Source: Methylobacillus arboreus (GTDB taxonomy: Bacteria > Pseudomonadota > Gammaproteobacteria > Burkholderiales > Methylophilaceae). From it: 64,000 bases of DNA. The notes under the pieces are model-generated. The model made no database searches. It was not told the DNA's origin and was given only the letters and a program-made list of their open reading frames with translations. The stretch lies in assembly GCF_020532725.1 (NCBI RefSeq), contig NZ_JAJAVC010000006.1, forward strand, positions 62,001-126,000. Direction: 5' to 3'. Positions 1 through 64,000 of this stretch are shown in pieces. Each line of letters opens with the position of its first letter. The stretch's first letter is position 1. A program made the position numbers and the translations under genes.

Positions 1-78
1 CTTAAAATAGCAAATTATGCGATTTTATCATCCATAAAACAAACACGCGCCTACTTAAGTCGTCACCACTGAGTCATT

Positions 79-2484
79 GTGAAAATTCGCCCGATCACCT
101 TTCTTGTTGCGCTTGTTTGCCTGGGACTGGGCCACGCCTATGCCGAAGAAGCCCCGGATACAGATGCCAGCAACACATCACCCGAAAACCTGCCAGACCC
201 TGACGCCATTATTATTGAAGGCGACAAGGTACAGGTTTACCTGGATCGCAAGCTAAAATCCATCGGCAATGCATCGCTAGTCACAGGCGAGCAAGAAGTA
301 CATGGCGACACCATAGAATATGACGTGCAAAACGAGGAATTACACGTCATCGGCAATGTGCGGCTGGAAACCAAGGGCGGACGCATCACCGGCCCTGAAT
401 TACGCCTGAACCCAGCCGAAAGCATAGGGGAAATGAAAAACCCGGCCTTCGAGCTGGACTCGCAATTTGCAAATATGCCGCAATTCGGCACGAGTGGCGC
501 CAACCGCCAGGATAACGATAATCTCGTTTATAACGCCGAAAGCACACCGCTCACCCGACAGAATATCGAAGACAGTGGCTATGCACCCGGCCTGAGCCGC
601 AGGCAGGGTGTATCCCGTGGCGATGCTTCCGGCGTGGTTTTTGAAGGCCCGGATCGCAAACGACTCAAGGATGCGCGCTATACCACCTGTGAAGTGGGCG
701 TGGATGACTGGTACATCCGGGCCAAGGAACTTGAGCTTGATGACTACACAAAAACCGGCACAGCGCGTAATGCCAGGGTGGAGTTTCAGGGTGTACCAAT
801 CCTTTGGACGCCATGGGTCAATTTCTCATTCCTCAACCAGCGCAAATCCGGCTTCCTGGCGCCTACATGGGGCACCACCAGCCGCAGCGGCTTTGAATTC
901 CTGGTACCGTTTTACTGGAATATCGCCCCTGACATGGATGCCACCATCGGCACCCGCTTCCTCAGTAAACGCGGCATGCAATACCAGGGCGAATTCCGCT
1001 ATTTGAACGAGGACTACCAAGGCACGGCAAACCTTGAGTACTTGCCCAGCGACAGCAGCACCGGCGAAAACCGCTACTATGCCAGGTTTGCCCACCTGCA
1101 GGACTTCCACAATGGCTGGACGGCGGCCTACAACCTGGAAAAAGTATCGGATGACCGGTATTTCTCTGAAATGTCCACCCGTATCGTGACCACCAGCCGG
1201 GTGAACCTGCCGCAACAGGCTTATGTCAACTATGCCGACGAAAACTGGACATTCAATGCCCTGGTGCAGAAATACCAGACATTGGATGGCATTAACTATC
1301 CTTTGCAGCGCCTGCCGCAACTTACCTTGACCGGCGACAATGAATGGGGGCCATTCGATGTCAAGCTGTTCACGCAATGGGCCAATTTTGACCGCAACAA
1401 TGATGCTATCAGCACCCAGGCGACTTTGAGCGGCGGCACCCTGGACACGCTGGTCACTGGCAAACGTCTGGTCGCCTATCCAAGTATCAGCCTGCCAATG
1501 GCACGTCCTTATGGCTACATCACCCCCAAGCTAGGGCTGCACTACACACAGTATCAGGTCGATAATGGCGATTTCACGCTGACTGACCGTGATGGCAACA
1601 CCTCCGTAGGTGAATATCAATCACAAAGCCGCACCCTGCCGATCTTCAGCATAGATAGCGGCCTCTATTTCGACCGCGACGTGCGCATCGTCAAGAACCG
1701 TTATACGCAGACCCTGGAACCGCGCCTGTACTACGTCTACGTGCCATATCGCGACCAGTCGCTGATCCCGGTCTACGATTCCAGTATTTCGGACTTGAAC
1801 ATGGGTTCGCTGTTCCTGGAGAACCAGTTCACAGGTAACGACCGTATCAACAATGCCAACCAGTTGACCCTGGCGTTCACCAGCCGCATGATCAGCAAGA
1901 AAACCGGCGAGCAACGCCTGGCTGTGACGGTAGGCCAGCGCTATTACTTCGCCGATGAAAAGGTATACCTGCCCGGCGTCAACCCACGCTCGGGTGACAC
2001 CTCGGACATTATTGGCGAAATTACCGCCCGCCTGCTGAACAACTGGAATATCGACATATTCGGCCAATACAACACTGACCGCAGCGTTTATGTGCGTAAC
2101 AACATCAGCGCCCGCTACAATCCCGAACCCGGCAAGACCCTCAATATCGGCTACCGCTACACTGAGGATCGCCTTGAGCAGATCAACATCTCGGGCCAGT
2201 GGCCACTGGCCAAGGGTTGGTATGGCCTGGGCCGCTGGAATTACTCCCTGCGTGAAAACCAGCCGATTGAGGGCATTGCAGGCGTTGAATACGATGCTGA
2301 CTGCTGGCAAGCCAGGGCAGTGATGCAGCGCGTTTCCACCGCTACCGCGGATGCCAACTATGCGCTCTATTTCCAGCTGGAGCTGGGGGGCCTGGCATCC
2401 ATCGGCCAAAACCCGCTTAAACTTCTTAACCGTGCCATTCCCGGCTATACTAGCTCAAGCCTGATCCCGGATTCCTACCAGTAA
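79..2484 (+). CDS. lptD: LPS-assembly outer-membrane protein LptD
   Basis: LptD is the outer-membrane beta-barrel that, with LptE, inserts lipopolysaccharide into the outer leaflet. A signal peptide ends near residue 22 (GHAYAEE). An LptA/OstA-like N-terminal domain follows at about residues 45-150, then a long barrel rich in aromatic beta-strand residues. Cysteines in YTTCEVG and YDADCWQ sit where LptD forms its inter-domain disulfide. The 801-residue length suits the family. The start is GTG, with only a weak ribosome binding site. surA follows after 7 bases, which is the conserved order lptD-surA-pdxA-rsmA. The partner gene lptE lies elsewhere in the window at 11.4 kb. Confidence 0.96.
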
Positions 2485-2491
2485 TTATCTT

Positions 2492-3805
2492 ATGCGCAAT
2501 CACGTTTTCAACACCCTAGCCAAGCATGGCCTTATTGTTTTCCTGTTCCTTCTCAGCAGCCCGATATTGGCAGCAGAAATCACCAAGATGGATCGTATTG
2601 TCGCCATCGTGGACCAGGGCATCATCACGGAAAAAGAACTGGCAGACCGTATCCAGACCGTCACGACCCAACTGGAAAAACAAGGTACGCAGCTACCACC
2701 ACGAGACGTGCTGGAAAAGCAGATTCTCGAGCGTCTCATCAATGACAGGCTGCAACTGCAATATGCCGCACAAACCGGGCTGCGTGTTGACGATGCCCAG
2801 CTCGACAAGACCATAGAGCGCATTGCAGAGCAGAACAAGCTCAGCACCGGCGAGTTTCGCAAGGCACTGGAAGCGGAAGGCATCACCTACCGCAAGTTCC
2901 GTGAAGACATCCGCAATGAAATCATTCTCGCACGCCTGCGTGAGCGCGAGGTGGATAACCGTGTGAACGTGACGGAATCGGAAATCGACAATTTCCTCAC
3001 CACCCAGTCCTCACGTAACGACATCCAGGATGAATTTGAGGTAGCGCACATTCTGGTGCGCGCACCGGAAGAAGGCAGTCCCGAAGAATTGCAAAAACTC
3101 AAGGCCAAGGCAGAAACGGCATTGAAGGAACTGCAGGACGGCGCAGACTTTGCCCAGGTATCGGCAGGATATTCCGATGCCCCCAATGCTCTGGAAGGCG
3201 GCATACTTGGCTGGAGAACCTCTGCCCAGCTGCCTGCGCTGTTTGCGGATGCTTTACAGCCATTACAACCAGGCCAGCTTTCTGCCGTATTGCGCAGCCC
3301 CAATGGCTACCACATCCTCAAACTGCTTGACCGCCGCGGCGGCAGCTCACCGCTGGTCGTAGACCAGACCCATGTGCGTCATATCCTTATCAAGCTGAGC
3401 GAAGTTGTCTCGGAACTGGAAGCCGAGCAAAAAATCGCCTCCATCAAGGAGCGCCTGGATCATGGCGCCGACTTTGCCGAACTGGCGCGCCAATACTCTG
3501 AAGATGCCTCGGCCAACAATGGCGGCGATCTCGGCTGGACCAATCCTGGCGACACCGTACCCCCGTTCGAGCAGGCCATGAATGCACTGGAAATCAACCA
3601 GATTAGCGAGCCGGTACGTACGCCATTCGGCTGGCATATTCTGCAAGTGCTCGAACGCCGCAAGCAGGACATGACGCAAGAGTCCGCACGCCTCAAGGCT
3701 CGACAGGAAATCCGTGCCCGCAAGGCCGATGACGCTTTCCAGGACTGGGTGGGTGAGTTGCGTGACCGCGCCTACGTGGAATATCGCCTGGAAGACAAAT
3801 ACTAG
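2492..3805 (+). CDS. surA: periplasmic peptidyl-prolyl isomerase/chaperone SurA
   Basis: SurA is a periplasmic chaperone that escorts unfolded beta-barrel proteins, including LptD, to the BAM complex. An N-terminal signal peptide ends around SSPILAAE. A SurA N-terminal helical domain follows, then two parvulin (PpiC) domains beginning near residue 180 (EVAHILVRAPEE) and residue 290 (THVRHILIKLSE). Both parvulins keep the GGxLGW signature (GGILGW, GGDLGW). The 437-residue length is typical. The gene starts 7 bases after lptD and is probably translated from the same message. Confidence 0.97.
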   Translation: MRNHVFNTLAKHGLIVFLFLLSSPILAAEITKMDRIVAIVDQGIITEKELADRIQTVTTQLEKQGTQLPPRDVLEKQILERLINDRLQLQYAAQTGLRVDDAQLDKTIERIAEQNKLSTGEFRKALEAEGITYRKFREDIRNEIILARLREREVDNRVNVTESEIDNFLTTQSSRNDIQDEFEVAHILVRAPEEGSPEELQKLKAKAETALKELQDGADFAQVSAGYSDAPNALEGGILGWRTSAQLPALFADALQPLQPGQLSAVLRSPNGYHILKLLDRRGGSSPLVVDQTHVRHILIKLSEVVSELEAEQKIASIKERLDHGADFAELARQYSEDASANNGGDLGWTNPGDTVPPFEQAMNALEINQISEPVRTPFGWHILQVLERRKQDMTQESARLKARQEIRARKADDAFQDWVGELRDRAYVEYRLEDKY

Positions 3806-3813
3806 GCCGCATC

Positions 3814-4812
3814 TTGGATAGGCTGCCCCGCATTGCAATTACCGCCGGTGAACCTGCCGGCATCGGGATTGATTTGTGTGTCATGCTGGCGAGCCAGCCT
3901 CTGCCATGCCGCCTGGTCGTCATTGCCGACCGGCAAGTGCTTGCATCCCGCGCCCATGCATTGAATTTGCCACTGCAAATGCATGCTTATGATGCAGCCG
4001 ACTGGACGCCACACACGGGACAACACCAACTCACCATCCTGCACCAACCCTGCGCTGCACCTGTTATCGCAGGTCGGTTGGATGCGCGCAACAGCACCTA
4101 TGTGTTGCATACGCTGGAACGCGCCATTGATGGCTGCATGCAGGACGAATTTGATGCCATGGTCACGGCGCCCGTGCATAAAGGCGTCATTAACGATGCC
4201 GGCATTGCCTTCACTGGCCACACCGAGTTCCTGGCAGAACGCACCGGCACACAGCAAGTGGTCATGATGCTGGTGGGCGGCAACTTGCGCGTAGCGCTTG
4301 CCACCACCCACCTGCCGCTTGTCGAGGTCAGCCAGGCGATTACGCGCAACAGTCTGGAAACGACCATCCGTATTCTCCAGCATGACCTGCTCCACACATT
4401 CGGCATTGGCAACCCGCGCATACTGGTGACCGGCCTAAATCCGCATGCGGGTGAAGGCGGCCATTTGGGGACGGAAGAAATCACCACCATCATCCCGGTA
4501 CTGGAAAAGCTGCGGCAAGAAGGCATGCAGCTAGCAGGGCCACTCCCTGCAGATACCCTGTTCACTCAGCACAATCTGGCGCAAGGCGACTGCGTGCTGG
4601 CCATGTACCACGACCAGGGCCTGCCCGTGCTCAAGCACGCCAGCTTTGGCAGCGGGGTCAACGTCACGCTGGGCCTGCCCATGATACGCACCTCTGTCGA
4701 CCATGGCACGGCACTGGACCTGGCAGGGAAAGGCAATATCGAGATTGGCAGCCTGCTCAGCGCCATCGAGCTGGCAATCACCCTTGCAGGAAACCGCAAG
4801 CAACCATTATGA
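3814..4812 (+). CDS. pdxA: 4-hydroxythreonine-4-phosphate dehydrogenase PdxA
   Basis: PdxA oxidises 4-phosphohydroxy-L-threonine in the DXP-dependent route to pyridoxal phosphate. The N-terminus LPRIAITAGEPAGIG is the family hallmark. The metal and substrate regions VTAPVHKG, FTGHTEFLAE and LNPHAGEGG are present. The 332-residue length is normal. The only start that keeps the conserved N-terminus is TTG at 3814, 8 bases after the surA stop, with no strong ribosome binding site, so translation may depend on coupling with surA. The 3' end overlaps the rsmA start by 4 bases (ATGA). Confidence 0.96.
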   Translation: MDRLPRIAITAGEPAGIGIDLCVMLASQPLPCRLVVIADRQVLASRAHALNLPLQMHAYDAADWTPHTGQHQLTILHQPCAAPVIAGRLDARNSTYVLHTLERAIDGCMQDEFDAMVTAPVHKGVINDAGIAFTGHTEFLAERTGTQQVVMMLVGGNLRVALATTHLPLVEVSQAITRNSLETTIRILQHDLLHTFGIGNPRILVTGLNPHAGEGGHLGTEEITTIIPVLEKLRQEGMQLAGPLPADTLFTQHNLAQGDCVLAMYHDQGLPVLKHASFGSGVNVTLGLPMIRTSVDHGTALDLAGKGNIEIGSLLSAIELAITLAGNRKQPL

Positions 4813-5576
4813 AACATGTCGCAAAAAAGCGCTTTGGCCAGAATTTTCTTACCGACCGCGCCATCATCAACAGCCTGATTGAAGCAATCGCCCCGCAGCC
4901 ACAGGACATCATGGCAGAGATCGGCCCTGGCCTGGGCGCCATGACCAAGCCTCTGCTGGAGCGCCTGCAACATCTGCATGTGGTGGAAATAGACCGAGAC
5001 ATTATCGAGTGGATGCAGGGCCATTATCCGCAAGATAAGCTCACCATTCATGCCAGTGATGCGCTGAAATTTGATTTCGGCAGCATCAGCCAGCGCCTGC
5101 GCGTAGTCGGCAACCTGCCCTACAACATTTCCACCCCCATTTTGTTCCACCTGCTCGACAACGTCCCGCATATCATCGACATGCACTTCATGCTGCAAAA
5201 AGAGGTGGTGGAACGCATGGTGGCCGCGCCCTCCAGCGCCGCCTACGGCAGGCTCTCCGTCATGCTGCAATACCGCCTGCACATGGAATACCTGCTCACG
5301 GTGCCGCCAGAATCCTTCGACCCGGCGCCCAAGGTGGAATCCGCATTCGTGCGCGCCATCCCCTATGCCGCCTTGCCACATCCAGCCAAGGATGAAGCCC
5401 TGTTTGCAAAAGTGGTCACCGCGGCATTTTCCCAGCGGCGTAAAACGCTGCGCAATACACTCAAGGGCCTGCTGGATGATGCAGGCTTCGCAGCGCTGGC
5501 GATTGACCCGCAATTGCGCGCAGAAAACATTTCCCCAGCCCAGTTTGTCGCCATCGCCAATTACCTGGCGGGATAA
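4809..5576 (+). CDS. rsmA: 16S rRNA (adenine1518/1519-N6)-dimethyltransferase
   Basis: RsmA (KsgA) dimethylates two adjacent adenines in the 3' terminal hairpin of 16S rRNA during 30S maturation. Visible motifs are KKRFGQNFL at the N-terminus, the SAM-binding EIGPGLGAMT, and the catalytic NLPYNIS (N-x-P-Y). The 255-residue length is normal. The start overlaps the pdxA stop by 4 bases, which indicates translational coupling and fits the conserved pdxA-rsmA pair. Confidence 0.97.
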   Translation: MKHVAKKRFGQNFLTDRAIINSLIEAIAPQPQDIMAEIGPGLGAMTKPLLERLQHLHVVEIDRDIIEWMQGHYPQDKLTIHASDALKFDFGSISQRLRVVGNLPYNISTPILFHLLDNVPHIIDMHFMLQKEVVERMVAAPSSAAYGRLSVMLQYRLHMEYLLTVPPESFDPAPKVESAFVRAIPYAALPHPAKDEALFAKVVTAAFSQRRKTLRNTLKGLLDDAGFAALAIDPQLRAENISPAQFVAIANYLAG

Positions 5577-5587
5577 AGGGCGGCTGA

Positions 5588-6274
<687 letters not shown>

Positions 6275-6286
6275 GCAATGGCCGAT

Positions 6287-6317
6287 AAAAAAGCCGGGGT
6301 TGTCCCCGGCTTTTTTT
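6287..6317. terminator. bidirectional rho-independent terminator, adk / chemoreceptor
   Basis: The stem GCCGGGG/CCCCGGC has a 4-base loop and is flanked by an A-run on the left and a T-run on the right. It lies between the convergent adk and chemoreceptor genes and can end both transcripts. Confidence 0.9.
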
Positions 6318-6331
6318 ATTGCATCAACTGA

Positions 6332-8050
6332 TCAAAATTCAGTCCACTCATCGCCCGACACTGCCAGCGCAGGCGTTGAGGCAGCACCGATGGCTGCAAC
6401 CGGTTTAATCGTCGGCTCGGTCTTCAGCGCCTTCGGCTTGGCTGCAACGGCAGGCTTGGCTTTTACCGTGCGCGGTGCCGCAGTGGTTGGCTTGGCTTGC
6501 CAGCCACTGATCTTGAACACACTGACAGACTGGGCCAGCTTGACGGCCTGATCCTGCAAGGACTGTGACGCAGCCGCAGCCTCTTCCACCAGCGCGGCAT
6601 TCTGCTGGGTGACTTCGTCCATCTGCATGATGGCCTGGTTGACCTGTTCAATGCCTATGCTTTGCTCCTGGCTGGCAGCCGCAATCTCACTGACAATATC
6701 CGTCACACGCTTCACGCTGTTTACCACCTCACTCATGGTAGTACCAGCCTGCTCCACCAGCTTGCTGCCAGCACCCACGCTGGCAACGGAATCCCCAATC
6801 AAGGTCTTGATTTCCTTGGCGGCATTGGCAGAGCGTTGGGCCAGGCTACGCACCTCTGTCGCTACCACGGCAAAGCCGCGCCCTTGTTCACCCGCACGCG
6901 CAGCTTCCACTGCAGCGTTCAAGGCCAGGATATTGGTTTGAAATGCAATGCCGTCAATCACGCCAATAATATCGGCAATACGTTTGGAAGATTCGTTGAT
7001 GGAACCCATCGTAGCAATCACCTGCTCCACCACCTCGCCTCCCTGCACAGCCACACTGGAGGCTGACACTGCCAGCTGGTTGGCCTGGCGGGCATTATCC
7101 GCATTCTGCTTCACTGTCGAGGTCAGCTCCTCGATTGCCGAAGCCGTTTCTTCCAGCGAGCTTGCCTGCTCTTCAGTGCGGGATGACAAGTCAAGGTTGC
7201 CTGTAGCAATTTCACTGGAGGCCGTGGCCATGGTGTCAGTCCCATTCCTGACCTCACCGACAATATTGCCCAGGTTATCGTTCATCTTTTTCAATGCTGA
7301 CAACAATTGGCCGATTTCATCGGTTGAATCGACAGTGATCTTGGTTGTCAGGTCGCCGCCAGCCACTGCCTCAGCCACATCAACAGCTTTTGCCAATGGA
7401 GATGTAATGCCATGGGAAAGACGCCATGCCAGGAATGCACCCAGCCCCAGGGAAATCACACCCAATACAAGAAGCCACAAGCTGCTCGAATTCTTTACGC
7501 GCTGGATGTCGGCGCCCGCCGTATTAATCAACCCTTGTTCGAACTCCAGGAGCTTATTCACGCTGGCCAGATATTCTTCCCGCGCCGGCAAAAATTCCGC
7601 CTGGATTTTCTGGTCCAGTGTATCCATGCTTTCGCCATTGGCACGCATCTCCAGCAACGAATTGCGCACCGCCTGGAAAGCTTTTATTTTTTCTTCCGTA
7701 TTGGCAAACAATGCTTTTTCTTCTGGAGAAACAAGCGCTTCCTCAAGCTTTTTCCGTAACCCGGTATTGATAGCGCTGGTTTCCGCAATTTGCTTTTTGT
7801 ACATTTCAAACATGGCAGCATCTGGCGCCTTGATCGCTCCCAAGGCACGAATGCTGTTCTGCTTCATATTTGTTACCCATTCAGTCGCCAGCCTCTCCTT
7901 GGCCAACTCTACCTCTACCAGTTGACTTGCAGTATTTCCCACAACAAAGAGCTGACCGATACCCATTCCCACCATGATCAGGATCAATAACAAAACCGCA
8001 GCGAACCCCGCACCTAAGCGAACGCCTATTTTCAGATTTGAAAACTGCAT
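6332..8050 (-). CDS. methyl-accepting chemotaxis protein
   Basis: This is a transmembrane chemoreceptor signalling to CheA/CheW. The first transmembrane helix is near residues 8-30 ([14 protein letters not shown]). A helical periplasmic ligand domain of about 155 residues follows, then a second membrane helix near residue 190 ([17 protein letters not shown]), a HAMP domain, and a long coiled-coil signalling domain with the conserved hairpin tip ([20 protein letters not shown]). The last five residues are EWTEF, which fits the xWxxF CheR/CheB-tethering pentapeptide. The ATG at 8050 is preferred to an upstream in-frame TTG. The gene lies 40 bases downstream of cheW and is probably co-transcribed with it. 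The ligand is unknown. Confidence 0.94.
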
Positions 8051-8090
8051 ACCAAACACCCCGCACAATACAAAATTGACTCTCTACTCT

Positions 8091-8555
8091 TTATGCCGCG
8101 ACTTTATCTATTGCACCCAATGACACCGACGCCATCAGCGCCTCAATATTCAGCAACATCAATGTCAGCTCATCCACACTGGCAATACCGAACAAGAATG
8201 CCAGATCCAGCGCAGACCCCATTTTTGGCGGTTCCTTGATCTGGCCTGGGCCCAGCGCAATTACGTCAGATACGCTATCCACCACCATCCCAATCACTCG
8301 GCCATTGATATTCAGGACAATGACTACCGTAGTGTGATCATAATCAGGATCTGGCTGGCCAAAGCGGATGCGCATATCGACAATCGGGACAATAATCCCG
8401 CGAAGATTGACCACACCCTTGATAAAATCAGGCGTATTAGCAATCTTGGTCACATTTTCATATCCACGAATCTCCTGGACGCTGAGGATATTGATTCCGT
8501 AATGCTCCTGACCCAAAGTAAATGCCAATACCTCTATTGATTCCTGATCCAACAT
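8091..8555 (-). CDS. cheW: chemotaxis coupling protein CheW
   Basis: CheW is the soluble adaptor that couples chemoreceptors to the kinase CheA. The protein is a single CheW domain of 154 residues, with the characteristic stretches NILSVQEIRGYE, GVVNLRGIIVPIVDMR and GMVVDSVSDVI. A purine-rich leader (GAGGGGAAGG) precedes the ATG. It is the first gene of a cheW-receptor pair. No cheA is in the window, so this pair is probably an extra input module for a chemotaxis system encoded elsewhere. Confidence 0.94.
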   Translation of the reverse strand: MLDQESIEVLAFTLGQEHYGINILSVQEIRGYENVTKIANTPDFIKGVVNLRGIIVPIVDMRIRFGQPDPDYDHTTVVIVLNINGRVIGMVVDSVSDVIALGPGQIKEPPKMGSALDLAFLFGIASVDELTLMLLNIEALMASVSLGAIDKVAA

Positions 8556-11383
<2,828 letters not shown>

Positions 11384-11386
11384 AAA

Positions 11387-11926
11387 ATGTATATGCGCGC
11401 CACCCGCTGGATTCTGCTTGCCATGCTGCTGGCCTTGACTGCCTGCGGCTTCAAGATGCGCGGCGTGGCAGATCTCAAGTTCAACACACTGTTCATCCAG
11501 GGCCCGACCATCTCGATCTCCAAGCCATTCAAGCGCTCGCTCGCCATCAACGGCGTCAAGGTTGTAAGCTCGGCAGACCAGGCAGATTTGCTGCTCGAGA
11601 TCATGAGCGAGGCACAAGAGCAACGCATTCTGTCCTTGAGCGGCCGTGGTCTGGTGCGGGAATTCGAGCTGTTCTACACCGTGAACTTCCGTATGCGCGA
11701 CCCATCCAGCGACACCTGGGAGGAAGTGCAAACTATCCAGGGCAGACGCGAAATCACTTATGATGACTCGCAATTGCTGGCGAAACAGCTTGAGCAGGAG
11801 CGGCTCTACAACGACATGAAGGACGATGCCGTACGGGAATTACTGCGTCGCCTCATGGTGGTCAGGCCAGTCAAGGGTAAGCCACGCGCGGCTGATTTGC
11901 GCTCGCTGGATGAAATGGTGGAATGA
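11387..11926 (+). CDS. lptE: LPS-assembly lipoprotein LptE
   Basis: LptE is the lipoprotein plug of the LptD barrel. The N-terminus is a lipoprotein signal with lipobox LTAC at residues 17-20 (LLALTACGFKMRG), and CGFxxRG is the LptE signature after the lipidated cysteine. The 179-residue length is normal. Its 3' end overlaps holA by 4 bases. The location after leuS is conserved. It works with LptD, encoded at the left end of the window. Confidence 0.93.
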   Translation: MYMRATRWILLAMLLALTACGFKMRGVADLKFNTLFIQGPTISISKPFKRSLAINGVKVVSSADQADLLLEIMSEAQEQRILSLSGRGLVREFELFYTVNFRMRDPSSDTWEEVQTIQGRREITYDDSQLLAKQLEQERLYNDMKDDAVRELLRRLMVVRPVKGKPRAADLRSLDEMVE

Positions 11927-12936
11927 GGCTTAAGCCGCAGGAGCTGGAGCGGCACCTGGCCCAGGGCCTGGCGCCGCTTTATGTGCTCATCGGCGATGAG
12001 CCACTCGCCCAGCGCGAAAGCCTGGATGCCATCCGCGCAGCGGCCCGCGCCGCAGGCTATGACGAACGCACCCGGCTCACCGTAGAGCGTAATTTCAACT
12101 GGCAGCAGGTTGCGGCTTTCGGACAATCCATTTCCCTGTTTGCCAGCCGCCGCATCCTGGAAATTGCCATTCCATCCGGCAAACCCGGCGTGGATGGCGG
12201 CAAGGCCCTGATTGCGCTTGCCGAGCAGCCGGTTGCCGATACGGTTACCATCGTCATCCTGCCCAAGCTGGAACGCGACGCGAAGAACAGCGCCTGGTTT
12301 GCGGCGTTGGAAAACCATGGCGTATCGCTTGCACTGCACGAAGTCGCCCCGTCAGCCCTGCCGCAATGGATTGCAGCCCGCCTTGCCAGGCAGGACCAGA
12401 GTACCGACCAGGAAACGCTGGAGTTCCTCGCCCACCAGGTTGAAGGCAACTTGCTGGCAGCGCATCAGGAAATCCAGAAACTCGGCCTGCTTTATCCCGC
12501 TGGTGCATTGAATGCCGTCAGCGTACGCGAGGCTGTATTGAACGTTTCGCGCTATGATGCCTTCCAGCTTGGTGATGCCGTGCTGAGCGGCGATAGCGAG
12601 CATGCCGTGCGTATCGTGCATGGGCTGCGTGACGAAGGCGCACAGCCAGTCGCCATTATGAGCGCGCTTGGCTGGGTGTTGCGCGGGCTGATCAAGGTAA
12701 AATACGCGGAAACCCGCGGCAGCAATGTCAGCAGCGCCATGCAGCAAGCCAGAATTTACGGCGACCGGCAGAACTTGGTAAAACGGGCAGTGTCTCGCTT
12801 GAGTATGCGCCACTTGGAAGCAGCGCTACAGAAACTGGCAGAAATCGACAAGGCCGCCAAGGGGCTGTTGAACCAGGATCCTTGGCTGGAAATTTCGCGC
12901 TTGTGCTTCGGCCTGGCGCGGATAGGTAGGAAATAA
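11923..12936 (+). CDS. holA: DNA polymerase III delta subunit
   Basis: HolA is the delta subunit of the clamp loader, which opens the beta clamp. The 337-residue length and the N-terminus [32 protein letters not shown] (a family pattern, cited only in part elsewhere) match the family. The AAA-like core and helical C-terminal collar with [13 protein letters not shown] are recognisable. The start overlaps the lptE stop in ATGA. proA begins 7 bases downstream. Confidence 0.94.
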
Positions 12937-12943
12937 AGGCAAA

Positions 12944-14203
12944 ATGGAAGACATCAAACACTATATGCAGCAATTGGGCGTCGAGGCCCGTCATGCCTCC
13001 CGCGCCATGGCCCGCGCCGACACCGAAACCAAGAACCGGGCATTGCGTGCCATTGCAGGCGCTATCCACCGCGAACGCGACACCTTGCTGGCTGCCAATG
13101 CAGCCGATCTGGAAGCAGCGCGCCGTAACGGGCTGGAACCCGCCATGCTGGACCGTCTGGTGCTCAGCGAGAAAGGCATTGCCACCATGGCAGAAGGCCT
13201 GGAACAGATTGCCAGCCTGCCAGATCCCATCGGTGAAATGTCCGACTTCAAATACCGTCCTTCCGGCATCCAGATCGGCAAGATGCGCGTGCCCCTGGGC
13301 GTGATCGGCATCATCTATGAAGCGCGTCCCAATGTCACCGTGGATGCCGCCGGCTTGTGCATCAAGTCCGGCAATGCCGCCATCCTGCGCGGCGGCTCCG
13401 AGGCCATCCAGTGCAACCGCGCCCTTGCCGCCATCGTGCATGAGGGCCTGGCTGCGGCAGGCTTGCCTGCGAGTGCCGTGCAAGTGGTGGCAACCACTGA
13501 CCGCGCAGCCGTCGGCGAACTGATCACCATGAAGGATTATATCGATGTCATCGTGCCGCGCGGCGGCAAGGGCCTGATCGAACGTATTTCCAACGAGGCG
13601 CTCATCCCCGTCATCAAGCATCTCGATGGCAACTGCCACATCTACGTGGATGAAAGCGCCGACCTCGACAAGGCGCTGCGCATTCTTGAAAACTCAAAGA
13701 CCCAGCGCCTGGGCACCTGCAACACCGCAGAGTCCCTGCTGGTGGCACGCAGCATTGCGCAACAGGCTTTGCCACCACTGGCCGCCATGCTGCTCGGCAA
13801 TGGCGTCGAAATCCGTGGCTGCAACGAAACCAGGGCATTGGTGCCGCAAGCCAAGCCAGCCACGGAAGAAGACTATTACACCGAATACCTGGATGCGATC
13901 ATCTCGGTGAAAGTCGTCGCGGATGTCGATGAGGCCATTGCCCATATCAATCAATACTCATCACAGCACACTGAGGCCATCGTGACGGAGAACTACACCC
14001 GTGCCCGCCAATTCCTGCGCGAGGTGGATTCCAGCAGCGTCATCGTCAATGCCTCCACCCGCTTTGCCGACGGCTTCGAGTATGGACTGGGCGCCGAAAT
14101 CGGCATCTCCACCGACAAGCTGCACGCACGCGGCCCGGTCGGGCTCGACGGCCTCACCAGCCTCAAGTATGTTGTGCTGGGTGATGGCCAGGTAAGAGCC
14201 TGA
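12944..14203 (+). CDS. proA: gamma-glutamyl phosphate reductase
   Basis: ProA reduces gamma-glutamyl phosphate to glutamate semialdehyde in proline synthesis, using NADPH. The catalytic cysteine is in [13 protein letters not shown]. The substrate regions [21 protein letters not shown] and [14 protein letters not shown] are present. The 419-residue length is normal. The partner kinase proB is not in the window. Confidence 0.97.
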
Positions 14204-14224
14204 TGCACTCCAGCGTTTACAGGC

Positions 14225-14908
14225 ATGACGCTTAGCGCAACGCCGCCAGCCAAACCAGTGCCGCTCATCGGCGTGATGGGCGGCACCTTCGACCCCATCC
14301 ACTTCGGCCACCTGCGCATGGCGCAGGAACTAGCCGATGCCCTGAACCTGGCCGAAGTCCGCTTCACCCCCTCTGCCAACCCACCCCACCGCGAACAACC
14401 CATGACCTCCGCAGCACATCGCAGCGAAATGGTATCGCTCGCAATTGCCGACAATCCCCTGTTCAAGCTGGACACGCGTGAACTATCCCGCAATGGCTAC
14501 TCCTACACAATCGAGACCCTGCAATCCCTGCATGAAGAATTACAAGGCAACGGAAGACTCTGCCTGCTCATGGGATTGGATGCTTTTGTCGGCATCACCA
14601 GTTGGCATCGTTGGCAGGATTTATTGCAGTTTGCGCATATCGTGGTAGCGACAAGACCAGGAACAGCATTGCCAACGGAAAATGCTATGTTGCATGGATT
14701 CCTGCAAGCGTATGCGCTCACGAATGTGCAACAGCTACATGAAAAAGTAGAAAATGGAATCTTGATGCAGGAAATTACCGCGCTGGATATTTCAGCCACG
14801 CACATCCGCACCAGGCTGGCGCAAGGCCAAGCGCCGCGTTATCTGCTGCCTGACAGGGTGCTGGAGTATATCCGGCAACAGCAGTTGTACTTTCTGAGGG
14901 AACAATGA
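14225..14908 (+). CDS. nadD: nicotinate-nucleotide adenylyltransferase
   Basis: NadD makes deamido-NAD from nicotinate mononucleotide and ATP. The nucleotidyltransferase signature is GVMGGTFDPIHFGHLRMA, and the C-terminal ISATHIRTRL motif is present. The 227-residue length is normal. It ends the leuS-lptE-holA-proA-nadD string. In many relatives the ribosome silencing factor gene rsfS follows directly; here only about 160 non-coding bases and then cyanase follow. Confidence 0.96.
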   Translation: MTLSATPPAKPVPLIGVMGGTFDPIHFGHLRMAQELADALNLAEVRFTPSANPPHREQPMTSAAHRSEMVSLAIADNPLFKLDTRELSRNGYSYTIETLQSLHEELQGNGRLCLLMGLDAFVGITSWHRWQDLLQFAHIVVATRPGTALPTENAMLHGFLQAYALTNVQQLHEKVENGILMQEITALDISATHIRTRLAQGQAPRYLLPDRVLEYIRQQQLYFLREQ

Positions 14909-15066
14909 ATCGCCATTGCTATTCAAGTGTATGGCAGCACAATTTTCCTGGTGATTTGGTGGTATCAAGCACAAAGGATTTATCCATTGATCACGCCCCG
15001 GAACATGTATTTCTATTTACTCTGAACTGAATTGCCAACTTCATTTTTTATCAATAGGAGTTCATT

Positions 15067-15510
15067 ATGAGCCGCTTAGATATCACTGAAAAAATCATCA
15101 CTGCCAAAGTATTGAAGGGCCTGAAATGGGCTGACGTAGCAGCCAAGCTTAATCTCAGCAAGGAGTGGGTGACTGCTGCCTGTTTGGGGCAGATGACACT
15201 GAATGCGGAACAGGCCAGGATTATCGCCGAGATTTTTGACTTGAATGATGAAGACCAGAAATGGTTGATGGTGACCCCATATAAGGGTTCCCTGCCAACC
15301 ACGGTACCGACCGATCCCCTGATCTATCGCTTTTACGAAATGATCAATGTCTATGGAACTACTATCAAGCAGCTAATCCACGAAGAGTTTGGCGACGGCA
15401 TCATGAGTGCAATCGACTTCAAGATGGATCTCCAGCGTGTGGCTGACCCTCTGGGGGATCGAGTCAACATTGTATTGAACGGCAAATTCCTTCCTTACAA
15501 GCAATTTTAA
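15067..15510 (+). CDS. cynS: cyanate hydratase (cyanase)
   Basis: Cyanase converts cyanate and bicarbonate to ammonia and CO2. The protein is 147 residues. It has the helix-turn-helix-like N-terminal domain and a well conserved C-terminal active site. By alignment with the family the catalytic triad is Arg88, Glu91 and Ser114 (YRFYEMINVYG, SAIDFKMDL). An AGGAG ribosome binding site precedes the ATG. No carbonic anhydrase, cyanate transporter or CynR regulator is beside it, so it stands alone. Confidence 0.97.
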   Translation: MSRLDITEKIITAKVLKGLKWADVAAKLNLSKEWVTAACLGQMTLNAEQARIIAEIFDLNDEDQKWLMVTPYKGSLPTTVPTDPLIYRFYEMINVYGTTIKQLIHEEFGDGIMSAIDFKMDLQRVADPLGDRVNIVLNGKFLPYKQF

Positions 15511-15534
15511 GCAGCCAGGCTCACAATGAATGTA

Positions 15535-15567
15535 TCGCGTAGCAATTGCTGATCAAGCGCTACGCGA
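15535..15567. terminator. possible terminator hairpin between cynS and bioD
   Basis: A perfect 9-base stem TCGCGTAGC/GCTACGCGA with a 15-base loop lies between the convergent cynS and bioD genes. No strong T-run follows on either strand, so terminator function is uncertain. Confidence 0.35.
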
Positions 15568-15629
15568 CTTTCATGGTGAGTTGTATCGTTCAGGAAGACA
15601 TAGTGGCTTCTGTGGTAATAGATTCAGTG

Positions 15630-16349
15630 TTAGATATTGCTGACAAGTCTGCCAGTATCTTCAGCAAACACTTCAAGAGCAAGATCAACGTTTGGCTGGT
15701 CTGAGCTAGTTTTTTTTAGCCAAGGCACAATGCCCAAGCAAGCAGCTGGCATCCTCTGGTGCAAAGTCTGCAAATTCTCCTCCAGCATCGCCATGTCAGG
15801 ATCAACCTGATTCGCTACCCAACCAGCGAAGGTCAAGCCACGTCGGGTAATCGCCTCGGCTGTAAGTAAGGCATGATTGATACACCCCAGCCGCATGCCC
15901 ACGACGAGGATAACGGGCAGACCTAATTGCACAGCAAGGTCGGCAATATTGTGTTGGTCACCCAACGGTACATAGAAACCGCCAGCCCCTTCAACAATCA
16001 CTACATCTGCATGAGCTTGTAGGCGTTTGAATGCAGCCTGGATATGGTTAAGATCGATCTGCGAACCGGCCTGCCTAGCTGCTATATGTGGAGCAATCGC
16101 AGGCTCGAACGCGTAAGGATTGATGTCCGACAAAGGTAATTGCACATTGCTTGCGGCCAGCAGTTGTGTGACATCCTCAGAGATCAATTGCCCATTTTGG
16201 CGCTCGCAGCCGGAGGCGACAGGTTTCATCCCGACACTGCGCAGGCCACGCTGGGCAAACTGGCGTATTAGCATACTGCTGACCATGGTCTTGCCAACGC
16301 CGGTATCGGTGCCGGTGACAAAGTATGCCTGCTTCTGGTTCACGCTCAA
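15630..16349 (-). CDS. bioD: dethiobiotin synthetase
   Basis: BioD closes the ureido ring of 7,8-diaminopelargonate to form dethiobiotin, using ATP and CO2. The P-loop variant is FVTGTDTGVGKTMVS and the VVIVEGAGGFYVPL motif is clear. The 239-residue length is normal. It is the last gene of the biotin operon and overlaps the bioC stop by 4 bases. bioA, whose product makes its substrate, is not in the window. Confidence 0.96.
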   Translation of the reverse strand: MSVNQKQAYFVTGTDTGVGKTMVSSMLIRQFAQRGLRSVGMKPVASGCERQNGQLISEDVTQLLAASNVQLPLSDINPYAFEPAIAPHIAARQAGSQIDLNHIQAAFKRLQAHADVVIVEGAGGFYVPLGDQHNIADLAVQLGLPVILVVGMRLGCINHALLTAEAITRRGLTFAGWVANQVDPDMAMLEENLQTLHQRMPAACLGIVPWLKKTSSDQPNVDLALEVFAEDTGRLVSNI

Positions 16350-17212
16350 CGCGGCTTCCTTGGATGTATGGTCACAGTGGAAAGTCCCGCTGGTCTGGGT
16401 TGCGCTTTCCAGGCATGTCCATAGACGACTTCATAGGTCGCTGGCAGTTTGCCTTCATGGCGGAACTGCTCGTAGGCATCGGTCAGTCGATTCAAGAAGC
16501 CGCGTCCCAGCAAGCCACGCGCACGCCCGATTGCTGCATTGTGCGCACCGATGGCTTTCAGGTCACGCATGACGGCAATCACATCATCATATGTCAGCAC
16601 AAAACGCTCAACGTCGAGCACTGGATCGGAAAACCCAGCACGCACCAGGGCATCGCCAATATCATGCATATCAATGAAGCGGCTGACATGGACATGACCA
16701 CCGCCTGAAGCGGCACGCAATTCCTTGAGCGTATCCGGGCCGAAGGTGCTGAACATGAACAGGCCCTCGGGACGCAACACGCGTGCCATGCCGGTGAATG
16801 CACGGTCAAGATCGTTGCACCATTGAATCGCAACATTCGACCAGATCAGGTCGACGCTTACATCCTTCAAGGGGAGCTGCTCGATATCAGCACACAATGC
16901 AGCAGGCCGCTTCTGGCCCAAGACACGCTTGATCCATGGATAGTGTTCCAAGGTCTTGTGCAGCATGCCCATGGCAATATCCAGCGAAATCACCGTGCTA
17001 TCACTATAGCGCTTGCCCAGCGCCACGCTGGCATGCCCGGTGCCGCATCCGGCATCGAGGATCACGCTGGGACTAATCTTGACCAGCTCCAGACGCTGCA
17101 ACATGCGTTCGCGCACTTCGCGCTGCAAGATAGCTGCCGCATCGTAGCCGCTAGCGGCACGATCAAATGACGCACGCACCCTGGTCTTGTCAATCAAATA
17201 CTCGTCACTCAT
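16346..17212 (-). CDS. bioC: malonyl-ACP O-methyltransferase BioC
   Basis: BioC methylates malonyl-ACP so that fatty acid synthase can elongate it toward pimeloyl-ACP methyl ester. The SAM-binding motif is VILDAGCGTGHASVAL. The N-terminal VRASFDRAASGYDAAAILQ and the DLIWSNVAIQWCND stretch are typical of BioC. The length is 288 residues. The start and stop overlap bioH and bioD by 4 bases each, which suggests tight translational coupling. Confidence 0.95.
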   Translation of the reverse strand: MSDEYLIDKTRVRASFDRAASGYDAAAILQREVRERMLQRLELVKISPSVILDAGCGTGHASVALGKRYSDSTVISLDIAMGMLHKTLEHYPWIKRVLGQKRPAALCADIEQLPLKDVSVDLIWSNVAIQWCNDLDRAFTGMARVLRPEGLFMFSTFGPDTLKELRAASGGGHVHVSRFIDMHDIGDALVRAGFSDPVLDVERFVLTYDDVIAVMRDLKAIGAHNAAIGRARGLLGRGFLNRLTDAYEQFRHEGKLPATYEVVYGHAWKAQPRPAGLSTVTIHPRKPR

Positions 17213-18009
17213 TGCGGAGCTTCTGCCGTGGATTCAAGAAAATCACGCACGCTTTCGATGAACTGTGCAGCATGTGAAAGGAAAGGCGCATGGCCTGCAC
17301 CGGCAATCACCCGCAAGCTGGCATGCGGCAAATGCCGGGCCAGCCAGTGCGCGGCTTGTACGGGTGCCAAGGTATCACGGTCGCCGTGAATCAGCAGCAC
17401 AGGTTGTTGCAAGCCTGGCAATTCAGGACGCAGGTCGTTTTCCAGCAACACATCCAGCGCCGACTCCAGTGCCAGTGGCGATGGCACGGGACGCTCAGCC
17501 AATGCACGGCGCAATTCCTTGATGGTGGCACGCGCATCTTGCGCGCCCATGCACTGCAAGGTCAGGAACTTGATCAGGGTGGCGGCGTAATCCTCGCCGA
17601 CCTGGCGTGCAAACTTCTGGAACACACTTGCCGCCATGCCATATTCCCAGGGCTGGGGATGGCCTGGCTCCGTGTTGATGAAACGTGGCGTACTACCCAC
17701 CAGCACCACACGCCGTACTCTCTCGGGGTGGCTCAATGCCAGCCGCATGGCAACCAGGCCGCCAAGCGACCAGCCAAGGATATCGGCACGCGCGGGCAGG
17801 ACAGACAACAATGACTGGACAATTTCATGAAGATTGCTCGCAATAACTGCCTGGCTCAGGCCCATGCCGGGCAGGTCAACGATATGCAGCTCGAATGACT
17901 GGGAAAGCTTCTTCACCAGCGGCTGCCAGACACCGCCATGCATCCCCCAGCCATGAATCAGCACCAGGGGATGGCCCTTGCCTATTACCTCCTTGTGAAG
18001 ACCGCTCAT
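17209..18009 (-). CDS. bioH: pimeloyl-ACP methyl ester carboxylesterase BioH
   Basis: BioH removes the methyl ester to release pimeloyl-ACP for BioF. It has an alpha/beta-hydrolase fold with oxyanion region LIHGWGMHGGVW, nucleophile Ser81 in GWSLGG, an acidic residue in LLIHGDRDTLAP and a catalytic His in AGAGHAPFLSH. The length is 266 residues. The gene lies between bioF and bioC with 4-base overlaps on both sides. Linked bioC and bioH make the BioC/BioH pimelate route complete here. Confidence 0.95.
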   Translation of the reverse strand: MSGLHKEVIGKGHPLVLIHGWGMHGGVWQPLVKKLSQSFELHIVDLPGMGLSQAVIASNLHEIVQSLLSVLPARADILGWSLGGLVAMRLALSHPERVRRVVLVGSTPRFINTEPGHPQPWEYGMAASVFQKFARQVGEDYAATLIKFLTLQCMGAQDARATIKELRRALAERPVPSPLALESALDVLLENDLRPELPGLQQPVLLIHGDRDTLAPVQAAHWLARHLPHASLRVIAGAGHAPFLSHAAQFIESVRDFLESTAEAPQ

Positions 18010-19205
18010 GCAGCCTCCAGCATTTGTAAATGCGAAATCAATTGTTGAATATCGTCGTGGCTATGCGTTGCGGAAAGCGATATCCGCAGTCTTGCCGACC
18101 CCTTGGGCACAGTCGGAGGACGAATGGCCGGTACGAGAATGCCTTTCTCAAGCAAGCGCTTGCTCACCTGTAGAGCCTCGTCGTTACTGCCAATAACGAC
18201 AGGCTGAATCGCCGTCTGCGACGGCATGAGCTGCCATCGCTGCAACTGGCAAGCCTGCCTGAAGCGATCGATCAAGCCGTGCAGGTGGGCACGCCTGTCA
18301 TAGTCTTGCTGAATAAATTTCACTCCTGCCATTGCTGCCGCAGCCACCGGGGCTGGACTGGCTGTGGTGTAGATATAAGGACGTGCAGCCTGCATCAGGT
18401 AATCCGTCAATATCCTGGGGCCGGCAACAAATGCACCTGCCGCGCCTGCCGCCTTGCCCAGCGTCGCCATGTAGATGATGCGCGGGGAATCGAGTGCAAA
18501 ATGCTCCAGCACGCCCCGCCCATTGGCGCCCAGCACGCCAAAGCCGTGCGCATCGTCCAGCAGCAGATAGGCATCATAACGATCGCATAGTGCCAGCAAT
18601 TCAGGCACTGGCGCCAGATCGCCATCCATGCTGAACACCGCATCCGCAACAACCAGCTTGCGCCGCGCCTGACTCTGCGCCAGCATATGCTCAAGGCTTG
18701 CCAGATCGTTATGGGGATAACGCTTGAATTCAGCCCGTGACAACAGCGCTGCATCATTGAGGGACGCATGGTTCAGCTTGTCGGCGAAAATAGCATCCTC
18801 ACGCCCACACAGTGCCGTGATGATGCCAAGATTCGCCATATAGCCAGTCGTGAACAGCAAGATGCCGGGCATGCCCATAAACGTTTGCAGGGTATGTTCC
18901 AGTTCCTCATGGGCAGCCTGATGGCCTGTCACGAGATGGGAGGCACCTGTTCCTGCCCCTGCCGCGGCGGCACAATCCTGCATGGCGGAAATCAATGCAG
19001 GATGCGCAGCCAATCCCAGGTAATCGTTACTGCAAAACGAAAGCAAGCGCTGACCATCAACCTCGACATGCACGCCTTGCATGCCATGCAGCACACGGCG
19101 CTGGCGCAACAGGCCCAGGCTCGCACGCTCGGCAAGCTCGGCTTGTAATGCGTCCAGCAATGGTGTAGTTGCCTTCGCCGGGTCAGATTCCAGCCTGGAA
19201 GACAT
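18006..19205 (-). CDS. bioF: 8-amino-7-oxononanoate synthase BioF
   Basis: BioF is a PLP enzyme that condenses pimeloyl-ACP or -CoA with L-alanine. The PLP lysine lies in TLGKAAGAAGAFV, the cofactor Asp in LLDDAHGFGVLG, and CSNDYLGLAAHP near the N-terminus is characteristic. The sequence reads GTG-ATG at the start; I choose the ATG at 19205. The gene begins just after the bioB stop and overlaps bioH by 4 bases. Confidence 0.96.
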   Translation of the reverse strand: MSSRLESDPAKATTPLLDALQAELAERASLGLLRQRRVLHGMQGVHVEVDGQRLLSFCSNDYLGLAAHPALISAMQDCAAAAGAGTGASHLVTGHQAAHEELEHTLQTFMGMPGILLFTTGYMANLGIITALCGREDAIFADKLNHASLNDAALLSRAEFKRYPHNDLASLEHMLAQSQARRKLVVADAVFSMDGDLAPVPELLALCDRYDAYLLLDDAHGFGVLGANGRGVLEHFALDSPRIIYMATLGKAAGAAGAFVAGPRILTDYLMQAARPYIYTTASPAPVAAAAMAGVKFIQQDYDRRAHLHGLIDRFRQACQLQRWQLMPSQTAIQPVVIGSNDEALQVSKRLLEKGILVPAIRPPTVPKGSARLRISLSATHSHDDIQQLISHLQMLEAA

Positions 19206-19213
19206 CACGTCAG

Positions 19214-20221
19214 TTAGAGCGGATGGATGCCGAGCTTGTCGAACAGCTTGCGGTCGGTTTCAGCTTCGGGGTTACCAGTGGTGAGGAGCTTCTCGCCGTA
19301 GAAGATCGAATTGGCACCCGCGATGAAGCACAATGCTTGGATACCTTCATGCATGCTCTGGCGGCCTGCGGAAAGGCGGACAAAGCTCTGCGGCATGGTA
19401 ATCCGTGCCGCTGCAATCGTGCGCACAAACTCAAAAGGATCCAACTCGTCCATGCCATACATAGGAGTGCCTTCCACCTGGGTCAGCAGGTTGATCGGCA
19501 CACTTTCAGGCGGGCGTTCCATATTGGCAAGCTGGGCCAGCAAGCCAGCACGCTGCGCACGCGACTCGCCCATGCCGATAATGCCGCCGCAACAGACGTT
19601 GATATCCTGCTCACGCACGCGCTCCAGCGTATCGAGACGGTCCTGGTAGGTGCGGGTGGTAATCACGTCGCCGTAATATTCGGGAGCCGTATCGAGGTTA
19701 TGGTTGTAGTAATCTAGTCCTGCATCTTTCAATTGCTCCGCCTGGCCCTCCTTGAGCATGCCCAGCGTGGCGCAGGTTTCCAGACCCATGGCCTTTACTT
19801 CCTGGATCATTTTCAGCACCGGGTCCAAGTCACGCTGCTTGGGGCTGCGCCAGGCAGCGCCCATGCAGAAACGGCTGGCCCCATTTTCCTTGGCGGCACG
19901 CGCAGCAGCCAGCACTTCTTCAAGCTGCATCAGATCCTGCTTTTCTACGTCGGTATGGTAACGCGCGGCTTGCGGACAATAGCCGCAATCCTCGGAACAG
20001 CCTCCGGTCTTAATGGAAAGCAGGGTACTGACTTGTACGCCATTCGGGTCGAAATTCTCACGATGTACCGACTGCGCGCGATGCATCAGGTCCGAAAATG
20101 GCAGCTCGAACAGCGACACGATCTCATCCACACTCCAGCGCTTAGGCGCTTCTACACGAGCCTGGACCTTTGCACGCTCATCACGATCCAAGCCACGTAT
20201 GTCAATCACTGAGTCTCGCAT
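19214..20221 (-). CDS. bioB: biotin synthase BioB
   Basis: BioB is a radical-SAM enzyme that inserts sulfur into dethiobiotin. The Fe4S4 motif CSEDCGYC places cysteines at residues 75, 79 and 82. [11 protein letters not shown] and GIIGMGES are conserved family stretches. The length is 335 residues. It is the second gene of the operon, 14 bases after a small membrane protein gene, and is followed closely by bioF. Confidence 0.97.
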
Positions 20222-20235
20222 GGGTTCCTCTCTAC

Positions 20236-20622
20236 TTATTCTGTTTCAATGGTTAATTCCTGCCATGGCTCTTTTTTTGCGCGCAGGATATCCCGTATTC
20301 CAAAGGGCACAACAATCAGTATGCTGATTCCCCAGACAATCAGCGCAAGATTCAAGCCCCCCCCTACCCAGCCTGCCATATGGGAACTGAAGTTAAGCAA
20401 CACAACCCAGGTGCCAAGCAAACCATAAAAACGGTATCCGGCAGGTACAAGGTATTCGCACACCCGAGTGCAGGGATGGTTGGCAATGGATGCATAGGCA
20501 AAAATGGACCCCGCAATCCAGAAGGGAATCAATACCGGCACAATCACGGCAAGGCTGGAAAAGAAGGGGAAGCTTTGTGCTGTCCGCATCTGTTGCTTGG
20601 CTGTGATGATTTTGGTAGCCAT
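20236..20622 (-). CDS. small membrane protein of unknown function, first gene of biotin operon
   Basis: This 128-residue protein has three predicted membrane helices: about residues 20-47 (a hydrophobic stretch with [16 protein letters not shown]), 63-82 ([16 protein letters not shown]) and 88-110 ([20 protein letters not shown]). A loop after the first helix has a cysteine pair (HPCTRVC). I recognise no family. It begins about 20 bases downstream of the predicted biotin promoter with no clear ribosome binding site, and ends 14 bases before bioB, so it is probably co-transcribed. That context allows, but does not show, a role in biotin or precursor handling. Confidence 0.75.
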
Positions 20623-20648
20623 GATATAAAAATGGAATTTAAAAGTGG

Positions 20649-20689
20649 ATTATATCTTGTCAACCTTCAAGACAACAATCCATTTACAT
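20649..20689 (-). promoter_or_regulatory. biotin operon promoter with BirA-like operator
   Basis: On the minus strand a -35 (TTGTTG, 20673-20678) and a perfect -10 (TATAAT, 20649-20654) are 18 bases apart. Between and around them lies ATGTAAATG-N15-GGTTGACAA (20657-20689). Compared with the BirA operator TTGTAAACC-N14..16-GGTTTACAA, the arms match at 6 of 9 and 8 of 9 positions. As in E. coli, the operator overlaps the promoter, so biotinyl-AMP-bound BirA would block transcription. This is a pattern match only. Confidence 0.6.
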
Positions 20690-21086
20690 CTGATTAAAAA
20701 TTGATCAGCTTTTGGCTTCAATTTATTCGGACCGGCATCCGCTTGTTTTGGTGCGGGGTAAAACGTTTGGCTCGTCTCGTAAATCAGACTAGGACCAGTC
20801 TTCTATGCATGGTGATCGTCGTCCACGCCGCATCTCAGGGCAGCCTTCTATTGTCGTTGTCTTGCAAGGAGGTCACTTTGCGAATCTTCCCCCCAATAAA
20901 AAACCTCGAAGTTCGAGGTTTTTCTCAGGCCATTTCATCAACCCCATGAGCATGAGCAGTACTAGGCGATAGTGATGAAATTGCTAATAGCGGTATTTAA
21001 CTACTGGTAGTCAACTTAGCCGAATGCACAATCCTGTTGTTTCATAGCCCAGATTGACGGCATTAAAGTTAAAATAACCATCAACT
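20690..21086. other. intergenic region upstream of the biotin operon
   Basis: About 400 bases without a credible gene. A plus-strand frame at 20701-20949 has no recognisable features and runs through a terminator hairpin, so I do not call it. The only feature I can support is that hairpin, listed separately. Confidence 0.5.
20899..20923 (-). terminator. rho-independent terminator
   Basis: The stem AAAAACCTC/GAGGTTTTT is followed on the minus strand by a T-run (TTTTTTATT). It would end transcripts from the small minus-strand gene at 21087-21326 before they reach the biotin promoter. Confidence 0.7.
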
Positions 21087-21326
21087 TCAATGCTTCCTCC
21101 TGCTTAAGTTAATTTCATTATCGTTATTGGCGTCATACTGTTTTTTATTGAGGTATTTTCTTTCTTCCTGCCCTAGATGGGGTCCGCAGAAGGTCCGCAT
21201 TTTCTTAGTCAGATAAGTTTCATTATCTTCTTCAACGCCTAACTGGCTCGAAGTGACCTTTCCAAATTTATCATGCACTCCACCCAAAAAATCCTTCAAG
21301 CCTTTTTCAACTCTACTCCATTTCAT
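21087..21326 (-). CDS. small hypothetical protein, CsbD-like N-terminus
   Basis: A longer frame opens at 21356, but AAAAGGAG sits 6-7 bases before the ATG at 21326, which decides the start and gives 79 residues. The N-terminus MKWSRVEKGLKDFLGGV followed by HDKFGKVTSSQLG resembles the W-x-x-(V/I)-x-G, GK-x-T pattern of CsbD-like stress proteins (about 60 residues). The second half is charged and unlike that family. The resemblance is weak. It could be a stress-induced small soluble protein. Confidence 0.55.
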   Translation of the reverse strand: MKWSRVEKGLKDFLGGVHDKFGKVTSSQLGVEEDNETYLTKKMRTFCGPHLGQEERKYLNKKQYDANNDNEINLSRRKH

Positions 21327-21527
21327 CTGGGTCTCCTTTTCCATAATGATGATCACTATGGTACGAAATTAAACTAAGATATCAATGCAGATATATATAT
21401 ACCAACTTATTCCGCACTAAATAAACTAGTTGCTCTACTGTCTGCTGCTACACATACAACAAAGATAAAAAACTATTCTAAAGGCTGTAACAGTCACACT
21501 TACATATCATTACAGCAGCCAACACCC

Positions 21528-21704
21528 TCACCGGCTTGTCGCATACTCCAGAATTTGCAATGTCGCCCACTCCTGACCTTTCGCCGCCTCTAACGCCAAA
21601 TAGCACATTTGAGCCAATGCGTTCCCTAGCACTGATTCCTCTGATTCAAAGTCACTCCGTCTTGAAAGTTGAACCAGCCTTCTTTGAATGTTAACCGCAT
21701 CCAT
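21528..21704 (-). CDS. small hypothetical protein
   Basis: A 58-residue frame from the ATG at 21704, which has AAAGGA about 7 bases upstream. A GTG at 21734 would extend it by 10 residues without a ribosome binding site. The product is mostly helical and mildly acidic (SESVLGNALAQ-like region, QEWATLQILEYATSR at the end). I recognise no family. It lies in an AT-rich, sparsely coded stretch, and its status as a real gene is uncertain. Confidence 0.35.
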   Translation of the reverse strand: MDAVNIQRRLVQLSRRSDFESEESVLGNALAQMCYLALEAAKGQEWATLQILEYATSR

Positions 21705-22099
21705 CCAACTATCCTTTGCCAACGATGTAAACACTTGCTAGCGCATATCCTGAATCGCTATCCTAGGCTGAGCAGCATTAATGAAAGGGGTTTTATTGAA
21801 GTCCTCCCAAAACATCTTGATTCAAGCTTATTATTTATTTTACTCTCATAGCATATTGATATCTGTACGCTGACACACACTTGCCTCTCTTGCCATGTGC
21901 CTTCGTAGTGAGGCACTAGACTACATCAACATACATTGATGCAGCTACGCGTGCCAACCACCATTTAATCAATCACAGTTTTGAAGAAAAAGTCTGTTCG
22001 GTAGCGCACATACAAGACAATTTTTCAAGCTATACTCTGATTATTAATTTATTGAAATTCTAATAATAATAAATATTTACCTGCCCTGAGATATTATCC
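21705..22099. other. AT-rich intergenic region upstream of the Crp/Fnr gene
   Basis: Almost 400 bases with no credible gene, very AT-rich over the last 80 bases. A perfect dyad CATCAA-N6-TTGATG lies at 21924-21941, about 160 bases before the Crp/Fnr gene. It could be a regulator site, but nothing confirms it. Confidence 0.45.
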
Positions 22100-22825
22100 A
22101 TGAACAAGTCAACTATTCCGTCACCTCTGCAGAATCAATTGCTCTCAGCTTTGCCTAGTATAGATTTTGAACGCCTAGCCCCTCATTTCGAATTATTCTC
22201 CATGGCATTAGGCGAAGTGCTTTGTGAATCAGGCGAGTTGCTTAATTATGTGTATTTCCCCACGGAAAGCATCGTCTCGCTCTTGTATCAATTGGAGGAT
22301 GGGTCTTCTGCAGAAATAGCAGTAGTAGGCAATGAAGGAATTGTCGGCATTTCTTTATTCATGGGAGGTGAAACAACCCCTAGCCGAGCCGTTGTCCAGA
22401 GTGCGGGATATAGTTATCGCCTCAAGGCACAAATTTTGAAAAAAGAATTTAACCGCATAGGCCCAATGATGCATTTGCTGTTGCGCTACACACAAGCACT
22501 GATCACGCAAATGACCCAGACGGCAGTATGTAATCGTCATCACTCCGTAGAGCAGCAATTGTGCCGCTGGTTACTGTTGAGCCTGGATAGGTTGCCTGAT
22601 AACGACTTGAGAATGACCCAGGAGCTGATTGCCAATATGCTTGGAGTACGACGGGAGGGAGTCACCGAGGCCGCCGGAAAACTTCAACGAGCCGGGCTGA
22701 TTGAATACAGCCGAGGGCATATTAAAGTGCTGGACCGACCGGGTTTGGAAAAGCGCGTATGTGAATGTTATAAGGTAGTGAAACTGGAATTTGATCGTTT
22801 ACTCCCGGCCCGGCCACAATTCTAG
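22100..22825 (+). CDS. Crp/Fnr-family transcriptional regulator
   Basis: The N-terminal cyclic-nucleotide-binding-like beta-roll (residues about 20-130) includes YFPTESIVSLLYQLEDG and AEIAVVGNEGIVGI. A dimer helix follows, then a Crp-type winged helix (residues about 150-225) with recognition region MTQELIANMLGVRREGVTEA. The phosphate-binding Arg of true cAMP sensors is not evident, and there is no N-terminal cysteine cluster as in Fnr. This subgroup often has an unknown signal. It is a single gene in an AT-rich islet with tiny neighbours. Confidence 0.88.
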   Translation: MNKSTIPSPLQNQLLSALPSIDFERLAPHFELFSMALGEVLCESGELLNYVYFPTESIVSLLYQLEDGSSAEIAVVGNEGIVGISLFMGGETTPSRAVVQSAGYSYRLKAQILKKEFNRIGPMMHLLLRYTQALITQMTQTAVCNRHHSVEQQLCRWLLLSLDRLPDNDLRMTQELIANMLGVRREGVTEAAGKLQRAGLIEYSRGHIKVLDRPGLEKRVCECYKVVKLEFDRLLPARPQF

Positions 22826-23003
22826 GAAAACCAGAATAACTTCACAACCACAAGCCATTCCTAATTAGGCATTCATTGCAGGCAGTCTCCTATATGGATT
22901 TTCATAAAACCCAGCGGATACGGTCAAAAATATATATTTCCGATATTCCAGATTATCTTCAGGATAAGGAGTATGCTGAACTTTTAAATTGACGGAGATT
23001 ATC

Positions 23004-23129
23004 ATGGGTAAAGATCAGAAAAGCAATAAAATGACTAAAAAGCAACCGCTTAAAACTGCTAAAGAAAAAAAGGCGGATAAAAAAGCTAAAGACGCGCCAA
23101 AACCTTTCAAAATTGACAGTACTTCATAA
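23004..23129 (+). CDS. 41-residue lysine-rich protein
   Basis: A short frame, ATG at 23004 and TAA at 23127-23129, with GGAG about 8 bases upstream. The product starts MGKDQKSNKMTKKQP and contains 14 lysines in 41 residues, no tryptophan, tyrosine or cysteine, and one phenylalanine. Short lysine-rich proteins beginning MGKDQ are, from memory, seen as hypotheticals in other proteobacteria. A nucleic-acid-binding or disordered stress role is possible but not shown. Confidence 0.55.
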   Translation: MGKDQKSNKMTKKQPLKTAKEKKADKKAKDAPKPFKIDSTS

Positions 23130-23349
23130 TTCAATATCTAAAATTCTTCACTCAGACGCTTCAGCATCTGATGGCTAGATATACTCTGCCAATTTCACAA
23201 AAATAGAATACTCCACACCACAAAATATTCGGCAGAGAAACTCCCGCAGAATATACTTTTTCCCCGTTGAAAAACCATGGCTTAAAAGCTGTTGCTGTTA
23301 CGCCCAAGGGCTCCAAGTGACATCAAGCATATCCTGCACGGCTACTCCT

Positions 23350-23574
23350 TCAGGCTTTTAGCCGGCAGGAATCTCTTGAAGGGATTTTCTTCCAATGGCA
23401 CAACATACAAAACTCTCTGTTTTTCATATCGATAATCATCGATATCCCGTCGTTGGCTTCATATCTTAGTTTTGAAGTGAGCTGATCGACAAAATAAGGT
23501 TCAAGCCTTGGATTCGATATGGCGATGATCAGAAAATTTCCCACGCTATGCTGGCTATTCGTAGAATTTATCAT
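23350..23574 (-). CDS. small hypothetical protein
   Basis: A 74-residue frame starting MINSTNSQHSVGNFLIIAIS. It has a short hydrophobic stretch near residues 12-20, an SKLRYEANDGISMIIDMKN region and cysteines late in the chain. No family is recognised. It lies between the lysine-rich microprotein gene and the 3' end of the giant glucan synthase gene. The ribosome binding site is weak, and coding status is uncertain. Confidence 0.4.
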   Translation of the reverse strand: MINSTNSQHSVGNFLIIAISNPRLEPYFVDQLTSKLRYEANDGISMIIDMKNREFCMLCHWKKIPSRDSCRLKA

Positions 23575-23702
23575 TCTTAACCCTTAACTAGTACTCATCA
23601 GTTTTACACCCGGTCAATGAGGGTGTCTATGCGATAACACACATAGAAATTGATTAACAAGGGTTGGAGACTTTCAGGGTTGGTTGCCGACACATATATT
23701 TC

Positions 23703-26700
23703 TCAATAGACAATAGTGAGTGCATGAACCCCTCCACTAAGCGGCACTTGTATCACGCCATCGGTCAACGCCAGGCTGGAACCATTCAATGTTGCACCAG
23801 GGATACCGGCGCCAGTGCCGGACCGGTTTTCGACACGGATACTGTATTGCGTGCCCTGCACATTTACCTCGGCTTCAAACATTCCCCATTCGGCAGGGAT
23901 GCAGGGCGTCACCAGCAACATGCTGCCTGCTCGTCTTATGCCTAAAATCCCTTCTATCCCGGCCCTGTACATCCATCCCGCAGAGCCTGTGTACCAGGTC
24001 CAGCCGCCGCGTCCAACATGGGGTGCCACTGAATATACGTCAGCCGCGATTACGTAGGGTTCCACCTTGTAGCGCTCGACTTCTGCCAGGCTGCGCGCAT
24101 GGTTGATCGGGTTGAGCAACGCGAAGAGCTCGGCCGCTTTAGTGCCCTCACCCAGTTTGGCGAAGGCAAGAATCGTCCACATCGCGGCATGGCTGTACTG
24201 GCCGCCATTTTCCCGCAAGCCGGGGGGATAGCCCTTGATGTAGCCTGGATCATGATGCGTCTGGTCAAAAGGCGGTGCAAACAACAAGGCCAGCCCGTCG
24301 CTCTTCCGGATCAGGTGTTGCTCCAGCGATGCCATGGCCACTGCGGCACGTCCGGGATCAGCCGCGCCTGACAGCACCGCCCATGATTGCGCAATCGAGT
24401 CAATCTGGCACTCCCTGCTCTCGCTCGACCCCAGCCATGCCCCATCATCAAACGTGGCGCGGCGATACCACTTGCCATCCCAGGCTTTCCGTTCAATCGC
24501 CTGCCTGACGGATTCGGCATGCGCCTGCCAGCGTTTGGCGCGTTCCTTATCAAGCGGTGTTTGACGTGCCAATGCAATGGGCGCAAATAACGCGATGGTG
24601 CGTATCAATAACCAGCCAAGCCAGACGCTCTCCCCGCGACCGGCTTCGCCCACCCGGTTCATGCCGTCGTTCCAGTCGCCGGTGCCCATCAGCGGCAAGC
24701 CATGCTCCCCTGTCAGCAGCATGCTGTGCTCCAGGCCTCTCACGCAGTGCTCATAGAGAGAGGCGCTCTCATCCGCGAGCATCGGCTGGAAAAAGCTGTC
24801 GTGCTCGCCCTCATGCAAGGCAGGGCCTTCGAGGAAGGGCACATTTTCGTCCAGCACGGCGGTATCCCCGGCACAGGTAACATAGTGCGCGGCGGCATAG
24901 GCAAGCCAGACACAGTCGTCGGAGATACGGGTGCGCACCCCTTGCCCGGATTGAGGCTGCCACCAGTGCTGCATATCACCCTTGGCAAATTGCCGTCCGG
25001 CAGCGCGTAACAAATGCGTACGGCTGGTTTCCGGCGAGGCAAATACCAACGCCATGCAGTCCTGCAGTTGATCGCGGAAGCCATAAGCGCCGCTGGCTTG
25101 ATAAAACGCCGATCTCGCCCGGATACGGCAAGCCATGGTTTGATAGAGCAGCCAGCCATTGAGCATGATGTCCATCGCACGATCTGGTGTTTTCACCTGG
25201 ATGCTGCCCAGCAATCCCTGCCAGTAATCGCTGACCTGGTTGAATACGGTATCCAGGTCCAGTTCACGATATCGCTTTATGAGGGCCCTGCTGCCTTCTA
25301 GAGAAGCGCATTGGCCGATCAGGGACACGATCTCAATTGATTCGCCCGCCTCCAGATGCACCGTGCGTTGCAGTGCTGCACAAGGATCCATCCCTGCGCC
25401 GGCCTTGCCGGACAACGACAGGCTGCCAATCAGGGCTTCAGGCGCGGAAAGGTCGCCACAGCGTCCGATAAACTCCGTGCGGTCAGCCGTCCAAAGCGTT
25501 TGCTTGCCGGCAAGGTCGGCAAACGCAATACGGTTGGCGTAAGAAAGGCTCCAGGGATTTTTCGCCAGCATGGCCCCCGTGACGGCATCAAGCTCGGTCA
25601 TGACAAAGGGAGCAGAGGCGCCGCGGGAGGTGCCTAGCACCCATTCCGTGTACGCGGTCACCGACAAGCTGCGAGCGCGCCCGGAAAGATTGCGGATCAC
25701 CAGGCGCGAAATCTTGACCGGGTCATCCAGCGGCACATATTGCAGCAATGTCAGTTCAAGCTCATTCGCGCTATGTTCAAACTGGCTGTAGCCATAGCCG
25801 TGCCGCGCAATATAGGTGCCCTCGTCGCGCAGGGGCTGCGCGGTTGGGCTGCATAGCTCGCCGGTGGCGTCATCGCGCACATAGAACACTTCCCCGGCAG
25901 GATCCATGACGGCATCATTCGACCATGAGGTGAGCTGGTTCTCCCGGCTGTTGTCGGCCCAGGTATAGCCGCTGCCTGAAGCCGACACCTGGAAACCGAA
26001 ATAGGGGTTTGCAACGACGTTGATCCAGGGAGCCGGGGTTGCCACACCGGCGTTTAAAACAGTGACATATTCCCTGCCGTCCTTGGCGAAGCCGCCCAGG
26101 CCATTGAAAAACTCAAGATCGGGAGCGGCGGCCAAGTGTGGCGGCGATATTTTTCCAGTATTGCCCGCTCTGGCCACCGGTGTTGTGACTGCTAATTGCG
26201 CCAGGCGCGCCAACTGCTCGGCAATCAAGCCATGCCGGGCGAGGAAGGCAACCCGCGCCACCGCATGCAGCAAGGCCCGGGATTCGGTGCTCATCAAATC
26301 GGCCCGCAATGTATACACAATGCCCTTTGCCAGGTCCTCGCCCGCCCGCCGCCTTGCCTGGCAAGTACGCACGGCGGTTTCTATGGCGATTTGCAGATCC
26401 TGAACGTAGGAGGATGCGCGCTCATTGATGATCACCAGGTCGACAAACAACTGCTTCATACGCCAATACTGGTGGGCACGCAGCAACTCGTGCACCTGGG
26501 GCATATCTTCGACTTCATCGATACGCAACACGACGATAGGCAGATCGCCGGAAATGGATTGCGACCACAACCCCGACTGGGAGCCTGCGCCGCGAACAAT
26601 CGCGTCGGCATGCGACCTGAAACGCTGGTCCGCATACAGAACAGGAGCTGCCAGCCGCTGGAAATCCGCAGCCTCTTCCGGTGCCACGTCAAGATACCTC

Positions 26701-29700
26701 AGTTGCACCTGCGCCTGGGTCCAGGCCAGCGTCCGCGCACGATCAAATGCGCTGCGGTCATGGTGCTTGTCTATGATGTCGAGCAGCGCTTCCCGCGAGG
26801 AGGCGACCACGGTCCAGTAGGCCACCCGCGCCACTTTCCCCGGGGCGAGCATCAGGCGGCTTCGCAGCGAGAATATGGGGTCCAGCACCGTACCCACGGT
26901 ATTGGAGAGGTTTTCTCCATCGACGATCACAGCCGCTGATTTCAGCGTGTTTTCACGCCCGATGAAGCGCGACCTGTCTGACTCATATTGCGGTTGCGCT
27001 GTCGTTTCGCCCTCAACCACGGCAAAGTGCCCAGCCCATACCTGGGGTTCGTTGGCTGAACGCAAACGGCGCGTGGCCAGCAGCGCGCCAAATTCGGCCA
27101 GGTACTCGGTGACGACAAACATCTTGGCAAACGCGGGGTGGGCCTTGTCGCTCGCCGGCGTGGTCAACACCAACTCCGCATACGAAGTCAGTTCCAGCTC
27201 ATACGGACGACGGCTGTTATTGGTGAGTGAAACCCGGCGCACCTCCGCATCATCCTCTCCGGACACGACCACATCCATATGCGTGATCAGATTGTTGCCA
27301 TGCTGGATGAATTCCGCGTGATCCTCGCTGAAAACGATGTCGCTGGTTTTCGGTCGCTGATGCGCGGTTGTATGGATATCCTGCCCAGCCGCTGTCCATA
27401 TATCCCCGCTGCCGATATCTTTGATAAAGATGAAATAGCCGTCATTTTCACGCGTCGCATCTTCATTCCATCGCGTTACAGCGATATCGTGCCAACGGCT
27501 ATAGCCCGCGCCTGTGGCGGTGAGCATGACGGAGTAGGCGCCATTGGAAAGCAGGTGGGTAATCGGATGTTCCGAGGGCTTGGCAGTCAACCGGCGCACA
27601 ATGGGGATGCTGTCCCTGGCCTCCGCAGCCGCAGCATTCACCTCCTCTGCGCGCGGACGGGAAATCGCAATATCCCTGGGCATGCGCTCCTGCAGCAAAA
27701 GCTCGCAACCCTGAATCATCGGTTCACGATGAAACCGGTTCCGCATCTCGCCATCATGCAGGCTATTGGCAATCGCAACGATGGTCATGCCCTGATGGTG
27801 CGCCATATAGTTGTGCACGATGGCAACCTTTTGATCCTCGCGCAGCCTGGACCGGGTGAAATCCAGCGCCTCGTAAAAACCATAGCGCCCCGCCGCGCCT
27901 ATGCTGGCAAGGTAAGCAAAGTTTGCCTGCGCACCCTTGGGATCCACCATGGCGGCCAGACCGGTAGCATAAGGGGCAATCACCAGGTTTTCAGACAGCC
28001 CGCGCTTCAGGCCCAGGCCGGGCACGCCAAAGTTGGAATATTGGTAAGTGAACTCGATGTCACGGGCGTTATACGCGGATTCGGAGACTCCCCAAGGGAT
28101 CCCCAGCGACCGGCCATAATCCTGTTGCCTGGCGACAATCAGCTTGTTGGTCTGTTCCAGCAAACTGCCTACCGGTGCCCGCATGACCAATGATGGCATC
28201 AGGTACTCGAACATGGAGCCCGACCACGAGATCAGCGCCGATCCATTGCCGAGAGGCGTCGCGGTGCGGCCAAGACGGAACCAGTGCTTGGTGGAGACAT
28301 CTCCCTTGGCAATGGCGAACAGGCTTGCCAGGCGGGCCTCGGACGCCAGCAGGTCATAGCAACTCTGGTCCAGGCTGTTATCGACCAGGCTATACCCTAT
28401 GGACAACAGCTTGCGCTCCGGTTCGATCAGGAAGGCAAAATCCATCGCCACTGCCATTTCACGCGCAGCGGTGGCAATGGCCCGCAGCCTGTCATTGATA
28501 GCGCCGGGGGATTCTTGAATCAGCAGCTGATCATGGTAGTGCGCTGCCACTGACTGCGCCAGGGCATCGACCCAGAAGATCACATCGGGCGGATTATCAT
28601 AATCACCGACAGGAATCACCCCGCGAATGACCACCGCCACCTTGTCAGTCAAACGCTTCAATGCCGGCAGCATGCTCATCAGTTGAGCATCGTCCAAATG
28701 GACAGCGATTTCCTCAAGCCGGGACAAAAGCAGCTTTCCCGTTTCATCATTGGCAATCGGAGAGACAATGAGTGCTTCCCGTGCCAGCGTCAAATGGTCC
28801 AGCATGCCGGACCTGGCATGGGCGACTTTGGATGTATCTGTCCACTCCTCGCAGGCATTGGCCAGCGCAATCAGGTGGCCGGCGAGGTTGCCGCTATCGA
28901 CAGACGAGACATAAGGCGGCTCAAGCACCCTGAGGTCGAGCGTGCCGTACCAATTGAACAAATGGCCCCTGTGCTTCGGCAATTGGCGCATCACGGCCAG
29001 CGTCGCTTCCAGGCGCTCTATCGCTTCCATGGTGCCGGACCAGCCGAAATCCCTTGCCGCAACGGTGGAGAGAAGATAAAGGCCGATATTGGTGGGCGAA
29101 GTCCTGTGTGCAATCGCCGGGGCAGGCTCTTCCTGAAAATTGTCAGGAGGCAGCATATTGTCCAACGGCGTGACAAACCGCTCGAAGAAACGCCAGGTAC
29201 GGCGTGCCGTCAGCCTTAACGCCTCCGCGGTTGCCTCGGGGATATCCTCGGTATTCTCAGGAGACGGGGGATAGCTCGCGCAAAAAGCCAGCAATGGCGC
29301 CATGGCCCACAGCATGGCAAATGGCAATACCAACGGCCATGAAGCGGGTGAGAATGCCAGCGTGCCGGCGCAGAGTATTATCGCAAATGCCGTACTGCCC
29401 GCCATTTCACGGTAAAAGCCACCCAGGGTTAAGCGGGGGTTGCTTTTGGACTGGGCTGCGGTGGTCCACTCCAGCAAATACTTGCGGGTAATGAACAACC
29501 TCCCCAGCGTTCGGATAATAGCGTCGCCCATCCTCCAGGCTTGGTCCACCAGCAATGCAATGGACAGAAAATGATAGGACGCCGCTTGCCCCAGGTCATT
29601 ACCCAGGTTGCTGACATGCTTGCGCAGGTGAATGTCCCGGCGGCGCGGCAACACGGATAACAGGATAGGCAGGTAACTCGGCAGCACATATAGCATCAAG

Positions 29701-32303
29701 ACAATGGCAATCGCCTTTATACCCAGGGCGAAAGGCAGCCACCAGCATAAAACCAAGACAGCCAGGAAACTCGGGGCCACCAATGAGCGCCGCAGGTTGT
29801 CCAGCATTTTCCAGCGGCCGATGATCGGCACCGCGCCCGCATGCGCCAAACCTGATATCCACGGCAATAATTGCCAGTCCCCCCTGGTCCAGCGGTGCTG
29901 GCGCTTTGAGGCCACGTCATAGCGGCTGGGCGATTCCTCGACAACCTCGATATCCGAGGCCAGGCCGGCACGGGCAAATATTCCCTCGAACAGGTCATGG
30001 CTCAGCATGGCGTTCTCCGGCACGCGACCGGCCAAAGCCGCCTCGAACGCATCGATATCGTAAATGCCCTTGCCGGTATAAGAGCCTTCGCCGAACATAT
30101 CCTGATAGATATCGGAACTGGCGGCCGCATAAGGGTCCATGCCGCCAGGCGCTGAAAATACGCGCTGGTAAAACGAGCCTTCATGATCCAACGGCAATGA
30201 TGGCGTGACGCGCGGCTGGAGGATGGCGTAGCCCCTGACAACGCGTTGCTCCATCTCGCTGAAGATGGCCTGGTTAAGCGGATGCGCCATCTTGCCCACC
30301 AGCTTGCCTACCGTGTCGCGCGGCAACCGGGTGTCAGCATCCAGCGTGATGACATAGCGCGCGCCTTGAGGCACCTGGGGCCAATCGCCATCCGTCGTGA
30401 CGAATGTTGTATCAGTAGCGCCGCGCAACAAGCGGTTCAACTCATGCAGCTTGCCCCGCTTACGCTCCCAGCCCATCCATTTGCCTTCGGCGCCATTGAA
30501 TACCCTGCGGCGATGCAGGAATAAAAAACGCGGCGTATCCTGGATGATCCCGCCATCCCCTTCATACTTCTGGTTCAGCTTTTCGATGGATATCCTGGCC
30601 TGTGCCAGTAAGGCGCTATCCGAGATCAAATCCTCCTGATCCGCATCGATACCGTCAGACAGCAAGGCAAAATAAATATCGCCGCCAAGCCCGGATAGGT
30701 AATGCACTTCCAGCCGCTCTATATGCTTGAACAGCTCGGCTTCATCGGTGAGCAGGATGGGAACCGCAACTACAGTGCGCAGCGAGGAGGGAATCCCCAA
30801 CTTCAATTCCAGCCCCGGTAAAGACATGGCGGAGACACTCCACACAACAAAGCGGTTGACCAGGCTGGTCGCGGCTTCACTTGCAGGGATAAACCCGACC
30901 AATGCAATGGCCAGGAATATCTCAGGCTCCAGATCGAGCCAATGCAATGCCAGCAGCAATAATGCAATGGTGGCCAATGCAATCGCGCTGATATAACCGC
31001 CAATCCCCATGCGCAGATTAAACCGGCTAATCCGCAACCTGGTGGATGGACGGAAGCGAATGGCTTTTTCAAGCGTGCCCCTGCCTTCCGCAATCAGGTA
31101 ATAGCCAGGCTCGCCAGTCCGCGCCGCATCGGCTGCTTCCCCGTCCAATCGCGCCTGCTCGCATAACTGCAGCGTCGTCTCTGCAATCTCGAGTTCTGAA
31201 CAGGATGAGCCACGTGCCAATTGCTCAATCGCACTTCTGTACAGATTGCGGGTGGGGAAATCCATGACGGAAAAACCGCTTCCATGGTTCAAGCGGGCAT
31301 CCACCAGGCTCACGCTTTCAAATAATGCTGCCCAGTCGATATCGGAAATCAGCCGCATGCTGGTGATCACATTGCGCACGCTGACATTGGAAGCACCTTC
31401 GCGCTGCTGAGTTTTTTGCACCAGGTCATCGACCGAAAGCCCCTGCCTCATGGCCAACTCTTCCAACCAGGCCATAGCAGGCATGGTGCGAGGATCCTGG
31501 TCGCGCAAGCGCTTGGACAAGTGGACAATGAACGTATCAGATAAGGGCTCCGCAGAACGCGAGGCAATATCCCTGTCCAGTTCTATTCGCGTCCGGCCGG
31601 GCTGCAGCAAGGTCTCTGCCAGGTCTTCGGCGTCAGCGCGCGCGGTTCGTCCCGCATCTATCTGGTCTGCAAGCCGGCGTAGGTTTTCAACCAGCACAAT
31701 GCGCAAGGTAATCGCCACTGCCCATAGCTCGCCAATCGTGAGCGGCTGTATGCGTTGATAGGCATGAATGAATCGGCGCAAAATCTCAGGATCAAAATGA
31801 CTGTCAGTATGCGCAACGAAAGCCCATGCCAGCCCCAGCACCCTGGGATAGCCCGCGAACGGGCCGCCGGAAAGCTTAGGCAATTGACGGTAGTACCCAG
31901 GAGGCAAATCATCGCGAATTTCGCGGATCTGGGTTTCGACGATGTGGTAATTATCCAGCAGCCATTCGGCCGCATGCACCACGTTATGGCCACTCTCCAG
32001 CTCGGCCGCAATTGTATGATAGGCGTCAAGCAACACTTCAGCATTGCTATTCAAGCGCTTTTGCAAGGACACTACAGTGACAGGTGTAGCAGTGACAGCC
32101 TGGGCAACCGCTAAACTTTCAGCATGTTGCTCCAGCCGTTCGATACCGAAAAGTTCTTCTCGAATCGGGGTGTGGTCACTCCAGGGAGACGCTTTGCAAC
32201 GACTCTCCATGACATAACGGAGTATGGAATTCATAACGCCTTTATAGGCTGAAACAGCTTGAATTGAGGCTTGACGCTTGAGCGATGTAGAGTTGATCAC
32301 CAT
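23703..32303 (-). CDS. ndvB: cyclic beta-1,2-glucan synthase (NdvB/Cgs type)
   Basis: This giant inner-membrane enzyme starts, extends, cyclises and trims beta-1,2-glucans that are delivered to the periplasm. Membrane helices near residues 430-470 precede a processive glycosyltransferase domain with DADTRLPRD (near residue 655) and QHRWTRGDW (near 805). More helices follow (near 835-880 and 1000-1030), then a glycoamylase-like region with YSNFGVPGLGLKRG (near 1420), and a C-terminal GH94 phosphorylase-like domain with GTGDWNDGMNRVG (near 2545). About 2,866 residues matches rhizobial and Brucella homologues (about 2,830-2,870). The ATG at 32303 is preferred to a TTG two codons earlier; ATG at 32231 is also possible. 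It has no operon partners. Confidence 0.93.
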   Translation of the reverse strand: MVINSTSLKRQASIQAVSAYKGVMNSILRYVMESRCKASPWSDHTPIREELFGIERLEQHAESLAVAQAVTATPVTVVSLQKRLNSNAEVLLDAYHTIAAELESGHNVVHAAEWLLDNYHIVETQIREIRDDLPPGYYRQLPKLSGGPFAGYPRVLGLAWAFVAHTDSHFDPEILRRFIHAYQRIQPLTIGELWAVAITLRIVLVENLRRLADQIDAGRTARADAEDLAETLLQPGRTRIELDRDIASRSAEPLSDTFIVHLSKRLRDQDPRTMPAMAWLEELAMRQGLSVDDLVQKTQQREGASNVSVRNVITSMRLISDIDWAALFESVSLVDARLNHGSGFSVMDFPTRNLYRSAIEQLARGSSCSELEIAETTLQLCEQARLDGEAADAARTGEPGYYLIAEGRGTLEKAIRFRPSTRLRISRFNLRMGIGGYISAIALATIALLLLALHWLDLEPEIFLAIALVGFIPASEAATSLVNRFVVWSVSAMSLPGLELKLGIPSSLRTVVAVPILLTDEAELFKHIERLEVHYLSGLGGDIYFALLSDGIDADQEDLISDSALLAQARISIEKLNQKYEGDGGIIQDTPRFLFLHRRRVFNGAEGKWMGWERKRGKLHELNRLLRGATDTTFVTTDGDWPQVPQGARYVITLDADTRLPRDTVGKLVGKMAHPLNQAIFSEMEQRVVRGYAILQPRVTPSLPLDHEGSFYQRVFSAPGGMDPYAAASSDIYQDMFGEGSYTGKGIYDIDAFEAALAGRVPENAMLSHDLFEGIFARAGLASDIEVVEESPSRYDVASKRQHRWTRGDWQLLPWISGLAHAGAVPIIGRWKMLDNLRRSLVAPSFLAVLVLCWWLPFALGIKAIAIVLMLYVLPSYLPILLSVLPRRRDIHLRKHVSNLGNDLGQAASYHFLSIALLVDQAWRMGDAIIRTLGRLFITRKYLLEWTTAAQSKSNPRLTLGGFYREMAGSTAFAIILCAGTLAFSPASWPLVLPFAMLWAMAPLLAFCASYPPSPENTEDIPEATAEALRLTARRTWRFFERFVTPLDNMLPPDNFQEEPAPAIAHRTSPTNIGLYLLSTVAARDFGWSGTMEAIERLEATLAVMRQLPKHRGHLFNWYGTLDLRVLEPPYVSSVDSGNLAGHLIALANACEEWTDTSKVAHARSGMLDHLTLAREALIVSPIANDETGKLLLSRLEEIAVHLDDAQLMSMLPALKRLTDKVAVVIRGVIPVGDYDNPPDVIFWVDALAQSVAAHYHDQLLIQESPGAINDRLRAIATAAREMAVAMDFAFLIEPERKLLSIGYSLVDNSLDQSCYDLLASEARLASLFAIAKGDVSTKHWFRLGRTATPLGNGSALISWSGSMFEYLMPSLVMRAPVGSLLEQTNKLIVARQQDYGRSLGIPWGVSESAYNARDIEFTYQYSNFGVPGLGLKRGLSENLVIAPYATGLAAMVDPKGAQANFAYLASIGAAGRYGFYEALDFTRSRLREDQKVAIVHNYMAHHQGMTIVAIANSLHDGEMRNRFHREPMIQGCELLLQERMPRDIAISRPRAEEVNAAAAEARDSIPIVRRLTAKPSEHPITHLLSNGAYSVMLTATGAGYSRWHDIAVTRWNEDATRENDGYFIFIKDIGSGDIWTAAGQDIHTTAHQRPKTSDIVFSEDHAEFIQHGNNLITHMDVVVSGEDDAEVRRVSLTNNSRRPYELELTSYAELVLTTPASDKAHPAFAKMFVVTEYLAEFGALLATRRLRSANEPQVWAGHFAVVEGETTAQPQYESDRSRFIGRENTLKSAAVIVDGENLSNTVGTVLDPIFSLRSRLMLAPGKVARVAYWTVVASSREALLDIIDKHHDRSAFDRARTLAWTQAQVQLRYLDVAPEEAADFQRLAAPVLYADQRFRSHADAIVRGAGSQSGLWSQSISGDLPIVVLRIDEVEDMPQVHELLRAHQYWRMKQLFVDLVIINERASSYVQDLQIAIETAVRTCQARRRAGEDLAKGIVYTLRADLMSTESRALLHAVARVAFLARHGLIAEQLARLAQLAVTTPVARAGNTGKISPPHLAAAPDLEFFNGLGGFAKDGREYVTVLNAGVATPAPWINVVANPYFGFQVSASGSGYTWADNSRENQLTSWSNDAVMDPAGEVFYVRDDATGELCSPTAQPLRDEGTYIARHGYGYSQFEHSANELELTLLQYVPLDDPVKISRLVIRNLSGRARSLSVTAYTEWVLGTSRGASAPFVMTELDAVTGAMLAKNPWSLSYANRIAFADLAGKQTLWTADRTEFIGRCGDLSAPEALIGSLSLSGKAGAGMDPCAALQRTVHLEAGESIEIVSLIGQCASLEGSRALIKRYRELDLDTVFNQVSDYWQGLLGSIQVKTPDRAMDIMLNGWLLYQTMACRIRARSAFYQASGAYGFRDQLQDCMALVFASPETSRTHLLRAAGRQFAKGDMQHWWQPQSGQGVRTRISDDCVWLAYAAAHYVTCAGDTAVLDENVPFLEGPALHEGEHDSFFQPMLADESASLYEHCVRGLEHSMLLTGEHGLPLMGTGDWNDGMNRVGEAGRGESVWLGWLLIRTIALFAPIALARQTPLDKERAKRWQAHAESVRQAIERKAWDGKWYRRATFDDGAWLGSSESRECQIDSIAQSWAVLSGAADPGRAAVAMASLEQHLIRKSDGLALLFAPPFDQTHHDPGYIKGYPPGLRENGGQYSHAAMWTILAFAKLGEGTKAAELFALLNPINHARSLAEVERYKVEPYVIAADVYSVAPHVGRGGWTWYTGSAGWMYRAGIEGILGIRRAGSMLLVTPCIPAEWGMFEAEVNVQGTQYSIRVENRSGTGAGIPGATLNGSSLALTDGVIQVPLSGGVHALTIVY

Positions 32304-32427
32304 GATCAAACGACCAAGCCGGAAATTCAGTCTAGGCTTATTCTATGCTTACTGCCACGTATTTACGCAAATACCTCAGGAAATGCTCGTCATAAGCACA
32401 CCCCCTCCCTGAGGCACTACTTATATC

Positions 32428-32703
32428 TTATTTTTGTTTGACTTCAGTGCCGCCTTTTTCAGGGTCAGCTTCGAAACGCTCGCCTTTAGGCTGTGCATTG
32501 CGTGGCGTGGTTCCTTCATGCTTACCCTTTTTGTCAGTTGCGCCTTGATCCTGGGTTTCCAGGTAATCACCACTTGAAGTCGTATCAGGCACGGCTTTTT
32601 TCTGCTTATGGGCCGGAGGCTCATCAACGGCTGGCGCAGCATAAACACTGGAAGTTGCCGCTATCAAAAGGGCTGACAGGATCGCACCATATAGTTTCAT
32701 CAT
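32428..32703 (-). CDS. small exported hypothetical protein
   Basis: A longer frame opens at 32769, but AAGGAGAACGTG lies just before ATG-ATG at 32703/32700, which fixes the start. The signal peptide is MMKLYGAILSALLIAATSSV with cleavage after VYAAPA. The mature part, about 70 residues, is strongly hydrophilic and repetitive in charge (HKQKKAVPDT, KGKHEGTTPRNAQPKG) and is likely disordered in the periplasm. No family is recognised. The gene lies 125 bases upstream of the glucan synthase gene in the same direction, but the gap makes co-transcription doubtful. Confidence 0.7.
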   Translation of the reverse strand: MMKLYGAILSALLIAATSSVYAAPAVDEPPAHKQKKAVPDTTSSGDYLETQDQGATDKKGKHEGTTPRNAQPKGERFEADPEKGGTEVKQK

Positions 32704-32983
32704 CACGTTCTCCTTTGTGAGCATGAGCTCATTATTAGTAAGAAACTTCATGCTAGAGGATTTTTTCATGGTGCCATGTAGGCTAGATATTGATCTCGCT
32801 GTCAGTACACGCTGCGATTATTGTAGGAAATGGTTTCAATGATGTTGCAGAAATAGGCTTGAAATCATGAGGATTCCAAATCGATATTTGTTGATTTAGC
32901 GCATGGACAAGAACAACCATTGGGTAATCCATATAAACAAGGCGTTACAATGCGTTATCCGCTTTAGCTGTTGCGAACCCAAT

Positions 32984-33673
32984 ATGCGTGTGACCAGGTT
33001 TATGGAGTTACTGTTTCCACAGTCATGCCTGCTTTGTTCAAGCTGGCAGGCAGGTTCTCTTGGCATTTGCGGCAACTGCCTGCATGACATGCCCTGGCAC
33101 CTTTCCAATACCTGCCCCCAATGCGCGCTGCCCAGTCCAGGCGGCCATCTATGCGGCCATTGCATCCAGGCACCACCGGCTTTTGACACCACTCGCAGCC
33201 TGTTTCAATACCAATTCCCGCTATCTGCGCTCTTGCAGCAATATAAATACAGACAGTTGCTTACGCTTGCCCACTCCCTGGGGAATCTGCTTGCCGAACA
33301 TGTACGACAACAGTCATTTGCAGACTGCATCATTCCCATGCCATTGCACAAACAGCGCTTGCAGCAACGCGGTTTCAATCAGTCCGTGGAAATTGCCAAG
33401 GTCGTCAGCAAACAGCTGCATATCCCGCTGAACCTGCAAGCCTGCGCACGCATCAAGCCCACGCCACCGCAAGCCAGCCTGCCCTACAAGCAACGCATCA
33501 AGAACATGCATGGCGCGTTTGATTGCAACACTTCGCTGCAAGGTATGAAAGTTGTGCTGCTGGATGACGTCATGACCACGGGAGCCAGCCTCAACGCGCT
33601 GGCAAAAACAGTGAAGGCTGCCGGCGCCAGCCATGTAGAATGCTGGGTGATTGCCCGCACCCTTTCCCAGTAA
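32984..33673 (+). CDS. comF: ComF family phosphoribosyltransferase-like protein
   Basis: ComF-family proteins contribute to natural transformation and DNA uptake in several bacteria. An N-terminal double zinc-knuckle-like region has CLLCSSWQAG, CGNC, CPQC and CGHC. The C-terminal phosphoribosyltransferase domain has VVLLDDVMTTGASLNAL as its PRPP loop. The frame opens at 32903, but homologues begin a few residues before the first CxxC, so I prefer 32984 (33002 is also possible). trmL follows after 15 bases. Confidence 0.88.
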   Translation: MRVTRFMELLFPQSCLLCSSWQAGSLGICGNCLHDMPWHLSNTCPQCALPSPGGHLCGHCIQAPPAFDTTRSLFQYQFPLSALLQQYKYRQLLTLAHSLGNLLAEHVRQQSFADCIIPMPLHKQRLQQRGFNQSVEIAKVVSKQLHIPLNLQACARIKPTPPQASLPYKQRIKNMHGAFDCNTSLQGMKVVLLDDVMTTGASLNALAKTVKAAGASHVECWVIARTLSQ

Positions 33674-33688
33674 CTTATTTAGCATCCC

Positions 33689-34153
33689 ATGTTTGAAATC
33701 GTTTTATACCAGCCAGAGATTCCACCGAACACCGGCAACATCATCCGCCTTTGCGCCAACAGCGGCACCCGCCTGCACCTCGTCAAACCGCTGGGGTTCA
33801 GCCTGGAGGACAAGCAGCTCAAACGCGCAGGGCTGGATTACCATGAATATGCCAGCCTGCTCGTGCATGAGGATTGGGAAGCCTGCAAACAGGCATTGGC
33901 TGGCCGCAGGATGTTTGCACTCACGACCAAAGGCAGCACCCGTCACAGCAGCATCCGGTTCTTGCCGGGAGATGTATTCGTGTTTGGTCCGGAAACACGT
34001 GGCCTACCGGAGGAAATCCGCGCCGAGTTCAGCCCGGAACATAGAGTCAGGCTTCCGATGATGCCGGAAAGCCGCAGCCTTAACCTCTCAAATTCGGCGG
34101 CCATTCTGCTCTACGAAGCCTGGCGCCAGCATGACTTCTCCGGCGCAGCCTAG
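33689..34153 (+). CDS. trmL: tRNA (cytidine/uridine-34 2'-O)-methyltransferase TrmL
   Basis: TrmL methylates the wobble ribose of two tRNA-Leu isoacceptors. It is a minimal SPOUT protein of 154 residues with N-terminal YQPEIPPNTGNIIRLCAN, the knot motifs VFGPETRGLPEE and LPMMPESRSLNLSNSAAI, the SAM-binding part. It ends in a strong terminator and is close behind comF. Confidence 0.95.
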   Translation: MFEIVLYQPEIPPNTGNIIRLCANSGTRLHLVKPLGFSLEDKQLKRAGLDYHEYASLLVHEDWEACKQALAGRRMFALTTKGSTRHSSIRFLPGDVFVFGPETRGLPEEIRAEFSPEHRVRLPMMPESRSLNLSNSAAILLYEAWRQHDFSGAA

Positions 34154-34158
34154 GCAAT

Positions 34159-34188
34159 AAAAAAGCACCGCAAAACGGTGCTTTTTTC
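34159..34188. terminator. bidirectional rho-independent terminator, trmL / gpsA
   Basis: The stem AAAAAAGCACCG/CGGTGCTTTTTT with a CAAAA loop lies between convergent trmL and gpsA. It has U-runs on both strands. Confidence 0.9.
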
Positions 34189-34205
34189 TGAAGATCGCCG
34201 GGTAC

Positions 34206-35195
34206 TTACACAGACTCCGACTTCTGCTCGCGATTGAGCAGGTTTTCCATCGCCTGCCGCGGAGAGCGTCCGTGCGATAGCACCTGATCGACTTCCTGTG
34301 TAATCGGCATGTCAACGCCGAGCAGGCTGGCCCGCTTGACCACCTCGCGCGCAGTATGCACGCCTTCCGCCACGTGCCCTAAGGTCTTGAGGATTTCCTG
34401 CAAGGTCTGGCCATTGGCCAGCCGCAGGCCCACTTCACGGTTGCGGGAATACTGCCCGGTACAGGTCAGGATGAGATCGCCCGCGCCGGTCAATCCCATG
34501 AAGGTTTCCTTGGCACCGCCAAGCGCCACGCCCAGGCGCGTCATTTCGGCAATACCGCGCGTAATGAGCGCTGCACGCGCATTGTTGCCGCACTGCATGC
34601 CATCGCTGATGCCTGCTGCAATTGCCAGCACATTCTTGAGCGCCCCGCCGACAGAGACACCAGTCACATCCGTGCTGGTATAAACGCGGAAATTGCCGCC
34701 ATGCAGGATAGCACCTGCGCGGGCTGCAAAGTCTGCATCATTGGCAGCCAGTGTCACTGCTGTAGGCAAGCCCCGCACCAGCTCCGCGGCAAAGCTCGGG
34801 CCAGACAATACGCCCCAGTGGCGGCTGTCGCCCAGTTCATCCTGCGCAACTTCATGCGGCAGTTTGGCAGTGGCAGCTTCAAGCCCCTTGGAGGCCCAAA
34901 TCACCGGAGCATCGCAGCCCAGGCGCTTGATTTCCTTGAGCGCATTGCGGAAGCCATTGGTCGGCACGACGGAGACAATAAGGTCTGTGCCGTCCAGCGC
35001 ACGGGCCAGGTCGCCCTCTACGGTAAGCTGGTCGCCGAAGGCAAAGTCGCCGAGATATTGCAGGTTGGCGCGCGTCACCTGCATATCCATGATATGCGCC
35101 TGATTACGCGTCCAGAGAGACACTTGGTGCTGACGGCTGATTTGCAGGGCTAGCGCCGTACCCCAGGCCCCGGCACCTAAAATAGAGATTTTCAT
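34206..35195 (-). CDS. gpsA: glycerol-3-phosphate dehydrogenase [NAD(P)+]
   Basis: GpsA makes sn-glycerol-3-phosphate for phospholipids. The Rossmann motif is ISILGAGAWGTALAL, the catalytic Lys lies in GALKNVLAIAAG, and GLTGAGDLILTC is conserved. The 329-residue length is normal. It is the last gene of the minus-strand string rhodanese-grxC-secB-SH3-gpsA, 40 bases after the SH3 gene, an arrangement common in betaproteobacteria. Confidence 0.97.
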   Translation of the reverse strand: MKISILGAGAWGTALALQISRQHQVSLWTRNQAHIMDMQVTRANLQYLGDFAFGDQLTVEGDLARALDGTDLIVSVVPTNGFRNALKEIKRLGCDAPVIWASKGLEAATAKLPHEVAQDELGDSRHWGVLSGPSFAAELVRGLPTAVTLAANDADFAARAGAILHGGNFRVYTSTDVTGVSVGGALKNVLAIAAGISDGMQCGNNARAALITRGIAEMTRLGVALGGAKETFMGLTGAGDLILTCTGQYSRNREVGLRLANGQTLQEILKTLGHVAEGVHTAREVVKRASLLGVDMPITQEVDQVLSHGRSPRQAMENLLNREQKSESV

Positions 35196-35235
35196 AAAGA
35201 ACTACTTAACAAGCCGCATCGAAAGCCCCAAGGCA

Positions 35236-35688
35236 TCAAAATCCCCAAAGAGATGAAGCCAGCACATAACCGACCAGGCCGTCACGATGCTTGACCTTGA
35301 CCCAGCCATTGGCTGGTGGCTCAAGCATATCAAGCACAACGTCCTTGTCCAGCCTGCCTAACAAGGCTGAAGCTGCATCGGCACCCTGCCGCAAATCAGC
35401 CTGTCCACCCTTGATCAGCACGGTGCGCTTGGTCGCAAGCTGCTTGGCTTCAACCCAGTTAAGACCACCCTGTGCATCCCGCACCTTGAGCCATTGCCCC
35501 AGATCGACGATCACCTCGACCGGGTAACCCTGGCCGAGAATGAACGTCTTCTTCCCCTGTGCAGAAGGCGCGTCATATAACACCGCCTTGGGCACGGAGA
35601 TGGAACGGAACTCCACTGCCGATGCCATCATAGGCATCAGCAATGTCAGTACAGCGACAAAAAGGCGCTTAGTGGGTTGTTGCACCAT
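35236..35688 (-). CDS. exported SH3-domain protein
   Basis: The product is 150 residues from the ATG at 35688 (MVQQPTKRLFVAVLTLL), with a signal peptide cleaved near MASAVEF. Two bacterial SH3-like segments follow, the first around VPKAVLYDAPSAQGKK and the second around KGGQADLRQGADAASALLG. The start overlaps the secB 3' end by 20 bases in another frame. SH3 proteins of this kind usually bind peptidoglycan. The position between secB and gpsA is conserved in relatives. Confidence 0.85.
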   Translation of the reverse strand: MVQQPTKRLFVAVLTLLMPMMASAVEFRSISVPKAVLYDAPSAQGKKTFILGQGYPVEVIVDLGQWLKVRDAQGGLNWVEAKQLATKRTVLIKGGQADLRQGADAASALLGRLDKDVVLDMLEPPANGWVKVKHRDGLVGYVLASSLWGF

Positions 35689-36142
35689 TCGTCTTGGCCT
35701 GTTCTTGTTTCTGCTGTGCATAAAGCGCTTCGAAATTGACAGGGTTGAGCAATACGGGCGGGAAGCCTGCACGCGTCACGACATCAGAGATGGTTTCGCG
35801 CGCGTACGGGAAAATGATGTTGGGGCAAGTCACACCGAGGATGATTTCGATATTTTCCTGCGGCACGTTGCGGATCTGGAAAATACCAGCCTGGGCCACT
35901 TCCACCAGGAACACGGTTTTTTCACCGAACTTGGAAGTGACGGTAACCGTCACCACGACTTCATAAATACCGTCTTCCAGTTGCGCGGTTGCATTACTTA
36001 ACTCAATGGAAACCTGAGGTGTTTCACGCTGAGTGAAAATCTGTGGCGCATTCGGAATTTCCAGCGAGAGGTCTTTTACGTAAACCTTCTCGATACCAAA
36101 TGCCGGTTGCTGCTCTTGTGCTGCTGCCTGTTCTTCTGCCAT
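35669..36142 (-). CDS. secB: protein-export chaperone SecB
   Basis: SecB keeps preproteins unfolded and hands them to SecA. The 157-residue protein has the family core QRIYVKDLSLE-like region (here KVYVKDLSLEIPNAPQIF), LEVAQAG-like FLVEVAQAGIF, and CPNIIFPYARETISD. It lies 128 bases downstream of grxC, a common betaproteobacterial and gammaproteobacterial pairing. Confidence 0.96.
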   Translation of the reverse strand: MAEEQAAAQEQQPAFGIEKVYVKDLSLEIPNAPQIFTQRETPQVSIELSNATAQLEDGIYEVVVTVTVTSKFGEKTVFLVEVAQAGIFQIRNVPQENIEIILGVTCPNIIFPYARETISDVVTRAGFPPVLLNPVNFEALYAQQKQEQAKTNGATTH

Positions 36143-36245
36143 TTCTCTTCCCTTGACTCCGGGTTGCGCAGTGCGCGTCCCTCATTAATAAAAATAATAA
36201 AAAGCGTTTCAAATTCAAGCTTGCTATTCTATCCGCTTCAGCCTA

Positions 36246-36264
36246 GGTTTTGTACTACAAAACC
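36246..36264. other. hairpin downstream of grxC
   Basis: A perfect 9-base inverted repeat GGTTTTGTA/TACAAAACC around a single base begins 6 bases past the grxC stop. No T-run follows, so it may act as an mRNA-stabilising or processing hairpin rather than a terminator. Confidence 0.35.
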
Positions 36265-36270
36265 ATGACA

Positions 36271-36528
36271 CTACTTGGCTAGCAAGGGGTCAAGCTTGCC
36301 AGCCCTATCGAGCGCACGCAGTTCGTCAAACCCGCCCACGTGCAGATCGTCGATATAAATTTGCGGAACAGTACGCCTGCCGGTCTGTTCCATCATTTTC
36401 ACCCTGAGCTCAGGCTCAAGGTCAACACGCACCTTGCTGATCTGCTGCACGCCCTTGCTCAACAGCAGGCGCTCGGCATTGATGCAGTAAGGACAAGTGC
36501 CGGTGGTATACATCAGGATGCTCGCCAT
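36271..36528 (-). CDS. grxC: glutaredoxin 3
   Basis: A dithiol glutaredoxin of 85 residues that reduces disulfides with glutathione. The active site is TGTCPYCINAE, and the TVPQIYIDD and GGFDELRAL glutathione-binding stretches are present. It begins 3 bases after the rhodanese gene and precedes secB. Confidence 0.96.
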   Translation of the reverse strand: MASILMYTTGTCPYCINAERLLLSKGVQQISKVRVDLEPELRVKMMEQTGRRTVPQIYIDDLHVGGFDELRALDRAGKLDPLLAK

Positions 36529-36531
36529 GGT

Positions 36532-36945
36532 CTAGCCTTTCACCAGGGGCAGCTTGGCATCCTGCCAGGCCTTCACGCCGCCCTGCAGCTGCTGCACCTG
36601 CTTGAATTCATGCTTGGCAAGCAAGGAAACGGCCTTGCCTGCACGCGCACCGCTTTCGCAGTAAACCAGCATGGGCTTGTCCTTGAACCGGGTCAGTTCC
36701 TTGAGGCGGTCTGGCAACTGTGCCAGTGGAATATGCTTGGCATCGGCAATATGCCCGGCCGCAAACTCGGCATCATCCCGCACATCAAGTACGACGGCAT
36801 GTGACCGGTTGATCAGCAACACGGCGTCACTGGCATTCACACTAGTCCCTGCACCACGCTTGATCGCCGGCAACAACAGCATGATGCCGGAACCAATCGC
36901 CAGCCCGATCCACAATGCATTCTTTACAAAAAAATCCACACTCAC
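36532..36945 (-). CDS. membrane-anchored rhodanese-like protein
   Basis: An N-terminal membrane helix (NALWIGLAIGSGIMLLLP) is followed by one rhodanese domain with the catalytic cysteine in MLVYCESGARAGKA. Proteins of this kind transfer sulfane sulfur. The frame opens with ATG at 37005, but homologues begin just before the FFVKN segment, so GTG at 36945 or 36939 is more likely. Beside grxC and secB, it is part of a conserved cluster. Confidence 0.9.
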   Translation of the reverse strand: MSVDFFVKNALWIGLAIGSGIMLLLPAIKRGAGTSVNASDAVLLINRSHAVVLDVRDDAEFAAGHIADAKHIPLAQLPDRLKELTRFKDKPMLVYCESGARAGKAVSLLAKHEFKQVQQLQGGVKAWQDAKLPLVKG

Positions 36946-37168
36946 CCCAAGATAACGTCCAAAAACATTATTGTACTCAAATTCCACAATCCGGCTGCGA
37001 GCCATTTCACGCTAGATGAAGCCAATCTGGCAAAATTCAAGACCAGAATGCAAAAAACTGAACAAAAACCATTTTCGCCTTGATTGAACCACGATTGGGC
37101 ATGCGCTATTGACAAAAACTCTCTAAAATACAGGGCTATTTCTTGAATCTATCGGAATCCCAACCGCA

Positions 37169-38722
37169 ATGAATGCAACACCTGCCCTGCTCGTTATTCT
37201 TGATGGCTTCGGTTACCGCGAAGATAGCCGCGACAATGCCATTGCCCTAGCCAACACGCCCAACCTTGATCGCATGTGGCAGCAATATCCGCACACCCTG
37301 ATCAATGCATCCGAAACCTTTGTCGGGCTGCCCACCGGCCAGATGGGTAACTCCGAAGTCGGCCACCTGAATATCGGTGCCGGGCGGGTAGTGTTCCAGG
37401 ATTTCGAGCGCATCAACCGCTCCATCACCTCCGGCGAGTTCTTCACCAATCCCGTCCTGGTTGAGGCTGTCAACAAAGCCAAGGCTCACGGCAAGGCGGT
37501 TCACATTCTCGGGCTGGTCTCTGATGGCGGCGTGCACAGTCATCAGTACCACATCCATGCGACGATCGAAATGGCAGTGAAAGCCGGCGTGGAGAAGGTT
37601 TACGTCCACGCTTTCCTGGACGGGCGCGACACGCCGCCCATCAGCGCCAAGCCTTACCTGGAAAAACTCGAAGACGCGTGTGTCCGTGCCAGGGGCGGCA
37701 AGATCGCCTCCATCTGCGGCCGCTTCTACGCCATGGATAGAGACAAACGCTGGCCCCGCGTGGAGGCTGCCTATAACCTCATTACCGATGGCGAAGGCGA
37801 ATTCACGGCCAGCAGTGCGTTGGCAGGCCTGGAAGCTGCCTATGCGCGCGAGGAAAAGGACGAGTTCGTCAAGGCGACGGCTATCGTGGCGCCTGGCAGC
37901 ACGCCTATAAAAATGGAAGATGGCGATGTGGTCATCTTCGTCAATTTCCGCTCCGACCGGGCGCGCCAGCTCACTCACGCGCTACTTGATCCCGATTTTG
38001 AAGGCTTCAACCGCCGCCGCCAGCCCAAGCTGGCAGGCTTTTATACCCTTACCCTGTATGACAAGGCGGAAACACGTGCCAAGCCGATTTTCGCGCCAGT
38101 GGAAATCCGCAACACGTTTGGCGAATATGTTGCCCAGCACGGACTCAACCAGTTGCGCATCGCCGAGACGGAAAAATATCCGCACGTCACCTTCTTCTTC
38201 AACGGTGGCGAAGAACAGGTGTTTACTGGTGAAGACCGTATCCTGGTTCCTTCACCCAAGGTCGCCACTTACGACCTGCAGCCGGAAATGAGCGCATTCG
38301 AGCTCACGGACAAGCTCGAAGCCGCCATCTTGAGCAAGAAGTACGATGCCATCATTTGCAACTACGCCAATTGCGACATGGTCGGCCACTCCGGCGATCT
38401 CAATGCCTCGATCAAGGCGGTGGAAACCATAGACACCTGCATTGCCCGCATCGTCAAGGCCATGGAAAGCATAGACGGACAAATGATCGTGACCGCAGAC
38501 CATGGCAACGTGGAAATGATGCGCGATTATGCAAACAACCAGCCGCATACGCAGCACACCACCAACCAGGTGCCGCTGTTCTTTATCGGCAAGCCTGCCA
38601 CACTCGCAGCGCCTGGCACTGGCTCGCTCTGCGACCTTGCACCATCCCTGCTTGCCATGATGGGACTGAAGCAGCCACCTGAAATGACCGGCAAATCCCT
38701 GGTCACATTCCAAGCGGAATAG
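37169..38722 (+). CDS. gpmI: phosphoglycerate mutase, cofactor-independent
   Basis: GpmI interconverts 3- and 2-phosphoglycerate using two Mn2+ ions. LLVILDGFGYRED carries the first metal Asp, the nucleophile Ser62 is in QMGNSEVGHLNIG, and the late motifs YANCDMVGHSGD and TADHGNVEMM bind metal. The 517-residue length is normal. It diverges from the rhodanese gene, and the peptidase-like envC gene follows after 3 bases, a conserved pairing. Confidence 0.97.
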   Translation: MNATPALLVILDGFGYREDSRDNAIALANTPNLDRMWQQYPHTLINASETFVGLPTGQMGNSEVGHLNIGAGRVVFQDFERINRSITSGEFFTNPVLVEAVNKAKAHGKAVHILGLVSDGGVHSHQYHIHATIEMAVKAGVEKVYVHAFLDGRDTPPISAKPYLEKLEDACVRARGGKIASICGRFYAMDRDKRWPRVEAAYNLITDGEGEFTASSALAGLEAAYAREEKDEFVKATAIVAPGSTPIKMEDGDVVIFVNFRSDRARQLTHALLDPDFEGFNRRRQPKLAGFYTLTLYDKAETRAKPIFAPVEIRNTFGEYVAQHGLNQLRIAETEKYPHVTFFFNGGEEQVFTGEDRILVPSPKVATYDLQPEMSAFELTDKLEAAILSKKYDAIICNYANCDMVGHSGDLNASIKAVETIDTCIARIVKAMESIDGQMIVTADHGNVEMMRDYANNQPHTQHTTNQVPLFFIGKPATLAAPGTGSLCDLAPSLLAMMGLKQPPEMTGKSLVTFQAE

Positions 38723-38725
38723 GGC

Positions 38726-40003
38726 ATGCATATACGCTGGCTCAGCATGCTGCTTGCAAGCAGTCTCAGCGCCGTGCCAGCGGCATGGGCCGCCAAGAAC
38801 GACACGGAAAAACCCAAGGCCGCATTGGATGAAATCCACCAGCGCCTGGAATCGCTGAAAAAAGAGCTTGATAGCTCCAGGGAGGCCCATGCGGAGGCCG
38901 CCGATGCACTGAAAAAAAGCGAAAAGGCCATCAGCGAAGCCAACCGCAAGCTTTACGAGCTCAAGCAGCAACAGCAGGAAAGCAACAGCACACTGCAATC
39001 CCTGCAGCAGCAGAAAGCAACCCATGAAGCCGAACTCAAACAACAGCAATCCCTACTGAAGCAACAGTTTTACCAGCAATACCTGCACGGCAAGCCGAAC
39101 CAGGCGCAAGTGCTGTTGCAGCAGCAGGACCCCAACGCCGCCACCCGGCAGCTGCACTACTTCGGTTATGTTTCACAGGCCCGCAAGGAGCTGATGGACG
39201 CCGCATCCGCCAATATCGCCAAGGTCGAGGCCCTGGATGCCGAAACCAGCAAGACCCTGGAACAGCTGGATGCCCTCAAGGATCAGCAGGAAAAAGAGCG
39301 GGCCGAACTACAGCAGCAGAAAAGCCAGCGCGATAAGCTGGTCAAGCAGCTTTCCAGCAAAATCAGCGCCCAGCGCAATGAGATCGACAAACTGAAACGC
39401 GATGAGCAACGGCTGACCCAGCTAATGGAAAAGCTCGCCAAGGCCGCGCGTGAACAAGCGGCGCGCGACAAGGCAGCCCGGGAAAAGGCACAACGCGAAG
39501 CGGCCCGCGACAAGACCAAGCAAGCAACACCGAGCCAGAAAAGCCCAAGCGGCAAGATCGTCGGGCGCAATGAAACATTGCCCAGCAATGCATTTGACGG
39601 CAGCAACTTTGCCTCGCTCAAAGGCAAGCTCAACCTGCCGGTGCGCGGCGAAGTCACCAACCGCTTCGGCAGCAGCCGTGCGGATACCGGCATCTCATGG
39701 AAAGGCCTCTTCATCCGCGCCAGCGAAGGCAGCGAAGTCAAGGCCGTGGCCAGCGGCCAGGTGGTATTCGCAGACTGGCTGCGCGGCTTCGGCAACCTCA
39801 TCATCATCGACCACGGCGCCGGCTATATGAGCCTGTACGGCAACAACCAGGCCGTATTGAAACAGGTCGGGGACAACGTCAAGGGCGGGGATACCGTCGC
39901 TGCTGTCGGCAACAGCGGCGGCAATGAACAGCATGGCGTTTACTTTGAACTACGCCACCAGAGCAAACCTTTCGATCCGCTGAGTTGGAGCGTCGTAAAA
40001 TAA
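38726..40003 (+). CDS. envC: EnvC-like murein hydrolase activator, degenerate M23 domain
   Basis: EnvC proteins recruit and activate amidases that split septal peptidoglycan. A signal peptide is cleaved near PAAWAAK. A long coiled coil follows (about residues 25-260), rich in Q, E and K with QQQQ stretches, then a Lys/Arg-rich linker and a C-terminal LytM/M23 domain (about 305-425). The metal ligands of active M23 peptidases look lost: SLYGNN replaces SLYxH, and GVYFELRH replaces HxHFE. It is therefore probably an activator, not a peptidase. Confidence 0.9.
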   Translation: MHIRWLSMLLASSLSAVPAAWAAKNDTEKPKAALDEIHQRLESLKKELDSSREAHAEAADALKKSEKAISEANRKLYELKQQQQESNSTLQSLQQQKATHEAELKQQQSLLKQQFYQQYLHGKPNQAQVLLQQQDPNAATRQLHYFGYVSQARKELMDAASANIAKVEALDAETSKTLEQLDALKDQQEKERAELQQQKSQRDKLVKQLSSKISAQRNEIDKLKRDEQRLTQLMEKLAKAAREQAARDKAAREKAQREAARDKTKQATPSQKSPSGKIVGRNETLPSNAFDGSNFASLKGKLNLPVRGEVTNRFGSSRADTGISWKGLFIRASEGSEVKAVASGQVVFADWLRGFGNLIIIDHGAGYMSLYGNNQAVLKQVGDNVKGGDTVAAVGNSGGNEQHGVYFELRHQSKPFDPLSWSVVK

Positions 40004-40032
40004 CAGCGAATCAATATCGGGAATAAAACTCG

Positions 40033-40452
40033 TCACTCCCCGATCAAGTGCAGCAGCACCTTGCGCGTATGCGACATACGCCGGTGCTCATAAAGAAATA
40101 TGCCTTGCCAGGTGCCCAAAGCCACCTTGCCGTCCAGCACCGGGATGGAAATGCTGGTCTGCGTCAGCGCGGAGCGCACATGGGCAGGCATGTCATCCGG
40201 CCCTTCTGCTGTATGGATGAACAGGGGATCCCCATCGGGCACTAGGCGCGAGAAAAAACTTTCCATATCCACCAGCACGTCTGAATCATAGTTTTCGTTG
40301 ATGAGAATACTGGCGGAAGTATGCTGGATATAAAGCGTCAACAATCCTTCTCTCACTCCAGACGCTCTTACCCAGCCCGTCACAGCAGGAGTAATGTCAT
40401 ACAAGCGCCTGTCATTCGTCTGTTGAACAATCTGGTGATGTTGCTGCTGCAT
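40033..40452 (-). CDS. YjbQ family protein (UPF0047)
   Basis: A 139-residue single-domain protein. AGGAG lies 7 bases before the ATG at 40452, which decides this start over ATG at 40467 and GTG at 40470. Family motifs LTLYIQHTSASILINE, HVRSALTQTSISIPV and LGTWQGIFLYEHR are clear. E. coli YjbQ shows weak thiamine-phosphate synthase activity, but the physiological role is not settled. It converges on envC. Confidence 0.92.
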   Translation of the reverse strand: MQQQHHQIVQQTNDRRLYDITPAVTGWVRASGVREGLLTLYIQHTSASILINENYDSDVLVDMESFFSRLVPDGDPLFIHTAEGPDDMPAHVRSALTQTSISIPVLDGKVALGTWQGIFLYEHRRMSHTRKVLLHLIGE

Positions 40453-40635
40453 GCGATTACTCCTCATCACGATTAGTCAGGGCAGAATTCAATCATAAAA
40501 CCGCACCCGACTTAAAAAACCTGCATGGAAGATACATGCTTGAAATTAGCCCAAACGGACTAATGCCGGCCTATATCATTATATTGATATTGCATGCCAT
40601 AATCCTCGAACCTACAACCCCCGGGGAGATTTCAA

Positions 40636-41454
40636 ATGAAAATCAGTAGCTTAAGCTTCATTGTCGCCATGCTGTTATCGACAGGGCCTGCCATGGCGGC
40701 TTCCACCACTATTATTTCAAACCAAGTCGATATCACCTATGACCGCGACGCCTTCCTGCTTGAGGTCGAGTCGCCATATTTCGGCTGGGAAACATTGGAT
40801 AACAGTATTGCTTCGGTATCCGGCATTGCCAATGGCGTCGAGATCAGCTTCAATGGTTATTTGTATGCCAGTGCGGACGGTAGCCGCAACTGGGGTTACG
40901 AAATCTATAACGGCAACTTTTCCCTCCCATTGTCCTTTACCGCGCACTCCGGCCAGCTTATCGAAAGTTACTCCATTACCTATTCCGGCACTTATGACGC
41001 GTCAAATGGTAGCCTGGGTGCCGCTGGTGTGAGCGTTGGTGGTTCAGGAGCATCATTTTACGGTAATGATGGGTATGGCTCCAGTTTCAGCGCAACAGGC
41101 ATAATTCCCGGTGCAATTCTCCCCACGATCGCTGGCTCTTTCGAAGCTTGGGCAGATTACACGTGGACTTCTGTTTATATAGGTCAAGAATGGGTAGTCA
41201 CCGGTGGTTATTATGAGCCAGGACCTTGCGACGAATACGGGATCTGTGAACCTGATCAGTGGATAGAAGAGGGCTATTGGGAAGATGTGTATATGGATCA
41301 AGGCGTGATAGGTACTGCGTCGATCAACCTGCAGTCCATCCAGATCGTCGCCAATATCGCCGCTGTCCCTGAAGCCGATACCTACGCGATGCTGCTGGCC
41401 GGCCTGGGAATCCTGGGGATGATAGCAAGGCGCCGCAGCACAACCAAAGCTTGA
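40636..41454 (+). CDS. PEP-CTERM sorting-signal protein
   Basis: A 272-residue secreted protein. A signal peptide ends near GPAMAAS. The mature part is rich in Gly, Ser, Tyr and acidic residues with few lysines, including an aromatic-acidic stretch (WVVTGGYYEPGPCDEYG, then EPDQWIEEGYWEDVY). The C-terminus is a PEP-CTERM signal: VPEADTYAMLLAGL, a hydrophobic helix, then ARRRS. Exosortase would cleave it for surface delivery with exopolysaccharide. No exosortase or EPS cluster is in the window. A GGGGAG ribosome binding site precedes the ATG. Confidence 0.9.
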   Translation: MKISSLSFIVAMLLSTGPAMAASTTIISNQVDITYDRDAFLLEVESPYFGWETLDNSIASVSGIANGVEISFNGYLYASADGSRNWGYEIYNGNFSLPLSFTAHSGQLIESYSITYSGTYDASNGSLGAAGVSVGGSGASFYGNDGYGSSFSATGIIPGAILPTIAGSFEAWADYTWTSVYIGQEWVVTGGYYEPGPCDEYGICEPDQWIEEGYWEDVYMDQGVIGTASINLQSIQIVANIAAVPEADTYAMLLAGLGILGMIARRRSTTKA

Positions 41455-41462
41455 CAAGTAAT

Positions 41463-41515
41463 ATCATCAGGCCACCCCGGCCTGATGATGGCAGGCAGGC
41501 CGCCTACCTGCCTGC
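41463..41515 (+). terminator. tandem hairpins after the PEP-CTERM gene
   Basis: Two perfect hairpins lie back to back: ATCATCAGGCC/GGCCTGATGAT (41463-41489) and GCAGGCAGG/CCTGCCTGC (41491-41515). The second is followed by TTCTTT. Together they probably end the PEP-CTERM transcript. Confidence 0.6.
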
Positions 41516-41667
41516 TTCTTTCCACCCAATCACCATAAACAAGCCCGCGAATTAAATCCGCTGAATGCGCGCGGAGCGCTGGCCAGAACAAAAAATGCGC
41601 AAAAAGAAACTTGCGACCGCCCAGACTCGGGATAGAATGGGCTAAAACAGACTCAGCACCGCCTATC

Positions 41668-43251
41668 ATGCTCCTTAGCCGCTTTCGCCGCCCCAACGTG
41701 CCCCAGCACCAAATTGTGTTACGCGAAATCCCCTTGTTTTCCGGCCTGAGCAACCATGAGCTGGACACGCTCAATCACCTGTTGCACCAGCGCACTTACG
41801 TGCGCGACGAGATTGTCTTCGACCCGCACGAGGAAGGACAGGCGGTCTATTTCATCCTGTCGGGCAAAGTGAGCGTTTCCATGGAGGGGCAGACCATCAC
41901 TGCCCTGGAGACCGGACAGTTTTTCGGAGAACGCGCCTTGCTGGAGAACGTGCCTCGCCACGCCCAGATCCGTGCCCTCGAGGATTGCGTGATTGCAGTA
42001 TTGTTCCGTGACGATTTTCTACACCTGTTACATACTCACCCGCAAATCGCCGAAACCATTTCCGAGCATTGCAGCCTGCGTCGCAACCAATACCCTTCGC
42101 TTGATAGCGAGACGGTCAACCAACCGCTGCTCACCAATGTTCAACACGGCCCCGGACCTATTGCCTGGGCTGGCATCATTGCAACGACCTGCCTGCTGTT
42201 GCTGATCTTCAAGAAGATCCTCTGGCTGGTCGTGCCTTTCCTGCTCGCCTTGATCCTGTATTACCTGCTGGCCCCACTGGAAAAGAAAATGGTGGCCGCA
42301 GGCAGCAGCCGGGCGCTTGCCGCTATAGCGCTCAGTGGCGCCTTCCTGGTTGTGACGGTAGTCGCCCTGCTATTGGTCTACCCCATGGTTGTCGCCAATG
42401 CCGCATCATGGCAGGCCGGTTTTGCCCATTATTCGGCAGGCGGCGCCAAGCTGGCGGAACAAATGTTGAGCAACCTGCAATCGCAATTCGGCTTTCTGCA
42501 AAAAGCACACTTCAATCACAATATATCGCAGCAATTAACTGATTTTTCCGAACACTTCTCCGACAAATATCTCGGCAAAATTCTAAGCGGGCTTGCCACC
42601 TGGCTGCCATCGCTGCTGCTCACGCCCATCATCACCTTTTTCATGCTCAAGGACGGCACCAATTTACGCAAAATGCTTGGTGCCGCCGTCCCCAATGCCT
42701 TCTTTGAGAAAACCCTATACCTGATTCATGCAGTCGACCAGACCGCACGGCTGTATTTTGTCGGCCTCATGAAAATCACGGTAATCGACACCCTGCTGAC
42801 GTCTCTGGGCCTGTGGGCGCTGGGGATATCCTCGCCCTTGATGCTGGGCCTGATCGTGGCAGTCCTATGCTGGATTCCCTACCTTGGCCCGCTGCTTGGG
42901 TTTGCGATTGTCGCGCTGGTTGCCTCCACCGATATGCCCGGCAACATCAGCGTCATCTATAGCCTGGCGGCACTATTTATCCTGATCCGCATGCTGGATG
43001 ACTTCTTCTTCCTGCCAGCCATTGTCGGGCGCAGCTTACGCATCCATCCCCTGCTCACGATCATGATGTTCCTGATTGGCGAAGCCATTGCTGGCGTCGC
43101 CGGGCTGATGCTGGTCATTCCGATTTTGGGCATCGTGCGTATTCTCGGCGAAACCCTGGAAATCATCCTGAAAGATACGCGCCTGCAGGCCAGGCATCGC
43201 CACTCAGAGAAATTGCGCTGGCGCGCTGCCACAAGAGATATGGACCGTTGA
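41668..43251 (+). CDS. cyclic-nucleotide-binding domain fused to AI-2E family transporter
   Basis: Residues about 15-130 form a cNMP-binding beta-roll with the phosphate cassette FFGERALLENVPRHAQ, keeping the Glu and Arg that hold the cyclic phosphate. Residues about 165-510 are an AI-2E family (UPF0118) membrane protein with about eight helices (ILWLVVPFLLALILYYLLAP, SLLLTPIITFFMLKDGTNL, IPYLGPLLGF). The AI-2E family includes exporters and ion antiporters. The frame opens at a TTG at 41611; I prefer ATG at 41668, though no clear ribosome binding site is visible. A cNMP-gated transporter is inferred. Confidence 0.88.
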   Translation: MLLSRFRRPNVPQHQIVLREIPLFSGLSNHELDTLNHLLHQRTYVRDEIVFDPHEEGQAVYFILSGKVSVSMEGQTITALETGQFFGERALLENVPRHAQIRALEDCVIAVLFRDDFLHLLHTHPQIAETISEHCSLRRNQYPSLDSETVNQPLLTNVQHGPGPIAWAGIIATTCLLLLIFKKILWLVVPFLLALILYYLLAPLEKKMVAAGSSRALAAIALSGAFLVVTVVALLLVYPMVVANAASWQAGFAHYSAGGAKLAEQMLSNLQSQFGFLQKAHFNHNISQQLTDFSEHFSDKYLGKILSGLATWLPSLLLTPIITFFMLKDGTNLRKMLGAAVPNAFFEKTLYLIHAVDQTARLYFVGLMKITVIDTLLTSLGLWALGISSPLMLGLIVAVLCWIPYLGPLLGFAIVALVASTDMPGNISVIYSLAALFILIRMLDDFFFLPAIVGRSLRIHPLLTIMMFLIGEAIAGVAGLMLVIPILGIVRILGETLEIILKDTRLQARHRHSEKLRWRAATRDMDR

Positions 43252-43380
43252 GGGCAAATATTCACACAATACGGCTCTTCGGTCATCCCTCCCCTTGCCA
43301 TACTTGCAACTTACGTGGGCACCCCGGCTCAAGGCCAATATCAGGGGAAAATGAAATACTACAAAGGGCAGTAATCCAAT

Positions 43381-43404
43381 AAAAAAGGGCTGGAAATCCA
43401 GCCC
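43381..43404 (-). terminator. rho-independent terminator of the lipoprotein gene
   Basis: On the minus strand GGGCTGG/CCAGCCC with a 4-base loop is followed by six Ts, 19 bases after the stop at 43423. Confidence 0.85.
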
Positions 43405-43422
43405 CAAGCTTGCTCTTGCTGC

Positions 43423-43920
43423 TTACCACCAGCCCCAGCGGGGGCCGTAATAGCCACGCCCCCAATACGGGCCGAAACCTGGACCCCAGAACGGGTCATA
43501 GTTACGATATCGCCATTGGTATTCACGGCGCAGTCTTTCCTGCTCGATCACCTTGTCCTTTTCCCGCTTGTTGAGCTCCTCGGCAAAGCCATCTCGCAAG
43601 GCTTGCTCCCGGCTGCTATAAATGTAATCCAGCACCTTGGCATCCACCCCTTGCTTGCTGAGCTCCAGCGCCTTAGAAGGTGTCAGGTCATAACGCGAAT
43701 TGCTTTCCTTGATTTTGGCAATCACCTCGTCCGGACTGGTACCAGCTTTGGATAACCGCACCAATTCATCATAGGTGATGAACGGGGTAGGCTGCGGCAG
43801 CAGTTTTTCCAGCTCCTCCGCAGAAATACGCTGGATTTGCGGCTCTTTTTTCTGCTCGGTGGTGGCGCATCCTGCCAGCAGCACTAAACTGCCGATCAAG
43901 GCAGCACTTGCAAGTTTCAT
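43423..43920 (-). CDS. hypothetical lipoprotein
   Basis: CAGGAGGATGAG before the ATG at 43920 sets the start (165 residues). The lipobox is SLVLLAGC. The mature part has charged helices (LTPSKALELSKQGVDAKVLD, EELNKREKDKVIEQERLRRE) and ends in an aromatic, glycine-rich tail (YWGRGYYGPRWGWW). Such tails occur in several outer-membrane-linked lipoproteins. No defined family is recognised. Confidence 0.85.
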   Translation of the reverse strand: MKLASAALIGSLVLLAGCATTEQKKEPQIQRISAEELEKLLPQPTPFITYDELVRLSKAGTSPDEVIAKIKESNSRYDLTPSKALELSKQGVDAKVLDYIYSSREQALRDGFAEELNKREKDKVIEQERLRREYQWRYRNYDPFWGPGFGPYWGRGYYGPRWGWW

Positions 43921-44045
43921 CTCATCCTCCTGGTCATTGACCAGCATCTATATTCCGGTTCAGCCCGGTCAGCAGTATGACATATGCCTCAAACATAAAT
44001 TCCCTAGGCTTGGCACAATAATACGAGATTGCACTCGCAGCAGCT

Positions 44046-44066
44046 GGGGCAAGATCACCTTGCCCC
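44046..44066 (-). terminator. hairpin downstream of clpB
   Basis: A perfect 8-base stem GGGGCAAG/CTTGCCCC with a 5-base loop, 14 bases past the clpB stop. No T-run follows, so its role is uncertain. Confidence 0.4.
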
Positions 44067-44079
44067 TAGCCACACTACG

Positions 44080-46665
44080 TTATTGTTTACTGAACACCAT
44101 GCGCCCGCTCTTGAAATCGACATGCACGGTATCCTTGGCGGCAAAGGTACCATTGAGGATTTCCTTGGCAAGCGGGTTCTCGATCTCGGACTGGATCGCA
44201 CGCTTGAGCGGACGCGCGCCATAGACCGGGTCAAAACCAGCATTGGCAATCTCAGCCAGCGCCTCATCGCTCACCTCAAACTGCATCTCCATTGCTACCA
44301 GACGTTTGGCCAGGCTTTGCAACTGGATGCTGGCAATCGATTTCACGTGCGATTCGCCTAGTGCGTGGAATACCACCACTTCATCAATACGGTTGACAAA
44401 CTCCGGCCTGAAATTGGCTTTCACCTCGCCCATCACCGCCAGCTTGATCACCTGGTAATCGTCGCCCGCCATGTTCTGGATCATCTGCGACCCCAGGTTG
44501 GAGGTCATGATGATCACCGTGTTCTTGAAGTCAACGGTACGACCCTGCCCATCGGTGAGCCGTCCATCATCCAGCACTTGCAGCAAGACGTTGAATACGT
44601 CCGGATGGGCCTTTTCCACCTCGTCGAGCAGGATCACCGAATATGGTTTGCGACGCACCGCCTCGGTAAGGTAGCCGCCCTCTTCATATCCCACATATCC
44701 TGGAGGCGCGCCAATCAGGCGCGCGACGGAATGCTTTTCCATGAACTCGCTCATGTCGATGCGAATCAGGTGATCTTCTGAGTCGAACAAGAAGCCCGCC
44801 AATGCCTTGGTCAGCTCGGTCTTACCGACACCAGTCGGCCCGAGGAACAAGAAGGAACCATAAGGCTTGTTGGGGTCGGACAAACCGGACCGTGAACGGC
44901 GGATGGCATCGCTGACCAGACGCACAGCCTCATCCTGGCCGACAACGCGCTCATGCAGTTTGTCTTCCATATGCAGCAACTTGTCGCGCTCGCCCTGCAG
45001 CATCTTGGAAACCGGGATGCCAGTCGCGCGCGACACTACCTCGGCGATTTCCTCGGCACCAACCTGGGTGCGCAGCAAGCGGTTCTGTTTCTGCTCACCA
45101 TTTTCCTCGGCGCTTGCTGCCTGCTTGAGCTGGGTTTCCAGCTGCGGCAGATTGCCGTATTGCAGCTCGGAAACCTTCTGCCATTCGCCTTTGCGGGTAG
45201 CTTCCTCTATCTGCAGCTTGACCTTCTCGATTTCTTCCTTGAGATGCTTGCTGCCTTGTACCTGGGCCTTTTCCGCCTTCCAGATTTCCTCAAGGTCAGC
45301 ATAGTCCTTCTCCAGGCGCGCAATTTCATCTTCGATCAAGCCAAAACGCTTTTGCGATGCCTCGTCCTTCTCGCGGCGCACCGCCTCACGCTCGATCTTG
45401 AGCTGGATCAGCCTACGCTCAAGCTTGTCCAGCGCTTCCGGCTTGGAGTCGATCTCCATCTTGATACGCGATGCGGCCTCGTCAATCAGGTCGATGGCCT
45501 TGTCCGGCAGGAAACGGTCGGTAATGTAGCGATGACTGAGTTCCGCCGCAGCTACAATGGCAGGGTCGGTAATTTCCACGCCGTGATGCAGCTCGTACTT
45601 TTCCTGTAAGCCGCGCAAGATGGCAATGGTTGCCTCCACGCTAGGCTCGTCCACTAGCACTTTCTGGAAGCGGCGTTCAAGTGCCGCATCCTTCTCGATA
45701 TATTTGCGGTACTCATCCAGCGTAGTGGCGCCCACACAATGCAGCTCACCACGTGCCAGGGCTGGCTTGAGCATATTGCCGGCATCCATAGCGCCTTCTG
45801 CCTTGCCTGCACCCACCATGGTATGGATTTCATCGATGAAGACAATGTTCTGGCCTTCATCCTGCGCGAGCTCCTTCAGCACGGCTTGCAAACGCTCTTC
45901 GAACTCGCCGCGATACTTGGCACCCGCGAGTAGGCCGGCCATGTCCAGCACCAGCACGCGCTTGTTCTTGAGGGTTTCCGGCACTTCACCATTGACGATA
46001 CGCTGCGCCAAGCCCTCTACAATCGCCGTCTTGCCCACGCCTGGCTCCCCTATCAACACAGGATTGTTCTTGGTACGGCGCTGCAATACCTGGATGGCAC
46101 GGCGGATTTCGTCATCGCGGCCAATCACCGGATCGAGCTTGCCTGAACGCGCACGCTCAGTCAGGTCCACAGTAAATTTCTTCAAGGCTTCACGATTGCC
46201 TTCGGCCTCCTGGCTGTTGACGCCGTCACTGCCGCGCACGGCATTCACCGCCTGCTCCAGCGCCTGCTTGGTGAGGCCATGGGCTTTCAGCAATTTGCCG
46301 GTCTCGCCCTTGTCGTCTGCCAACGCGAGCAGGAACATCTCGCTTGCAATATAAGCGTCATTGCGCTTTTGGGCGTTCCTGTCAGTCACGTTCAAGAGGT
46401 TGTTGAGTTCGCGGGAAATGGAAACTTCGCCGGTATTGCTCTGGACTTGCGGCAGGTTATTGACGGTTGCCTGCAAGGCGGCCTTGAGCGGTGCAAGGTT
46501 GGCGCCTGCGCGCGCCAGCAATGACGAAGTACCGCCATCGTCCTGGTTCAGCAGTGCGAGCAACAGATGCGGTGTTTCTATGTTGGGATTGTCATTGCCG
46601 ACCGCAATACTTTGCGCGTCTGCCAGGGCTTGCTGGAATTTGGTAGTCAGTTTGTCGAAACGCAT
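44080..46665 (-). CDS. clpB: ATP-dependent disaggregase ClpB
   Basis: ClpB is the hexameric AAA+ disaggregase that works with DnaK on heat-aggregated proteins. The N-terminal Clp repeat domain is followed by AAA-1 with Walker [14 protein letters not shown], a coiled-coil middle domain (about residues 405-525) and AAA-2 with [15 protein letters not shown]. The 861-residue length and the middle domain separate it from ClpA and ClpC. GAAGGAAGG precedes the ATG. A sigma-32-like promoter is upstream. Confidence 0.98.
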
Positions 46666-46701
46666 GCTTGCCTTCCTTCAATGTAATATGTGGTTGACTA
46701 C

Positions 46702-46731
46702 TAAATTGTGATCATTGTGGATAAATTCAAG
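46702..46731 (-). promoter_or_regulatory. sigma-32 (heat-shock) promoter candidate of clpB
   Basis: On the minus strand CTTGAAT (46725-46731), 14 bases and CACAATTTA (46702-46710) resemble the RpoH consensus CTTGAA-N13..17-CCCCATNTA, upstream of a classic heat-shock gene. Confidence 0.6.
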
Positions 46732-46763
46732 CACCAGGCATTAACAAAATCCTACAATTGTTA

Positions 46764-46979
46764 GAGCTTGTTCAATATCATTTCATGCGGTAAGCATGGT
46801 TTCAAAACGCGTCTGGTCAAGGCGCAGGCCGCAGGTGATGCTCATTGCCTCGCCAAGGACTGCAACGCGGAGCAGGCGCGTGGGACCATGCCCTCCGGGT
46901 TGCCCTACCATGGCAGCCGCTACGGCGTTACAAGCCCTCGCTGGGCAACGTACCGCATGAAATGATATTGAACAGGCTC
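46764..46979. mobile_element. 216-bp MITE-like element with 29-bp terminal inverted repeats
   Basis: The left end (46764-46792, starting GAGCTTGTTCAATATCAT) and the reverse complement of the right end (46951-46979, starting GAGCCTGTTCAATATCAT) match at 28 of 29 bases. The interior is GC-rich, holds no transposase and has a second, imperfect inverted repeat (around 46838-46863 and 46925-46950). Flanking trinucleotides are TTA on the left and CTA on the right, as for a 3-base target duplication with one change. The right edge abuts the stop codon of the minus-strand gene 46980-47552. It could also be read as a REP/hairpin-type repeat. Confidence 0.75.
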
Positions 46980-47552
46980 CTAGCGCCGGTTCCAGGTACG
47001 GCCATCATCATCGGAAACCATCTCGTGGAGAGAAGAAGAGCCGTCACCACGAATTTCCAGCCAATTCAGGTTGACATGGCTATTGACCGAGCTTACTTCA
47101 ATATGGCTGACATCCGCGGCCGACATGCGCTTGGGAGGGGAAGACACCCATGCCGATCCATCCATGCGGGCATAGAATACGCCCTTGTTCATGCGCATCC
47201 ACACCAGGTGCCAGCCCCAGTTGCCGCCTCGCACAATCACCAGCAATGGGAAATGGCAGCCCAGGCTCTGGCTGCCGCCATAAGTCACTCGGCGGATACC
47301 TTGCAGACGGCCCTCCAGCGAGGTGGCCATGACCAGGTCACGTGTGCCGTCATTAAAGGTATGCTGCCAGAAAAAGACCGGCTGTCCATTGGCGTCCCGG
47401 GTCCCCGCCACACGGCAATTGCTCGGAATACGCTCAGCCAACTGACGTAGCTGGATATCTTCTTCCTGGTTAACGACATCCAGGCCGATCTCTGCCGCCA
47501 TCGTCGACCAACTGATCAAAACCCCGATAATTCCAATAATCTGCTGTTTCAT
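46980..47552 (-). CDS. secreted hypothetical protein
   Basis: The ATG at 47552 follows AAGGAAAC, giving 190 residues. A signal peptide (MKQQIIGIIGVLISWSTMAAE) leads to a soluble mature part with paired cysteines (NCRVAG, LGCHFPLL) and several Trp-rich strands (RGGNWGWHLVWMRMN). It ends NRR, and its TAG stop (46982-46980) touches the MITE-like element. I recognise no family. It is divergent from the DUF2946 gene, sharing an intergenic region with a RegA-like palindrome. Confidence 0.75.
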   Translation of the reverse strand: MKQQIIGIIGVLISWSTMAAEIGLDVVNQEEDIQLRQLAERIPSNCRVAGTRDANGQPVFFWQHTFNDGTRDLVMATSLEGRLQGIRRVTYGGSQSLGCHFPLLVIVRGGNWGWHLVWMRMNKGVFYARMDGSAWVSSPPKRMSAADVSHIEVSSVNSHVNLNWLEIRGDGSSSLHEMVSDDDGRTWNRR

Positions 47553-47593
47553 GTTTCCTTGACTCATGGAGAGCATGATGCGAATTGTACGAA

Positions 47594-47610
47594 TGCGACA
47601 ATCTGTCGCA
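47594..47610. promoter_or_regulatory. RegA/PrrA-type palindrome upstream of the DUF2946-TonB receptor genes
   Basis: TGCGACA-ATC-TGTCGCA is a perfect palindrome that fits GCGNC-N5-GNCGC. An extended -10 (TG-T-TATTAT, 47630-47638) lies downstream, which would place the transcript start at or near the ATG at 47645 and the palindrome near position -43. It lies in the shared region with the divergent gene ending at 47552. Confidence 0.6.
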
Positions 47611-47644
47611 CTGCAAGAATGGCTTTTGTTGTTATTATCCGTGC

Positions 47645-48040
47645 ATGATTCTTTTTAGGCAAAAGCGTGGGCTGATCGCCTGGTGGATCTGTATTCTCCT
47701 CATGTTCAGCGCGCTGGCGCCGACGCTGTCCCATGCTTTCACAGTCCATGGCACCCACAACACATCAGAGGTGGTCTGCTCTGCCCCGGGCAGCAAGTAT
47801 ATGCCTTTGTCAGCAAAAACGGCAGACCCAGCCCAGCCGCAACATGAACATGGGCTGGATATGAAGTACTGTCCCTATTGCAACCTGCTCCATCATAGCC
47901 CGGTATTTGCTGCAAATGAGCCACTGCCACCATACGGCGGCCATCTGGGTCACATGCTGCCTGCGCTCTACCCCCACGCCCCCAAGCCCCTGTTCGCCTG
48001 GGCGGCCATCCGGCCGCGTGGTCCGCCTGCTAACGCCTAA
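47645..48040 (+). CDS. DUF2946 family protein
   Basis: A 131-residue exported protein from ATG 47645, with a hydrophobic N-terminal segment (GLIAWWICILLMFSALAPTL) cleaved near SHAF. The mature part has potential metal ligands: VHGTH, EHGLDMKYCPYCNLLHHS. The CPYC plus His pattern is typical of DUF2946 proteins, which often neighbour TonB receptors and metal genes. A metal-binding role is inferred. There is no ribosome binding site, and a leaderless message is possible. Confidence 0.8.
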   Translation: MILFRQKRGLIAWWICILLMFSALAPTLSHAFTVHGTHNTSEVVCSAPGSKYMPLSAKTADPAQPQHEHGLDMKYCPYCNLLHHSPVFAANEPLPPYGGHLGHMLPALYPHAPKPLFAWAAIRPRGPPANA

Positions 48041-48094
48041 TTATCGTTCCAATGCGCTTTCCACATTGTGGCATCCCGATCCAGGAGTATTTTC

Positions 48095-50146
48095 ATGCAG
48101 TACTGTTACAGCCTTGTGGCGCTTGCCGTCATGGCTGCCTGCAACACGCAGGCACACGCAGACCATGTCACGACCCAGCCAACCGACAATGACTCCACTA
48201 TTACGGTAGGCGGCATTGTCGTGACTGGCAATCGCGCATCCTCCTTGCCCGCACGCAGTATTCTTTCCTCCGTTGACGTGATCGGCAGGGAAGCGGTTGA
48301 AACCCAGTCCGTGCAGAACAGCTGGCAACTGTTTTCCCGCGCACCAGGCGTGCAGCTCACCGAATACCGCATGGGCACCACCACTGGGAAATTCTCGTTC
48401 CGTGCCTTCAATGGCGAAGGCGAAGTCAATGCCGTGAAGCTGCTGATCGACGGTATCCCCAGCAACAGCAATGACGGCAACATGCCCTACCTCGACATGA
48501 TCATGCCGCTGGACATCGAAGCGATTGAGGTGGTACGCGGCACCAACGACCCACGCTACGGCCTGCACAACATTGCCGGCAATGCCAACGTAGTGACAAA
48601 AATAGGTGGTAACTATGCCACGGCACGCGCGAGCTACGGCAGCTTCAACACGCGCGAACTGCAAACCGCGCTGGGTATCGAAAAAGACGGTTTCAGCCAG
48701 AACTATTTTGCCGCGGTGCAGGAATACCATGGTTACCGCGACCATTCGGATTCCCGCAAGCACTCAGTCGCCGGCAAGTGGTTCTACGATTCGGCAGATG
48801 GCCGCTTCCGTACCGGGCTGATCGCACGCCATTACCGGCAGGATGCGCAGGAGGCTGGCTACCTGACCTATGCCCAATCCCGCACGCATCCCCGCCAGTC
48901 CATGCCGCACAACAACACCGATGGCGGCGAGCGCGAGCTCAACCAGCTCAGCCTGCACTTTGACTGGGCCATCGACGACCACTGGTTCTGGTCCAACAAG
49001 GCCTACCTCAACACCATGGACGATCAGCGCTGGGTCAGGTTCTCCGTCATGAACGCAAACCAGCAGGAACGCCTGCTGAAAGAAAACCATACTGGCGTGC
49101 TTTCCAGCCTGACCTGGCGCCCGCATGTGGAAAACCTCGGCCTGCATAGCCTGGCCGTGGAAACTGGATTCAGCGCCGAATGGCAGGACAACGAAAACTA
49201 CCGCTACACCACAGCCTCACGCAACCGCCTGGGCACTACACGCGACCAGCATTATGAATTCGATATCTACGGCGTTTACCTGCAAGCCGTGATCCGCCCC
49301 ACTGCCCGACTCAAGATTGTGCCGGCTTATCGCGTGGACCGCGTCTACGGCGACTTCAAGGACCTGCTCAGCAGCACCAGTGCCGACGTACAGGACTATG
49401 GCGCAATCCGCCAGCCCAAGATCAGCGCAGTCTACAGCCTTTCAGAGCATTACAGCGTCTATGGCAACTGGGGACGCAGCTTCCAGGTCGGCATTGGCGC
49501 AGCCACCTACAAGACCAACCCGCTCGCGCCCGATCTCAGGCCCTCGATCAACGACGGCTGGGAACTAGGCCTGAAATTCCAGTCCACCGACTGGCTAGAC
49601 GGACGTATCGCCCTGTGGGAGCAAAAGGCGAGCAATGAAGCAAGACGCATCCTCGGCAGCGCCAGCAACGATTCCGAGAACATCGGGCAAACCCTGCGGC
49701 ACGGTATCGACTTCCAGGCCAACCTGCGGCCGACCGACAGGCTGGACATCTGGGCCAACCTGTCGGTGCAGCGCTCCGAGATCACCAAGCCGGGCAACAC
49801 CGAACCAGGCAACAAGGGCAACGAAATCGACCATGTGCCGCGGCAGGTTTACGGCGTGGGGGCCGACTACCGCATCCTGCCTGCGCTCAAGCTTTCCGCC
49901 TGGGCGAATGGGCAAGGAGACTACTATCTGGAACGCGCCAATCGACAAGGCAAATTTGGTGGCTATTTGCTGATGAACTTGGGCGCTGTATGGCAAGTGC
50001 AGAAAAATCTCAGCCTGGAGCTGCAAGTTCGCAACCTTGCCGACCGTTATTATGAATATGTGTACTGGGATACCGAATACCTGCAAAGCATGCACTCACC
50101 CGGCGAAGGACGCGGCATTTATGCCTCGGTGCGCCTGGATATGTAA
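48095..50146 (+). CDS. TonB-dependent outer-membrane receptor
   Basis: The ATG at 48095 follows CAGGAG. A signal peptide ends near QAHAD. A TonB-box-like ITVGGIVVTGNR is followed by a plug domain (about residues 50-160, with APGVQLTEYRMG, LLIDGIPSNSND and IEVVRGTNDPRYG) and a 22-strand-type barrel ending GIYASVRLDM. Total about 683 residues. The substrate cannot be told from sequence; the DUF2946 and PepSY neighbours suggest a metal chelate. Confidence 0.93.
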   Translation: MQYCYSLVALAVMAACNTQAHADHVTTQPTDNDSTITVGGIVVTGNRASSLPARSILSSVDVIGREAVETQSVQNSWQLFSRAPGVQLTEYRMGTTTGKFSFRAFNGEGEVNAVKLLIDGIPSNSNDGNMPYLDMIMPLDIEAIEVVRGTNDPRYGLHNIAGNANVVTKIGGNYATARASYGSFNTRELQTALGIEKDGFSQNYFAAVQEYHGYRDHSDSRKHSVAGKWFYDSADGRFRTGLIARHYRQDAQEAGYLTYAQSRTHPRQSMPHNNTDGGERELNQLSLHFDWAIDDHWFWSNKAYLNTMDDQRWVRFSVMNANQQERLLKENHTGVLSSLTWRPHVENLGLHSLAVETGFSAEWQDNENYRYTTASRNRLGTTRDQHYEFDIYGVYLQAVIRPTARLKIVPAYRVDRVYGDFKDLLSSTSADVQDYGAIRQPKISAVYSLSEHYSVYGNWGRSFQVGIGAATYKTNPLAPDLRPSINDGWELGLKFQSTDWLDGRIALWEQKASNEARRILGSASNDSENIGQTLRHGIDFQANLRPTDRLDIWANLSVQRSEITKPGNTEPGNKGNEIDHVPRQVYGVGADYRILPALKLSAWANGQGDYYLERANRQGKFGGYLLMNLGAVWQVQKNLSLELQVRNLADRYYEYVYWDTEYLQSMHSPGEGRGIYASVRLDM

Positions 50147-50177
50147 CATCCCCGCGTCACCTATCCTGTGAGCAGCC

Positions 50178-51338
50178 ATGGCAAATAATAGACAGCGCAT
50201 TCTTTGGCTCAGACTGCATCTTTACCTCGGCCTTTCTCTAGGCGCGCTGTTCGTGCTCATGGGGCTCACCGGCAGCCTGCTGGTGTTCTATACCAAGCTC
50301 GACAGCGCGTTGAATCCGCAAATCCAGGTCACTGGCCCAGTCAGTTCCCCCTCACCCCAGGCAATCTTGGAACAGTTGCACAAAGCCTATCCAGAACGCA
50401 CCGCAGGCTGGCGCATTGAAATGCCCTTGCATGGCGATAGTCCCGTGCTGGCGCGCTACCTCAAGCCAATCGAAACCCGTGACAGGCATTTTGCACCGCT
50501 CATGGTGACGCTGGATCCGCAAACCCTGCAAGCCAGTTCTAGCCGCTTCTGGGGCGATACCGCGATGACTTGGCTCTACGACTTGCATTACACCCTGCTG
50601 CTAGATGTCAATGGCAAAAACATCATTGCGATTGCCAGCATCTTCATCCTGGTTTCCCTGGCTTCCGGCATTTACCTCTGGTGGCCGCAGAATGGCAATT
50701 TCCGCCTGGCGCTGACCTATCGCCGCCAGGCCCATTTCTATCGCCGTGTCTACGACTGGCACAAACTGTGCGGTGTCTATGGTCTGGTGTTGCTTGCCAT
50801 GCTCACCATCACCGGCATCATGCTGGAACAGCCAGACTGGTTTGAAGGCTGGCTGGGTGCAAAACCAAGCATGCTGCATATGGGCAGCGCACCAACTCCA
50901 AAGTCCGGTGCACAACCAGCGCCACCGCCAGGCATCAGCATGGACACGATGGCACACATTGCCATGCAGCAATTCCCCGGCAGTGAATTACGCTGGATAT
51001 ATACCCCGGACAGCGCAGACGGGGATTACCAGTTCCGGCTTTACCAGCCTGGCGAACCGGGGAAGCGTTTTCCCAAGACCATCGTGTTCATTACACATGA
51101 CGGCAAGGTCGCCGTCAAACGTGACTACTTTGCCGATAACAGCGGCAGCAAGGTCATGCACTGGCTGCATCCTTTACATAATGGCGAGGCATTCGGGCTT
51201 GCGGGACGCTGGCTGGTATTTGCCAGCGGCTTCATGCCACTGGTGCTGTTTGTTACCGGCTGGATGCGCTGGCGCCACAAGCGGCGTGCCGCCCGGATGC
51301 AACAACGGAGAGATTATCCGCGCAATAAAAAAGGCTGA
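50178..51338 (+). CDS. PepSY-associated membrane protein (PiuB/FoxB-like)
   Basis: A 386-residue protein with four membrane helices: near residues 12-38 (LYLGLSLGALFVLMG), 150-173 (IIAIASIFILVSLASGIYL), 198-220 (VYGLVLLAMLTITGI) and 345-368 (WLVFASGFMPLVLFVTG). Histidines at helix ends (LRLHLYLG, DLHYTLLLD, YDWHKLCG, MHWLHPLHN) could bind haem. This family includes inner-membrane siderophore reductases such as FoxB and PiuB. It lies 31 bases after the TonB receptor gene and probably shares its transcript. Confidence 0.88.
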   Translation: MANNRQRILWLRLHLYLGLSLGALFVLMGLTGSLLVFYTKLDSALNPQIQVTGPVSSPSPQAILEQLHKAYPERTAGWRIEMPLHGDSPVLARYLKPIETRDRHFAPLMVTLDPQTLQASSSRFWGDTAMTWLYDLHYTLLLDVNGKNIIAIASIFILVSLASGIYLWWPQNGNFRLALTYRRQAHFYRRVYDWHKLCGVYGLVLLAMLTITGIMLEQPDWFEGWLGAKPSMLHMGSAPTPKSGAQPAPPPGISMDTMAHIAMQQFPGSELRWIYTPDSADGDYQFRLYQPGEPGKRFPKTIVFITHDGKVAVKRDYFADNSGSKVMHWLHPLHNGEAFGLAGRWLVFASGFMPLVLFVTGWMRWRHKRRAARMQQRRDYPRNKKG

Positions 51339-51443
51339 GCACCAGCAAGCGCCCAGCCCCAGGCAGTCCATCAACCAGACTGTAGATGAGGTATCCCAGA
51401 AACAGGATGCATCCATCTTAAATCCCCGCTTACTGAAGTGGAA

Positions 51444-51460
51444 TGCGACATGTTGTCGCA
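51444..51460. promoter_or_regulatory. RegA/PrrA-type palindrome 1 upstream of regB
   Basis: TGCGACA-TGT-TGTCGCA, a perfect palindrome identical in both arms to the one at 47594. It overlaps the -35 (TTGTCG, 51453-51458) of a weak promoter with -10 TACAAT at 51478-51483. Confidence 0.6.
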
Positions 51461-51497
51461 GGCGCTTGGAGACTGTTTACAATCCATCCCGTAGCAG

Positions 51498-51514
51498 CGC
51501 GACATTTTGCCGCA
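51498..51514. promoter_or_regulatory. RegA/PrrA-type palindrome 2 upstream of regB (degenerate)
   Basis: CGCGACA-TTT-TGCCGCA differs from the perfect site at one base in each arm but still fits GCGNC-N5-GNCGC. Its centre is 54 bases from that of site 1, about five helical turns, and it ends 36 bases before the regB ATG. Confidence 0.5.
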
Positions 51515-51550
51515 TGCCCGGCAAGCGGGCACTTGCAGTAAAATGCCGGC

Positions 51551-52855
51551 ATGTCCTCCCTTGCCTTTGCCACCAACCTGCGCCGCCTGCTCTGGCTGCG
51601 TGTCGTCATGATGGCAGCACTGCTGCTGGCAAGCCTGGTAGCCACCCATCTCTACCATATTGCACTGCCTGTTACCGAAGTCGCCGCTGCACTCGGGCTT
51701 ATGCTGGCAATTAACCTTGTCAGCTGGCTGCGCCTGTGGCGCAAAGCGCGCATTCATGAAACCGAACTTCTGGCGCAACTACTGCTGGATATCGCCATTC
51801 TGACCTGGCTGTTTTATGCCACTGGCGGCTACAGCAACCCCTTTGTCTGGATGTACCTGCTGCCATTGGCTGTCGCAGCGGTAGCATTGCCGTGGCGTTT
51901 TACCTGGCTGATCGCAGGATTGGTCATTGCCGCCTATAGCCTGCTGATGTTCTGGTATCGCCCGCTGGCAACCATGGCGCACGACCACCTGCATACCGCT
52001 GCATCAGCCTCCCACTCACTGCACGACGACAGCTTCAACCTGCACCTGCTGGGCATGTGGGGCGGGTTTGTTGTCAGCGCCATTGTCATTGCATTTTTTG
52101 TGGAACGTATGGGCCGCAACCTGCGCGAGTATGACCGGTTGCTTGCCGAATCGCGGGAAAAAGTGCTCGCGAGCGAGCGCATGCTGGCCCTTGGCACACT
52201 GGCCACCGGTGCCGCCCATGAACTGGGCACCCCTCTATCCACCATGGCCGTGCTGACCAAGGACCTGCTGGAGGAAAACCGAAACCAACCGGAGCTGGCT
52301 GCATCGCTAACCCTGTTACGCACACAGGTAGACCGCTGCAAGGAAATTCTTTCCTCCTTAACTGCCGCCACGGGCATGATGCGCTCGGAAGCCGCGAGCC
52401 CGATGAGCATAGAAGCCTTTATCCGCCAACTGGCACAGCGCTGGTCCGATACCCGCCCGGCGACCCCGCTCAAGCTGGAATTGCATTTGCCGACCCCTTG
52501 TCCCAACATGGCGGCCGACCTTGCACTGGGACAAGCCATTACCAACCTCGTCAACAATGCGGCAGACGCCTCTCCAGAAGGCATCCAGCTCATTGCCAGC
52601 ATCGCTCAGGACAACCTGTTGCTGGAAATCCATGACCGCGGATGCTTTCCCGATGAGCATACACTGGCCACAATGGGCTTGCCCTTCAACACCTCGAAAC
52701 AAGCCAGCGGGGGATTGGGACTGGGCATCTTCCTCGCCAAATCGGTGCTGGAAAAGTTTGATGGCGACATCATGTTCGAGCGCCTGGAACCTCAGGGCAC
52801 GGTCACCCGCATCCGCATTCCGCTGGCTGGCATCATCCTGGAAACGCAGGCATGA
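51551..52855 (+). CDS. regB: redox sensor histidine kinase RegB/PrrB/ActS
   Basis: A 434-residue membrane kinase that senses the redox state of the quinone pool and phosphorylates RegA. Six membrane helices span about residues 12-185. The quinone-binding heptapeptide GGxxNPF is present as GGYSNPF at 92-98. The phospho-acceptor is His223 in GAAHELGTPLS, and the redox-active cysteine of the family corresponds to Cys263 in DRCKEIL. N-box NLVNNAADAS and G-box GGLGLGIF complete the ATPase domain. The stop overlaps regA by 4 bases. Confidence 0.95.
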   Translation: MSSLAFATNLRRLLWLRVVMMAALLLASLVATHLYHIALPVTEVAAALGLMLAINLVSWLRLWRKARIHETELLAQLLLDIAILTWLFYATGGYSNPFVWMYLLPLAVAAVALPWRFTWLIAGLVIAAYSLLMFWYRPLATMAHDHLHTAASASHSLHDDSFNLHLLGMWGGFVVSAIVIAFFVERMGRNLREYDRLLAESREKVLASERMLALGTLATGAAHELGTPLSTMAVLTKDLLEENRNQPELAASLTLLRTQVDRCKEILSSLTAATGMMRSEAASPMSIEAFIRQLAQRWSDTRPATPLKLELHLPTPCPNMAADLALGQAITNLVNNAADASPEGIQLIASIAQDNLLLEIHDRGCFPDEHTLATMGLPFNTSKQASGGLGLGIFLAKSVLEKFDGDIMFERLEPQGTVTRIRIPLAGIILETQA

Positions 52856-53400
52856 TGGATAACAGCGCTGATCTCCCCACCATGCTGCTGGTGGATGATG
52901 ATGAAATATTTACCCAGGTTCTGGCCCGGGCAATGGAAAAGCGCGGCTTTCAGGTTCAAGTGGCGCATAATGTCCATGATGCAACTGCCATGACAATACA
53001 AGAAGCGCCTGAATACGCCGTCGTCGACCTCAAAATGCCGGGCGACTCCGGCCTGACCCTGGTCAAGCACCTGAAGCAGATAGACGGCCAGACCCGCATT
53101 GTGGTGCTCACCGGTTATGCCAGCATTGCCACCGCAGTAGAAGCGGTAAAACTCGGTGCTACCCATTACCTGGCGAAACCAGCCGATGCCGACCAGATAC
53201 TGGCCGCTTTCGAACGCATCGAAGGCGATCCTGATGCGCCTGTGCCGGACAATGCCTTGTCGGTAAACCGCATGGAATGGGAACATATACAACGGGTACT
53301 GCAGGAAAACGACGGCAATATCTCGGCCACCGCCCGTAGCCTGAATATGCACAGGCGTACCCTGCAGCGCAAACTGAATAAGCACCCAGCGAGGAAATAA
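52852..53400 (+). CDS. regA: response regulator RegA/PrrA/ActR
   Basis: A 182-residue two-domain regulator. The receiver domain has acidic DDDE at 15-18, phospho-acceptor Asp59 in VVDLKMPGDSG, Thr in LTGYAS and Lys in LAKPA. The C-terminal Fis-type helix-turn-helix NISATARSLNMHRRTLQRKL is close to the highly conserved RegA DNA-binding helix. It is translationally coupled to regB. In other bacteria RegA controls respiration, carbon and nitrogen metabolism in response to redox state. Confidence 0.96.
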   Translation: MMDNSADLPTMLLVDDDEIFTQVLARAMEKRGFQVQVAHNVHDATAMTIQEAPEYAVVDLKMPGDSGLTLVKHLKQIDGQTRIVVLTGYASIATAVEAVKLGATHYLAKPADADQILAAFERIEGDPDAPVPDNALSVNRMEWEHIQRVLQENDGNISATARSLNMHRRTLQRKLNKHPARK

Positions 53401-53704
53401 GCAATCAATGCCCTAGCCCATTCGGACTAGTCCTATCCACAAACAGCCTGCTCCGTGTTTACAATCCCGGACTAAGAGCCTGTTCATGACCTTTTCAAGT
53501 GCTTTTTTTGCTGTCATAACACAGCGACAGGTGACACGAAAGGCTAGAATAAGGCAAAATATTGGTTTTCTTATCTACCAATCCCCTTAAAATCTTTGAG
53601 CTTTTTAGTATTGTTCTGCCGATAGCGCATGCTTTCTTAAAAGAATCATTACTAAAACAAAAACTTACATGCGCAAAGCGCCATGTAATTGATGGAGAGT
53701 AAAC
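53401..53704. other. intergenic region upstream of ppsA
   Basis: About 300 bases without a gene. It contains an 11-base match to the MITE end (GAGCCTGTTCA, 53476-53486) with no partner, and an AT-rich leader. No clear operator was found. Confidence 0.45.
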
Positions 53705-56074
53705 ATGTCGGATTACGTAATCGCCTTTGACAAGCTGCGCATCTCGGATGTGCCTGCCGTTGGCGGCAAGAATGCCTCTTTGGGCGAAATGATCAGCCAG
53801 CTGACCGCAAAGGGCGTACGAGTACCAGGTGGCTTTGCCACCACAGCCCATGCCTATCGCCTGTTCCTGGCGAAGGACGGCCTGGACACGCGCATCAATG
53901 CAGAACTCGACAAGCTCGACGTGGACGATGTCGATGCATTGGCTGCCACAGGCGAGAAAATCCGCCAATGGATTGTCGACACGCCTTTCCCCCAAGAGCT
54001 GCAAGACGCGATTGCTGAGCATTACAAGACATTGACAGCCGACTCCGGCGATGACGTGACATTTGCCGTACGCTCCTCCGCAACGGCTGAAGATTTGCCT
54101 GATGCCTCATTTGCCGGCCAGCAGGAAAGCTTCCTCAACATCCATGGCCTGGACAACATCCTGCACGCCATCAAGGAAGTATTCGCGTCGCTCTACAATG
54201 ACCGCGCCATCTCCTATCGTGTCCACAAGGGTTTCATCCACGCCGATGTCGCGCTTTCCGCCGGCATCCAGCGCATGGTGCGCAGCAACCTGGGCAGCTC
54301 GGGCGTGATGTTCACCATGGATACCGAATCCGGCTTCCGCGATGTCGTCTTCATCACCTCTTCCTATGGCCTCGGTGAAACCGTGGTGCAAGGCGCAGTA
54401 AACCCTGACGAGTTCTATGTACACAAGCCGCTGCTGGCCAAGGGATTCCCTGCCATCGTGCGCCGCAACCTGGGCTCCAAGCTGATCAAAATGATATTCA
54501 GCGACAGCAATGTCGCAGGCAAGAGCACCCACACGGTAGAAAACAGCAAGGAAGAAAGCGCACGCTACTCCATCACCGATGAGGAAATTCTCGAGCTTGC
54601 CCGCTTCGCGGTGCAGATCGAAGAGCACTACAAATGTCCAATGGATGTGGAATGGGGCCGTGATGGCGTGGACGGCAAGCTGTATATCCTGCAGGCGCGT
54701 CCCGAGACCGTGAAGTCGCAAAGCGGCACCGTGGTCGAGAAGTTCCAGATCAATAGCGCAGGCAACACTGCAGTGGTCACCGGCCGTGCCGTGACCCAGA
54801 AGGTAGGCTCGGGCCCGGTGCGCGTGGTCAAACATGCTTCCGAAATGAATACCGTACAACCGGGTGACGTGCTGGTTGCCGACATGACTGACCCTAACTG
54901 GGAACCCGTCATGAAGCGCGCTTCCGCACTGATTACCAACCGTGGCGGCCGTACCTGCCACGCCGCTATCATTGCACGCGAACTGGGCATTCCTGCCATC
55001 GTAGGCAGCGTGAATGCAACTGACCTGCTGCAGGATGGCCAAGTCGTCACCGTATCCTGTGCAGAAGGTGAAACCGGTTACGTCTACGCCGGCGCTGTGC
55101 CTTTCACCGTCACCCAGGAAGAAGAAAAGAAGCTGCCGCCGTCCCCAGTCAAGATCATGATGAACGTGGGCAACCCTGACATGGCGTTCAGCTTCTCACA
55201 GATTCCCAATGAAGGCGTGGGCCTGGCCCGCCTGGAGTTTGTCATCAACAACATGATAGGCATCCATCCCAAGGCCATCCTCAACATCGACAGCGTGCCT
55301 GCCGACCTGCAAGAGGAAATCAAGCGCCGTGCCCGTGGCTATGAAAACCCCCGCCAGTTCTATATCGACAAGCTGGCTGAAGGCGTTGCCACCATTGGTT
55401 CCGCATTCTGGCCGAAACCGGTCATTGCGCGTATGTCCGACTTCAAGTCCAATGAATACCGCAAGCTGATCGGCGGCGAGATATACGAACCCGAGGAAGA
55501 AAACCCGATGCTGGGCTTCCGCGGCGCTGCCCGCTATATTTCCCCTGACTTCCAGGATTGCTTCGAGCTCGAGTGTATTGCCATGCGCAAGGTACGCGAG
55601 CAATTCGGTCTTACCAACGTCGAGTTGATGATTCCTTTCGTCCGTACCCTGGATGAAGCGCGCCAGGTAGTGGAGATACTCGCCAAGAACGGCCTCAAGC
55701 GCGGCGAAAACGGTCTGCGCCTGATCATGATGTGCGAGATTCCATCCAATGCCCTGCTGGCTGAGCAATTCCTGGAATACTTCGATGGCTTCTCCATTGG
55801 CTCCAACGACCTGACCCAGCTCTCCCTGGGCATGGACCGCGACTCCGGCCTGGTGGCGCACGGCTTTGACGAGCGCGACCCTGCAGTCAAGGTATTGCTG
55901 GAAATGGCCATCAGCGCTGCCAACCGCCTGAACAAGTACGTGGGCATCTGCGGCCAGGGCCCTTCAGACCATCCTGACTTTGCAGAGTGGCTGGTTGAAA
56001 AGGGCATCCAGTCCGTATCCCTCAACCCTGACACTGTCATCAACACCTGGCAACGTATCAGCAAGAGCAAGTAA
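53705..56074 (+). CDS. ppsA: phosphoenolpyruvate synthase
   Basis: PpsA makes phosphoenolpyruvate from pyruvate with ATP giving AMP and phosphate, feeding gluconeogenesis. The N-terminal ATP-grasp domain has KNASLGEM and [20 protein letters not shown]. The swivelling phosphohistidine is His419 in [14 protein letters not shown]. The C-terminal PEP-binding barrel has [20 protein letters not shown] and [13 protein letters not shown]. The 789-residue length is normal. GGAG lies upstream of the ATG. Its regulator gene follows after 33 bases. Confidence 0.97.
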
Positions 56075-56107
56075 GCAATCAATCAAGGCCAAGGGAGCAA
56101 GTGCGCC

Positions 56108-56920
56108 ATGCAGCACCGCAGTGTATTTTTTATCTCCGACGGTACCGGAATTACCGCCGAATCCGTCGGCCACCTGCTGGCGCACTTCCCCACAGTGAGC
56201 TTCAAGCATATCCGCCTGCCATTCACCGACTCCGAACAGAAGGTTGAAGAAGCGCTGGTCAAGATTGCTGAAACGGAAAAGGCAGACGGGGTAAGGCCTA
56301 TTGTCGTCATGACCCTGGTTAATACCGACCTGCGTGACAAGCTCAAGCAGAGCAACGCCGTGCACCTAGATGTATTCGGTTCGTTTGTCGATCCATTGGC
56401 GGAAGAGTTGCAGGAGCAGCCCTCGCGTACCTCGGGTATTGCGCATAGCGTGCTGGGCAACAGCTACTATGAGCGGATTGATGCCATTAACTTTACCCTG
56501 AACCACGATGACGGCATGACCGACTTCGGCCTCAGCGAGGCCCAGGTGATCCTGGTTGGCGTGTCGCGTTGCGGCAAGACTCCCACCAGCCTGTACCTGG
56601 CCATGCAGTTCGGCATCAAGGCAGCCAACTACCCGCTGATTCCTGAAGACCTGGAGCGTGGTACCCTGCCGGAAGCGTTGAAGAAATATCCGGAAAAACT
56701 CTACGGCCTGTCGATCAACCCGGAACGCCTGCACAGCGTGCGTAGCGAACGCCGGCCTGACAGCCACTATGCCTCGCTTGACAATTGCCGTCATGAAATC
56801 CGCCTGGCAGAAGACCTCATGCATCGCGAAGGCATTAGCTGGATTGACTCAACCAGCCGTTCAATCGAAGAGCTTTCCACCATCATCCTGCAAAAAATCC
56901 GCGTCAACTCCAATCACTGA
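56108..56920 (+). CDS. ppsR: PEP synthase regulatory kinase/pyrophosphorylase
   Basis: PpsR (DUF299) phosphorylates a threonine of PpsA in an ADP-dependent way to inactivate it, and reverses this by phosphorolysis. FFISDGTGITAE at the N-terminus and the P-loop-like GVSRCGKTPTS (about 151-161) are the family hallmarks. The 270-residue length is normal. The gene is 33 bases after ppsA, so enzyme and regulator are made together. Confidence 0.96.
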   Translation: MQHRSVFFISDGTGITAESVGHLLAHFPTVSFKHIRLPFTDSEQKVEEALVKIAETEKADGVRPIVVMTLVNTDLRDKLKQSNAVHLDVFGSFVDPLAEELQEQPSRTSGIAHSVLGNSYYERIDAINFTLNHDDGMTDFGLSEAQVILVGVSRCGKTPTSLYLAMQFGIKAANYPLIPEDLERGTLPEALKKYPEKLYGLSINPERLHSVRSERRPDSHYASLDNCRHEIRLAEDLMHREGISWIDSTSRSIEELSTIILQKIRVNSNH

Positions 56921-56942
56921 GCATAGAGACGCAATCTACAGC

Positions 56943-56966
56943 AAAGGGGCCTAGGCCCCTTTTTTC
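56943..56966 (+). terminator. rho-independent terminator of ppsA-ppsR
   Basis: GGGGCC/GGCCCC with a TA loop centre is followed by six or more Ts, 23 bases after the ppsR stop. Confidence 0.9.
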
Positions 56967-56988
56967 TTACCCGTCCGCACATAATCAA

Positions 56989-57014
56989 TTTATTTTATTT
57001 ATCAATAAAATAAA
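56989..57014. repeat. AT-only inverted repeat
   Basis: A perfect 11-base AT-only inverted repeat TTTATTTTATT/AATAAAATAAA with a 4-base spacer, in the AT-rich region between the ppsR terminator and the catalase gene. Function unknown. Confidence 0.5.
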
Positions 57015-57175
57015 AACAATCAACTTTAATTATAAAAATAACCCTACTAAGATGGTTGTCATCCAGCCAGCACTGTTTTATAAAAAAGCAGCGGTTTTAA
57101 AAGCGCTTGATATGAATAACAGGAAGTGTTTTCACTGGCACAAACCCGCCACCATCACTGATCAAGGAGAAAGTA

Positions 57176-58645
57176 ATGAGTACATTGACCACCTCGGCAG
57201 GAGCACCGGTTCCAGACGATAACAACAGCATCAGCGTCGGCCCGCGCGGCCCGCTTACCTTTGACAATCACTATTTGTTCGAGAAACTTGCGCATTTCAA
57301 CCGCGAGCGCATTCCAGAACGCGTCGTGCATGCACGGGGAACAGGCGCCTATGGCACATTTACCTTGACCAGGAGCTTAAGCCAGCATACGATCGCCAGC
57401 TTCCTGCAGCAGGCAGGAGAAAAGACCGAAGTCTTCGTGCGTTTCTCCACTGTCGGCGGCGGCCAGGATTCCAGCGACTTTGCACGCGATCCGCGCGGCT
57501 TTGCCGTCAAGTTCTATACCCGCGAGGGCAACTTCGACCTAGTGGGCAACAATACGCCGGTCTTCTTCCTCAATGATCCGATCAAGTTTCCCGACTTCAT
57601 TCATTCGCAGAAAAAAAATCCACAAACCAATTTACCCAATCCGGCCAATGCCTACGAGTTCTGGGCCAACCATCCACAATCGCTGCACCAGATGACCATC
57701 CTCATGTCGGATCGCGGCATTCCAGCCTCGTATCGCCATATGCATGGCTTCAGCTCGCATACCTTGAGTTTATGGAATGAAAAAGGCGAACGTGTATGGA
57801 TAAAGTGGCACTTCAAAAGCAATCAGGGTATCAAGACCGTCACTGCTGAAGAAGCTGCCAAGCTTCCTGCCCATGGCGCGCAGCAAGACTTGGTCGATGC
57901 GATTGCCAGAGGCGAGTTTCCTTCCTGGACGGTCAAGGTGCAAATCATGACCGAAGCCGAGGCCAGAACCTACAAGATCAACCCGTTCGACCTGACCAAG
58001 ATCTGGCCGCATAGCGATTACCCCTTGGTCGAGATCGGCCAGCTTGGGTTGAACCGCAATGTAGACAACTATTTTGCCGAGACCGAGCAGTCCGCATTTG
58101 CCCCAAGCAACCTCGTACCCGGCATTGGCGCCTCGCCAGATAAGATGTTGCAAGCCCGCCTGCTGGCCTATCAGGATGCACACCGCTATCGCGTAGGCGT
58201 CAATGCCAACCAGTTGCCAGTCAATGCCGCCCGTTGCCCGGTACATCACTACCAGCGTGATGGCGCCATGGCGGCAGGTTGTCCGGTAACCGGGCATGGC
58301 GCAGCAGCCAGCAGCCTGAACCAGGTGCCCAATTTCTACCCGAACGACAGAACCGGCGCTTCACCGGCACCTGCGCCGCAATATGCGCAGCCGCCATTGC
58401 CTGTGCTTGAAGACGCATGGGTCGGTTATCACGATCAGTCCAACGAGGACTACTACAGCCAGGCAGGCGCATTGTTCCGCCTCATGAACCCTGACCAGAA
58501 GCAGCAATTGTTCAGCAACATCGCAGGCGGACTGTCGCAAGCCAACGCATCCGTCCAGGAACGCATGCTGGCCCAGTTCGCCAAGGCAAACCCGGATTAT
58601 GCCGCAGGCGTGAAGGCCGCCCTGGAAACCGCAAGCCAGGCTTGA
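57176..58645 (+). CDS. haem catalase
   Basis: A monofunctional haem catalase of 489 residues. The distal His52 lies in RVVHARGTGAYG, the conserved Asn region in LVGNNTPVFFLND, and the proximal haem Tyr in RLLAYQDAHRYRVG. The C-terminus carries a catalase-related immune-responsive domain with the YYSQAGALFRLM motif. GGAG lies upstream of the ATG. This is a small-subunit clade enzyme. OxyR or another regulator is not adjacent. Confidence 0.96.
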   Translation: MSTLTTSAGAPVPDDNNSISVGPRGPLTFDNHYLFEKLAHFNRERIPERVVHARGTGAYGTFTLTRSLSQHTIASFLQQAGEKTEVFVRFSTVGGGQDSSDFARDPRGFAVKFYTREGNFDLVGNNTPVFFLNDPIKFPDFIHSQKKNPQTNLPNPANAYEFWANHPQSLHQMTILMSDRGIPASYRHMHGFSSHTLSLWNEKGERVWIKWHFKSNQGIKTVTAEEAAKLPAHGAQQDLVDAIARGEFPSWTVKVQIMTEAEARTYKINPFDLTKIWPHSDYPLVEIGQLGLNRNVDNYFAETEQSAFAPSNLVPGIGASPDKMLQARLLAYQDAHRYRVGVNANQLPVNAARCPVHHYQRDGAMAAGCPVTGHGAAASSLNQVPNFYPNDRTGASPAPAPQYAQPPLPVLEDAWVGYHDQSNEDYYSQAGALFRLMNPDQKQQLFSNIAGGLSQANASVQERMLAQFAKANPDYAAGVKAALETASQA

Positions 58646-58729
58646 GCCTTCAGGCAACCAAGGGATACGTTTGACAGGAGTCGCAGCCTGGCATGGCAAG
58701 CTCGGCAAAATTGCTTTATGGTGGAGCTT

Positions 58730-58756
58730 GACGGCAAGTGGTCATCACTTGCCGTC
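58730..58756. terminator. hairpin between catalase and DoxX genes
   Basis: A perfect 11-base stem GACGGCAAGTG/CACTTGCCGTC with a 5-base loop, 84 bases after the catalase stop. It lacks a T-run, so it may be a terminator of the rho-dependent or processing kind. Confidence 0.45.
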
Positions 58757-58791
58757 AGACCATTCCAATATCAATGCCGAGGAGATAATAA

Positions 58792-59166
58792 ATGAACCAA
58801 TATGCACATCTGGTTGGACGTATCCTGATTGCCATCATCTTCATTGTGGCAGGGGCGGGCAAGATTGCCGACCCAGCTGGGACAATAGGTTACATGGAAT
58901 CTGCCGGCGTTCCCGGCATCCTGCTCTGGCCTACCATCGCCCTTGAGCTCCTGGGCGGGATTGCCATCGTCGTCGGATACCAGACTCGCCTGGTATCCTG
59001 GCTGCTCGCCATCTTCTGTATCGCAGCGGCCTTGTTGTTCCACTTCGATCTCAATGACTCGCTGCAAACCATCCTGTTCCTCAAGGATTTGGCCATTGCG
59101 GGCGGATTCCTGATACTGGCAAGCACAAGTACACTTTGGCTATCTCTCGATAATCGCCGTAGATAA
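58792..59166 (+). CDS. DoxX family membrane protein
   Basis: A 124-residue protein with four membrane helices and the DoxX signature near the N-terminus (RILIAIIFIVAGAGKIADP). DoxX proteins are linked to thiosulfate:quinone chemistry or to oxidative stress in other organisms. Here it stands between catalase and an alcohol dehydrogenase, which hints at a stress role without showing it. AGGAG lies about 9 bases upstream of the ATG. Confidence 0.88.
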   Translation: MNQYAHLVGRILIAIIFIVAGAGKIADPAGTIGYMESAGVPGILLWPTIALELLGGIAIVVGYQTRLVSWLLAIFCIAAALLFHFDLNDSLQTILFLKDLAIAGGFLILASTSTLWLSLDNRRR

Positions 59167-59176
59167 ACCGCAATGC

Positions 59177-59209
59177 AGTCCTGCAGGTTGATGACAGACC
59201 TGCAGGACT
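59177..59209. terminator. hairpin after the DoxX gene
   Basis: A perfect 12-base stem AGTCCTGCAGGT/ACCTGCAGGACT with a 9-base loop, beginning 11 bases after the DoxX stop. No T-run follows. Confidence 0.55.
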
Positions 59210-59330
59210 TATCACAATTCAAAATTAAGGAATTGTGAAATTGAGTTATTTCCATTTATTGGATCAATCAAGCGCGGCATAATGTCTGCATCTTTAAGAG
59301 CCCGTCCTTTCATTCATCAGGAGTGCCACA

Positions 59331-60389
59331 ATGACCAAAGCTATCAGTTATGCAGCGCATGATCCCAAATCCTCACTGTCCCCTTTTTCATTCGAGCGCC
59401 GTAATGTCGGTGCCGATGACGTACAGATTGAAATCCTGTTTTGCGGTGTCTGCCACTCAGACCTCCACCAGGCACGCGATGAATGGGGCAACTCCATTTT
59501 CCCCATCGTGCCGGGCCATGAAATCGTCGGCCGCGTCACCCAGGTTGGCGCTAACGTAAAGAAATTCAAAGTAGGCGACCTCGCCGGCGTCGGCTGCCTG
59601 GTTGACTCCTGCGGCACCTGTCCTGACTGTGCGGAAGGCTTGGAACAATTCTGCAACCACTCGGTTTTCACTTACAACAGCCCGGACAACAAAATGCCCG
59701 GACAAGCCACCTACGGCGGTTATTCAAACCTGATCGTAGTAGATGAACGCTTTACATTGAAGATTTCCGAAAAGCTCGACCTGGCAGCAACTGCCCCGCT
59801 GCTTTGCGCCGGCATCACCACTTATTCCCCGCTGCGCCACTGGAAGGTGGGACCGGGCCAGAAGGTCGGCATCGTCGGCCTAGGCGGTCTCGGCCATATG
59901 GGAGTAAAGTTTGCCAAGGCCTTTGGCGCCCATACCGTCCTGTTCACCACCTCCCCGGGCAAGGCGGAAGATGCCAAGCGCCTGGGTGCCGACGAAGTGG
60001 TCATTTCAAAAGACCCGGAACAGATGCAGCAACATTTACTCAGCTTCGACTTCATCCTCAATACCGTCGCCGCGCCGCATGACCTTGACCAGTTCATGGC
60101 CCTGCTCAAGCGAGATGGCTCCATGTGCCTAGTCGGCGTGCCCGACAGCCCTCACCCATCACCCAGCGTCGCCAACCTGATCTTCAAGCGCCGCAGCCTG
60201 GCTGGCTCCTTGATCGGCGGCATCAAGGAAACTCAGGAAATGCTGGATTTCTGCGCCGAACACAATATCATCTCCGATATTGAATTGATCCCGATCCAGG
60301 AGATCAACAATGCGTTTGAACGCATGTTGAAGAGCGATGTGAAATACCGCTTCGTGATTGATATCGCCAGCCTCAAGCAAGCGGCTTAA
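59331..60389 (+). CDS. zinc-dependent NAD(P) alcohol dehydrogenase, CAD-like
   Basis: A 352-residue medium-chain dehydrogenase of the cinnamyl-alcohol-dehydrogenase type (YahK-like), which reduces aldehydes or oxidises alcohols. Catalytic zinc ligands include Cys41 in CGVCHSD and His63 in PGHEIVG. Structural zinc cysteines lie in DSCGTCPDCAEGLEQFC (residues 92-108). The nucleotide-binding motif is GIVGLGGLGHMGVKFA. The natural substrate is unknown. The gene is single and ends in a strong terminator. Confidence 0.93.
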   Translation: MTKAISYAAHDPKSSLSPFSFERRNVGADDVQIEILFCGVCHSDLHQARDEWGNSIFPIVPGHEIVGRVTQVGANVKKFKVGDLAGVGCLVDSCGTCPDCAEGLEQFCNHSVFTYNSPDNKMPGQATYGGYSNLIVVDERFTLKISEKLDLAATAPLLCAGITTYSPLRHWKVGPGQKVGIVGLGGLGHMGVKFAKAFGAHTVLFTTSPGKAEDAKRLGADEVVISKDPEQMQQHLLSFDFILNTVAAPHDLDQFMALLKRDGSMCLVGVPDSPHPSPSVANLIFKRRSLAGSLIGGIKETQEMLDFCAEHNIISDIELIPIQEINNAFERMLKSDVKYRFVIDIASLKQAA

Positions 60390-60406
60390 TCCGCAAACCG
60401 CGCAAA

Positions 60407-60435
60407 CAAAAAGCACACCGATCGGTGTGCTTTTT
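60407..60435. terminator. bidirectional rho-independent terminator, adh / lspA
   Basis: The near-perfect palindrome AAAAAGCACACCGAT and its complement forms a long stem with A- and T-runs at its ends, between convergent genes. Confidence 0.92.
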
Positions 60436-60477
60436 GTTTTATAACGCCACAGAATTAATTGGCAAAACCTGCTAATA

Positions 60478-60936
60478 CTAAGCCGGCTTTTTCTTGAAGC
60501 TATCCCAAATCAATAACGCCACGCCAACACAGATTGCCGAGTCAGCCACGTTGAAGGCTGGCCAGTAATATTCCTGGTAATGGAAAAAGAGAAAATCCAC
60601 GACATAACCCAGGGTCACGCGGTCATAGAGATTACCGAGCGCTCCACCTAATATCAGGGCAAGCCCGAAGCAGAACAAGTGCTGTTGCGGATGTTTGCGT
60701 AACAGGCGGATGATGATCACCGACGCCACGATGGCAATCGTACTGAAGAATATGCGCTGCCAGCCGCCTGCCCCGGCGAGAAAGCTGAAGGCAGCCCCCT
60801 CGTTGTGGTAGCGCACCAGGTCAAAGAATGAGGTAAGCGGCAAATGCTCGCCATATTCAAACGCCTTGACGATGAGGTGCTTGGTGTAGATATCCAACGC
60901 AATCACGACGGCACTCAGGCCCAGCCATTTACGCAT
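60478..60936 (-). CDS. lspA: lipoprotein signal peptidase LspA
   Basis: LspA (signal peptidase II) cleaves lipoprotein signal peptides after lipidation. Four membrane helices are present, and the catalytic aspartates lie in [15 protein letters not shown] and [11 protein letters not shown]. From ATG 60936 it has 152 residues. The start overlaps the ileS stop by 8 bases, as in many bacteria, giving the conserved ribF-ileS-lspA operon. Confidence 0.96.
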
Positions 60937-63733
60937 AGTGTCGCGACTCGCCCTGGCCAAAAAGGTTGCTGACGCAGCGGCCACAGATCGCCGGATGCGC
61001 TGTATCGCTGCCTACGTCGGCACGATAATGCCAGCAGCGGTCGCACTTGGCATGGGTGCTGGCACTCACTACTACTGCCAGCTCGCCTTCGCGGGCGTGC
61101 AAGGTAGCACGCGATGCCATCAACACATAATGCAGGTCTTCATGCAGCCTGGCCAATGCGGCATGCACTGCACCGCTGGCATAAATATCCAGCTCAGCCT
61201 GCAATGAAGCGCCTATCTTGCCCTGGGAACGCTCGTTCTCGATCGCCTTGTTGGAGACATTGCGCACTTCAAGCACGGTTGCCCAGGATTGCAAGGCAGC
61301 AGCATCCAGGCCATGTTGCGGCAATACGTACCAGACTTCCTCGAACACCGTCGCCTTGGCATCCAGTCCCAGCGTGGCCCATATCTCGTCAGCCGTGAAG
61401 CTCAGGATAGGCGCCATCAGGCGCATCAATGCATGGGTAATGTGATGCAATGCGCTCTGGGCCGAACGGCGTGCGTGCGATTTGTCGCCAGAGGTATAGA
61501 GCCTGTCCTTGAGAATATCCAGGTAGAAGCCGCCCAGCTCCTCGGAGCAGAAACCCACCAGCTTCTGTACCGCGAGGTGGAATTCATAGCGGTCAAAATC
61601 GGCAATCACCTGATCCTGCAACTTCTGGGTCAATGCAAGGCCAAACCGGTCCAGCTCCAGCCACTCATCCACCGGCAACAAGTCCTGCTCAGCATTAAAG
61701 TCAGCCAGGTTGGCCAGCAGGAAGCGCAGGGTATTGCGGATACGGCGGTAGCTGTCGGTCACGCGCTTGAGGATTTCCTCGGACAGGGACATTTCGCCGG
61801 AATAATCCGTGGATGCAATCCACAAGCGCAACATGTCCGCGCCCAGGCGATTGCAGATATCCTGCGGCTCGATGCCGTTGCCGCGGGATTTCGACATTTT
61901 GTAGCCTTTCTCATCCACGGTGAATCCATGGGTGAGCAAGGCATCGTAAGGCGCACGGCCATCAATTGCGCAACCGGTGAGCAGGGAGGACTGGAACCAG
62001 CCGCGATGCTGGTCCGAGCCTTCCAGGTATAAGTCTGCAGGACTTTGCAACTCAGGACGGCGCTTCAACACCGCCGCATGGGTAGCACCTGAATCAAACC
62101 AGACATCCAGCGTATCGGTCACCTTTTTGTATTGATCGGCATAGTCAGGGGCATGCTCGGCGAGGAATGCCGCGCCATCAAGCGAGAACCAGGCTTCAAT
62201 CCCTTGTTGCTCGACCTGAAGAGCTACCTTTTCCAGCAGCGCCGGGGTTTGTGGATGCGGCTCGCCCGTTTCCTGGTGCACGAAGAACGGCATTGGCACG
62301 CCCCAGTTACGCTGGCGCGAGACGCACCAGTCGGGACGGTTCTTGATCATCGCCTCAAGGCGCGCGCGGCCCCAGGCAGGATAGAACGCCGTGTCATCCA
62401 CGGCCTTGTTCGCCAGCTCGCGCAACGATTTGCCATTGCTACCGGCTTGGTTCATGCCGATAAACCACTGGTGGGTCGCCAGTTGCATCAATGGCGTCTT
62501 ATGACGCCAGCAGTGCGGGAAGCTATGGTTCAACCGCGCGCTGGCGAACAGCGCATGCTTGTCCTGCAGCACCGTCAGGATGACTTTGTTGGCTTCCTGC
62601 CGGTTCAGCCCGCGAATGGCGGCCAGCTCGACCAGTTCGCTATTGAAGAACCTGCCATCGCCACCAATCAGCACCCGGGGCTTTTCTTGCGGATAGTTGG
62701 CCCGCATCACCAGCCAGTCATCATTACCATGGGCAGCGGCAGTATGTACCAGGCCGGTACCGGCATCAGTGGTGACGTGCTCACCTGTGATGACCGGCAC
62801 GGTGCGTTGATCGAACGGATGCAGCAGCAACAGGCCCTTGAGTGCTGCCCCCTTTGCCGAACCCAGGACTTGTGTATTTTCTTCGCCATAGCGCTTGAGC
62901 GTGGCATCGGCCAGTTCATGCGCCAGGACCAAAAGGCCGCGCGAGGTCTGGATCAGGTCGTAATCGAATTCAGGATGCACGCTGACCGCCTGGTTGGCGG
63001 GCAAGGTCCAGGGCGTTGTGGTCCAGATCACGGCATAGGCATCGCCGTTGACGGTGGTATTGAATGCCGCTCCCAATGCCGCGTTATCCGCAAACTTGAA
63101 ACCGACATCGATTGCAGGCGAGTTGACATCCTCATACTCCACCTCGGCTTCAGCCAATGCAGAGCCGCAATCCACACACCAATGGACCGGCTTTGAACCC
63201 TGATAGAGATAGCCATTGTTGTAGATCTCGCCCAGGGCGCGAATGATGTCGGCCTCGGTCTGGAAATCCATGGTGAGGTAAGGATGGTCCCAGTCGCCCA
63301 GCACTCCCAGGCGGATGAAGTCCTGTTTCTGCCTGGCAACCTGCTCGGCGGCGTAGGCGCGGCACAGCTCGCGGAACTTGGCTGGCGGGATATCCTTGCC
63401 ATGCTGCTTCTCGACCGCCAGCTCGATCGGCAGGCCGTGGCAGTCCCAGCCCGGCACGTAAGGCGCATCAAAACCGGACAGGGTCTTGGACTTGACGATG
63501 ATGTCCTTCAATATCTTGTTGACGGCATGCCCCAGGTGAATGGCGCCGTTGGCATACGGAGGGCCATCATGCAGGATGAATTTCTTCGCGCCCTTGCGCG
63601 CATTGCGTATGCGCTGGTACACCTGTTTTTCCTGCCAGCTTTTTAACCAGGCAGGCTCACGCTTCGCCAGGTCTCCGCGCATCGGGAAACTGGTTTCTGG
63701 CAGGTTCAACTTGTATTTGGTGTTTTCGCTCAT
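60929..63733 (-). CDS. ileS: isoleucyl-tRNA synthetase
   Basis: A class I synthetase of 934 residues from ATG 63733. The HIGH motif is in [17 protein letters not shown], the catalytic KMSKS in [13 protein letters not shown], and an editing domain lies between them. The C-terminal zinc finger has CDRCWHYR and CGRCVSN. A frame extension to 63751 adds only six residues. ribF is upstream and lspA overlaps its end. Confidence 0.97.
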
Positions 63734-63767
63734 CAGTCTAGTTTCAATCAATCTTCAAAATCAGGCT

Positions 63768-64000
63768 TCAAAAATCAGAATCCGCGCGAAAATAATCCCG
63801 CGCCATGTCTGCATCCCTGGCTATCCAGTATTTCAAGGTATCCAGGCTGTCGAATTTCATTTCATCGCGAATCTTGTGCATGAACTTCACACGCACATGC
63901 CGACCATAGATATCGCCATTGAAATCAAACAAGTGCACTTCCAGCGTCGGCTTGCCATTATGCTTGACGGTGGGACGCACACCAAGGCTGGCAACGCCGG
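63768..64000 (-). CDS. ribF: bifunctional riboflavin kinase/FAD synthetase, C-terminal part
   Basis: The 3' end of a gene that runs off the window edge. The visible part is the C-terminal flavokinase domain: GVASLGVRPTV, LEVHLFDFNGDIYG and RVKFMHKIRDEMKF. RibF makes FMN and FAD. The stop is 34 bases before the ileS start, in the usual ribF-ileS-lspA order. Confidence 0.93.
   Translation of the reverse strand, partial: GVASLGVRPTVKHNGKPTLEVHLFDFNGDIYGRHVRVKFMHKIRDEMKFDSLDTLKYWIARDADMARDYFRADSDF

Follow-up and report, generated by a model that had tools for sequence, protein, structure and literature searches.

RegB-type sensor kinases are defined by a quinone motif (GGXXNPF), an H-box and a conserved redox-box Cys (PMC8191878, PMC5506826), and RegB/RegA-type systems have been reported to autoregulate and to control copper enzymes (nos) (PMC5506826, PMC4064962, PMC5359404). 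RegA sites are degenerate; a RegR box pattern, GNGRCRTTNNGNCGC, has been quoted, and no motif was found in Acidithiobacillus (PMC5506826). In Methylomonas sp. DH-1, RegB/A controls iron uptake (PMC13274454). In Bordetella, the CruR leader peptide, marked by CXXC and a RAPP arrest motif at 45-residue spacing, stalls at RAPP, and Rho then terminates transcription when copper is present (PMC9426467). Regulators of anaerobic growth also drive small RNAs, namely FnrS in E. coli and the FnrL-bound RSs0019 and RSs2461 in Rhodobacter (PMC4263372).

The window analyzed here, a 64,000-nucleotide stretch of Methylobacillus arboreus DNA, places regB and regA beside a TonB-receptor operon, with copies of one palindrome upstream of both. 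The sequence-only reading had located two perfect palindromes and a third copy with one change per arm, and had assigned all of them to the pattern GCGNC-N5-GNCGC; we confirmed the coordinates, and all three sites fit the pattern.

47594-47610, no strand assigned: putative RegA box 1, perfect TGCGACA-N3-TGTCGCA, centered at about -43 relative to the predicted copper-operon start
51444-51460, no strand assigned: putative RegA box 2, perfect TGCGACA-N3-TGTCGCA, predicted to serve a minus-strand small-RNA promoter, centered at about -44
51498-51514, no strand assigned: putative RegA box 3, degenerate (CGCGACATTTTGCCGCA, one change in each arm compared to the perfect palindrome), predicted regB-proximal autoregulatory site, centered at about -45

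We consider it likely that this palindrome is a high-affinity RegB/RegA box, predicted to activate four promoters, those of the copper operon, regBA, a small RNA and an OprC-like receptor. A single redox switch appears from these comparisons to be tied to both copper supply and an RNA regulator.

Chance is excluded as the source of the palindromes, which are real. The genome scan proposed in the sequence-only reading returned exactly two perfect copies in the 3,045,306 bp of this genome, both at this locus and 3.85 kb apart, where about 0.02 were expected (0.013-0.025, from base or dinucleotide composition), and a reversed control pattern had no copy in the whole genome. The perfect palindrome was found in 26 of 150 genomes of the family and the control in two. 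A search of plasmid DNA gave no match. When up to two mismatches were allowed, the genome contained 15 sites compared to 10 for the control. The two-mismatch scan by itself was thus near noise, most of the weaker matches being uninformative until the promoter layout is considered as well, and promoter geometry was added as a criterion.

Judged by their hallmarks, the two regulatory proteins encoded in the window are RegB and RegA, although both score under the NCBIfam curated cut-offs.

51551-52855, plus strand: regB, sensor kinase with the GGYSNPF quinone motif, H-box HELGTPL and redox-box Cys263
52852-53400, plus strand: regA, response regulator with a receiver and a Fis-type HTH

RegB carries the defining features of the kinase class, with GGYSNPF at residue 92, HELGTPL at residue 223 and Cys263 within QVDRCKEIL; its best family by a wide margin is NCBIfam NF033792, at 224.8 bits and under the curated cut-off of 350 bits. 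The regA gene overlaps the regB stop and encodes the receiver and Fis HTH expected of a regB partner; the best family of its product is NF033791, at 210.5 bits and under the curated cut-off of 250 bits. None of 399 genomes of the order passed the NF033791 cut-off and Caulobacter passes it, so that this cut-off looks alpha-proteobacterial. RegA also matches the solved RegA-type proteins 3rqi and 1umq (E 6e-52 for 3rqi, with a near-identical HTH).

Like RegB/RegA, PrrB/PrrA, RegS/RegR and ActS/ActR, the locus combines both proteins, the quinone motif, H-box, redox-box Cys and Fis-type HTH with sites of the GCGNC-N5-GNCGC type. Unlike in those systems, the 17-bp palindrome here hardly varies and keeps a single distance to the -10, and it apparently serves a candidate small RNA as well as genes for copper import and chaperones. 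The window RegA has no Cys residue, and the copper/oxygen dimerization through Cys156 described for R. capsulatus RegA (PMC9147068) therefore cannot apply here.

The boxes are set apart from background by their distance to a -10 element. Promoters of copper receptors in the family have a -10 hexamer 22-23 nt past the palindrome, and over 70 distinct box flanks, gathered without using the -10 as a criterion, TANNNT occurred 27 times at 22-24 nt and less than once per position on average elsewhere. With the transcription start placed 7 nt after the -10, the predicted box center falls at about -43 to -45, next to and touching the -35 region, most likely the position of an activator contacting polymerase. 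The genome of the window contains exactly four promoters with a box, 22-24 nt and TANNNT: at 47594 (plus strand), at 51444 (minus strand), at 51498 (plus strand) and before an OprC-like copper receptor gene about 530 kb away. A generic promoter scan recovered none of the RegA-type promoters, as expected because these promoters are predicted to be activator-dependent. In several species the ATG of both cruR (see below) and regB lies exactly 6 nt past the -10 (47633-47654 and 51539-51553 in the window), and both mRNAs look leaderless.

A site that touches the -35 region could also be one through which RegA represses, in which case active RegA would reduce both copper import and its own production. 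RegA/PrrA proteins are known both as activators and as repressors, and the boxes before nosZ in relatives of this species lie close to the start codon, which suits repression. Nevertheless, a single fixed spacing to the -10, combined with poor -35 hexamers, is the arrangement of an activator touching polymerase, whereas a repressor would tolerate varied positions, and we regard repression at these promoters as unlikely. Activation by RegA is the reading adopted below.

Because it matches cruR-crtA-crpH, the operon behind box 1 most likely serves copper uptake, a function that the sequence-only reading had missed.

47633-47638, plus strand: copper-operon -10, TATTAT, 22 nt past box 1; TATTATCCGTRCATG is conserved in five Methylobacillus species
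47645-48040, plus strand: DUF2946 gene (PF11162, 51 bits), a CruR-type copper-responsive upstream ORF with its ATG at the predicted +1 (leaderless)
48095-50146, plus strand: TonB-dependent receptor, labeled CrtA-like because of its place between cruR and the PepSY gene (PMC12914433)
50178-51338, plus strand: PepSY_TM protein, counterpart of Bordetella BP2921/CrpH (PMC13038864)

Motif and synteny both support this assignment. The first gene of the operon encodes a DUF2946 protein laid out as CPYC, 45 residues, RGPP, three residues (ANA) and stop, giving a CXXC, a RAPP-like motif near the C terminus and the 45-residue spacing of CruR; RGPP is a variant of RAPP, which is present in two congeners. 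Gene order and a CXXC plus arrest motif at 45-residue spacing are shared with cruR-crtA-bp2921(crpH) of Bordetella pertussis (PMC9426467, PMC12914433, PMC13038864). In contrast to the B. pertussis operon, the arrest motif here is RGPP instead of RAPP, the gap between cruR and crtA is 54 bp instead of 162, and cruR looks leaderless instead of having a 45-nt leader; the operon here also has a putative RegA promoter, whereas we found no regulator named in PMC9426467, PMC12914433 or PMC13038864. The CrtA subfamily is characterized by membership of one sequence cluster and an invariant binding-site His, with lengths of 707-911 aa reported (PMC12914433). The receptor here is shorter, at 683 aa, and its CrtA likeness comes from synteny; a PDB search with it matched the colicin I receptor only and no CrtA entry.

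Comparison across species indicates that the link between the RegA promoter and the cruR operon is recurrent but labile. The box precedes cruR in two of the five Methylobacillus species having the operon, the window species and its nearest relative, and is absent from the other three, which share the -10 and the ATG. Beyond the genus, two other families of the order have orthologues of the TonB receptor (52-55% identity) preceded by perfect RegA promoters, in one case with a PepSY-like protein (27% identity) downstream. The suggestion in the sequence-only reading that RegA controls the uptake genes thus gains from the RegA promoter on the operon and its recurrence before receptor orthologues, but is weakened by the three unboxed congeners. 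In the nearest relative (L071 in G030, about 7150-7226), the RegA box and -10 are kept and the cruR frame stops after nine codons, and crtA seems freed from the copper leader. Divergent from cruR in the window, an ORF at 46980-47576 (minus strand) has no Pfam match and is distantly related (about 31-37%) to BNR-type proteins found beside putatively RegA-controlled TonB receptors elsewhere.

The strongest departure from the first reading concerns the perfect box at 51444, from which, most likely, a new candidate small RNA is driven in the minus-strand direction.

51415-51420, minus strand: small-RNA -10, TAAGAT, 23 nt past box 2
51327-51408, minus strand: candidate small RNA, about 82 nt, with three hairpins and an invariant AUACCUCAUC between hairpins 1 and 2
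51331-51360, minus strand: intrinsic terminator of the candidate small RNA, 13 pairs followed by a U run

Read away from regB (51460-51444), box 2 is followed after 23 nt by TAAGAT (51420-51415), with a predicted start at 51408. In six Methylobacillus genomes, conservation covers the box, a TTCC, the -10 and the RNA, whereas the spacer and flanks have diverged. The RNA folds into three hairpins (z -3.2), in which seven of 24 pairs have changed on both sides and 94% of pairs are standard, a result as high in none of 500 shuffles; these counts come from a model-fitted alignment, which leans toward the model, and an unfitted alignment yields the same seven pairs. Shifting the pairing by one alignment column reduced standard pairs to less than 50%. 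A covariance model had one match in each of the six Methylobacillus genomes (81-98 bits). In 144 other genomes outside the genus no match was convincing; the weak, unsupported ones had E values of 0.04-0.09. Rfam searches of the window and of the RNA gave only chance-level matches (sbrA, 16 bits; NsiR1, 16 bits).

The candidate therefore has, at the level of sequence, what is expected of a small RNA: its own promoter, an intrinsic terminator, a conserved structure and a single-stranded seed. If expressed, it probably acts by base pairing through the invariant ACCUCAUC, which is complementary to the Shine-Dalgarno-like GAUGAGGU. A target search with GATGAGGTA as a simple 9-nt seed in four genomes revealed no conserved target; only two occurrences were pairwise-conserved, and neither was closely followed by a consistent start codon. 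Like FnrS, RSs0019 and RSs2461, this RNA would be driven by a redox/oxygen regulator; unlike them, it has a RegA box, no Rfam relation, a distribution restricted to the genus and a gene divergent from regB. We found no paper in the open-access literature joining Methylobacillus with a small RNA. In another genus (L089 in G018), a degenerate RegA box at 2825-2841 is followed after 23 nt by TAGAAT divergent from regB, and a different hairpin-rich RNA with a terminator lies immediately to the right of the box, possibly an independent RegA-driven small RNA.

The terminator of the candidate overlaps the pepSY stop codon, raising the alternative that the minus-strand RNA has no regulatory role and is either a mere terminator or a byproduct that shields the PepSY mRNA at its 3' end. 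We consider this improbable: a genome that lacks the whole TonB operon (G053) retains the box, the -10 and all three hairpins, and hairpins 1 and 2 and the linker AUACCUCAUC, all upstream of the terminator, are conserved or covarying.

Slightly less probable again is that the perfect box at 51444 is the regB operator, as the sequence-only reading had it, with a -10 (TACAAT) 17 nt downstream and the hairpins to the left incidental. The window does contain TACAAT, and about 100 bp separate the box from the regB ATG, but TACAAT at 17 nt is conserved in no relative. Moreover, in two Methylobacillus species the perfect box and the RNA lie 507-512 bp from regB with their mutual geometry intact, the small-RNA -10 still 23 nt from the box, and in most of the family a degenerate proximal box maintains a spacing of 22-24 nt to a -10 that precedes regB. 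We rejected 51444 as the regB operator on this conservation of promoter geometry. The earlier placement of both perfect sites 38-43 bases before a transcript start consequently held for 47594 but not for 51444, where the TACAAT facing regB is unconserved and the opposite -10 is conserved. A small-RNA promoter remains the preferred assignment of box 2, and the regB promoter is assigned to box 3.

51539-51544, plus strand: regB -10, TAAAAT, 24 nt past box 3 and 6 nt before the regB ATG (leaderless)

On direct inspection, box 3 fits the published RegR pattern with no mismatches. A box with up to two mismatches lies within 200 bp upstream of regB at 26 of 30 regB loci of the family, and none was found at the same threshold in 36 kb of regB coding sequence of the family. 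In most of these upstream regions there are two boxes, oriented in opposite directions and each paired with a separate -10. The proximal box is weaker, with its -10 shortly before the regB ATG, and the distal box is often perfect, with its -10 at 23 nt in the direction opposite to regB. In most relatives the distal promoter faces a gene for a TonB receptor, a PCuAC-like chaperone or a Cys-rich signal-peptide-bearing protein (names assigned by inspection except where hmmscan was used). The regBA autoregulation proposed in the sequence-only reading is thus supported across the family, although it would operate through the weaker 51498 box and not through the perfect copy at 51444.

The distribution of the box strongly supports RegA as its reader, as previously proposed. 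A box followed at 22-24 nt by TANNNT was found in 61 of 399 genomes of the order, compared to none for the reversed control. RegA (NF033791 at E <= 1e-30) is present in all 61 of these genomes and in 177 of the 399 (p ~3e-25, which overstates independence because the genomes are related), and no box promoter was found in the 222 RegA-negative genomes; the perfect box promoter is absent from 116 of the 177 RegA-bearing genomes. Within the family, 24 of the 26 palindrome-bearing genomes have a RegB orthologue, compared to 51 of 150 overall (p ~1e-11, with independence again inflated by relatedness). Of the two exceptions, one (G056) encodes a divergent kinase beside a RegA-like protein, with the palindrome right after the latter, and the other (G023) is a genome that is 75% complete. 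Relatedness inflates these p values, yet the absence of the box promoter from all 222 RegA-negative genomes is hard to explain without a link to RegA. The link comes from sequence comparison, and RegA boxes in other systems are degenerate, with no motif found in Acidithiobacillus (PMC5506826), but a different regulator co-inherited with regBA is highly unlikely given the 61 of 61 and 0 of 222 counts, the position of the box next to regB throughout the family, its fit to the RegR pattern and the match of the RegA HTH to 3rqi and 1umq.

Genes directly behind RegA promoters in the order encode PCuAC, CopC, DUF1775/YcnI, OprC, TonB, a CrtA-like TonB-dependent receptor and RegB, a list made from the loci returned by the search and not from all 61 genomes. 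In the family, the palindrome adjoins nosZ, the coxB side, the cydA/ccoG side and a katG-like gene (all but nosZ named by inspection). Most of the genes with a palindrome or RegA promoter serve copper acquisition or copper enzymes. In the open-access literature we found no description of copper receptors being controlled by RegA. The RegBA system of Methylomonas sp. DH-1 shares with this one a methylotrophic host and metal uptake that includes a TonB receptor, but differs in that the metal is iron and not copper, direct binding is at feo only, and no binding motif is given (PMC13274454).

We propose that a RegA dimer occupies the box, with its center near -43 to -45, immediately upstream of the -35 region and in contact with it. 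From there RegA would most likely activate a promoter of the sigma-70 type, with the -10 located 22-24 nt beyond the box. Low oxygen or copper-starved oxidases would leave the quinone pool reduced, RegB would sense reduced quinone through GGYSNPF and switch RegA on, and active RegA would raise copper supply. Transcription of cruR-crtA-pepSY would be set by RegA according to respiratory redox state, with the CruR leader peptide vetoing read-through once copper is present. RegA would also autoregulate regBA through the weaker box at 51498, use the perfect box at 51444 to drive the divergent RNA (about 82 nt) and act at a fourth promoter on the OprC-like copper receptor gene elsewhere in the genome. 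More tentatively, and with slightly less than an even chance of being right, RegB/RegA may act in Betaproteobacteria at large as a transcriptional regulator of copper supply (receptors, PCuAC, CopC and YcnI), working from an activator promoter of rigid layout, with CruR as the off-switch and, in Methylobacillus, a small RNA relaying the signal to mRNAs.

With a box that barely varies and a constant spacing to the -10, the direct RegA regulon would become readable from sequence across the order, and that regulon points to copper supply. The RegA promoter may also explain how cruR-type copper operons are transcribed, and it makes a feedback loop from quinone to copper directly testable. The small RNA would represent a new family of RNAs under redox control, one whose seed can be tested.

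Finally, some loci depart from the promoter arrangement described above. The palindromes before nosZ (L028, L029, L031, L033, L034 and L085) lie about 40-45 nt from the ATG, mostly without a -10 at the canonical 22-24 nt, and look placed at or after the promoter, which suggests a different, perhaps repressing, use of RegA. A perfect palindrome upstream of a katG-like catalase-peroxidase gene (L083 in G055) has no convincing -10 at the canonical spacing. Pfam searches with two members of the Cys-rich family (L131 and L140) gave no match; genes for these signal-peptide-bearing proteins occur repeatedly behind RegA promoters in the order (L128, L131, L139, L140 and L141).
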